Assembly (NCBI GenBank): GCA_021813435.1
Contig: JAKAKR010000014.1
Span: 122,889-159,216 of the forward strand
Origin: Nanobdellota archaeon
GTDB taxonomy: Archaea; Nanobdellota; Nanobdellia; Woesearchaeales; UBA9642
Reading direction: 5' to 3'
Length of the DNA: 36,328 bases
Under the pieces are notes generated by a model. That model ran no database searches, was not told the origin of the DNA, and saw only the letters and a program-made list of their open reading frames with translations. Positions 1 through 36,328 of this stretch are shown piece by piece (position 1 is the stretch's first letter; the number at the start of each line of letters is the position of its first letter). Made by a program: the position numbers and the translations under genes.

Positions 1-272
1 ATGTAACATTTGCCATAGGGTATCATTTCAATCAACAAGTCGAAATAGCTCCGAAATCAATCAACCATGTGAATCTGGTCAGCTTAGATAGGGATATCAA
101 GGAGTTGATGGTCAGACTGGTGTTGAAGAGAAAGCCGCAAATAACAGACGCAAAGGAATTATGGAAAGAAGTAGAAACTTATGCAGAATACGGAATACAG
201 GTTTTGTACAATTCTTGGAAAGAGAATAATTTCTTGGATATCTATAAGATATTAGAGCGAACTGAAAAGTAA
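1..272 (+). CDS. 3' end of a gene cut by the window edge, function unknown
   Basis: The frame whose first complete codon is at base 3 is open from the window edge to the stop at 270-272. The true start therefore lies outside the window, and the in-frame GTG at 69 is probably internal. The visible 89 residues are mixed alpha/beta and charged, with a helical C-terminus. I do not recognise the family. It lies seven bases before the convergent end of vsr and on the same strand as the methyltransferase, so a restriction endonuclease partner is possible. That rests only on context; no PD-(D/E)XK or HNH motif is visible in the fragment. Confidence 0.55.
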   Translation, partial: VTFAIGYHFNQQVEIAPKSINHVNLVSLDRDIKELMVRLVLKRKPQITDAKELWKEVETYAEYGIQVLYNSWKENNFLDIYKILERTEK

Positions 273-279
273 AGACGAT

Positions 280-681
280 TTACAGTATTCTTAGGATCTT
301 ATTAACAGATGATGGTCTTTTCAATTCATGTTCCCAAATTCTAATAACTTTCCAACCGTGTTTTCTAAGATACCTGACCTGCTCGACATCTCTCTGTTTA
401 TTTCTCTTAATCTTGTTTTTCCAAAATAGAGAATTAGTTTTAGGACTCTCATAACAAACCGGACAACCATGCCAAAAGCATCCATCCACAAATATGCATA
501 TTCTCTTCGAGACGAACACCAAGTCAGGCCGTATATTTGTCTCACTGATTTTATGGTTTATTCTATACTTATAACCTCTTTTAGATAACTCGTGTCGAAG
601 ATATATCTCGGGTTTAGTATTCTTTCCTTTTATTTTGGACATAATTGTGCTTCTTGTATTCTTATCAAATTTGTCAACCAT
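280..681 (-). CDS. vsr: Very short patch repair endonuclease (Vsr)
   Basis: Nicks DNA beside T:G mismatches that arise when 5-methylcytosine deaminates, and so protects the target sites of a cytosine-5 methyltransferase. The 133 residues follow the family closely: an N-terminal region of the type D-K-x-T-R-S-x-x-M, the catalytic metal ligand D53 in PDLVF, then DGCFWHGCPVC at 66-76 with the catalytic/zinc His71 and Cys73, the N-K-x-x-R-D segment near 89-98, and a W-E segment near 116-117. Position 66 is Asp where the E. coli enzyme has His64, a common variant. It is transcribed divergently from the methyltransferase gene at 764, the usual genetic pairing. A TATA-like box at 702-710 lies about 24 bases before the ATG, so the transcript may be leaderless. 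Confidence 0.93.
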   Translation of the reverse strand: MVDKFDKNTRSTIMSKIKGKNTKPEIYLRHELSKRGYKYRINHKISETNIRPDLVFVSKRICIFVDGCFWHGCPVCYESPKTNSLFWKNKIKRNKQRDVEQVRYLRKHGWKVIRIWEHELKRPSSVNKILRIL

Positions 682-695
682 GAACCCATTAAAGC

Positions 696-763
696 GTAAC
701 CTTTATATAATAGTTTTGGTCGATTATATTGTTTTTGTCGATCAGTTTTGGAGGGTGTGATAG
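696..763. promoter_or_regulatory. Divergent vsr/methyltransferase promoter with a direct repeat
   Basis: CTTTATATAA at 701-710 reads as an archaeal TATA box in both directions, about 24 bases from the vsr start. A Shine-Dalgarno-like GGAGGGTG at 750-757 precedes the methyltransferase ATG at 764. Between them two similar segments, TTTTGGTCGATTA and TTTTTGTCGATCA, recur about 20 bases apart and overlap the expected transcription start. They could be an operator for autoregulation, which is inference. Confidence 0.55.
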
Positions 764-2500
764 ATGGGGGATAAGTTGACAGTAGCAGATTTCTTCTGCG
801 GTGCCGGGGGATTTTCAGAAGGTTTTCGACAAGCTGGATTTGATATAGTTTTCGCTGTGGATAATTGGGAACCTGCACGGCAGACTCATAGTTTGAATCA
901 TCCAAATGCCAAACATCCCGGATTGGACTGTGATCATCTTACAAAGGGTGATGTATTGTTGATGACACCAGAATATGTTCTTTATGATATGCCTGATGTA
1001 GATGTCATTATAGGTTCTCCGCCATGTATATCTTTTTCTTCATCTAATAGGGCTGGTAAGGCCGATAAATCATTGGGTGTCGTGTTAATCGAAAAATACT
1101 TGCAGATAATAGCATTAAAAAAATATAAACCAAATCCTAAGGTTCATCTTAAGTATTGGCTTATGGAAAATGTACCCAACTCAAAAGAGCACGTCAAGGA
1201 CAAATATACGTTTAAAATGTTAGGCTTGACCAATGATATTCTGAAGAATCTAAATATCCATAAAAAGGAGACCGAGGTGGCACTAGAAATTGATTTAGAC
1301 GACACCATATTCAATGCGGTTCATTACGGAGTCCCTCAAAACAGATTAAGATTTATCTGTGGCCATTATCCAAAACCCGCTAAGACAACAAGCGAAAAAG
1401 ATAAGTGGGTGAAACTGGGTTATATCATTGATGGATTGAAATCTGGTCAGAAAAAAATTAAGGATCCTAATTATGAGGCCATCATAATTGAGGAGAAAGA
1501 TCTTACGGATCATTATTATGACACTATAATCCCTCCGTTTGAATGGCAGGAAGCAAAAATAAAAAAACAGCAAGCAAGATACTACGGTCGCATGTCGTTT
1601 CCTGAAGACCCGTTGAGACCAAGCAGAACCATAATGGCTACACGATCAGTATTATCCCGAGAATCAATGATTTTGCCAAACGGCTCGCCAGATAATTTTA
1701 GGTCGCCGACCGTCAGAGAGGTTGCCAGTATAATGTCATTTCCAATCACATACCAGTTTCAGGCCAATAATGAAGCATCTAAATATCGTCTTGTAGGAAA
1801 TGCTGTGTGTTCAAAGATGGCGTTCGAATTCGCAAAAGAGATACTCAAGAAAGAGAATAAACGGCTAATTCATAAATATGAATCAAGTGCAGACGTCAGT
1901 AAATTATCTGCCGACTTGAGGAAAAAAAATCCACCTAAAAAAATGCCTCGAGATAAGCATCCAAGAGCCAACTTTGCTGAAATAGTACCTGATTTGAAAT
2001 ATCATAATTTCAGAGTAGAACTTGACAACAACATGCCAAGAATGAATGGCAACAGGATATTGTGGTCTGCATCAATACATCATGCGACAGGAATAGATAG
2101 CATGAAAAAATCAGTACCAAACACAAATAGAATATTGTTATTACTTAATTCATATTCAGATAAAAAAGTGGTTGAAGCATATATTACAAGTGTCAAACAC
2201 GAATTTAACAATAAAATACCTATCGCTAAAGAATTTCAGTCCCAGCATTGTAAAGTCAAAATCGACCATAGATTCTCGACACCTCGATCAGCATTGCAGT
2301 CAGTGAAATCCTTAGTCGACAAACATTTTCCTGAAGAAAAATATGAGATGATTGTTCTAAATAACATCCATAGAAAAAAACAGATAATCAAATTCAATCA
2401 CGGGAAACTTCCGGATGATAACATACCTCTGAGGGTCGTAGCCGCATTATACGCATGTAATTATATCGCAAAATTGACTAGAGGAAAAACACACGGTTAA
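764..2500 (+). CDS. DNA (cytosine-5) methyltransferase with a C-terminal extension
   Basis: Transfers a methyl group from S-adenosylmethionine to C5 of cytosine in a specific DNA site. The family motifs appear in order: motif I FFCGAGGFSEGF (residues 10-21), motif IV GSPPC with catalytic Cys88, motif VI ENVP (135-138), motif VIII QNRLRF (192-197), REVASIMSFP (about 319-328), and motif X around GNAVCSKMAFEFA (about 345-357). The catalytic domain ends near residue 365. About 210 further residues, rich in Lys, Asn and beta-prone stretches, match no domain I know and could contribute to target recognition or another activity. A Shine-Dalgarno-like GGAGGGTG supports the ATG. The divergent vsr gene is the expected partner. 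The target sequence cannot be read from the DNA. Confidence 0.93.
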   Translation: MGDKLTVADFFCGAGGFSEGFRQAGFDIVFAVDNWEPARQTHSLNHPNAKHPGLDCDHLTKGDVLLMTPEYVLYDMPDVDVIIGSPPCISFSSSNRAGKADKSLGVVLIEKYLQIIALKKYKPNPKVHLKYWLMENVPNSKEHVKDKYTFKMLGLTNDILKNLNIHKKETEVALEIDLDDTIFNAVHYGVPQNRLRFICGHYPKPAKTTSEKDKWVKLGYIIDGLKSGQKKIKDPNYEAIIIEEKDLTDHYYDTIIPPFEWQEAKIKKQQARYYGRMSFPEDPLRPSRTIMATRSVLSRESMILPNGSPDNFRSPTVREVASIMSFPITYQFQANNEASKYRLVGNAVCSKMAFEFAKEILKKENKRLIHKYESSADVSKLSADLRKKNPPKKMPRDKHPRANFAEIVPDLKYHNFRVELDNNMPRMNGNRILWSASIHHATGIDSMKKSVPNTNRILLLLNSYSDKKVVEAYITSVKHEFNNKIPIAKEFQSQHCKVKIDHRFSTPRSALQSVKSLVDKHFPEEKYEMIVLNNIHRKKQIIKFNHGKLPDDNIPLRVVAALYACNYIAKLTRGKTHG

Positions 2501-2556
2501 TGATTCTGAGTATCTTTATATACATTCTTTCCCCCGTTTTTCCGCCCAATACCTCA

Positions 2557-5500
2557 TTATTTGTGCTTATTAGGCTCTATTTCCGCCGACTTCTTTGCAG
2601 GAATAGTATTCTTGTTTTTTCGGGGGAAATTGGCGGATAGGAATTGGGGTATGTCTTGTCTTAACATTGTCTGTTTATGGAACTGTTGATATCTGCTTTT
2701 GTAATTGTTGTCTGTCAATATAATGTACAGCTTGTTTTTGTATTTCAGATTGAGGTCATTGATCTTGTTCTCCAGTTCTTTCCTGTTTTTGTCATATCTT
2801 GTTCCTGTCTCTATTTCCAGAGCTATTGTTTCTCCTTTCTTGTTCTTGAATATTATGTCTGCATCCTTGCTTATCTCTATTCGTATCTTTTTTGTATAAT
2901 TCTCTAATTCTTGCTTTATGTTCTGTACAAGAAATGTGTGTCCTATTGATTCTATGTCATTTATTTTCACTATGCATTCTACTTGATTTGATTTCCCTAT
3001 CGGTACGAAATATCCTGCTTTGTATCCGTGATTGAATAGGTAGTTCTTGTCTTCTATATTCAGTTCCTTTCCATAATATAAGCCTCTCTCGATATCTAAC
3101 CCTATGTTTATTTCCTTCCTATCATCCTTCTTTTTTCTCTGTTTTTTGAGTATCTCGTCTGCGTTTGTTGTTATCTGTTCGTGTTCTTTTGGCGATGCAA
3201 TGACTTCTAGTTCTTGATGGTCATTATCCATGATGAGTATGCCTTTTCCTTGTGTTGCTGTCAGCAGATATTCTTTTTCATTCTGTGATAGATGGAAAGT
3301 CCTGACTATTGAATCTATTATTGCAGGCTTTTGCCTCAATAGCAATGTGTATGAAGTGTTAGCCAATGCTGCATGTCCTGCTGGGCTGTTCACCAAATCT
3401 GCGACATCCTGAGTTATTAGCAATAATCCCATGTTGAATTTTCTGCATGTTTTGACAATCTCGAAGATGTATGATGCTTCTTCTGCATGGCCAAGCAGTG
3501 ACCATGCTTCGTCTATGACTAATAATTTCCTTTCCTTATCAGATTTCATCTTCATGAAGACATAGTCTAATATGAGAAACATTATTATCGGTTTTACCTG
3601 TTTAGGCATCTCTCCTATGTTGAAGCAGACAAAATCTTTTTTGAAATCGATACAGCTCTGTTTGTCTAAGAAATTGAATACTCCTTCTGTGTACATATAT
3701 AATCTGTTGATTAATGCTCTGTATGTGACCTTTTCCATCTGGCTGGCTTTCTTGTCCATCTCCTGCAATACTTTGTATAGATCCATCAAAGTAGGTGGAA
3801 TCTTATGATTGTAACTATCTGCATGTATCCCTTTTCTTGCATACGTTTCTGTTATCGCCTTGTCAAGGATGGATTTCTGTATCTCTGTCAATTCTCCGAA
3901 CATTATCTTGAACATGTCCATCAATGCTAATCTCTTTTCAATGAATTCGTGTCCCATTAGGTCAAGAGGGTTTATGATTGTCTCAGAATCCTTGCTTATA
4001 GAGATGAGTTCTCCTTTGCATTGCTTTATCAGTCCTAAATATTCTGTCTGTGGATCTATTACGATGACCTTTGTCCCATTCAATAATTGCCTAGATATCA
4101 ATAATTTAGTGAAATAACTTTTACCGGCTCCTGAAGTGGCCAATATCAAACCGTTTGCGTTGTTTAGTGAGAATATATCCTTCACGAATGGAACCTTATT
4201 CTTATTCAATCCTAACATCACTCCTGTAGGCTCGACTGTCAAGAATGGCGAGGTGAATGGGAAGAATGCACTCAATGCCTTTGTTGCAATATTCCTTTTG
4301 ATTTTCAATTCATCTTTGCCTATAGGCATCATTGATTTATACGCATTGATTTGTCTGAATATGGGTGCTTGCGGTATTATCATTATAGAGTTCAGTTCTG
4401 ATTCTACTTTTTTTGTCAGTAGGTCTAATTCTTCTTTTGTCTTGCCTTTACAGTTGATGTATAATGATACGTTGAATAGTTTCTCATTACCTTTCTGTAA
4501 GTCTTCCAGAACTTTTCTTGTATCATGATATTTTATTTCAAGAGATGGATTGATGGATTTCTTCAATTCTTCTGCATATAAATCAGCACGTTGCTTCTGT
4601 AATTCCTTATTGAGCATTATCATCATGCTATCTATAGGAAAGGGCTCGATATGGATAGAGATATCAAAATCATCATTGCTTGAGATGATTTTATCAAGAA
4701 AACCAGATTCTACATTTCTAGGATATCCGACAGCTGAGACCACTCTAGAAAACTTTTCATTGACCTTGAAATAGTCGACAGAATCCAATATCTCATCTGG
4801 AGCGATTAGATAATGGACTCCGTTATCTATGTTTTCTTGTGGTTTTCTTTTTACTCCGTCATTATTGAAGAATAAGAATATCTTCTTCACAAGCTCAGCA
4901 TCGTCCAATCTTTTTATTTTCAATCCAAGCCCAGTCAGTTTATCAGTGCATATCTTGCATTGGATGTCCAGATCAGATTGTTTGGGGATTATAAGATAGA
5001 AATCTCTTGTACGCATATTGTTCTTCTTTATGGTGTCTTCCATAAATTCCTTGAAATCTTCATACATCTTCTTATCGTGAACCCTTTTCTTAAGGATCTT
5101 GAAATAATTCTCTAAATTTAGAGTGCTAGTTGTTACAATCAGTTGCACAGGGAAATCAAGACTGTTGAGAAACTTTTGGAATCCTACAATTATGGATTCT
5201 TGATCAGTATTCTCCTTTATATTGAAATTTATTGGAGTTATCTGCAATATAGCAATATCCTTGTCAGTCTTGACTATATCATTCTCTATCTTTGTGATCC
5301 CTAATAATTGAACCATCTTAGGAGACATCAAAGAAGCATACCTAAAGCTGAAAAAGAACATGAACCTCTTGAACCATATGCTGATATCGAAGAAGATGAA
5401 TCCTACACCAATCAATCCAACAAATATGGCAAAAGTAATCCTAGTCACCAGATCCATCTTTCTGGTCAAAACCCATGCTATTATGCTCAGAAACAGTATA

Positions 5501-5580
5501 GCCCAACCTAACTGAGGGAAGGTAAGACCGAACATGATCTTCTCCTTGTGCTGCAACTGTTGAGGTATCTCATAAGCCAT
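2557..5580 (-). CDS. virB4: VirB3/PrgI-VirB4 fusion ATPase with C-terminal nuclease-like domain
   Basis: Likely motor ATPase of a type IV secretion-like machine at the cytoplasmic membrane. Residues 1-95 form a PrgI/VirB3-like module with two membrane segments (about 24-38 and 48-66). Residues 100-440 correspond to the VirB4 N-terminal region. The ATPase core has Walker A SGAGKS (483-488), Walker B LLVIDEAW (686-693) and the LLITQD segment (719-725). After a Lys-rich linker (812-823) lie about 180 extra residues with ADIIF (907-911) and ALEIETG (920-926), in the spacing of a PD-(D/E)XK fold. The last Lys is replaced by Glu, so nuclease activity is uncertain. It is downstream of the pilin-like and TrbL-like genes and has its own promoter, with a TATA box about 26 bases before ATG. 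No relaxase or VirD4 coupling protein is seen here. Confidence 0.88.
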   Translation of the reverse strand: MAYEIPQQLQHKEKIMFGLTFPQLGWAILFLSIIAWVLTRKMDLVTRITFAIFVGLIGVGFIFFDISIWFKRFMFFFSFRYASLMSPKMVQLLGITKIENDIVKTDKDIAILQITPINFNIKENTDQESIIVGFQKFLNSLDFPVQLIVTTSTLNLENYFKILKKRVHDKKMYEDFKEFMEDTIKKNNMRTRDFYLIIPKQSDLDIQCKICTDKLTGLGLKIKRLDDAELVKKIFLFFNNDGVKRKPQENIDNGVHYLIAPDEILDSVDYFKVNEKFSRVVSAVGYPRNVESGFLDKIISSNDDFDISIHIEPFPIDSMMIMLNKELQKQRADLYAEELKKSINPSLEIKYHDTRKVLEDLQKGNEKLFNVSLYINCKGKTKEELDLLTKKVESELNSIMIIPQAPIFRQINAYKSMMPIGKDELKIKRNIATKALSAFFPFTSPFLTVEPTGVMLGLNKNKVPFVKDIFSLNNANGLILATSGAGKSYFTKLLISRQLLNGTKVIVIDPQTEYLGLIKQCKGELISISKDSETIINPLDLMGHEFIEKRLALMDMFKIMFGELTEIQKSILDKAITETYARKGIHADSYNHKIPPTLMDLYKVLQEMDKKASQMEKVTYRALINRLYMYTEGVFNFLDKQSCIDFKKDFVCFNIGEMPKQVKPIIMFLILDYVFMKMKSDKERKLLVIDEAWSLLGHAEEASYIFEIVKTCRKFNMGLLLITQDVADLVNSPAGHAALANTSYTLLLRQKPAIIDSIVRTFHLSQNEKEYLLTATQGKGILIMDNDHQELEVIASPKEHEQITTNADEILKKQRKKKDDRKEINIGLDIERGLYYGKELNIEDKNYLFNHGYKAGYFVPIGKSNQVECIVKINDIESIGHTFLVQNIKQELENYTKKIRIEISKDADIIFKNKKGETIALEIETGTRYDKNRKELENKINDLNLKYKNKLYIILTDNNYKSRYQQFHKQTMLRQDIPQFLSANFPRKNKNTIPAKKSAEIEPNKHK

Positions 5581-5600
5581 AATAAGAAATAGGCTTATTT

Positions 5601-5625
5601 AGTATATAAATGGAACTCGGAGAAA
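5601..5625 (-). promoter_or_regulatory. Promoter of the VirB4-like gene with shared 13-bp upstream element
   Basis: Read on the minus strand, a TATA box (TTTATATA) lies about 26 bases before the ATG at 5580. Directly upstream of it, where a BRE or regulator site would be, is TTTCTCCGAGTTC (5613-5625). The identical 13 bases occur on the same strand at 8547-8559, ahead of the first gene of the cluster. Confidence 0.6.
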
Positions 5626-5627
5626 TA

Positions 5628-5972
5628 CTAAAAATTGCTGACTGACTTAACAGAAACTCCTACATAAATTAATACTCCTGTAACCACAGCAGCAAGTACA
5701 AAGAACCAGAAGGGATGTTCAGTTAATAGCCAGTAAAGAAAATTTCCTCCTGTAACTTTAACGGTATCTTTTGGATCGGGGATGTTATTTACTGTATTGA
5801 CAACATTCCCAGTTACGCCGCTAGTATCAGTTTTAGCTACTTCGGTAGTGACTTGAGTGGTTGCGCTATTTAAAGCAGGCATTACCAATGAGTAAATTAC
5901 CATTCCAAAGAAAGCTACAACTACTGCGCTGAACATTGTCCAAAAAAGCACCTTTCCGCTTTTATCGTGCAT
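5628..5972 (-). CDS. Small two-TM membrane protein of the T4SS-like cluster
   Basis: 114 residues with a membrane segment at about 9-32, a Thr/Val-rich polar loop (35-80) and a second membrane segment at about 88-108, ending in a short polar tail. No family is recognised. It sits between the TrbL-like gene (39 bases upstream) and the VirB4-like gene (47 bases downstream), all on the minus strand. That places it in the secretion cluster, perhaps as a structural subunit of the membrane channel. The start codon is the first ATG and has no good Shine-Dalgarno. A perfect dyad TTCTCGAGAA lies 14-23 bases upstream (5986-5995). Confidence 0.75.
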   Translation of the reverse strand: MHDKSGKVLFWTMFSAVVVAFFGMVIYSLVMPALNSATTQVTTEVAKTDTSGVTGNVVNTVNNIPDPKDTVKVTGGNFLYWLLTEHPFWFFVLAAVVTGVLIYVGVSVKSVSNF

Positions 5973-6011
5973 AAGGTGCTGAATTTTCTCGAGAATAAAA
6001 ATTTTATCAAT

Positions 6012-8018
6012 TTAAGTCATTGCTATGTATTTTATTGCTTCTGTCATCTGTCCTGCTGAGCTGTCTATCCCTGTCTTTGTTATTATGTGCCATGCTAGGA
6101 TTAGCGTTATTAGGTCGACTATCAGCAAACATGCTATCATTATTAGTATCTTGAAGTTCTGGAACATCGCTATGTCTAGGAACTTGGAACAGGCCAATAT
6201 TACCACTGCATCCAGTACGGTCACAAAGATCATCATCCCTAGGAGGTTTAAGATTAGTTTTCCATAGCTTTTGAGTGGTGGTATGAAGTAACAGAATAAT
6301 CCTATAGGAAAGAATATGACCCCAATACAGACAGCTAAATATCTGATTGTCAGGTATAACACAGTAGCCACTAGTACTAAAACATATACTAATGTGAATA
6401 TGAAATCCAGTCCGACGTTTGTGATATTGTCAGCTGTCAACTGAAAGAACGTCGGATCTGTTATTGACAGTATGGCTGTTGTTGTAATCGAGCCTATGTC
6501 CAGTATCAGTTGATACAGATAAAATGATCCTTGGATTAGCACTATCATTAAAACAGTGTTTTTCAGCCATTCTTTGGCCATCTCTCTTCTGACAACACTA
6601 TGCCCCGCGAATAGGAATTGGAATCCTGAGTATATCAATAAGAAGCTGTAGAATATGCTTATGCAATAGACTATTATCGCCCATATGTTGATGAACATAT
6701 CGATGTTCGGAGCATTGCTTAAGAGATTCTTGAATAATTCTAATAACGGTTGCAGCGGTGCATTGATAAGATTAGTAAGGAAATCAAATATTGCTTGTGG
6801 GATGCAGCTTGCAAGATTTGTCAATCCACAATCTGCTGCACTGACGTTTGGTATGACGACAATGGCTAAGATTATTATGAATGCATATCTAGTCCAATAA
6901 TGTTTTACTCCTTTGTACATCATGTATAATATGAAAATCAATACGGCAATCATGAATAATAAGGTCAGGTTTGGAGTGATGCCTAGGGCAGCTATCGGCT
7001 GTTCTTGTGTGATATTTTCTGAACAGGTCTTTGTTGTTTGATAGAAGAAATTGTAGCCTGTTATCTCGCAATTTGATGCGTCAGATACATAGAATGTATT
7101 GTTGCTATAATACATGTTATTTATCTCTATTTTCTTGTTTTTGACTGCTTCTAGTTGTAATAAGTAATATGGTGATTTCTTGAAGGTTGCATAATATTCG
7201 AATTCATTCTCTGAATATGAAGAATTCCCTAGGTGTAATGATATGCTTGTGGTTTGGTCTTTTGATAGTTCTCCTCTTGTTGTATTGTGATAAATTCCTG
7301 TGATGACTGCATCAAAGGTCATGTTCTGATTATCATATTTCAAATTTTGCGTATCTTGGATGCTTAAGATTTCTGGATAATATTCTGTCTTGTCATAATC
7401 ACATTCAGTCACAAGATATCCGTTATCATAGTAACTGATCCATTCATAATAATCTGCCTTGACAGTTACAGTTATGTCTAATGTTGATTTGATTGTTGTA
7501 TCATTTGTTACTTCTATGTCGAGCTTTTTTGTATTTCCTTGATATAGTTCATTTGAATATATCTTGAAAGTTTGTGATTCGCTATTTTTGGAATAATATA
7601 TCTTACATGTTTGTCCGGCTTGTTTTTTATTGCTGGAGTAATCTGGCGGGATCTGTATATTATAATCATATTCTGTTCGTACATTAATAATGCTTGGAAC
7701 AAAGGTGTTGTTCTCGTAGATTATTGAGGGATTCACGTCTATAATACTTATCCATGCATTTTTTATATAGTTCCGAGAGTATGTGCTTGTGTCTATCGGT
7801 GCATTAGTTATCTGTATTCTAGAATTATATGATTCAATAGAATTGAAATCTGGATATGTATGATTTGTATAGATGAGATTAGCGATCATATCCTCGTTTG
7901 TATCATTCAATGCTATGCAATTGTCCTTATTGATTCCTGTAAATAGATTACAATTATAGGCCATAACACTAGGCAAGAGAAGAATTATTCCTAGTGCTAT
8001 GGCTATAAAGGGTTTCAT
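6012..8018 (-). CDS. VirB6/TrbL-like polytopic membrane protein with large external domain
   Basis: Probable inner channel component of a type IV secretion-like system. A signal peptide (residues 1-20, ending SVMA) is followed by about 320 residues of Asn/Tyr/Ser-rich, beta-prone sequence with several N-glycosylation sequons and paired Cys, likely external. A membrane segment follows near 350-366. After about 380 comes a second hydrophobic segment ending IPNVSA, which itself looks like a signal peptide, then at least five further membrane helices to the C-terminus. A stretch of the type SGFQFLFAG, basic residues, AKEW and a long helix echoes the VirB2-like pilin encoded just upstream. Its ATG overlaps the pilin stop (ATGA, 8015-8018), so translation is probably coupled. 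The family assignment rests on topology and context, not on signature residues. Confidence 0.75.
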   Translation of the reverse strand: MKPFIAIALGIILLLPSVMAYNCNLFTGINKDNCIALNDTNEDMIANLIYTNHTYPDFNSIESYNSRIQITNAPIDTSTYSRNYIKNAWISIIDVNPSIIYENNTFVPSIINVRTEYDYNIQIPPDYSSNKKQAGQTCKIYYSKNSESQTFKIYSNELYQGNTKKLDIEVTNDTTIKSTLDITVTVKADYYEWISYYDNGYLVTECDYDKTEYYPEILSIQDTQNLKYDNQNMTFDAVITGIYHNTTRGELSKDQTTSISLHLGNSSYSENEFEYYATFKKSPYYLLQLEAVKNKKIEINNMYYSNNTFYVSDASNCEITGYNFFYQTTKTCSENITQEQPIAALGITPNLTLLFMIAVLIFILYMMYKGVKHYWTRYAFIIILAIVVIPNVSAADCGLTNLASCIPQAIFDFLTNLINAPLQPLLELFKNLLSNAPNIDMFINIWAIIVYCISIFYSFLLIYSGFQFLFAGHSVVRREMAKEWLKNTVLMIVLIQGSFYLYQLILDIGSITTTAILSITDPTFFQLTADNITNVGLDFIFTLVYVLVLVATVLYLTIRYLAVCIGVIFFPIGLFCYFIPPLKSYGKLILNLLGMMIFVTVLDAVVILACSKFLDIAMFQNFKILIMIACLLIVDLITLILAWHIITKTGIDSSAGQMTEAIKYIAMT

Positions 8019-8341
8019 CCTACGATGAATTGCACAACCAAGGGGGCTACCCAGATTATTATCAGTCCGATAATAATGTATGTAGCCATAAGTTTAGCCT
8101 GCTCTCTCTTGGCTTGATCCGTGCCATTCATGATGAAACTCACTCCAGCAAAGACTAAAAACACTACAGCAATTGCTGTGGCAGCATATTTGACGAAATT
8201 ATATATCTTCATTACTGGAGATAATATCTGGTCAAATGTTGCCTTGTCTTGCGCTGAAATGGTCTGATTGAAGTCCACGGCTGCAACCATTGTAGGGAAC
8301 ACTACTAATGCCAATATTGCCAGCAATATTGCGGTTTTCAT
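8015..8341 (-). CDS. VirB2/TrbC-like pilin or channel protein
   Basis: 108 residues. A signal peptide (1-20, ending TMVAA) is followed by a short amphipathic region and two membrane helices (about 46-68 and 84-105) joined by a basic loop containing D-Q-A-K-R-E-Q-A-K. This is the layout of VirB2/TrbC-type pilins. The start at 8341 is chosen because GGAGGTG lies directly upstream at good spacing and the signal peptide begins there; longer in-frame starts would add a Cys-rich leader without a signal. It begins two bases after the stop of the zinc-finger-like gene and overlaps the TrbL-like gene by four bases, so it is the second gene of an operon. Confidence 0.8.
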   Translation of the reverse strand: MKTAILLAILALVVFPTMVAAVDFNQTISAQDKATFDQILSPVMKIYNFVKYAATAIAVVFLVFAGVSFIMNGTDQAKREQAKLMATYIIIGLIIIWVAPLVVQFIVG

Positions 8342-8343
8342 GG

Positions 8344-8535
8344 TTAATGCACCTCCTTCTGGTTTACACAGTTCTGGGACAACATGTCCGCATACTCCTC
8401 TAGAGAGCCATACTTCCATTCGAGGAAATCCTTGCAAGAAGAGCAAAATTTCTCATCCTTTGCACGATTCCTCATGTTCTTTCCACACATCCGACATTTC
8501 TTGTTGATTACCATAAAACCAATAGAATCAGGCAT
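8344..8535 (-). CDS. Small Cys-rich zinc-finger-like protein leading the T4SS-like operon
   Basis: 63 residues from the ATG at 8535. Two CxxC-type pairs (CRMC near residue 14 and CSSC near 31), separated by a basic loop, suggest a zinc ribbon. An acidic helical tail follows (EWKYGSLEEYADML). It may be a DNA-binding regulator of the operon, by analogy with small zinc proteins of mobile elements; this is inference. Its stop lies two bases before the pilin start. The start is supported by a minus-strand TATA box near 8590-8600 and by the shared 13-bp element 12 bases upstream. An ATG at 8514 is an alternative. Confidence 0.65.
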   Translation of the reverse strand: MPDSIGFMVINKKCRMCGKNMRNRAKDEKFCSSCKDFLEWKYGSLEEYADMLSQNCVNQKEVH

Positions 8536-8546
8536 ATTGATAATCA

Positions 8547-8601
8547 GAACTCGGAGAAACGATAACGCAGAGAATACAAAAAACATAATATTTATAATCG
8601 A
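8547..8601. promoter_or_regulatory. Bidirectional promoter between the T4SS-like operon and the nuclease operon
   Basis: The AT-rich core AATATTTATAATCG (8588-8601) reads as a TATA box on both strands. It is about 25-30 bases before the GTG start at 8621 and about 60 bases before the leftward ATG at 8535. On the minus strand TTTCTCCGAGTTC (8547-8559) lies between this box and the start codon. It is identical to the element at the VirB4 promoter. Confidence 0.55.
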
Positions 8602-8620
8602 ATAGTGCCAAGTATACATA

Positions 8621-9100
8621 GTGAAAACTGAGCAGCTGATAAAACAATTGAAAGAATCAGGATTATATGCTGAATGCACCTGTGGTGAGGAATTCAGATT
8701 ATGTGACGCAATTCTATTCGATGGAACTAAGCCCATGCCTAAGGAGGCATTAGAAGCCCAGAATAATCTTATGCAAAGACTTAAAGATAGAGAAGAAGAA
8801 CTAAGTAAACAGAAGAAATTGGCTACTGATAGGGCTCAAAACACCGCAAAATCAGTCGGTGTTGGCAAGAATATCGAGAAAATATTCCCTACTTTAAAAG
8901 ATTTTAAATGGGAATTACCGGATGCAAGATTCTTAAGCGATCCCATTGATCTTATAACATTCAATGGCATGTCTAAAGGAAATATAATGTCAATAAATTT
9001 CATTGAAGTAAAAAGTGGAAATGCCAGATTGAATAAACATCAAAAATCTGTCAAAGAAGCTGTGGAAGATAAAAAAGTGGTTTACAAGGAATTCAAATGA
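8621..9100 (+). CDS. Holliday-junction-resolvase-like endonuclease (PF10107-type)
   Basis: 159 residues beginning at GTG. A short N-terminal Cys segment (Cys19, Cys21, Cys28) is followed by a helical coiled region (40-75) and a PD-(D/E)XK nuclease core: Asp110 in SDPIDLI, then FIEVKSGN with Glu129 and Lys131, and a downstream QKSVKEAV helix. This matches the family described as endonucleases related to archaeal Holliday junction resolvase. A TATA box 25-30 bases before the GTG and no Shine-Dalgarno point to a leaderless transcript. The stop overlaps the ATG of the next gene. It may process recombination or transfer intermediates of the neighbouring mobile cluster, which is inference. Confidence 0.85.
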   Translation: MKTEQLIKQLKESGLYAECTCGEEFRLCDAILFDGTKPMPKEALEAQNNLMQRLKDREEELSKQKKLATDRAQNTAKSVGVGKNIEKIFPTLKDFKWELPDARFLSDPIDLITFNGMSKGNIMSINFIEVKSGNARLNKHQKSVKEAVEDKKVVYKEFK

Positions 9101-9606
9101 ACGAGTTATTCGAAGAATATCAGGAATTCAGAAAGATTCTATGTGTCTGTCCATGTTGCGGAGAGATTGTGAGAGTATCTGATCTGAAATTGCAAGTAAA
9201 AGGAAAATCTGTTAAAACATGGTTGGATATATACGACGCAAAAGAACAAAAAATGGATGAAAAAGAGGCTAAGTTCGCAGAAATTCAAGATAAATTAAGA
9301 GAGCTTGCCGTAAAGAAGGGAAGAAAACAAGCAGAAAAAGTCATCAATAATGCATTGATGCCATCTTTCAGGGCGCTTAAATACAACCCGTTCGATGTCA
9401 AACCTCTATTGAACCCTGTTGATTTTATTGTTTTTTGTGGAATGGATAAATTAGATTGCATCAACAACATAGTTTTCTTGTCCAAACAACATGATGCTCC
9501 AAATTTAATCAATTCTAGGAAACAAATAGAAAAAGCCATATTGTGTCATAAGTATGAATGGAAGGTAGCTCGAGTGGATGATGAAGGAAGTGTGTCTTTT
9601 GAATGA
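9097..9606 (+). CDS. Paralogous resolvase-like protein lacking catalytic Glu
   Basis: 169 residues, clearly a relative of the preceding protein: a Cys motif (CVCPCCGE, 16-23), a helical region, DxRxxKYNPFD-like spacing, and NPVDFIVFCGM matching SDPIDLITFNGM with the metal-binding Asp109 kept. Where the first protein has FIEVKSGN this one has VFLSKQHD, so the essential Glu is lost in any reasonable alignment and the Lys is shifted or lost. It is probably catalytically dead and might act as partner or inhibitor in a heterodimer. The ATGA overlap with the upstream gene implies coupled translation and equimolar output. Confidence 0.8.
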   Translation: MNELFEEYQEFRKILCVCPCCGEIVRVSDLKLQVKGKSVKTWLDIYDAKEQKMDEKEAKFAEIQDKLRELAVKKGRKQAEKVINNALMPSFRALKYNPFDVKPLLNPVDFIVFCGMDKLDCINNIVFLSKQHDAPNLINSRKQIEKAILCHKYEWKVARVDDEGSVSFE

Positions 9607-9614
9607 GGTGAAAA

Positions 9615-9743
9615 ATGGCAAAAAAATGTGGAACATGTAGTAGAATGAACGATAATAATGCAAGAAATTGCATTGGTTGCGGCAGCCCATTTTTTCAGAA
9701 CAAACTGGACAATATAACCAAAGATATAAAAAACAAGATATGA
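9615..9743 (+). CDS. 42-residue zinc ribbon protein
   Basis: The frame from ATG 9615 to TGA 9741-9743 encodes a tiny basic protein with two CxxC knuckles (CGTC at 5-8 and CIGC at 19-22), spaced as in zinc-ribbon domains. It ends in an Asn/Lys-rich helix. GAGGTGA (9604-9610) is placed well for ribosome binding and overlaps the end of the preceding gene, so this is the third gene of the nuclease operon. Partner unknown. Confidence 0.7.
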   Translation: MAKKCGTCSRMNDNNARNCIGCGSPFFQNKLDNITKDIKNKI

Positions 9744-9810
9744 TTAATAGCAAATTTAATATATAACTTATACCATTCTAATACTAAGAATTAGGCTTTA
9801 ATTGTTTAAT

Positions 9811-9858
9811 GCGCCCCGAATTCCGATCATTAAAGACGGTGATTCTGGGCGGGGCTAC
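9811..9858 (+). ncRNA. GC-rich hairpin element, copy 1 (candidate structured RNA)
   Basis: A GC-rich island in AT-rich DNA. CGCCC-C-GAA at 9812-9820 can pair with TTC-T-GGGCG at 9843-9851, leaving one internal mismatch. Inside the loop CCG (9823-9825) can pair with CGG (9837-9839). It ends in TTCTGGGCGGGGCTAC, shared exactly with 12028-12043. No coding potential is seen. The RNA assignment is inference; the strand is chosen because the T-rich tract that could end a transcript lies downstream at about 9979-9985. Confidence 0.45.
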
Positions 9859-9973
9859 GTATATTTTAGTGATTTGAGAGGGCTATTTCTTACAGTGCAT
9901 GTTTGGGCGGGGCTACGTATATTTTAGTGATTTGAGAGGGCTATTTCTTACAGTGCATGTTTGGGCGGGGCTA
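9847..9973 (+). repeat. 58-bp tandem repeat, two full units plus a partial third
   Basis: Units begin with GGGCGGGGCTA at 9847, 9905 and 9963. The first two units are identical over the full 58 bases; the third is broken off after GGGCGGGGCTA and runs into a T-rich tract (AGTCTCTTTTTTC). Each unit holds a TATA-like TATATTTTA and a conserved GC core. The stretch 9744-10126 contains no gene; these elements and the promoter of the next gene fill most of it. Confidence 0.9.
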
Positions 9974-10014
9974 GTCTCTTTTTTCTCGTCGAATTCTAAG
10001 AAGGGTATTGATTT

Positions 10015-10027
10015 CTGGCCGGGCCAG
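10015..10027. other. Perfect 13-base GC dyad
   Basis: CTGGCC-G-GGCCAG is a perfect inverted repeat, 43 bases downstream of the tandem repeat. It could act as a terminator stem for the upstream element or as a protein-binding site. No T-run follows immediately. Confidence 0.4.
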
Positions 10028-10096
10028 TATAGTTTAAAGGTAAGAAAAGGGGCGAGTAAAAAAATTAATTATCAGTAACTCTTTTGTAATAGTAAC

Positions 10097-10106
10097 TTTT
10101 ATAAAT
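10097..10106 (+). promoter_or_regulatory. TATA box of the 600-residue gene
   Basis: TTTTATAAAT centred about 26 bases before the ATG at 10127. There is no Shine-Dalgarno, consistent with a leaderless transcript. Confidence 0.6.
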
Positions 10107-10126
10107 TTGCACCTATTTCATAACTT

Positions 10127-11929
10127 ATGTCTATCACGTTGGAAGATACGTTCGCTATTATTGAAACTTGGCGTAGTATTACGCGTATACAAAAAAATAA
10201 ATCTGAATATAAGAAATTGTCCGACGCCATCACCCGGGTTATGGGTCAAGAATATAATTTAAATCAATTATTAGATGAAATTTCTTTCCCATTAGCACGT
10301 GAAGAACTTAAAAAACAATATGCAGATGACGCTAATAAAAATTATTTTTATGCATTTTTTAATTTACAAGAATACCTTTGTTCTCAAAAAACCATTTCTT
10401 CTCTCGAAAAATCAGGATTTTTATTGAAAGTTAGCGATCTAAATTCGATACAGCACAATCTTGCAAAAATCTTAACTCAGCGAGAGTTAATCGAAAAATC
10501 ATTTGGCGAAGATTTCAATCGTGTTGGAACATATATGTTTGCTATTGATCATTATCTTGATGAATTAATTAATTATACGGCTAAAACTCCGAAAACGAGA
10601 ATGGATTATGCAAAGATATTATCGGAATTACCGTTAGGTTCATGTGGATTAAACAAATATGCAAAATCCTTATTAACGGCTGAAATTATTAAACGTACAT
10701 TATTTTCATTCGAAAATTCGCATCGACTTGAATTATTTCTCTCATTCAACAAGTTGTGTGATAAAACAAAGGTAATGAGTGATGAATACGGTAGAGTACT
10801 TGATTTAATAAAAACGAATTCTCGGCTTATTCAATATAAAATTGCCAATCTTGGCGATCTTCCACTCGACGTTACATTTCATAAAGATAGGTTATATGCA
10901 CTTTCCGTCGATGAATCGTTACAGCCAAGTATTAAATCATTCAATTTAGATGGAACACTAATTTATCAACAATCAACTCCACCAATTAAAGCACCATATT
11001 CGCTTGCCGGATATCAAGACTCATTAATACTCCTTAATGCGGGAAAAATTATGGTGCTTAACGATGACCTTCATGAGATTCTTGTCGAACAAGAATCTTC
11101 AATTGAAAAATTTAAGCACACTAAAGATACAAGTATTGATGATGCAATAGCTTTAATACCTATTGATACTGCTCAAATTCGAAAATTTGAAGAACAAAAG
11201 GAATCTTGGAAAGTACAAACAATAAAAATATATGATTCGTATAAAGCAGCAGTAGTATATCATGCTCAAACAGGTAATTATCTTCTTACATTAACTGATC
11301 AACGATCAAATACCAAAACGATTACAGGAACAAGCCATCTCTCAAATACAGGAGGATTAAACCCCAATATCGCTAATTATAGTACTGATGGGATATACGC
11401 TATGTTTATAGGTGATATATCTTATCCTCCCACGATCGCTATGATGGATTATGGAATACTTATTTGTGAAGGAAAATCAATAAGATTAGTTGATTATGAA
11501 CTTAAAGATATTAAACGATTCAGCTTAGGTGAAGAGCAGTTGGATTTGTTAGATGATGTTGCACCTGTAAATGTCATTGCTGCTGGCGGGTCTTATTTTG
11601 GATTATATGGTTCATTTAAAACTATGCGCGGAGAAGATAAACAAGGCGTAACTCCGCCTATTTTTTTATTATTTTCTATGACTAAAAATTATGATATTTC
11701 TTTTGAAGGCGCGCTTGATACTGAAAATCTGCCATTAAATATTGCAACTGGAATTGCAATATCTCGTGAAGGTCATTTAGCAATATCTTCAAACGGTGGA
11801 CAAGTATATGTTGCTCCACTCTTTCGCGAAAAAAATGATCAGACTTTCAAAGTTACTTCGCCGAGTTTAGAACTCTACAAAATTTCTAAAATTCCTGTTG
11901 AAAAGCAAGTACAAAAGTTATTACACTAA
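10127..11929 (+). CDS. Unknown 600-residue protein, helical N-terminus and propeller-like C-terminus
   Basis: No family recognised. Residues 1-235 are predicted largely helical, with many Lys/Glu and no membrane segment. From about 240 the sequence becomes a series of short beta strands with turns (for example GDLPLDVTFHKDRLYALSVDE, then AGYQDSLILLN, GDISYPPTIAMMDYGILIC, GIAISREGHLAISSNGGQVY), as in beta-propeller proteins. It is probably cytosolic because it has no signal peptide. Codon use is markedly AT-rich (many TTA, ATT, AAT), unlike the genes after 12900 but similar to the next gene. Copies of a GC-rich hairpin element lie on both sides (9811-9858 and 11995-12043), so it may be a transferred cargo gene. 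Confidence 0.8.
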   Translation: MSITLEDTFAIIETWRSITRIQKNKSEYKKLSDAITRVMGQEYNLNQLLDEISFPLAREELKKQYADDANKNYFYAFFNLQEYLCSQKTISSLEKSGFLLKVSDLNSIQHNLAKILTQRELIEKSFGEDFNRVGTYMFAIDHYLDELINYTAKTPKTRMDYAKILSELPLGSCGLNKYAKSLLTAEIIKRTLFSFENSHRLELFLSFNKLCDKTKVMSDEYGRVLDLIKTNSRLIQYKIANLGDLPLDVTFHKDRLYALSVDESLQPSIKSFNLDGTLIYQQSTPPIKAPYSLAGYQDSLILLNAGKIMVLNDDLHEILVEQESSIEKFKHTKDTSIDDAIALIPIDTAQIRKFEEQKESWKVQTIKIYDSYKAAVVYHAQTGNYLLTLTDQRSNTKTITGTSHLSNTGGLNPNIANYSTDGIYAMFIGDISYPPTIAMMDYGILICEGKSIRLVDYELKDIKRFSLGEEQLDLLDDVAPVNVIAAGGSYFGLYGSFKTMRGEDKQGVTPPIFLLFSMTKNYDISFEGALDTENLPLNIATGIAISREGHLAISSNGGQVYVAPLFREKNDQTFKVTSPSLELYKISKIPVEKQVQKLLH

Positions 11930-11994
11930 ACAATCACCGCAACTTTCTTATATTTCCTCGTCTATAACGTCGCAAGAAGTGGTTGATGTTTAAG

Positions 11995-12043
11995 GTCGCC
12001 CTGAGTTCTTACCCCTAAGGTACAAGGTTCTGGGCGGGGCTAC
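11995..12043 (+). ncRNA. GC-rich hairpin element, copy 2 (candidate structured RNA)
   Basis: CGCCC-T-GAG (11997-12005) can pair with TTC-T-GGGCG (12028-12036). The inner segment CTTACC can pair with GGTACAAG around a CCTAA loop, with a two-base bulge. Outer stem and 3' end match the element at 9811-9858, whereas the loop sequences differ but pair at the same level. The gap 11930-12125 otherwise holds only the next gene's promoter. The RNA assignment is inference. Confidence 0.45.
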
Positions 12044-12125
12044 TATAAATTTTCTTTTAAAGATTTGGGGCTAATAAGATTTTTCTATCAGTAACTATAT
12101 AAATATAGATTAGATTTTATCATAT

Positions 12126-12764
12126 ATGAGGCTATTATTGACTTCAGGTGGCATTACTACTCAATCAATGGTTTCTGTTCTAAAGAATTGGGTTAAAGAC
12201 ATTAGGATAGTTTTTATTCCGACTGCGGCTAATGTTGAAGATGGAAAAAAAGATTGGCTTATCAATGATTTGGTTAATTGTCAAAAACTTGGTACTGTAG
12301 ATATTGTTGATATTTCTGCTGTTGATAAAAAGATTTGGTTGCCACGATTACAAAAAGCCAATGTTATGGTGGTTGGTGGTGGCAATACTGAATATCTGAT
12401 GAAATGTGTAGTATCATCAGGATTAAAAGATGAACTTCCAAGATTACTCAAAGATAAAGTGTATGTAGGTATAAGCGCAGGAAGTTGTGTTATGAGTAAA
12501 ACATTAAACGCGTCTTCAGAATTTCTATATGGAGATGAATCGAAAAAAGAAGTGAAGGGATTAGGATATATCGACTTTAATGTAAGACCGCATCTCAATT
12601 CACCACATTTTCCAAGAGTCAGAGATGCAATCCTAAAAACAGTAGTCAAAAAACTTAAAGGGGAAACATACGCATTAGATGATAATTCAGCAATTATGTT
12701 GGATGACGGAAAAATTTCTGTAATATCCGAAGGAAAATGGATAAAATACTCCGAAAAGACATGA
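12126..12764 (+). CDS. Peptidase S51 (PepE/cyanophycinase-like) family protein
   Basis: A cytosolic serine peptidase-like protein of 212 residues with the S51 fold: an LLLTSGG start, a VVGGGNT segment (82-88), and the nucleophile elbow GISAGS with Ser117. RPHLNS with His156 matches the NPHF-type His of PepE. The family removes N-terminal Asp dipeptides (PepE) or degrades cyanophycin; which substrate applies here cannot be told. A TATA box (CTATATAAAT, 12095-12104) lies about 27 bases before the ATG, suggesting leaderless expression. Codon use is AT-rich like the gene before it. Confidence 0.85.
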   Translation: MRLLLTSGGITTQSMVSVLKNWVKDIRIVFIPTAANVEDGKKDWLINDLVNCQKLGTVDIVDISAVDKKIWLPRLQKANVMVVGGGNTEYLMKCVVSSGLKDELPRLLKDKVYVGISAGSCVMSKTLNASSEFLYGDESKKEVKGLGYIDFNVRPHLNSPHFPRVRDAILKTVVKKLKGETYALDDNSAIMLDDGKISVISEGKWIKYSEKT

Positions 12765-12908
12765 ATTATTCTCTCGTCGATAAATATGTTAATATCTCTG
12801 ATCAGCGCTATTCGACAATATATACTGGTGGATCATGCCAATTCTAAAGAGTATTTATTATCTACTCGATAATGAAAAATTTATAAAGTTGGTGTGTATC
12901 CGCAGGAT

Positions 12909-14072
12909 ATGGTGCGAAAACACACAGACACTGTGCTGCAAAGCAGCATGACACTGATGCGTCAGGACCTGGACTTGACTATCACGGGATGTAAATCACG
13001 CCAGTCAATCGGGCTCACCCCTGACTTATCACGATACACTCCTTCTGAATCAAAGACAATTATGGAGCGACTTGATGTGCAAGGATTAGTATTCAAATAC
13101 CGTCAGACAGATCCCACCACACAGAATCTTATTGAAAATTTTATGTTATTCTACGCAATCGCAGATAAAAAACCTGACGGGAGTCTCAAGACAGTCACGA
13201 CCAATATTCCTATTGACAAGGAAGCCTTTGAATGGTTAAAGGACGCATTCAGATATTTTGATGTAAAAATGCCTGAGTTCCACGCGCAATTCATCAAAAC
13301 CCCAAAGATAAGAACTACAGGAACAGATACCATCTCCTGTTTTTCAACTGGCAAGGATTCAACCTATATGACGCTTGCGACCGATTCAATCCCAGTGCAT
13401 GTCACGCGCATAAATAGATCGACAAGCACAAGAGAGATCAGGGCTGTCGAGCAGTTTCTTCCATTCCTCCCAAGAACACCCGTCATTATCCCTGCGTATT
13501 CGAGTCTCAAGTTAGGCCCGGGATACCAGGCGTATCATCTCAGAGACGCGCTCATGTATATGCTCATGGTTCCTGTTGCACAGGATCGCAAGGCAAATAA
13601 GATCTATTCCGGAGCGTATAGCCAATCAACAAAATATTCAACGACTGCAGAAGGCGTCATGCGATTGAATGAATTGCTGGAGAAAAAAGGCATACGAATA
13701 ACAGTAGAGCACATCACCCGTCTCAGTGAAGAGGAAGTGATCAGAAGAATGATAGTGCAATATCCAAAGGCATTTGCGATGACGCATCCCTGCGTTCTTG
13801 ACGACATGATGTTTTCCATAAGAAGAAAATGGTTCACCAAAAAATTTCCTGAATACCCACTCATGCCAGGAAGCTGCGGCATGTGCGGAAAAGATATCGA
13901 ACTCAATATGGCGCGATTGATGCATGATCCGCAGGTTGCGCGAATCAGCCAGGACGCCCAGAAACAACTTGCAACGTATTATGTGCAGCGATCACAGGAT
14001 AAGAGCATCGCTGATTTTATAGAACAGGAACTCGTAGAGAAAGTCAGACAAAAATATCACCTAGATCGCTAA
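12909..14072 (+). CDS. QueC-like PP-loop ATP-pyrophosphatase
   Basis: 387 residues. ISCFSTGKDST (142-152) is a PP-loop, a variant of the SGGxDS motif that binds ATP in adenylating enzymes such as QueC, ThiI and TtcA. Towards the C-terminus Cys295 (HPC) and the pair Cys323/Cys326 (GSCGMC) resemble the zinc site of 7-cyano-7-deazaguanine synthase, although QueC itself is shorter and has four Cys. The N-terminal 135 residues are of unknown role. It is probably a nucleobase-modifying or related adenylating enzyme; the substrate is not known. I chose the ATG at 12909 over GTG 12894 because a TATA box at 12880-12887 fits a leaderless start at 12909 and leaves too little space for 12894. Its end overlaps the convergent gene by 12 bases. 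Confidence 0.75.
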   Translation: MVRKHTDTVLQSSMTLMRQDLDLTITGCKSRQSIGLTPDLSRYTPSESKTIMERLDVQGLVFKYRQTDPTTQNLIENFMLFYAIADKKPDGSLKTVTTNIPIDKEAFEWLKDAFRYFDVKMPEFHAQFIKTPKIRTTGTDTISCFSTGKDSTYMTLATDSIPVHVTRINRSTSTREIRAVEQFLPFLPRTPVIIPAYSSLKLGPGYQAYHLRDALMYMLMVPVAQDRKANKIYSGAYSQSTKYSTTAEGVMRLNELLEKKGIRITVEHITRLSEEEVIRRMIVQYPKAFAMTHPCVLDDMMFSIRRKWFTKKFPEYPLMPGSCGMCGKDIELNMARLMHDPQVARISQDAQKQLATYYVQRSQDKSIADFIEQELVEKVRQKYHLDR

Positions 14073-14474
14073 GACAATAAGATTGGTGTTTCCAAGATTT
14101 GATTTCTTGATGACACCGCGCAACTCCAATTCCTTGATGAGCCGCGATACCTTCACCTTGTTCAATCCTGAAAGCGCGACAAGTTTATTCTGCTCTATGG
14201 CATTATTGTTCTCCAACAGCACTGTGACGAGTATCCGCTCGTCTGCAGGCAGGATCTTGACCACTTTCTGTATCTGCATCTTGCTGATCTTCCATTGGAA
14301 CATGATGACGAGTGCTCCCCCAAGGATGAGCGATACCGCAGACACTGCATAGACAATCAATGGCAATGCGCTGCCTTCCTTTTGAGTATAGAGCCCGTTG
14401 ACAAATGCAAAAAGTATTCCGAGGATGAATACTAATGCAAGTGCAAGGATTAATTTTTTGGGGGAAACTTCCAT
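14061..14474 (-). CDS. Membrane-anchored winged-helix transcription regulator
   Basis: 137 residues. Two membrane helices (about 8-28 and 37-60) are followed by a cytosolic winged helix (about 75-137) of MarR/archaeal membrane-HTH type, with the recognition region LVALSGLNKVKVSRLIKELELRG and a wing of the form GVIKKSNLGNTN. It may sense an envelope signal and regulate the neighbouring genes. It starts one base after the stop of the SHOCT gene (TAAGATG), so the two are co-transcribed. A good candidate to bind the TGAAAC array at 15192-15261, which is inference. Confidence 0.82.
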   Translation of the reverse strand: MEVSPKKLILALALVFILGILFAFVNGLYTQKEGSALPLIVYAVSAVSLILGGALVIMFQWKISKMQIQKVVKILPADERILVTVLLENNNAIEQNKLVALSGLNKVKVSRLIKELELRGVIKKSNLGNTNLIVLAI

Positions 14475-14475
14475 C

Positions 14476-14724
14476 TTAGTCGAGTTCTTTTTTCAGTTCT
14501 TTATATTCTTTTGCAGTGATCTCTCCTTTGGCAAGCCTGCGCTTTAAGATGAGTGCAGGGTCTTCATCAGATTTATTTTCTCCGCGCATGAATGCCGGGT
14601 TGCTGCGCAAAAGCCACCATACGACAAGAAAGAACAGTACAAATATGATGAGCTGGAATATCCATCCATAGCCCATTCCGAAAAATCCGCCACCCATCAT
14701 CGGGCAAGTATCATAAAATGCCAT
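14476..14724 (-). CDS. SHOCT-domain small membrane protein
   Basis: 82 residues. The N-terminus is Gly/Met-rich (CPMMGGGFFGMGYG). One membrane helix (about 21-40) and a charged linker follow, and the last 28 residues match the SHOCT domain, with DPALILKRRLAKGEITAKE and YKELKKEL. SHOCT modules are often in membrane-linked stress proteins. Its promoter is at 14751-14760 (TATATA on the minus strand) with GAGAGGATG as a possible ribosome site. First gene of a two-gene unit with the membrane-anchored regulator. Confidence 0.85.
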   Translation of the reverse strand: MAFYDTCPMMGGGFFGMGYGWIFQLIIFVLFFLVVWWLLRSNPAFMRGENKSDEDPALILKRRLAKGEITAKEYKELKKELD

Positions 14725-14750
14725 AGTATCATCCTCTCGGTATACTGCAG

Positions 14751-14760
14751 AATATATAAG
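14751..14760 (-). promoter_or_regulatory. TATA box of the SHOCT/regulator operon
   Basis: Reads CTTATATATT on the minus strand, about 28 bases before the ATG at 14724. Confidence 0.55.
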
Positions 14761-14763
14761 GGT

Positions 14764-14804
14764 TGTGAAAAATAAAAAAAATAAAAAAATGAAAAAGGTT
14801 TTAT
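14764..14804 (-). terminator. Poly-T termination tract after the secreted-protein gene
   Basis: On the minus strand, several long T runs interrupted by single A bases directly follow the stop codon at 14805, as expected for archaeal intrinsic termination. No GC stem is needed or seen. Confidence 0.6.
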
Positions 14805-15152
14805 TTATTCATCCCCGTCGTTAGACATCATCGGGCAACCGAAATGTCTTTGTCCTGATCCGCGCCCGAAGGTCTGGTTGTTGTCTTCACGCCACTGCAA
14901 CATTCGGGTGTGCATTTGCTGTGCAAGCGCAAAATCTGCTTCATCCTGCACCCAAGGCATGACATTAAACCCTGTACTTGCGCGGTACGCGACAAGGTCT
15001 TGATATGTTCCTGTAGACATGATGCTTTGCACATCAGTGTTTCCTGCGCCCTTGCCTTGCCGTTCGAAACCGCCCATATATGCATATGCGGCGCCTGCGC
15101 CTACAATGCCAAGTACCAGCACTGCAAGCAATACCATTGTTATCTTCTTCAT
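14805..15152 (-). CDS. Small secreted or membrane-tethered protein, unknown
   Basis: 115 residues from ATG 15152. This start is chosen because GAGGTGA lies just upstream and a signal-type segment (MKKITMVLLAVLVLGIVGAGAAYA) begins there. The mature part has a Gly-rich stretch, a helical region with LAQQMHTRMLQWREDN, and a tail with HFGCPMM and acidic residues. The CPMM motif also occurs at the N-terminus of the downstream SHOCT protein, hinting at a shared partner or metal such as copper; this is a guess. A TATA box at 15173-15180 precedes it, beside the TGAAAC repeat array. Confidence 0.72.
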   Translation of the reverse strand: MKKITMVLLAVLVLGIVGAGAAYAYMGGFERQGKGAGNTDVQSIMSTGTYQDLVAYRASTGFNVMPWVQDEADFALAQQMHTRMLQWREDNNQTFGRGSGQRHFGCPMMSNDGDE

Positions 15153-15191
15153 AGTGTTCACCTCGAACATGTGTTATAAGGTATCATACGT

Positions 15192-15261
15192 TGAAACAGG
15201 ATAACTAATTTACTGAAACCAGTCAACATAAAGTGAAACAGGTGTTGCAAAAAATGAAACA
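15192..15261. promoter_or_regulatory. Four TGAAAC direct repeats at roughly 21-bp spacing
   Basis: TGAAACAGG or near copies (TGAAACC once) start at 15192, 15214, 15234 and 15255, at steps of 22, 20 and 21 bases, about two helical turns. The array lies between the leftward secreted-protein gene and the rightward DUF362 gene, close to the leftward TATA box. It looks like a cooperative operator bound on one DNA face. Confidence 0.65.
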
Positions 15262-15309
15262 GGGCATATCTCGCGCCTACATGCATGCGCGAAAACAAAT
15301 ACCGATAGC

Positions 15310-15318
15310 TTTATATTA
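15310..15318 (+). promoter_or_regulatory. TATA box of the DUF362 gene
   Basis: TTTATATTA, about 26 bases before the ATG at 15340. Confidence 0.55.
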
Positions 15319-15339
15319 CACTAATATTCTATACTTACA

Positions 15340-16329
15340 ATGCCTGCAGTATATTTTTCAAAATCAATTGAACCAATCCTTGAAAAACTTGACTTCTCAA
15401 AACTTGGCAAACGTGTTGCAATAAAAGTCCATTTCGGAGAGCAGGGATGCAAAACCTACATCAACCCCCAACTCGTCCGTACAGTGTATGATGCGATTGT
15501 CTCCACCGGAAGAAGCGCAACACTCGTCGAGTGCAATGTACTCTATCGCGGCAGCAGGACCAACACGACTGATCATCTCAAGACTGCAAGGGCGCATGGA
15601 TTTGATATGCCTATTGATATTCTCGATGGAGAGTTTGGTCAGGAATTTACTGAAATCAATAAATGCAAGATCGGCGCAGGAATAGAAAAGTATGATTCAC
15701 TTGTAGTGATCAGCCACTTTAAGGGGCATATTGCCGCAGGATTCGGCGGCGCAATAAAAAACGTCGGTATGGGCCTGGGAAGCCGCGCAGGAAAACTGGA
15801 GATGCACGCAGGCATTCATCCCATCATCGGCCCGTCCTGTACCGGATGCCAAAAATGTATTGAATCATGCAATGCAAAAGCAATCACATTGACGCCGGAC
15901 CATAAAGCATATATTGATCCCAAACTATGCGAGGGCTGCGCTATGTGTATTGCAGTCTGCCCGCATCATGTAGTCGCGCTTCCCTGGGAGAATGAGGCGC
16001 CGCATGAATTGCAAAAACGCGTTGCGCAGTATGCAAAAGCTGTGCTCTCAAGATTTCCCAATACTATATTCATCAATGTTCTAGAAAATATCACCAAGGA
16101 CTGCGACTGCTTTGGAATTGTGCAAAAGCCAATCATGGATAATGTAGGGATACTCGCAACGCAAGGCGCAGAGAGTATTGTTGCAATCGATAAGGCAAGC
16201 CTTGATCTCGCAGACAAACACTCGCATCATGCATTCTCAAAACTGAACAGTATCGATAAGGAATTGCAGATTACACAGGCAAAAGACCACGGGCTTGGCA
16301 GTAGTACCTACACAATTCTGGAGTCTTAG
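15340..16329 (+). CDS. DUF362 domain protein with two 4Fe-4S clusters
   Basis: 329 residues. The DUF362 domain (about 1-160 and 210-329) has the HFGE segment (31-34), SHFKGH (125-130) and GFGGAIKNVGMG (134-145). A bacterial-type ferredoxin insert carries two cluster motifs: Cys167, 170, 173, 177 and Cys197, 200, 203, 207. Such proteins are thought to be cytosolic redox enzymes, but the reaction is not established. Transcription appears leaderless. The adjacent nitroreductase (114 bases downstream, own Shine-Dalgarno) may belong to the same redox context. Confidence 0.9.
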   Translation: MPAVYFSKSIEPILEKLDFSKLGKRVAIKVHFGEQGCKTYINPQLVRTVYDAIVSTGRSATLVECNVLYRGSRTNTTDHLKTARAHGFDMPIDILDGEFGQEFTEINKCKIGAGIEKYDSLVVISHFKGHIAAGFGGAIKNVGMGLGSRAGKLEMHAGIHPIIGPSCTGCQKCIESCNAKAITLTPDHKAYIDPKLCEGCAMCIAVCPHHVVALPWENEAPHELQKRVAQYAKAVLSRFPNTIFINVLENITKDCDCFGIVQKPIMDNVGILATQGAESIVAIDKASLDLADKHSHHAFSKLNSIDKELQITQAKDHGLGSSTYTILES

Positions 16330-16443
16330 GAGTTATATTCCATTAATTTTATAAAGGTCTAAAGGTTTCTTTTGGATACCAAGGTAAGAAAACACTTACC
16401 GGTTTTGTTCTAGAATACACAGAAGACAATTCGAGGTGGAATT

Positions 16444-17025
16444 ATGGAATTCAAGGAAATCGTACAAAAAAGATACGCAACAAAAAGTTTTGACGGAAAG
16501 ACAGTCCCTCAGGAAAAGATTGATGAATTATTCGAGATCATCAGGCTCTCTGCCTCATCATTCAATCTCCAGCCCTGGAAAATAAAAGTGATCCATGATA
16601 AAGAGACCAAAGAGAAGCTTGCTCCGGCATCCTGGAACCAGCCGCAGATAGCATCATGCTCGCACCTGCTCGTCTTTTGCGCAGACACTAATATCAAGGA
16701 AAACATCGCAAAGATCGACAAGATGACTGGCGGCAACGCTAAAGAATATGTCAAGATGATGGAAGATTTCGAGGCAAAAATGCCTGCAGACAAGAAACTT
16801 TCCTGGGCGCAACGCCAGGTCTATCTTGCAGTAGGAAACGCCATCAATGGCGCGAAATCATTGGGATTTGACTCCTGCCCTATGGAAGGGTTCAACCCTG
16901 AGGAGTACGCAAAAATCCTGAAATTGCCCAAGAATCTTGTGCCAACAACTGTGGTTCCTGTCGGATATGCAAGCGATACTCCGCGACCAAAGATGCGCTT
17001 TGCAAAAAAAGAAGTATTTATCTAA
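16444..17025 (+). CDS. Nitroreductase-family FMN oxidoreductase
   Basis: 193 residues. The N-terminal F-K-E-I-V-x-K-R-Y-A-T-K-S-F motif and the SSFNLQPWKI segment (37-46) are the FMN-binding features of NfsB/DrgA-type nitroreductases. DSCPMEGFNPEEYAKIL (about 140-156) and the C-terminal VVPVGYASD-x-PRPKMRF complete the fold. The family reduces nitro compounds or quinones with NAD(P)H; the natural substrate here is unknown. The ATG is supported by GAGGTGG (16433-16439). A TATA-like TTTTATAAAG at 16348-16357 leaves a leader of about 70 bases. Confidence 0.92.
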   Translation: MEFKEIVQKRYATKSFDGKTVPQEKIDELFEIIRLSASSFNLQPWKIKVIHDKETKEKLAPASWNQPQIASCSHLLVFCADTNIKENIAKIDKMTGGNAKEYVKMMEDFEAKMPADKKLSWAQRQVYLAVGNAINGAKSLGFDSCPMEGFNPEEYAKILKLPKNLVPTTVVPVGYASDTPRPKMRFAKKEVFI

Positions 17026-17027
17026 TT

Positions 17028-17053
17028 TTTTGACTTTTTAATCTTTTTTTTCC
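17028..17053 (+). terminator. Poly-T tract after the nitroreductase gene
   Basis: Runs of six, five and eight T follow the stop codon within 26 bases, consistent with archaeal termination. The tract overlaps the 3' end of the convergent gene. Confidence 0.5.
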
Positions 17054-17403
17054 AGGGAAATCGCCACAGGATTTTCCTTCGAGAATTTTTCGCGTTCTCT
17101 TGTATTTTCTTCCTCAAATGTACGATCGATATAAAAATTCTTCCCAGGCAAAAGATAATCGTTAGAGGGGGTATCACGAGTAAGAGGTATGCTCTTTACT
17201 GTAGTGGCAGTACGATAATAGAGCCGCGCCTCAAGATTATTCTTTCCAGAATATGTCACGTCACAGATAACCCCGATGAATATAGGGTCTGCATCAGGAG
17301 ATGATTTTTCATAGAGTTCAATATCGTGCGTTTTGTACGCATCAATAGGAATCGCACCGGATTGGTTCGTAAAGAGATTGTACCGCAGGATTTTATTGGG
17401 CAT
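17038..17403 (-). CDS. Hypothetical protein, beta-rich
   Basis: 121 residues, no signal peptide or membrane segment, no family recognised. The middle is beta-prone (IFIGVICDVTYSGKNNLEARLYYRTAT) and the C-terminus is a charged helix (EEENTREREKF). A TATA box GATTTAAATAG (17424-17434 region, minus strand) is about 26 bases before the ATG, so it has its own leaderless promoter. It follows nucS on the same strand after a 66-base gap, but the promoter argues for separate expression. Confidence 0.7.
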   Translation of the reverse strand: MPNKILRYNLFTNQSGAIPIDAYKTHDIELYEKSSPDADPIFIGVICDVTYSGKNNLEARLYYRTATTVKSIPLTRDTPSNDYLLPGKNFYIDRTFEEENTREREKFSKENPVAISLEKKD

Positions 17404-17469
17404 AAGCAGGTAAAAAAGGCGCAGATTTAAATAGTTTACTACTTTAGAGAAAAAACAAATAAACGCGAT

Positions 17470-18210
17470 TTAGAATTCTCCAAGCCGCTTTTGATTGGTG
17501 TCATATTTTTCCAGATATTTTGGGGGAACAATCATGACATACTCAAACCCCTGTTCATAAAGCATCGTTTTTGCATTCTCCGATATACGGGGAGAAGCGA
17601 TCATGCCGCGAATATTTTTTTCCGGAATACCCTTGCTGCGCGCAATCTTGTGCACATAACGGTGCAATTGGCTTACTGCCTTGAAATCCGCCATATCGCG
17701 CTTGCACTCGATAACAACAACTTTTCCGTTCTTGTCTGTTCCGAAAACATCAATAAACCCGAATTGTGTATGCTCTTCGCGGCTGAAGGGTTTAAAACCC
17801 TGCTCGATAAGACCAGGATTTGCATAGATCATATCGCTCATGTCAGCCTCGCTACCCTGCACCTGGATCTTATTGCCGTCCTCAAGGCCGTGGCTTTTCA
17901 CAAAATGGATCTGTTCAAAGCGGATATCCATATAATCTTTCTGGAACTGATGATGACTCTTCAGAAATATCCCTTTTGCATCCTCAACAATGCGATGTTC
18001 TGTCCCATCCTTCATATAATTGATAGGGTTTACCCCGGTCGGTTGATGGACAAGAAGCGTCTTATCTGATTTGACAAGGATAATACGGTCACCAAGCGGG
18101 AGATAACTCTCGACCTTCCCGAAATACCACACCTCACAGAGCGCAGCGATAAGAACAGTCTCATTACGCTCAAGCGCGGCCAGTATTTGTGCGATTTCGT
18201 TCTCCATCAT
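17470..18210 (-). CDS. nucS: Mismatch-specific endonuclease NucS/EndoMS
   Basis: Cuts double-stranded DNA at mismatches (mainly G:T, G:G, T:T) and gives archaea and some bacteria a MutS-independent mismatch repair. 246 residues, the normal length. The N-terminal DNA-binding domain is followed by a RecB-like nuclease with Asp154 (GFIDVFGTD), Glu168 and Lys170 (IECKRD), and QLHRY (181-185). The C-terminus ends in QKRLGEF, which fits a PCNA-interacting QxxLxxF box. The first two codons are both ATG; either could start. A TATA box near 18251-18262 leaves a leader of about 20 bases. The divergent neighbour is rps15. Confidence 0.95.
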   Translation of the reverse strand: MMENEIAQILAALERNETVLIAALCEVWYFGKVESYLPLGDRIILVKSDKTLLVHQPTGVNPINYMKDGTEHRIVEDAKGIFLKSHHQFQKDYMDIRFEQIHFVKSHGLEDGNKIQVQGSEADMSDMIYANPGLIEQGFKPFSREEHTQFGFIDVFGTDKNGKVVVIECKRDMADFKAVSQLHRYVHKIARSKGIPEKNIRGMIASPRISENAKTMLYEQGFEYVMIVPPKYLEKYDTNQKRLGEF

Positions 18211-18250
18211 ATCAACTCTTTGGAAACTATTTCGGAGAGTATGACATAAA

Positions 18251-18262
18251 CTTTATAAATAC
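18251..18262. promoter_or_regulatory. Shared TATA region between nucS and rps15
   Basis: CTTTATAAATAC reads as a TATA box on the plus strand (leader of about 95 bases before rps15) and as TATTTATAAAG on the minus strand towards nucS. Confidence 0.55.
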
Positions 18263-18277
18263 TTTTCTTTTCCGTTC

Positions 18278-18374
18278 ACTATACGAGAGATAGCCGAGTG
18301 CAAGCCCGCGCTATGCTGGAGACATTATTCTCCGATAACTCAAAAACATAAAAAATCAGATGAGGGTATAGAAC
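18278..18374 (+). promoter_or_regulatory. Structured 5' leader of rps15
   Basis: Possible stems: outer GAGT (18296-18299) with ACTC (18338-18341); inside it AGC-CCGC-GCT near 18304-18313 and GGAGA (18318-18322) with TCTCC (18329-18333). Together these would make a three-way junction, the kind of structure protein S15 recognises in 16S rRNA. A Shine-Dalgarno-like GAGGGT (18362-18367) follows. Autoregulation is inference. Confidence 0.4.
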
Positions 18375-18827
18375 ATGGCACGAAAATACTCAGGAGCAAA
18401 AGGAAAAGCCGGAAGTAAAAAACCGGTTAAGCAGACTGTTCCTTCATGGAATAGATACAGCACCAAGGAAGTTGAGATGCTGATACTCAAATTGAAAAAA
18501 GAGGGAAAGACCCCCTCGCAGATCGGATTGTATCTTCGTGACGTCTATGGCGTTCCGGACATCAAGGTGCTCACCGGAAAAAGCATCACTGCAATTCTTA
18601 AGGAGAAAGATTCACTAGACCAGCTTCCTGAGGATCTGAGTTTCATGATCAAAAAATTAATCATGATCAAAAAACACCTTGATGAGAACAAGCAGGACAA
18701 GGTCGCCTTGCGCGGTCTGCAGATTACTGAGTCAAAAATCCAGGCACTGGTAAAGTATTACAAGCGGACTGGACGATTGCCTGCAGACTGGAAATATGAT
18801 GTCTCCAAGGCAAAACTGTACGTATAA
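18375..18827 (+). CDS. rps15: Small ribosomal subunit protein uS15, archaeal form
   Basis: Binds the central domain of 16S rRNA early in 30S assembly. 150 residues with the archaeal/eukaryotic N-terminal extension (W-x-x-Y-S-x-x-E-V and GKTPSQIGLYLRD), absent from bacterial S15. The conserved core follows, with DLSFMIKK, a helix with KHLDENKQDK, LRGLQITESKIQALVKYYKR-type residues, and a final LPADWKYD. The ATG is supported by GAGGGT seven bases upstream. It has its own promoter and a long structured leader; the next gene (sod) has its own Shine-Dalgarno 120 bases on. Confidence 0.96.
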   Translation: MARKYSGAKGKAGSKKPVKQTVPSWNRYSTKEVEMLILKLKKEGKTPSQIGLYLRDVYGVPDIKVLTGKSITAILKEKDSLDQLPEDLSFMIKKLIMIKKHLDENKQDKVALRGLQITESKIQALVKYYKRTGRLPADWKYDVSKAKLYV

Positions 18828-18946
18828 AGTAGCACATATTTTTTATTTTTTCTCTTCTTTTCTTCGTATACGTTTTTTAGGATGCGATAATTTCATAAAA
18901 CATATAAAGTAGCAATAATTAACCATTGTTAACTCGAGGTGGAACA

Positions 18947-19552
18947 ATGTATCAACTAAAACCATTACCTTACGCATATAACGCGCTGGAACCTTATATT
19001 GACGAAGCAACCATGAAGTTGCATCACGACAAGCACCATCAGGCATATGTCGATAAATTGAATGCCGCGGTGGAAAAGCATCCGGAACTTTTCAAGAAAG
19101 AAGTGCTTGTACTGCTCAAAGAGCTTGATAAGATTCCTGAGGATATCCGCACTGCAGTAAGAAACCACGGCGGCGGGACATGGAATCATGACTTCTTTTG
19201 GAGTGTGATGAAGACCGGGACAAAACCGCACGGAGAAGTCCTTGACGCAATTGAGAAGAAATTTGGGTCATTCGATAAATTCAAGGAAGCGTTCACTAAC
19301 GCTGCAGTCGGGCAATTCGGTTCAGGATGGGCGTGGCTTGTGGTAGATAAAGGCGCGCTCGAGATTGTCGCAACTGCAAATCAGGACTCGCCGGTATCCA
19401 GCGGCAAGACGCCGCTTGTCTGTATCGACGTCTGGGAGCATTCCTATTATCTTAAATACCAGAATCGCCGTGCAGAATACATTGCAGCATTCTTCAATGT
19501 CATCAATTGGGATGCTGTTGAAAAAAATTACAAGGATGCAGCAAAAAACTGA
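18947..19552 (+). CDS. sod: Superoxide dismutase, Fe/Mn family, Mn-type residues
   Basis: Converts superoxide to oxygen and hydrogen peroxide in the cytosol. 201 residues from ATG 18947, chosen because GAGGTGG sits directly upstream and the family N-terminus (Y-x-L-x-P-L-P-Y) begins there. The four metal ligands are His26, His81, Asp161 and His165. Gly77 and Gln146 (in TANQDSP) occupy the positions that mark Mn-type enzymes, whereas Fe-type enzymes carry their active-site Gln near position 69-77. Presence of this enzyme suggests exposure to oxygen at times. Confidence 0.95.
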
Positions 19553-19618
19553 GAAAGTTATCACTTATTAGTTGTTCTTAATCGAAATGTTTTTAAATAG
19601 GAGAATCCCGACTACAGT

Positions 19619-20287
19619 ATGGACGAGACTGCAATAACCCCTACTGCACAACAACCGCAATACCGCATATTCAGCAATACAGAAAACAGTTATCAGGGAC
19701 TTCAGGAACTCTATGAGAATAGATACCTGCCGGTAAACATGCGGGAACTGATCGATATCATTCTTGACAATAATCCCGGCTTCAATCCAGGCCGCGAGGT
19801 CATTATCACGCCAAGCCTACGCATCACGCCACCATACAAAGCAGGAGAAGAACAGATAGTCTACACCCATGAATCAGAATATTTCTATTTTCCACAACAT
19901 ATCAAAACAAGCGCAGAAACACAAAAGAACGGTGCAGGAACATATCCACTCAGCGAACTGTATAGAGCCACACAAATCGCTGATGGAATGCAGACCATTG
20001 TTCTGACTGGTGAAGCAGTCCATGCAGATTCAGGAATCATGAATCTTGATGATGCATCCAAGAATCCACATGCAAAAGCCATCATCGGGCCGCGGATAGG
20101 AGAATATCTTGAATGGTACAGCAAAAATATCGGGGAATTCATCGAGATATACCATAAACTCGATCATGATGCTGTTCCCCGCGCAAGACTGCTTGCAATG
20201 AACCTGCACACTAAGGATCATGGTTATGGTAGCTTTGGCGCAAGTCACATCGGCAAGGGTGCAGCGTTTCTTGGCAAGACCGTGTAG
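19619..20287 (+). CDS. Hypothetical protein, 222 residues
   Basis: No family recognised. Soluble, with no signal peptide. It starts with a Thr/Pro/Gln-rich tail, then a mixed alpha/beta body; notable stretches are TPPYKAGEEQIVYTHES, IVLTGEAVHAD (about 125-135), GPRIGEYLEWY, and the C-terminal HTKDHGYGSFGASHIGKG. The last has a Gly-rich loop that could bind a phosphate group, but no known motif is complete. A TATA-like TTTTTAAAT (19590-19598) lies about 25 bases before the ATG, so it is probably leaderless and independent of sod. Confidence 0.78.
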   Translation: MDETAITPTAQQPQYRIFSNTENSYQGLQELYENRYLPVNMRELIDIILDNNPGFNPGREVIITPSLRITPPYKAGEEQIVYTHESEYFYFPQHIKTSAETQKNGAGTYPLSELYRATQIADGMQTIVLTGEAVHADSGIMNLDDASKNPHAKAIIGPRIGEYLEWYSKNIGEFIEIYHKLDHDAVPRARLLAMNLHTKDHGYGSFGASHIGKGAAFLGKTV

Positions 20288-20371
20288 TCCAAAAGAGAGC
20301 AAACAAAAAAGTAGAAAAAAATTCTTGACGAGTACCATCAACTATTTAAAGGGGCAATAGCGCGCAAAGTG

Positions 20372-21799
20372 ATGAAACAGCAGCGCATTGATGACGCCAA
20401 ACCAGACTATGCTGCCTGGGAGACATCTCTGGATGAAGCTGCAAAAAAGTTTCTTGCAATACCTGCAAAAGAGCCCATACGAATCATTGGTCATCTTGAT
20501 GCAGATGGCATTTGCGCATCAGCAATTCTTATCAATGCGCTCATGATACTGAATCGGAAATACGCATTGACCATTCTTCCGACTGTGATCGAAGAAGCAA
20601 TAACACTTCTTGCACGCGAACAGGAAAAATATTTTGTGTTTGTGGATCTTGGCTCAGGAAATATCACAACAATTGGCGAGCTACTGCGCAACAAGACTGT
20701 ATTTATACTCGATCATCACCTGCCTGAACCTGCGGCAAACCCGCCGAACATCACTCACGTCAATCCCCATTACTGCAATATTGACGGATCCCAAGAGGTT
20801 TCAGGTGCAGGGGTCACATTCATTTTTACGCAAAAGATCACTCATGAAAAAAATACTGAGATGGCGCGAATCGCGATTGTCGGCGCAATCGGCGATGCAC
20901 CAGCGTTCCAGGAATTCCAAAAGTTGAACAACACCATCCTTCAACTTGCAATAAAGAATAATCTTATTGAAGTGAAGCGCGGGCTCAGATTTTTTGGGGT
21001 GCAGACAAAACCCATCCATAAAATACTCCAGTATAGCGCAGATATCATCATCCCAGAAGTTTCGGGGTCAGAGTCCGGAGCAATAGCATTTCTCGAACAA
21101 TTAGGGATCAATCCGCGCAAGGGAAAGTATTGGAAGAAAATCGCAGATCTTACTGAAGAGGAAAAGAAGAAACTTATTGCAGGAATCATAGCCAAACGAG
21201 AGGACCAGGAAAAGCCTGAGGATATCTTTGCAAACGCCTACCTGTTTGTGGGCGAAGAGGAGGACAGCCCCTATCGTGATGCAAAAGAATTTGCAACATT
21301 GCTCAACAGTTGCGGGCGATTGGGCAAGGCAAGTATCGGCATCGGCGCATGCCTCAATGATACGCGCATGAAAGAACTTGCAGTGCAGAATCTTGCAAAA
21401 TACCGTAAAGAGATAGTCAATGCCATGCACTGGTACAAGGATCAGAAAAATACAAATAGGATCATTAAAGGAAAAAACTATATCATCATCAATGCTGAAG
21501 AGGATATTCTTCCGACCATGATCGGAACTTTCGGGTCCATACTCTCCAAATCCAATACATTTGAAGAAAATACATTCATCCTTACGCTTGCACGCAATAT
21601 CGATACAACCACCAAGGTATCGCTGCGCGTCAGCGGGCAAAACCCCACGATCAATCTCAAGGATATCATCACCCGCATGATCGCAAGAATTGCGCAGGGT
21701 ACTGCAGGCGGACATCTTCATGCCGCAGGAGCAGTCATCAATACAGAGGATGAAGAAAAATTCATTGATGCGGCAATGGATATACTGGGGAAAGCGTAA
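20372..21799 (+). CDS. DHH/DHHA1 family nuclease (archaeal RecJ-like)
   Basis: 475 residues. The DHH domain carries metal ligands in HLDADG (Asp43, Asp45), VDLGSG (Asp92) and the name motif DHH (114-116). A C-terminal DHHA1 domain has GTAGGHLHAAGAVI (about 445-458), which binds nucleic acid. Archaeal members of this length include the GINS-associated nuclease GAN and related RecJ-like proteins acting in replication and repair, or on short RNA; which subgroup applies is not certain. ATG 20372 is preferred over GTG 20369 because the TATA box ACTATTTAAA (20341-20350) is about 26 bases before it and no Shine-Dalgarno exists. Confidence 0.92.
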   Translation: MKQQRIDDAKPDYAAWETSLDEAAKKFLAIPAKEPIRIIGHLDADGICASAILINALMILNRKYALTILPTVIEEAITLLAREQEKYFVFVDLGSGNITTIGELLRNKTVFILDHHLPEPAANPPNITHVNPHYCNIDGSQEVSGAGVTFIFTQKITHEKNTEMARIAIVGAIGDAPAFQEFQKLNNTILQLAIKNNLIEVKRGLRFFGVQTKPIHKILQYSADIIIPEVSGSESGAIAFLEQLGINPRKGKYWKKIADLTEEEKKKLIAGIIAKREDQEKPEDIFANAYLFVGEEEDSPYRDAKEFATLLNSCGRLGKASIGIGACLNDTRMKELAVQNLAKYRKEIVNAMHWYKDQKNTNRIIKGKNYIIINAEEDILPTMIGTFGSILSKSNTFEENTFILTLARNIDTTTKVSLRVSGQNPTINLKDIITRMIARIAQGTAGGHLHAAGAVINTEDEEKFIDAAMDILGKA

Positions 21800-21862
21800 A
21801 AAAAAGGATGAACCCACAACCCGCAATTAATAACTACTTCTAAGTAACAAAAAACCGCAAAG

Positions 21863-21872
21863 TTTATAAATA
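21863..21872 (+). promoter_or_regulatory. TATA box of the signal peptidase gene
   Basis: TTTATAAATA, about 50 bases before the ATG at 21915. The short leader contains a CTGCT/AGCAG hairpin (about 21873-21888) and a strong ribosome site GGGGGGTG (21903-21910), unlike the mostly leaderless neighbours. Confidence 0.55.
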
Positions 21873-21914
21873 CTGCTATCTTAAGCAGGATAAGCACAAA
21901 TTGGGGGGTGCATT

Positions 21915-22433
21915 ATGAAATCATTATTCCTGAAGGCAGTACTGCTTACCGCAATATTCATGCTGGGATTTTTGACCAGTACAATCCTTGCACAATCACA
22001 TAGCGAGCAGCAACCTGCAAGCAATATCCAGGGACTCACCACAGGGACAAAAACAAATACTGATGAAGTCCAAAGTCCGAATGATTGGGTCAAGGAAAAT
22101 CAGATTAAGGTATACAACAGCCAAGTTGTTCTTAATATTGCCAATGCACAATGGGCGACATTCACTGATACGCATAGCATGGAGCCAGTGCTCAGTTCAC
22201 GTGCAAACGCTATAGAAATTGTCCCCAATTGCCCGGGAGATATCAAGATCGGAGACATTGTGTCCTACAGCTCAGCATATGCTGATGGCATCATTATTCA
22301 TCGCGTTGTGGCAATAGACAGCGATGCGCAGGGAACGTATTTCACCATGAAAGGAGATAATAACAAAGAAGATGACCCTGGCAGGATCCGCTGCTCGCAA
22401 GTCAAGCGGGTTGTTGTAGGAATCATCTACTAA
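21915..22433 (+). CDS. Signal peptidase I-like protease (S26, ER/archaeal type)
   Basis: Cleaves signal peptides from exported proteins at the outer face of the membrane. 172 residues with one N-terminal membrane anchor (about 7-26). A 50-residue Ser/Thr/Gln-rich linker leads to the S26 boxes: THSMEP with nucleophile Ser88, HRV with His129 (His replaces the bacterial Lys, as in archaea and ER enzymes), and GDNN with Asp148 followed by Asp153/Asp154. It is short and lacks the second membrane segment some archaeal enzymes have. The ATG is well supported by GGGGGGTG. Confidence 0.9.
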   Translation: MKSLFLKAVLLTAIFMLGFLTSTILAQSHSEQQPASNIQGLTTGTKTNTDEVQSPNDWVKENQIKVYNSQVVLNIANAQWATFTDTHSMEPVLSSRANAIEIVPNCPGDIKIGDIVSYSSAYADGIIIHRVVAIDSDAQGTYFTMKGDNNKEDDPGRIRCSQVKRVVVGIIY

Positions 22434-22487
22434 ATCATAAAAACAACACCAAAAAGAGCATAACTTACCCTAAAAAAAGGCGCGCCA

Positions 22488-22574
22488 ATGAAAAAAATCA
22501 AACTGACAAACTACCTCTACTACACCATTGCCGGTGTACTTATTATCATGACTATTATTCTTGCATTAAGGTAG
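22488..22574 (+). CDS. Possible 28-residue single-TM peptide
   Basis: From ATG 22488 to TAG 22572-22574. A basic, Tyr-rich start (MKKIKLTNYLYY) is followed by one strongly hydrophobic helix (TIAGVLIIMTIILALR). The layout fits a tail- or signal-anchored small membrane protein. Only a weak AAGG precedes the start. It lies 54 bases after the signal peptidase gene and may share its transcript. Confidence 0.4.
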   Translation: MKKIKLTNYLYYTIAGVLIIMTIILALR

Positions 22575-22579
22575 ATGCC

Positions 22580-22663
22580 ATGCTCCCACTTTACGAAATC
22601 GTGGGTAGATTGTATACCGCAGCAGTAGAACAGGCAAAAAAAGATATCAACGCGTACACTTGA
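22580..22663 (+). CDS. Possible 27-residue peptide
   Basis: An open frame from ATG 22580 to TGA 22661-22663 with a weak AAGGTAG ahead. Its 5' part contains the inverted repeat CCCAC-N11-GTGGG (near 22584-22604), so the segment may instead be a regulatory or terminator hairpin. Coding status is doubtful. Confidence 0.2.
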   Translation: MLPLYEIVGRLYTAAVEQAKKDINAYT

Positions 22664-22712
22664 GATAAGTCAAAAACGCTAATTATTTAAACAACGCATT
22701 CTCTCAATAAGC

Positions 22713-23630
22713 ATGATTCTTTCTGAGGAAGATGTTGAAAAGGCGATCCTTGCAGGAAAGATTGCAGGCAAAGCCCTAAAATACGGGCAAACGCTCATCA
22801 CGCCTGACGCACGCATTGTAGAAGTACTCGATAGAATCGAGGAATATATCATACAAAACGGTGGGGAAATCGCGTTTCCCGCACAGATTGCACGCAATGA
22901 TGTTGCCGCACATTCTTGTCCGCTCGCTGATGACCCGCAAACATTTCTGCCCACAGACATCATCAAACTAGACGTAGGCGTCCATGTTGATGGATTTATT
23001 GGCGATAATGCGCGAACAGTCATCTTTCGTGAGAACCCTGAATATGACGCATTAAAGACCCTCAAAACCGCTTCAGAGGATGCATTGCAGAATGCTATAA
23101 GCGTCATACGACCGGGCGTTACATTGGGTGAAATTGGACTCATGATCCAAGAGACGATCATGCGCTATGACCTGAGCCCTATCAAGAATCTCTCAGGTCA
23201 CGGCCTTGGAAAATATGCAGTCCACCAGCATCCGACAATCCCTAATTTTGATACATGTGACAAGACTGTCCTGCAGGAAAACCAGCATATTGCAATAGAG
23301 CCATTTGCAACAACAGGTCATGGACTCATCTATGAGAGCACTAATGCAACATTATTCAGCGTCACGCAGATAAAGCCTGTGCGCAGCCAATTTGCCCGCG
23401 AGGTGCTCAAAGATATCCAGACATTCAACGCGCTTCCCTTCACTACACGCTGGCTTACCAAAAAACATTCCCTTGCAAAAGTCCGCCTTGCACTTGCAGA
23501 ATTACGACAGGCAGGAATCATCCATGATTATCCGCCACTTGTCGAGTCAAAGCACGGACTGGTCAGTCAGACAGAACACACGCTTGTGGTCAGGGAAAAA
23601 CCAATCATTTCTACGCTCGTGGATGATTAA
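22713..23630 (+). CDS. map: Methionine aminopeptidase, type II
   Basis: Removes the initiator Met from nascent proteins in the cytosol. 305 residues, typical for archaeal enzymes. All metal ligands are present: Asp87, Asp98, His163, Glu196, Glu288; substrate-side His67 is also present. The type II alpha-helical insert lies at about 200-275 (with KKHSLAKVRLALAELRQAGI). A TATA-like AATTATTTAAAC (22681-22692) is about 26 bases before the ATG, so it is probably leaderless. It is convergent with a small gene whose stop lies one base beyond its own. Confidence 0.96.
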   Translation: MILSEEDVEKAILAGKIAGKALKYGQTLITPDARIVEVLDRIEEYIIQNGGEIAFPAQIARNDVAAHSCPLADDPQTFLPTDIIKLDVGVHVDGFIGDNARTVIFRENPEYDALKTLKTASEDALQNAISVIRPGVTLGEIGLMIQETIMRYDLSPIKNLSGHGLGKYAVHQHPTIPNFDTCDKTVLQENQHIAIEPFATTGHGLIYESTNATLFSVTQIKPVRSQFAREVLKDIQTFNALPFTTRWLTKKHSLAKVRLALAELRQAGIIHDYPPLVESKHGLVSQTEHTLVVREKPIISTLVDD

Positions 23631-23631
23631 A

Positions 23632-23940
23632 TCAGTCATACGCAATGATTTCTTGCACGCGGTATTGCGCAATACTTATCAACGGGAATTGCCGCATACT
23701 ACGCAATAATTTTGCATAACAGAAAGGTGTTTTGCAATAGAGCGTAACAAAAAATCCATTGTCAATAGATGCAATGGCCTTAACGCACGGATTCATACTC
23801 CAGAGTGCAATAAGCCGGATAATTGCGCGCGTGGAGAGAAGCGGAGCGCGCACTACCAGGAACTCATAAACCACTATAGATCTTTTTGTATGCAATCCCA
23901 TGCAGGATGTAATAGGATGTACTTCATAAACATATAGCAT
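23632..23940 (-). CDS. Small hypothetical protein convergent with map
   Basis: About 102 residues from ATG 23940; no family recognised. I call it real because 23631-24000 has no other gene and the frame is long for its size. Its codon use matches neighbours (GCA, ATT, CGC), and the protein has a regular alternating alpha/beta pattern (VVYEFLVVRAPLLS, TRAIIRLIALWSM, KAIASIDNGFFVTLYC). The compact domain could bind RNA or nucleotides; this is only an impression. No clear TATA or Shine-Dalgarno supports this start. The frame stays open to 24069, and 23898 is an alternative. Confidence 0.5.
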   Translation of the reverse strand: MLYVYEVHPITSCMGLHTKRSIVVYEFLVVRAPLLSTRAIIRLIALWSMNPCVKAIASIDNGFFVTLYCKTPFCYAKLLRSMRQFPLISIAQYRVQEIIAYD

Positions 23941-24000
23941 CACTGCTTGAAAAATTTTCGAAAGTTCCGGATGATTTGCACCTTCAGGAAAGGAGGGTTT

Positions 24001-24027
24001 ATGAAGAAGCAGGTATCTGCTGGATAA
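24001..24027 (+). CDS. Eight-codon leader peptide coupled to the OB-fold gene
   Basis: A strong ribosome site GGAAAGGAGGG (23987-23997) precedes ATG 24001, which encodes MKKQVSAG and stops at TAA 24025-24027. The TAA overlaps the next ATG as TAATG, so ribosomes may re-initiate there. An alternative reading is that the strong site directly serves a gene whose start is misjudged. Confidence 0.4.
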   Translation: MKKQVSAG

Positions 24028-24362
24028 TGGATGATTCGACACTCCTGACGATTGCGATTGCAACAACAATTCTTGGACTCATGGCGCTCTGCATATTAGT
24101 GTACACTGCAGTAATTCCTGAGACCAGCATTGCTGCAATCAATGATTCAACAGTGGGAAAAAAGATCGTCGTTACCGGAGCGATTATGGAAGTCCAGCAG
24201 CGCAATAGCACCACATTTCTCAAAATAATTCAAACCTGCAGTTTAGACGTGATTGTCTTCAAGCCAATCAACATGACTACAGGCACAGCAAGAATTGAGG
24301 GCATCATCCAGGAATATGAAGGAAAAAAAGAGTTGATTGCAGACCGGATCACACTCAAGTGA
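24027..24362 (+). CDS. Membrane-anchored OB-fold protein
   Basis: 111 residues. One N-terminal membrane helix (about 5-27) is followed by an OB-fold of the tRNA_anti-like type, with IVVTGAIMEV, the strands TTFLKI and CSLDVIVF, and ARIEGIIQEYEGKKELIADRI, the classical OB ending. It probably lies on one face of the membrane; whether it binds nucleic acid is unknown. The start is at the TAATG junction with the leader peptide. Its stop overlaps the start of the permease gene (TGATG, 24360-24364), implying coupled translation. Confidence 0.78.
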   Translation: MDDSTLLTIAIATTILGLMALCILVYTAVIPETSIAAINDSTVGKKIVVTGAIMEVQQRNSTTFLKIIQTCSLDVIVFKPINMTTGTARIEGIIQEYEGKKELIADRITLK

Positions 24363-25591
24363 TGCGCTGCAGGAAAAAGATAAAGAACATGATACTCATA
24401 CAATTGCTCATTGCAATCATTGCGGGAATTATCGTGGGAACCCTCAGCGGTCTTACACCCGGGATCCATATCAATATGATATCGCTTCTCGTACTTGCAC
24501 TCAGTCCACTGCTTATGGAACGATTCGGGATCAGTGTTATTGCAATGGGAACATTTATCATTGCAATGGGCGTCATGCATACATTTCTCGATGCCATCCC
24601 TTCAATATTTCTTGGAGCGCCTGATGAGAACACGATTCTGGGAGTCCTTCCGGGCCATCGGTATCTCTTGCGCGGAAACGGGCTTATGGCAGTAAAATTG
24701 TTCACGATCGGATCATTCTTCGGACTTCTCTTTGCAGTCATATCATTTCCGATATTGTACTTCATCACCACATACTCTTATCATTGGTTTGAGAAATTTT
24801 TTGCGCTCATACTCATCGGGACATCTGTATTCATGATCTGGAAGGATGAGAAGCGGCTCTGGGCGCTCTTTGTATTCTGCAGCGCTGCAATCTTCGGAAT
24901 GCTCGTCTTCAATCTTAACATGCAGGATCCGCTCTTTCCCATGCTCTCAGGATTATTCGGGATTGCAACACTAATCATCAGTCTTAATGACGCCAATACC
25001 ATCCCGCCGCAAAATAATGACACGACCATAAAACTGGAGAAGAAAAAAACTGTTTTGAGTCTTCTTGCAGGAAATATCAGCGCATTCATTGTCTCGACAT
25101 TTCCCGGGCTTTCCGGATCCATTGCTGCAGTGATGTCCATGCAGGTAGTCAGGGATCTTAAGGATCACGGATTTATGATTCTGATGGGTTGCATCGGCAC
25201 AGCAGGATTTATACTCAGCCTTGTCGCGCTCTATGCAGTCAATAAGGCGCGCAACGGTGCAGTTATTGTCATTGCAAAGCTTATGCCGACAACACTTGCA
25301 ACAATCACGCTCTTTCTTGCGGTCGCGCTTATCGCAGGAGGGATTGCTGTCGTACTCTCGTTTGCATTCGGCAGGATATTCTGCCAGATGATGGGCGTAG
25401 TGAATTACAGAATTCTGGTCATCACAATCATATTGTTTGTGACCATCATGGTTTTTGTCCTGACTTCATGGATTGGACTGTTGGTCCTTATTGTCTCAAC
25501 GGCCATCGGGCTCATTCCCGGGATAGTAAAAGTGCAGCGAACACAGGCCATGGCATGCCTTATTGTCCCGGTGATTATTTATTTGCTATGA
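24362..25591 (+). CDS. TctA-like (DUF112) membrane permease
   Basis: 409 residues with about ten membrane helices. The N-terminal GTLSGLTPGIHINM and the internal VSTFPGLSGSIAAVMS are the two Gly/Pro-rich repeats that mark the tripartite tricarboxylate transporter large subunit family; archaeal members are known without the other subunits. The substrate is unknown. The ATG at 24362 overlaps the preceding stop. An ATG at 24389 would give the same membrane protein without the basic leader RCRKKIKN. Coupling to an OB-fold protein is unusual for this family. Confidence 0.85.
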   Translation: MRCRKKIKNMILIQLLIAIIAGIIVGTLSGLTPGIHINMISLLVLALSPLLMERFGISVIAMGTFIIAMGVMHTFLDAIPSIFLGAPDENTILGVLPGHRYLLRGNGLMAVKLFTIGSFFGLLFAVISFPILYFITTYSYHWFEKFFALILIGTSVFMIWKDEKRLWALFVFCSAAIFGMLVFNLNMQDPLFPMLSGLFGIATLIISLNDANTIPPQNNDTTIKLEKKKTVLSLLAGNISAFIVSTFPGLSGSIAAVMSMQVVRDLKDHGFMILMGCIGTAGFILSLVALYAVNKARNGAVIVIAKLMPTTLATITLFLAVALIAGGIAVVLSFAFGRIFCQMMGVVNYRILVITIILFVTIMVFVLTSWIGLLVLIVSTAIGLIPGIVKVQRTQAMACLIVPVIIYLL

Positions 25592-25684
25592 ATACATCAC
25601 TCGTATAGAAACAAAAACACGTTTTCAACAAGACAAAGATAACACAAAAAAAGAACTACTAATAGGTAGTACAAAAACAGAAAC

Positions 25685-25694
25685 ATTTATAAAT
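25685..25694 (+). promoter_or_regulatory. TATA box of the kinase/phosphoesterase operon
   Basis: ATTTATAAAT, about 27 bases before the ATG at 25716; leaderless layout. Confidence 0.55.
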
Positions 25695-25715
25695 ACAAAC
25701 CACCAAGAAAAAGAA

Positions 25716-26507
25716 ATGGATTTCACCGCAGTTAAATATAACGAAATTATTGTAAGGGGAAATTATTCAAAAATTCTTAAGGCAGTAGCAAAAACAGAAC
25801 AGGGATCACAAGAGATTATAGTCAAGCGAGTTAATAATACTGCGCGTAAAACATTCTTACGAGAAATAGCGGCACTGCAATATAACGCAAACCCAGGCAT
25901 TATCCGGTTATACGGGTATGACAATAAGAAGAAAGAAATGTATCTCGAGGATCTTACGGACCAAGGCATCAGCATTTCAAGGTATATCGATCATAACGGA
26001 AAACTGACGCCAAAAGAAGCGTTACCCCTGCTGAGCTCGATAAGTAAAAGTCTTGCATATATCCATACAAGAACGACAGAAAAACCCGCATTTATCCACT
26101 ATGATATCTCGGATAATAATGTGTTTATCCTGAATGTAGCGGAAACAAAAATTATAGATTTTGGAACGAGTTTCGAAGATGGAGGTTATCCTGCAGAACA
26201 CGACACGTGGTGTATTGGAACGCCAAGGTATAACGCACCGGAAAAAATCACTAAGAATAGAAACAAAGAAACTACTGCAGTTGACGTTTATGCTTTCGGA
26301 ATTTTAGGGTATAAGATGCTTGTAGGAATCGAACCATTTACAGAAATGGTAGGTAGTCTCAACAGACAGATTTGTTTTGATTCCCCTGCACCTATTAATT
26401 CTACACACAAACCACTCGATAACATCCTAATGGATTGTCTTGCAAAAGACCCACGACAACGACCGAGTATGGATAACATTTACACGCAACTTGAACAGTA
26501 TCGATAG
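25716..26507 (+). CDS. Eukaryotic-like Ser/Thr protein kinase, minimal catalytic domain
   Basis: 263 residues, essentially only a kinase domain. Lys37 (IIVKR) and Glu50 form the ATP salt bridge. The catalytic loop is HYDISDNN with Asp130 and Asn135 (HYD instead of HRD). DFG is at 148-150 and APE at 174-176. DVYAFG holds Asp190, and Arg248 or Arg249 lies in the final subdomain (RQRPS). The glycine loop is degenerate (RGNYSK). There is no membrane segment or sensor domain. Its stop lies 12 bases before a metallophosphoesterase gene, so a kinase-phosphatase pair is likely made from one transcript. Substrate unknown. Confidence 0.92.
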   Translation: MDFTAVKYNEIIVRGNYSKILKAVAKTEQGSQEIIVKRVNNTARKTFLREIAALQYNANPGIIRLYGYDNKKKEMYLEDLTDQGISISRYIDHNGKLTPKEALPLLSSISKSLAYIHTRTTEKPAFIHYDISDNNVFILNVAETKIIDFGTSFEDGGYPAEHDTWCIGTPRYNAPEKITKNRNKETTAVDVYAFGILGYKMLVGIEPFTEMVGSLNRQICFDSPAPINSTHKPLDNILMDCLAKDPRQRPSMDNIYTQLEQYR

Positions 26508-26519
26508 GAAGAGCGCGCG

Positions 26520-27281
26520 ATGAAATATTTTATTGTTGGGGATATGCATGGATCAAGTATTAAGATATTAGATGAGATTATTACTGCGCTAAACCCTGAA
26601 GTGATTGCTAACACCGGCGATTACGATTCTCCAGAAACACTCAAAGAATTTTTCACACTCAAAGAAAAATACGAAAAACAAGGAAAAAAAGTCATTGTTG
26701 TTCCAGGAAACCATGATCATGCGATTTATAATAATTTTGAAATCCATATTACCAACGATACAATGCAACCGATCCAAGAGCTACACTACGCATTCCAGAA
26801 AGATACACTCGCACAAAAGTACCTTGAATCACTCATTCATGGACCAATACAAGCAGCGTTTTATCTTGCGCAAGAAGAATACCGCACACAGTATCCGACA
26901 GTGGTACTCCATGGCGCGTATCGAGGAAATCTCTCGAGTTACCCGAAATGCCCAACCCCGCTCAAACCGCTCTGGAGAAGACTGGAAAAAAAACAGGATC
27001 ATGAAGAAAATTTTGCAGAAATGCGTAAAATGAAATATCGCATTATGATCCGCGGACACGATCATGAACCAGAATTTGCTACACAAACCACAGGGTATAT
27101 CACTGGAAAGTTCACCACTAACACCAGAATTATGACCCCCCGGCTGAATAATGATGCACTGACAATATACCCCGACCAATACACTGTTATTACCCCCGGG
27201 GCATTCGAACAAGGATGTTTTGCAATCATTGAAACCACCAAAAAGAAGGACTACCCGTTTGTTGCATTCTACCAAATCTGA
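26520..27281 (+). CDS. Calcineurin-like metallophosphoesterase
   Basis: 253 residues with the metal-binding motifs in order: GDMHG (Asp8, His10), GDYD (Asp34), GNHDH (Asn64, His65), LHG (His131) and GHDH (His180, His182). It lacks the GDxVDRG motif of PPP phosphatases, so the activity could be on phosphoproteins or on small phosphodiesters. It is downstream of the kinase in the same operon, which favours a phosphoprotein role, but that is inference. The start ATG follows GGAAGAGCG, a weak ribosome site. Confidence 0.9.
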   Translation: MKYFIVGDMHGSSIKILDEIITALNPEVIANTGDYDSPETLKEFFTLKEKYEKQGKKVIVVPGNHDHAIYNNFEIHITNDTMQPIQELHYAFQKDTLAQKYLESLIHGPIQAAFYLAQEEYRTQYPTVVLHGAYRGNLSSYPKCPTPLKPLWRRLEKKQDHEENFAEMRKMKYRIMIRGHDHEPEFATQTTGYITGKFTTNTRIMTPRLNNDALTIYPDQYTVITPGAFEQGCFAIIETTKKKDYPFVAFYQI

Positions 27282-27287
27282 CCATAA

Positions 27288-27299
27288 TATTTATAAATA
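27288..27299 (+). promoter_or_regulatory. TATA box of rpl35ae
   Basis: TATTTATAAATA about 26 bases before the ATG at 27320. Confidence 0.6.
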
Positions 27300-27319
27300 A
27301 CTCGTTGTTTCGTTAGGGA

Positions 27320-27574
27320 ATGGAAGGAATAATTGTCAATTACAGAAAGAGCGTTCACGTGCAGAAACCAAATCATGTTGTCGTATCGGTCGAAGGAATC
27401 GACACGAAAGACAAGGCAACAAAACTGGTCGGTAAAAAAGTTATCTACCACACTGGAAAAAAAGACATGATTGGTAAGGTTAATGCAATCCATGGCAACA
27501 AAGGCGCACTACGCGCAGTATTCGAAACAGGAATGCCAGGACAGGCGCTTGGCCAGAAAGTAAAAATAGAATAA
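27320..27574 (+). CDS. rpl35ae: Large ribosomal subunit protein eL33 (L35Ae)
   Basis: 84 residues, present in archaea and eukaryotes only. The beta-barrel fold shows as MEGIIVNYRKS, KATKLVGKKVIYHTG, GKVNAIHGNKGALRAVFE and the terminal PGQALGQKVKI, all family hallmarks. It is expressed from its own leaderless promoter. A T-rich stretch (27580-27600) follows the stop and probably ends transcription. Confidence 0.95.
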   Translation: MEGIIVNYRKSVHVQKPNHVVVSVEGIDTKDKATKLVGKKVIYHTGKKDMIGKVNAIHGNKGALRAVFETGMPGQALGQKVKIE

Positions 27575-27694
27575 TTCTGAAGTTTTTATTTTCTACTTCT
27601 TTGCACATTTTAGCCCATATTTGTGCTTAAAAATAGAAAGCTTTTTATATTGCTTCTCTCAAGAATATAAAAAAGTGTGTGAGAAGGTGGTCTT

Positions 27695-28105
27695 ATGGAA
27701 ATAGTCATTATACCCGTGGTTGTCATTGGCCTTGTCCTTGCAATTCTCGAATTAGTATTTGTCCATCAGGATGAAACAGGCATGGGATGGATGAAACACG
27801 GATTGCACGCAATCCCCACCATGTTCATATTCATCTTTATCAGCATGAATATCCCGCTCGTACTTGAACTTGTGGGATGGAAAGACAACATGTGGATCAA
27901 CATCGGCATCCGCGTTGTTATCGGAATCATTGCAATGATCAAGATCGGTGCAGCTGCAGCAGTCGCAGGACGTGTCGGGGAAAAGCTCCCGCACACCCTC
28001 ATTATCGGTGCATTGATCATGGTCGCGCCCTATCTTTGGGAAATATTTTTGTGCACAATACCATTTATCAAATCATTGCCGCTCAGCGGCTGTCCAGTCA
28101 AGTAA
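27695..28105 (+). CDS. Four-TM membrane protein, unknown
   Basis: 136 residues with hydrophobic helices at about 3-23, 37-59, 69-90 and 98-118. His and Asp residues lie in the first loop (VHQDETGMGWMKHGLH), and Cys119/Cys132 frame the C-terminus. No family recognised. GAAGGTGG (27683-27690) supports the ATG, and a TATA-like TTTTTATATT (about 27643-27652) precedes a leader of some 25 bases. It is the first gene of an operon with the two large membrane proteins (10 bases to the next start), so it probably works with them. Confidence 0.8.
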   Translation: MEIVIIPVVVIGLVLAILELVFVHQDETGMGWMKHGLHAIPTMFIFIFISMNIPLVLELVGWKDNMWINIGIRVVIGIIAMIKIGAAAAVAGRVGEKLPHTLIIGALIMVAPYLWEIFLCTIPFIKSLPLSGCPVK

Positions 28106-28115
28106 GGTGTAAGTA

Positions 28116-30074
28116 ATGAGTGTACAGAGTAGGAACATTGTAGCACTATTTTTGGTAGTATTCTTACTAGCGACGCCTTTCGTATTCGGCGCAAATATCC
28201 TTGATCAGATACTGCGCCCATTTGCAGGAACAAATTTTGGGCAGACATATAACGCGTATTATTACTTTGTGGATGGCGTACTCTTTATTGTCTTATTTAT
28301 TTTTCTCTCCAAATTTGCGCTCGGAAAAAAGTTTGAAGGCCAACCTGCAGTTCCGATCATTATCGGAATTGTTGGAGGAATCGGGATGGCAGTCTTTGAA
28401 CTCCAAACCGGATTTAACATCGGCAAGATGTGGTGGTTCTTCGGACTGATTTTCTTCCTCCTTTTCGCCGCAGGAATATACTATATTGCAAAACAATTCG
28501 GGGCAAACACGCTTATCGCATTCTCAGTTGCGTATATCTTTTTTTATGTACTCGTCCAAAACACTGCGCCAAGCCTACTTGCACAAATCATGCAGCTGGA
28601 CTGGCTCGGGGGACTCATCTCAATACTATTCATCCTTGCTATTATCGGACTCATCTATGGGATCATCAAACTAGTCAAGGATATCAAAAGCGGAAACAAG
28701 GATTGGAACGCATCAGAAGAGACAGCAAATAAGAATAAAAATAGTTGGGGATCACTGTTTAACAACGAGAAGAGAGCAGCAAAAAAGTTCCAGAAAGCCG
28801 AGACAGAAGGAAAGGCATTTGAAGAACAATTAGGAAAATTACGTGAACTAGAGCAAACATTAAAAAATCAGGAGATTAAAACCCGTGAAGATTTCTTGAA
28901 GCAATTAACTGAATTGGAAAATGCACTGAATATGACTTGGAGGATGCAGGAAGGAATCCAAAAAGTAATATCAAAAATCGGACAGCCGGAGTATGCACAG
29001 TATGCTGCAAATATACAAGGATATGCAAACCAACTCAACGAATATATCAACACCATAAGAAGAGTGATAACCGAACTCAAAGAAAAGGGAGACAAGATAA
29101 TCACTGACGAAAAAGAAGAGTTCGACATAGGAAAACGAATTGCAAAAGCAACTCAGACGATCGCGCTTGATGAGCAGCAACTAGTAAATGCAGAGAAAGA
29201 TTATGCGTTCATAGAGCAACTTGATCCAGAATACTATGAATTGATGAAAGGAAGAATCGCAAACGTTAACGCTAAGATTACAGAATCGTTCATATCCAAA
29301 GATGATCAAGCAAGATTGCGCACTGATTATTTAACACAAATCGAAAAACTCGATAAAGCAAACGAACAGACGATCCAAAAAATGCTTGATCTTACGACGA
29401 AGAACAATTTCGAGACGCTCCGCTTCCAGTATATGTCGAGACTGTACGGTCTTGATTTTATCAAATCACAAAGTCTTGCACAATTATTCAAGTATGTTAA
29501 ACAGTTAAGAGAAAATGTTACTAAAATCATTGACTTTAAAACAAGATTCAATGCCGAAATAACAAAAGTTGAGGATCTCATCAAGAGAAAAATTGATACA
29601 TTAGACCAGACGGAACTAGAACTCAATAAAGATTTAGAAGAAATAATGAATGAGATGATTACACAATACAAGAGTATAGATCAAATACGCATAAAATATT
29701 ATCTTGCGATACATACGATACTGCAAAAGATTATTGCACAGACAGAAAATTTCAAACAGGGAAATATCGTCCCTGATTTCACACCGGACACTACACAATT
29801 AGTCACATTATCGCAGAATGTACAGGCCGACGTCAGCAATCTGAAGGGTAACAAAAAGTCAAAAAATAGAGAGATTCTGGTAAAAGATATCCGCGGAAAA
29901 ATACGGTCTGTCACGAAAGAGCTGAAAAGCCTGTTTGTTGAGGATAAGAAAACTAAAAAAATAAGTGTGAACACCACAATATTTAACAATATAAAAGAAC
30001 ACAAACAAAAACTTGAGACTGATTTACAATCGGTAAAGCGTACAGATACAAAGGTAGCAGAAGCACAAAAATGA
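28116..30074 (+). CDS. Multi-TM protein with long coiled-coil domain (paralogue A)
   Basis: 652 residues. A signal-like helix (8-25) and five membrane helices (about 48-68, 78-98, 105-125, 131-150, 162-186) are followed by a highly charged region from about 200 to the end. The charged region is rich in Lys, Glu and Gln, with heptad-like spacing over much of 215-640, so a long coiled coil or helical bundle is likely. Basic residues follow helices one, three and five, which places the coiled coil in the cytosol by the positive-inside rule. The membrane part is paralogous to the next protein: both share RPFxGxNxGQxY, a YYxFxD segment and MAVFExxTGFNIG. No family known to me. AAGGTG supports the start, and its stop overlaps the next ATG (ATGA). 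Confidence 0.82.
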   Translation: MSVQSRNIVALFLVVFLLATPFVFGANILDQILRPFAGTNFGQTYNAYYYFVDGVLFIVLFIFLSKFALGKKFEGQPAVPIIIGIVGGIGMAVFELQTGFNIGKMWWFFGLIFFLLFAAGIYYIAKQFGANTLIAFSVAYIFFYVLVQNTAPSLLAQIMQLDWLGGLISILFILAIIGLIYGIIKLVKDIKSGNKDWNASEETANKNKNSWGSLFNNEKRAAKKFQKAETEGKAFEEQLGKLRELEQTLKNQEIKTREDFLKQLTELENALNMTWRMQEGIQKVISKIGQPEYAQYAANIQGYANQLNEYINTIRRVITELKEKGDKIITDEKEEFDIGKRIAKATQTIALDEQQLVNAEKDYAFIEQLDPEYYELMKGRIANVNAKITESFISKDDQARLRTDYLTQIEKLDKANEQTIQKMLDLTTKNNFETLRFQYMSRLYGLDFIKSQSLAQLFKYVKQLRENVTKIIDFKTRFNAEITKVEDLIKRKIDTLDQTELELNKDLEEIMNEMITQYKSIDQIRIKYYLAIHTILQKIIAQTENFKQGNIVPDFTPDTTQLVTLSQNVQADVSNLKGNKKSKNREILVKDIRGKIRSVTKELKSLFVEDKKTKKISVNTTIFNNIKEHKQKLETDLQSVKRTDTKVAEAQK

Positions 30075-32368
30075 ATAAAAAATTATTATACGGGATATAC
30101 GCACTGTTCATGCTCCCTTTTGTCTCTGCCTATTCTAATCCGCTTGATCTTCTGTTCAGGCCGTTCTCTGGCGTAAACATCGGGCAGATCTACTTACTGT
30201 ATTACCCGTTTATTGATGCAGTCGTCTATCTCATCCTGTTCATGAGCCTTGCACAGTACGTCTTTGGCAAGGTATACAAGGGTGCCGATGGAAAACCGTC
30301 GCGGGAATCAAAAATCGTTGCCCTCGGTGTCGGCCTTGCATTAACATTTGCTATGGCAGTCTTTGAGATGCGCACAGGATTCAACATCGGACGATTAGAC
30401 TTCTATGCCGCAATAATCATCTTCATCATACTCTTTGCATTCCTCTACTTTCTCCTCAAAGGATTATTCGATGATGCAATGGTGGCGCTCTGCCTTACAA
30501 TCCTTATCATGTATGCAGTACTCTTCGGAGTGTTCACGACGATTTATTACTGGATACAACAGTACTCAGGACTACTAATGGCGATTATTACACTTGCCTG
30601 GATAGCATCCTTTGTTTGTGTTCTTATCAGGGTGTTCAAACTCTTCAGCGGAGGCGGCGGTGGTAATGATGGAAAACCCGGGCCGCAAGGACCACAGGGC
30701 AATAAAGGCGATAAGGGGGACAAAGGAGATAAAGGCGATGATGGAAAACTGAAACCTACACCAGAAATCCGTGTCTATGAACCACCCAAATCACATGTGA
30801 GACAGTTTGATGCAGTTGAACCGATTCCACTTCACTTTGATGTCATCAATGTACAATTACCATATACCTGCGTTGTCACAACACAGGGAAGGACTGGCGG
30901 CGTACATAATGTAGCTTCATTTGCAGGAAACAGTACACATAAGTACGCAATAAGAAACCTTCGCGCAGAATACGCACGATTCCCTTTTGCACCCATCGAC
31001 GAGTATCGAATATTTATCCGGTTGACTGATGCGAACGGAAAAGTGATCCGCGACCCAAATACCAACAAAGAATTACTCGGATTCACAGATATTGCGGTCA
31101 ATAATAAGAGTGATTGGGAAGTAAAGATCATTGACCCGCATGATAAAGAGGAAATTTGCGTTGGAACAAAAAAGAATATTACATTCAAGGTTATCAATCT
31201 GCAGACACTGACAACCCACGGATATAATTACAAACTATTTGTAAGGAATGTGCAGACTAAGCATATCATCGATACTCGTGAAGGCAGTAAGGAGACTGTT
31301 GATACAAAAACATTTACTGACATTATCGCGCTACTGCCTATCGGTGATTATGAAATTCTAGTGGTTGCAGAATCAATTGCCACAAAAGATACCCGGACGC
31401 ACAGCATTCAGCTGCGAATAAAAAATTGTGGAGATCCACCAAGCGATTGGGATGTGAAATTTAAGAGCCCACAAAGCAAAAAACCGTATACTGATCCCAC
31501 AAGACCGCCGCTTGCGGCAAGGATAAAGAAGGGAACAAAATATCCTCTAGAATTTGAGATTATTAATCCTGCACGCGTCATCCCTCCAGGGTATAAATAC
31601 GCGTTCTATATCCATAAAGTCGGGGAGCAGATGAGAATATCTAATCCAGACGATTATAATCCCGGTCCATTGACCAGCGTTACGCATATGATTACACTAA
31701 GGTCTGACCCTAAATATCTTATCGAAAATCTTGAGGTAGGATTTTATCAACTGCACATTTTTGCGCAGCGATTTGACAATCCTGAGGATAAGAAACGTGA
31801 TGACGTAACGATTGAGATCTACGAAGGTGGCGCGCCTGAAGATATTTTTTTAGAGATTGAACCTACCGCTGTCCCGCCCGGAAGTATCCAGATAGATAAA
31901 GAAAATCATAAATTCATCTATGAAAGCCCATATGTGAGAAATCACCCCTACACCTGCGGATTTAGCGTAAAAATAAACAAGACAGCCCGCGGGTATAAGT
32001 ATCGATACCGCTTCAGAATGGGATATTTCGACGATAAAGGAACAGGACATATTCTGCCTGTCATGATACTCAAAGAGTGTAATCTTTCTGCGCATGGAAC
32101 AAAAACACTTTCAAAGGGTCTTCCTGAACATGATTTCAGAGGAAAAATGGCTGAAGGAGGAAATTATCTGGAGACTGTAGAACTTGTCGAGGCATCAACT
32201 AACGCTAAAGGAGTATGGATTACATTTAAATCACTCGAAGATTATAAGTATTACACGCATGTTTCAATGTACTATATCGAAGTAGAAGCCATGCTAGTAT
32301 CGCCGAATAAGACAGGCGGAAAGGTCATAACAACGAATAAGTCATATTATCTCTATCGGATCGTTTAG
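30071..32368 (+). CDS. Multi-TM protein with collagen-like stalk and tandem beta-sandwich repeats (paralogue B)
   Basis: 765 residues. A signal-like start (1-20), then five membrane helices (about 46-66, 82-100, 110-130, 136-160, 167-190) homologous to the previous protein. A poly-Gly hinge (194-198) leads to nine uninterrupted Gly-X-Y triplets (201-227, of GPQ and GDK type), a collagen-like segment. The last 530 residues appear to be about four tandem beta-sandwich or Ig-like repeats, marked by two SDW-x-VK starts (near 355 and 463) and recurring VIN/IIN strands followed by G-Y-x-Y. The basic pattern predicts a cytosolic C-terminus, odd for a collagen-like stalk; an outside orientation remains possible. 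Translationally coupled to paralogue A. Confidence 0.85.
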   Translation: MNKKLLYGIYALFMLPFVSAYSNPLDLLFRPFSGVNIGQIYLLYYPFIDAVVYLILFMSLAQYVFGKVYKGADGKPSRESKIVALGVGLALTFAMAVFEMRTGFNIGRLDFYAAIIIFIILFAFLYFLLKGLFDDAMVALCLTILIMYAVLFGVFTTIYYWIQQYSGLLMAIITLAWIASFVCVLIRVFKLFSGGGGGNDGKPGPQGPQGNKGDKGDKGDKGDDGKLKPTPEIRVYEPPKSHVRQFDAVEPIPLHFDVINVQLPYTCVVTTQGRTGGVHNVASFAGNSTHKYAIRNLRAEYARFPFAPIDEYRIFIRLTDANGKVIRDPNTNKELLGFTDIAVNNKSDWEVKIIDPHDKEEICVGTKKNITFKVINLQTLTTHGYNYKLFVRNVQTKHIIDTREGSKETVDTKTFTDIIALLPIGDYEILVVAESIATKDTRTHSIQLRIKNCGDPPSDWDVKFKSPQSKKPYTDPTRPPLAARIKKGTKYPLEFEIINPARVIPPGYKYAFYIHKVGEQMRISNPDDYNPGPLTSVTHMITLRSDPKYLIENLEVGFYQLHIFAQRFDNPEDKKRDDVTIEIYEGGAPEDIFLEIEPTAVPPGSIQIDKENHKFIYESPYVRNHPYTCGFSVKINKTARGYKYRYRFRMGYFDDKGTGHILPVMILKECNLSAHGTKTLSKGLPEHDFRGKMAEGGNYLETVELVEASTNAKGVWITFKSLEDYKYYTHVSMYYIEVEAMLVSPNKTGGKVITTNKSYYLYRIV
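30671..30751 (+). repeat. Coding repeat for collagen-like Gly-X-Y triplets
   Basis: Nine-codon-period pattern GGN-N-N without interruption. The central GGCGATAAGGGGGACAAAGG-type units are near repeats of a nine-base module encoding Gly-Asp-Lys, which could expand or contract by slippage. Confidence 0.8.
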
Positions 32369-32886
32369 GCGCTATAAACCTTATTCTCCAGTATCTTCTT
32401 CACACCGGGCGCAGAAATTCCATATGTTCGTCCAATCTCGCGTAATCCAAGTCCGCGACGAGCATCGGCAAATATTGCCTGAACGATCTTCATCTTCTTT
32501 TCATCAACGACTAATCGTCCATCGACAAGAATATACCCATAGGGCGCTCTTCCAATGTATTTTCCTTCGGCTTTTGCCTTTTCCATGCCTTTCTTTGTCC
32601 GTTTGGATGTCCCGCGGCCTGCTTTACGGAAGGTTTCAAGAACATTTGAATCAATCTTTTCACTGATATAGGTATTAAAGTATTTTTCTTCCTGCGGCGC
32701 AAATCTATCGCAGATCTTGCAAAGGACAGTGAGCAAGTCTTCAGTACAAGTTCGGTCACGAAATTCTTTAGCAACAACATGCACTACAATATCTTCGCAG
32801 GATTCATCGCGAAACCCACATTTCTGGCAGGCATAATCATATTTTACAAAGATTCTTTCTTTAAGTGATGAAGTGAGGTCAATCAT
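32365..32886 (-). CDS. HNH-like zinc domain fused to a recombinase DNA-binding domain
   Basis: 173 residues. Residues 14-62 look like an HNH or treble-clef zinc domain: CQKC (Cys20, Cys23), VVH (His36) and LCKIC (Cys56, Cys59). Residues 110-173 are a second copy of the PF07508-type recombinase domain found in the neighbour: PYGY, RLVVDE, IVQAIF, G-L-x-x-I, then an HTH with YGISAPGVKKILENKVY. It has no resolvase catalytic domain. The ATG overlaps the recombinase stop (ATGA), so the two are coupled. It may help the recombinase choose or pair sites; this is inference. It overlaps the convergent collagen-like gene by four bases. Confidence 0.78.
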   Translation of the reverse strand: MIDLTSSLKERIFVKYDYACQKCGFRDESCEDIVVHVVAKEFRDRTCTEDLLTVLCKICDRFAPQEEKYFNTYISEKIDSNVLETFRKAGRGTSKRTKKGMEKAKAEGKYIGRAPYGYILVDGRLVVDEKKMKIVQAIFADARRGLGLREIGRTYGISAPGVKKILENKVYSA

Positions 32887-33653
32887 GCGCCCTCACCCTC
32901 TTTTTCAATCCTATTTGCAGTATCCCATAGTTCCTGGCTGATGAGCGGCTTATGTGTCCCAGGGATCAATTCTCCTTTATACCGTATTTTTCCCGTATAG
33001 ATTGGATTTTTGATGATAGTATAAACTGACGATGGACTTACGCCAACGCGTTCTGCAATAGTCTTATGATCGACTCCTTGTATCCAGAGCTCAAATATTT
33101 CACTCACTTTTGGACCAGTGATAGAATCCATGACAAGTTTCCTATTCTGGTAAGTGTATCCATAAGGCGGCCGGTATAACGCTTCGCCTTGACTGATTTT
33201 GCGATCGAACGCCATTTTTACGCGCTCTTTAACCATGCCGCGCTCAAGCTGCGCAAAGACACCGATAATCTGAAAGAACGCTTCACCCATAGCCGAGGTT
33301 GTATCAATCTGTTCAGTCACAGAGGTAAAGTTGATGTTTTCTTCTTTTAATTCTTCAAGTGTTAAGATGAGATCCTTAAGTTTGCGTGAGAACCTGTCGA
33401 TCTTATAGACTAGAATCACATTAAACCGCTTTTCCTTTGCATTCTTAAGGAGTTCTTTAAGTGCAGGTCTGTCCATGCTTCCTGCTGAAAATCCCGGATC
33501 TTTGTAGACTGCATAGACCTCCCAAGTACGTGCAGTACAATAACTGGTGCATTTGTCGATCTGCGCGTCAATACTCAAACCTTCTTTAGCCTGTTCTTCA
33601 GTACTTACACGCGCGTAAATTGCAACTTTTTGGTTTTCAATTTTTTTAACCAT
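32883..33653 (-). CDS. Serine site-specific recombinase, short form
   Basis: 256 residues. The resolvase domain has YARVSTEEQ with nucleophile Ser17, Arg15, DPGFSAG, and YKIDRFSR (83-90). Next comes a recombinase DNA-binding domain (about 160-240) with PPYGYTYQNRKLVMD and the HTH-like GVSPSSVYTIIKNPIYTGKI. It lacks the long zinc-ribbon and coiled-coil end of large serine integrases; part of that role may be taken by the coupled downstream protein. It probably cuts and rejoins DNA at a nearby site. An inverted repeat at 33917-33946 is a candidate target or operator. Confidence 0.9.
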   Translation of the reverse strand: MVKKIENQKVAIYARVSTEEQAKEGLSIDAQIDKCTSYCTARTWEVYAVYKDPGFSAGSMDRPALKELLKNAKEKRFNVILVYKIDRFSRKLKDLILTLEELKEENINFTSVTEQIDTTSAMGEAFFQIIGVFAQLERGMVKERVKMAFDRKISQGEALYRPPYGYTYQNRKLVMDSITGPKVSEIFELWIQGVDHKTIAERVGVSPSSVYTIIKNPIYTGKIRYKGELIPGTHKPLISQELWDTANRIEKEGEGA

Positions 33654-33916
33654 TGTATACTCTTAAAAAGATATGTCATATGCTATTTTTTTCATCATAT
33701 ATTTTAAAACTAAACTTATAAAAAATACTCTTTTTAATAAAGCTGTTAATTAATATATGTTCAAAGCATAATAAAAATTTATAGATTTGATTAAAATATT
33801 TAATCTTTAAAAAATGAAAATAAGAGTATAAAAATTTATGTTTTTGCTTGAAAATATTAATCAATTTTACCTCAGCAATAATTTAATCACAAAAATAGTG
33901 TAAACAAAGGGTAGTT

Positions 33917-33946
33917 AATTATCATAAGGGTTCCCTTATTATAATT
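33917..33946. repeat. 30-base inverted repeat (candidate att or operator site)
   Basis: AATTAT-c-ATAAGGG, two-base centre, CCCTTAT-t-ATAATT: arms of 14 bases with a single mismatched pair. Length and symmetry suit a dimeric DNA-binding protein or a serine recombinase site. Confidence 0.6.
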
Positions 33947-33966
33947 ATTCTATAACCTTATTGTAA

Positions 33967-33984
33967 GAAATATTTAAATATTTC
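33967..33984. repeat. Perfect 18-bp palindrome
   Basis: GAAATATTTAAATATTTC is its own reverse complement. It lies 20 bases after the 30-base inverted repeat. The TTTAAA centre could also be part of a promoter. Confidence 0.6.
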
Positions 33985-34128
33985 GAATTACGAACAAGAA
34001 TAAATATAAAAACTATAGGTTTTGATTAAATGTTTTGAACAATAATACGCACACGAATGATACCTGAAAACAAAAAATTGTTACTACTAAATCGTAAGAT
34101 TTAAATAATAATTATACTTTACCACAGT

Positions 34129-34725
34129 ATGAGTGATGCTGGAAAAACAGTCTTAGGCATAGCGGCATGCGCAGTGATAGCCGCAGGATCATTATATTTT
34201 CTCAATAAACACTACGAAAAAGATCAAAATACACTAAAAACACCGCATTCTCATGAAAAAATAGTAAAAAACAGTAAAAAAAGCAAAAATCAACATCAAA
34301 AACATCCAAACAGTACAATAACGACTATAGTCAACAATTATTATACTCAAAATTCTGAAAAAGATACTGTTTTTATCGAAAGACCCGTTCCAAATACAGA
34401 AATGCCTGCAATCACACAGTATCGTCCAGGAGAAGTATTTTTACTCGATAGATCATCTTATTATTTTAGAGGGTATGATCCTTCTACGCAGATGATGTTA
34501 TTTTATGGTAACAGAGGAAACAATGCTATTTTTGAATTCAGCGTAGGATACAACCAATTCAGAACTCTTGCCTGGCAGCGCATGAATATGCAGCTAGCAT
34601 TCAATGATTTTATGATGTGGAACGGGTATGATTTCCCACGTGCGCATAACCGGATCATTGATCACAGAGAATATGCTCCTCGTTTTATTGCTCCACCACA
34701 AATGCGTCACAGAGAAAGAAGATAA
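34129..34725 (+). CDS. Single-TM hypothetical protein
   Basis: 198 residues. An N-terminal membrane anchor (about 7-25) is followed by a Lys/His/Asn-rich linker (30-62), and a globular beta-rich region (95-198) with many aromatic residues and Met (YYFRGYDPSTQMMLFYG, MNMQLAFNDFMMWNGYDF) and an Arg/His-rich tail. No family recognised; the tail could bind nucleic acid or metal. The ATG is about 26 bases after a TATA box (34098-34109), a leaderless layout. It stands alone between AT-rich gaps. Confidence 0.75.
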   Translation: MSDAGKTVLGIAACAVIAAGSLYFLNKHYEKDQNTLKTPHSHEKIVKNSKKSKNQHQKHPNSTITTIVNNYYTQNSEKDTVFIERPVPNTEMPAITQYRPGEVFLLDRSSYYFRGYDPSTQMMLFYGNRGNNAIFEFSVGYNQFRTLAWQRMNMQLAFNDFMMWNGYDFPRAHNRIIDHREYAPRFIAPPQMRHRERR

Positions 34726-34946
34726 ATTCTTAAAAAGTATAAGCGAATATTAAAATATACTATCAAAATATATTGATATTGATGAAAAATATTAATCAAA
34801 AAATAAAAAATATAAGCGAAAATTCGTCATATAAACAATAGAAAACTAAAAGCAAAAACTAAATATTATAATCAAAAATTAAAATATAAATAAATAAAAA
34901 ATACAATTATTGATTATAATATTTAATCGTAAGCTATTCGGTCGTT
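34726..34946. other. AT-rich intergenic segment with repeated motif
   Basis: 221 bases with no gene. It contains GATTATAATATTTAATC (34912-34928), one base different from 33789-33805, and AATATTAATCA copies also found near 33853. These near-palindromes flank the 34129 gene on both sides. Confidence 0.55.
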
Positions 34947-35279
34947 TTATCGTCTGATTTTGCTTTTTAGACCTGAAAAACAAGCTCCAAAAATTTTATA
35001 AAGTCTCATTAACTCTTTTTTCCCAATAATAGTCAATGAATAATACTTTTTTCTTCCTTCTCGACGATAAAATAACAATTTTTTCTTTTTAAGGCGTTTT
35101 AATGCCGGATATATTGTTCCAGGAGTTAATATTGACCCTTTACGCTTACCGATACGTAATGCAAGCTCATCTCCGGACAATTCACCATGTGATAATTCAT
35201 GGAGTATAAAAAAACTCAGAAATCCCTTCAATTCAATATATACCGGGGTTGATCCACGTTTTTTTGAAGATGCAGCCAT
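34947..35279 (-). CDS. PadR-like winged-helix transcription regulator
   Basis: 110 residues from ATG 35279. The start is chosen because the TATA box ATTTATATAG (35301-35310) fits a leaderless transcript and because the upstream frame is AT-rich noise. The winged helix includes GFLSFFILHELSHGELSGDELA, then the PadR hallmark TPGTIYPALKRLKKKKLL, and the wing with GRKKYYSLT. The C-terminal helix is short, as in small PadR proteins. It is very basic. Probably a repressor that responds to a small molecule or stress; it may act on its own promoter through the palindromes at 35389-35435. Confidence 0.88.
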   Translation of the reverse strand: MAASSKKRGSTPVYIELKGFLSFFILHELSHGELSGDELALRIGKRKGSILTPGTIYPALKRLKKKKLLFYRREGRKKYYSLTIIGKKELMRLYKIFGACFSGLKSKIRR

Positions 35280-35388
35280 ATGCAATATAGAATCATACGC
35301 ATTTATATAGTTTACTCTTTTTGACAAAAATAAGGAATTATAGAAAAATAAAAAATAACAATGTTTAGTATTTTGTCGACGATAAAAA

Positions 35389-35435
35389 AATATATTGGTC
35401 ATACAATATATTGTACAAGCAATATATTGTGTATG
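35389..35435. promoter_or_regulatory. Palindromic AATATATTG array, 16-bp period
   Basis: AATATATTG starts at 35389, 35405 and 35421, exactly 16 bases apart. The second and third are within perfect 10-base palindromes (CAATATATTG). Bases 35400-35435 also form a larger inverted repeat (CATAC at one end, GTATG at the other). It lies about 80-125 bases upstream of the padR promoter. Confidence 0.65.
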
Positions 35436-35507
35436 CAATATTAAATTGATAAAAAAATAGTGAAAAAACATTCAAAAAAAAAGAATTTTCTTGCACTTGT
35501 CTACTGC

Positions 35508-35584
35508 CACTCACTTCGATTCTACGTATCATATCCCCTTAGAAATATGCTATTCGAGCACAAAAAGAAAATTAAAAGTGAGTG
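35508..35584. other. Inverted repeat with nested hairpin
   Basis: CACTCACTT (35508-35516) pairs with AAGTGAGTG (35576-35584). Inside, CATAT and ATATG around 35530-35549 can form a second stem. It could be a structured RNA or a bidirectional terminator in the gap 35280-35652, which otherwise holds only regulatory sequence and a CTGCT/AGCAG hairpin near 35607-35627 after which no gene starts. Confidence 0.3.
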
Positions 35585-35652
35585 CTAAAAGCAACAAAAC
35601 AATCTGCTTAAAATATTTGAGCAGCAAAAAATTTTGAAGAAACAAATTTTTC

Positions 35653-36180
35653 TTAGAAAAAGTTGTTCAAGCTCTTCTCATAGATCCCTTTCGAGACTGA
35701 TTCATGGATCACAATAAGATTCTCCTTTGTCTGTAATTCCCTGAACCGGGGATCAAGGTTGAAATAAGATTCTGCACCAATCTTCTCTTTGATGATAGGG
35801 ATTTTCTTGGAAAGAAGTGAGGATAAAAGCGCTCTGAGCGCATCTTCAGAGATATTCATGCGGGTATGCAATTGGTCCCAGGATAATGGTTCTTTTTCAC
35901 CGAACACATAGAGGAGTAAGAACACTTTTTGCTCTTCGAGACTGAGCGTGATATTTGCAAAGTGAGACTTATCAGAAAGAAGCATGCTGTTCTTGAACAT
36001 CTGCAGATCGTCAGTGATCTCTTTGAGTTTCTCGACTTTGATCTCGAGTTCACTGATATAATCGAATGCAGTCTGCAACTCGCCTGTCAATTGGTTTAGA
36101 GACTCGAGATGCTCGTCGCGTTCCTCTTTGATCTTTTTGAACGCAGCGGCAATACGTTTCTTTTCTTCACGATCAAACAT
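35653..36180 (-). CDS. Coiled-coil winged-helix protein, archaeal
   Basis: 175 residues. The first 75 form a strongly charged coiled coil (KKRIAAAFKKIKEERDEH and following heptads). Residues 80-150 look like a winged helix with SLEEQKVFLLLYVFGEKEPLSWDQLHTRMNISEDAL, typical of archaeal transcription regulators. The C-terminal part (150-175) is helical. Probably a DNA-binding dimer. GGGGG before the ATG may serve as ribosome site, and a TATA box (36216-36227) gives a short leader. Confidence 0.75.
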   Translation of the reverse strand: MFDREEKKRIAAAFKKIKEERDEHLESLNQLTGELQTAFDYISELEIKVEKLKEITDDLQMFKNSMLLSDKSHFANITLSLEEQKVFLLLYVFGEKEPLSWDQLHTRMNISEDALRALLSSLLSKKIPIIKEKIGAESYFNLDPRFRELQTKENLIVIHESVSKGIYEKSLNNFF

Positions 36181-36215
36181 GTAACCCCCACTATTCTGAG
36201 GGGATTCCTCCTTCC

Positions 36216-36227
36216 TTTTTAAATATT
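36216..36227 (-). promoter_or_regulatory. TATA box of the coiled-coil regulator gene
   Basis: Minus strand reads AATATTTAAAAA, about 40 bases before the ATG at 36180. The remaining 36228-36328 shows no supportable gene; it ends in T-rich sequence. Confidence 0.5.
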
Positions 36228-36328
36228 ATTATCATCGGGCGATATTGCAAACCTATTGCTTAAGTAATTTTTTTAATTTTACGGGCATGTTTGTCATTTT
36301 TCCATTTTCTAATTTTGTTGGTTTTTTC

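Follow-up and report, generated by a model that had tools for sequence, protein, structure and literature searches.

We describe an operon of three genes that encode a small protein with four transmembrane (TM) helices and two paralogous five-TM membrane proteins, hereafter anchors, which carry unlike long tails. Among relatives, like anchors are repeatedly paired with unlike tails, the four-TM gene recurs beside them, and in distant relatives both kinds of gene share an operon with a secretion ATPase and a TadC-like platform protein. As a plausible though tentative explanation we propose that this module serves a divergent type IV filament machine of archaea as a cytoplasmic scaffold anchored in the membrane, comparable to ArlX or ArlCDE of the archaellum. 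The window analysed here is a stretch of 36,328 nucleotides, positions 122889-159216 (G000:C15), of a 1.41 Mb Woesearchaeota-type genome.

Operon structure and genomic context

Three open reading frames (ORFs) of 136, 652 and 765 aa lie on one strand of the window, with intergenic gaps of 10 bp and then -4 bp. The initial annotation had proposed two coupled genes led by a four-TM protein, and the common strand, the ATGA overlap and the four TM helices all confirm this. The features are as follows:

27695..28105, + strand: four-TM "lead" protein, 136 aa (ORF; motifs FVHxDExGM, HGLHAIP and VGEK)
28116..30074, + strand: anchor protein 1, 652 aa, with signal peptide, five-TM domain and helical, coiled-coil-like tail (ORF, domain similarity, tail periodicity)
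28116..28694, + strand: signal peptide and five-TM domain of anchor 1 (domain HMM residues 11-191; K/R-rich inside loops)
28695..30071, + strand: helical, coiled-coil-like tail of anchor 1, without stop codon (Gly+Pro content, periodicity)
30071..32368, + strand: anchor protein 2, 765 aa, with signal peptide, five-TM domain, short collagen-like run and tandem beta domains (ORF, AF2 model)
30071..30667, + strand: signal peptide and five-TM domain of anchor 2 (HMM residues 7-196; helices in AF2 model)
30662..30751, + strand: ten Gly-X-Y triplets, anchor 2 residues 198-227 (sequence)
30905..32365, + strand: all-beta tail of anchor 2 from approximately residue 279 to 765, probably a tandem array of Ig/FN3-like sandwiches (strands assigned by DSSP in the model; low-confidence fold matches)
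30071..30074, + strand: ATGA stop/start overlap coupling both anchor genes (coordinates and sequence)

Upstream of the operon lies the gene for ribosomal protein L35Ae (27320-27574). A eukaryotic-type protein kinase gene (25716-26507) adjoins a calcineurin-like phosphoesterase gene (26520-27281) just upstream of the operon region. On the other side, a minus-strand ORF (32365-32886) with a zinc-finger/HNH-like start and a recombinase-like end converges on the stop codon of anchor 2, and overlaps by 4 bp a serine recombinase gene on the same strand (32883-33653).

A previously undescribed anchor domain

The membrane domains of the two anchors can be aligned over 183 residues (31% identity, E = 3e-22), so the shared five-helix domain proposed for them holds on alignment, whereas comparison of their tails gave no alignment (E = 0.27). 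An HMM built from the pair retrieved 52 domain copies in loci of relatives, thus the likeness within the window reflects family homology and not chance. A first scan of contigs with the membrane domain gave no matches, but later profiles do find the family, and the anchor profile (alignment A1) matches 81 of the 371 genomes of the phylum. Profile searching with this domain, a check suggested by the initial annotation, recovered other C-terminal fusions, the tails of relatives varying widely between coiled coils, Gly/Pro-rich stretches, one CarboxypepD_reg match over the Pfam cut-off and sub-threshold fn3 and PKD matches. Modelled with AF2, the 765-aa protein begins with a signal-peptide helix, which five long helices follow (pLDDT ~80-93); the TM helices span residues 45-68, 78-102, 111-132, 136-153 and 167-193.

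Conservation across 76 copies is concentrated in single residues (D 99%, Y 92%, F 86%, P 78%) and a weaker FE..GF motif; 75 copies have an aspartate close to where the first helix begins, and an alanine at the end of the signal peptide is kept in 84%. The signature put forward earlier (RPFxGxNxGQxY and MAVFExxTGFNIG) is therefore strict in the window pair but not family-wide.

No Pfam or NCBIfam family is matched above its cut-off by any of the three proteins, and searches of Pfam, NCBIfam and PHROG with the membrane domain and the four-TM protein gave scattered weak matches and no convincing family. The membrane domain likewise has no convincing PDB relative by sequence, in agreement with the earlier remark that no system of this build had been described. 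Within the libraries searched, neither the anchor family nor the four-TM family has been described, and a narrow literature search found no paper joining collagen-like proteins, archaea and DPANN. When compared with the anchor domain, neither the TadC platform nor the four-TM protein showed homology to it, and one anchor match, in G075, was discarded because its position falls inside a TadC gene.

VirB6 proteins have an outward N-terminus, five TM helices and an inward C-terminus. The anchors share this outline, and the Pfam TrbC/VirB2 profile gave sub-threshold, in-register matches to several of them (best per-genome E = 4.7e-5), which prompted us to consider the anchor as a VirB2- or VirB6-like inner-membrane part of an archaeal DNA-transfer apparatus related to type IV secretion systems. 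We regard this as highly improbable and rejected VirB2/VirB6 membership, since the likeness to VirB6/TrbL in helix number and orientation and the faint profile similarity to VirB2/TrbC are met by a negative profile-profile comparison: hhalign gave a probability of 3.8% with TrbC and of 0.2% with six-TM neighbours of TrbC from the same genomes that are presumed to be VirB6-like. No anchor exceeds the Pfam cut-off for TrbC, there is no Pfam match of VirB6/TrbL to the anchors, and 12 of 14 control genomes also have matches to the TrbC profile (E up to 1), which in two of them exceed its cut-off. Separately, loci L170-L176 encode archaeal TrbC/VirB2-like two-TM proteins, mostly near six-TM proteins, with a common G..F...S..DP.KR..AK-like motif.

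Two unlike tails

The tail of anchor 1 comprises 437 residues and is helical with heptad-type periodicity; its low Gly+Pro content (3.7%) and a hydrophobic periodicity of 3.5-3.6 residues (z ~7 against shuffles) agree with the coiled coil initially proposed. The description of the second tail as a collagen-like stalk with tandem beta-sandwiches stands in outline, as a Gly-X-Y run is present and the remainder is all-beta, but the run is only ten uninterrupted triplets long and the sandwiches lie in a low-confidence part of the model (pLDDT ~25-65). The Pfam Collagen profile matches anchor 2 below threshold (E = 0.01), and nearly all PHROG tail-fibre matches are confined to the Gly-X-Y run. Collagen-like adhesins and phage fibre proteins have such a run as well; here, by comparison, it is short, stands behind a five-TM anchor and stays under the Pfam cut-off. 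Runs occur at the equal position in the two nearest relatives (L032 and L033), and a run is also found in L132.

The best PDB fold matches of the 765-aa model were complement MG, FN3 and Ig arrays (E = 2e-7), and among the 50 PDB fold matches listed nearly all were beta-sandwich proteins; on the strength of this model the tail of anchor 2 probably consists of tandem Ig/FN3-like sandwiches. At the corresponding position relatives have sub-threshold PKD and fn3 matches and, in one case, a CarboxypepD_reg match over the Pfam cut-off. In L033 (9685-13618) the collagen copy of SURF_58 stops within an Ig-like domain that seemingly continues in the next frame; a frame change has probably divided a single gene into this copy and the following 934-aa protein, and the 934-aa protein was therefore left out of the topology evidence.

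Repeated pairing of like anchors with unlike tails

Two or three same-strand anchor copies were found in 24 of the wider family's 69 distinct loci, a count made on contigs many of which are short. A tree of 35 domains groups the collagen copies from the window's family into a single clade (support 100/99), which makes the window's anchor 2 an orthologue of the collagen-bearing anchors in two relatives and places the origin of the window-type pair before its two genera. Elsewhere in the tree two copies are sisters, with strong support in families f41, f81, f32, f111, f48, f95 and f38 (L054) and weaker support in f66 and f38 (L040). In about nine lineages, then, each of the two domains has the other as its closest relative, with most tails unrelated. 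Most pairs with two long tails have domain identities of 31-53% and no significant tail similarity, the exceptions being L055, L139 and, weakly, one L042 pair and L073.

Sister domains with unrelated tails imply either that duplication followed by tail replacement has occurred many times, or else that the domains have been homogenised by conversion. Both alternatives suggest that two like anchors bearing unlike tails are wanted. Repeated duplication of one anchor with replaced tails would be an unusual pattern irrespective of whether the module serves a filament machine.

The four-TM partner

Homologues of the four-TM protein were found in 60 of the 276 genomes of the order. Among the 34 distinct four-TM genes whose neighbourhood could be read, 27 have an anchor-family gene at most four genes away, as counted with the wider iterated anchor profile. 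The AF2 model of the window protein is of high quality (pLDDT 90.6, pTM 0.82) and consists of four long helices, for which there was no PDB sequence match and no PDB fold match (best E = 2.3). The window protein exceeds the cut-off of no Pfam family and its relatives give weak Pfam matches only; no viral contigs matched the four-TM alignment. Named relatives, besides archaeal metagenome-assembled genomes, are all Woesearchaeota or Nanoarchaeota, the closest being DeMMO2_15. A further family, with a coiled coil and multiple TM helices, is often found near the four-TM gene (L074, L077, L084, L085, L086, L087, L124, L129, L145 and L147) and presumably resembles DUF2391.

Predicted location of the tails

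A cleaved signal peptide followed by five TM helices would leave the tail on the inside of the membrane. Charge distribution points the same way: the density of K/R is higher in the predicted inside parts in 70 of 76 domain copies (sign test 6e-15, the copies not being independent), with 20.8, 14.7 and 11.4 K/R per 100 residues in the inside parts and 4.5, 9.2 and 5.1 in the outside parts. From charge and topology we infer that the tails lie in the cytoplasm, which makes surface fibres unlikely. The initial annotation had offered a surface, attachment or internal scaffold system, and of these the first two are not supported by the predicted inward C-terminus, which leaves the internal scaffold.

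Exported tails forming adhesive or sensory fibres at the cell surface would better account for the collagen-like, fn3-, PKD-, Ig- and CarboxypepD_reg-like domains, which are typical of extracellular proteins and fit the cytoplasm poorly, and in the collagen-bearing relatives L032 and L033 few K/R or other charged residues follow the fifth TM helix. We nevertheless consider this reading unlikely, given the topology and given that soluble proteins without signal peptide are common in anchor loci. In L126 such a protein, which also lacks TM helices, adjoins the anchor and is paralogous to its tail (E = 1.7e-47), and in other relatives the neighbours have C1 peptidase and CarboxypepD_reg domains. 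These neighbours could also be cargo, with the anchors forming the channel part of a system that secretes them: an 881-aa papain-type Peptidase_C1 protein with CarboxypepD_reg repeats and no signal peptide adjoins two anchors (L060, 4521-7163), and a papain-type Peptidase_C1 protein, also without signal peptide, adjoins one (L056, 5345-7132). Since this arrangement is limited to few loci, none of them in the window, we judge secretion of the soluble neighbours to be very unlikely.

We also entertain, with rather more doubt than the filament-machine scaffold, that the anchors define a class of membrane-tethered cytoplasmic scaffolds peculiar to this phylum, in which one anchor was repeatedly duplicated and its tails replaced, so that a collagen-like and titin-like (Ig/FN3) tail would stand inside the cell next to a coiled-coil partner. 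It would be surprising for Ig- and collagen-type domains to face the cytoplasm from an archaeal membrane.

Operon link to a secretion ATPase and a TadC-like platform

In distant relatives the module is joined in one operon with a secretion ATPase and a TadC-like platform protein, a link that the initial annotation had missed. In L124 the genes for the ATPase, the TadC-like protein, two anchors, a 71-aa two-TM protein and the four-TM protein follow one another on one strand with gaps of at most ~31 bp, and in L132 the order is ATPase, TadC-like protein, anchor and four-TM protein, again on one strand, with gaps of at most ~55 bp. The ATPase belongs to Pfam T2SSE (E = 1e-13), and the platform matches T2SSF weakly and below cut-off (E = 0.009). 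When the coordinate match lists of the anchor and TadC searches were compared by hand, a TadC gene was found at most 1 kb from an anchor gene in 12 of the 29 anchor-bearing genomes outside the order, which are class-level relatives (linked in four families: G293, G301, G307, G326, G330, G342, G344, G351, G354, G364, G415 and G438). In those of these loci that were read, a secretion-ATPase gene adjoins as well. Chance linkage at this distance is expected at well under 1% in a ~0.8 Mb genome with one such gene. KKG-type pilin-like proteins were recognised by eye in the L124, L125 and L128 loci; no pilins with a class III signal were seen in the window operon.

The window's own genome encodes an orthologous T2SSE ATPase (747 aa) and TadC-like platform (760 aa) together on another contig (L167, 988-6487; G000:C14), and the window operon is unlinked to this pair. 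A small coiled-coil protein accompanies the pair. The TadC family is near-universal in the phylum (363 of 371 genomes), so that comparison of its presence or absence with that of the less widespread anchor gives no support for the link; the module may be dispensable to the filament machine. Within the window's order the module frequently has L35Ae and TctA genes nearby instead of adjoining the ATPase, and its function there is accordingly carried over from the distant homologues.

This recurrent location close to L35Ae, with no filament gene seen around it, together with the great variety of tails, would suit a stand-alone internal organiser of the membrane, titin- or cytoskeleton-like, that shapes the envelope or places complexes and is unrelated to a type IV machine in Woesearchaeales. 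Against it, anchor genes as well as four-TM genes are part of the ATPase/platform operon in class-level relatives, and we hold such an organiser to be rather unlikely.

A possible scaffold for the filament motor

If the module does serve a type IV filament machine, the small four-TM protein and the two five-TM anchors presumably assemble together, and the anchors would hold their two unlike long tails in the cytoplasm. Such an assembly would most likely be a ring-, cage- or stator-like scaffold surrounding the machine's motor in the cytoplasm, which would consist of the ~750-aa secretion ATPase and the 710-760-aa TadC-like platform encoded by nearly every genome of the phylum. It may work in the manner of ArlX or ArlCDE in the archaellum, with lineages swapping tails freely. 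What we infer for the operon is that the three proteins assemble, that they contact the motor, that they serve the machine in the window's lineage and that they act as its scaffold.

In the crenarchaeal archaellum, ArlX is a membrane-anchored protein whose cytosolic ring surrounds ArlJ, ArlI and ArlH (PMC8978795). The module would resemble it in combining a membrane anchor and a cytoplasmic scaffold, here with a predicted inward C-terminus, and in being encoded, in class-level relatives, beside a FlaI/ArlI-type ATPase and an ArlJ/TadC-type platform. Compared by description, it differs in that ArlX is anchored by a single TM helix and carries a cytosolic domain of one kind, whereas the module has five TM helices, two paralogues with unlike tails and a four-TM partner. 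In the euryarchaeal archaellum the place of ArlX is proposed to be taken by ArlCDE, cytoplasmic proteins associated with the motor (PMC8978795); a motor-associated cytoplasmic role is what we propose here as well, but ArlCDE lack the TM helices of the anchors. Divergent type IV pilus islands of DPANN archaea, in which FlaI/TadC-type genes occur among unrecognisable signal-peptide proteins, were reported by Makarova et al. 2019 (PMC6393860, Fig. 2A), who interpret these "dark matter" proteins as diverse pilins (PMC6393860). The anchors, again compared by description, are unlike such pilins in being five-TM proteins with long tails.

The divergent type IV filament machine, which is encoded by nearly all genomes of the phylum searched, is possibly tied to host contact. 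Were the module indeed its scaffold, missing parts of the machine would be named, and the well-conserved four-TM gene would offer a handle for finding them. Beside the ATPase in three loci (L124, 13539-15149; L125, 14706-15761; L132, 2-980) there are also tandem five-TM proteins of 170-181 aa (FFDVLLPFLLxF...), which were recruited by the iterated anchor profile, score no more than 14% in hhalign and are possible distant relatives of the anchors.
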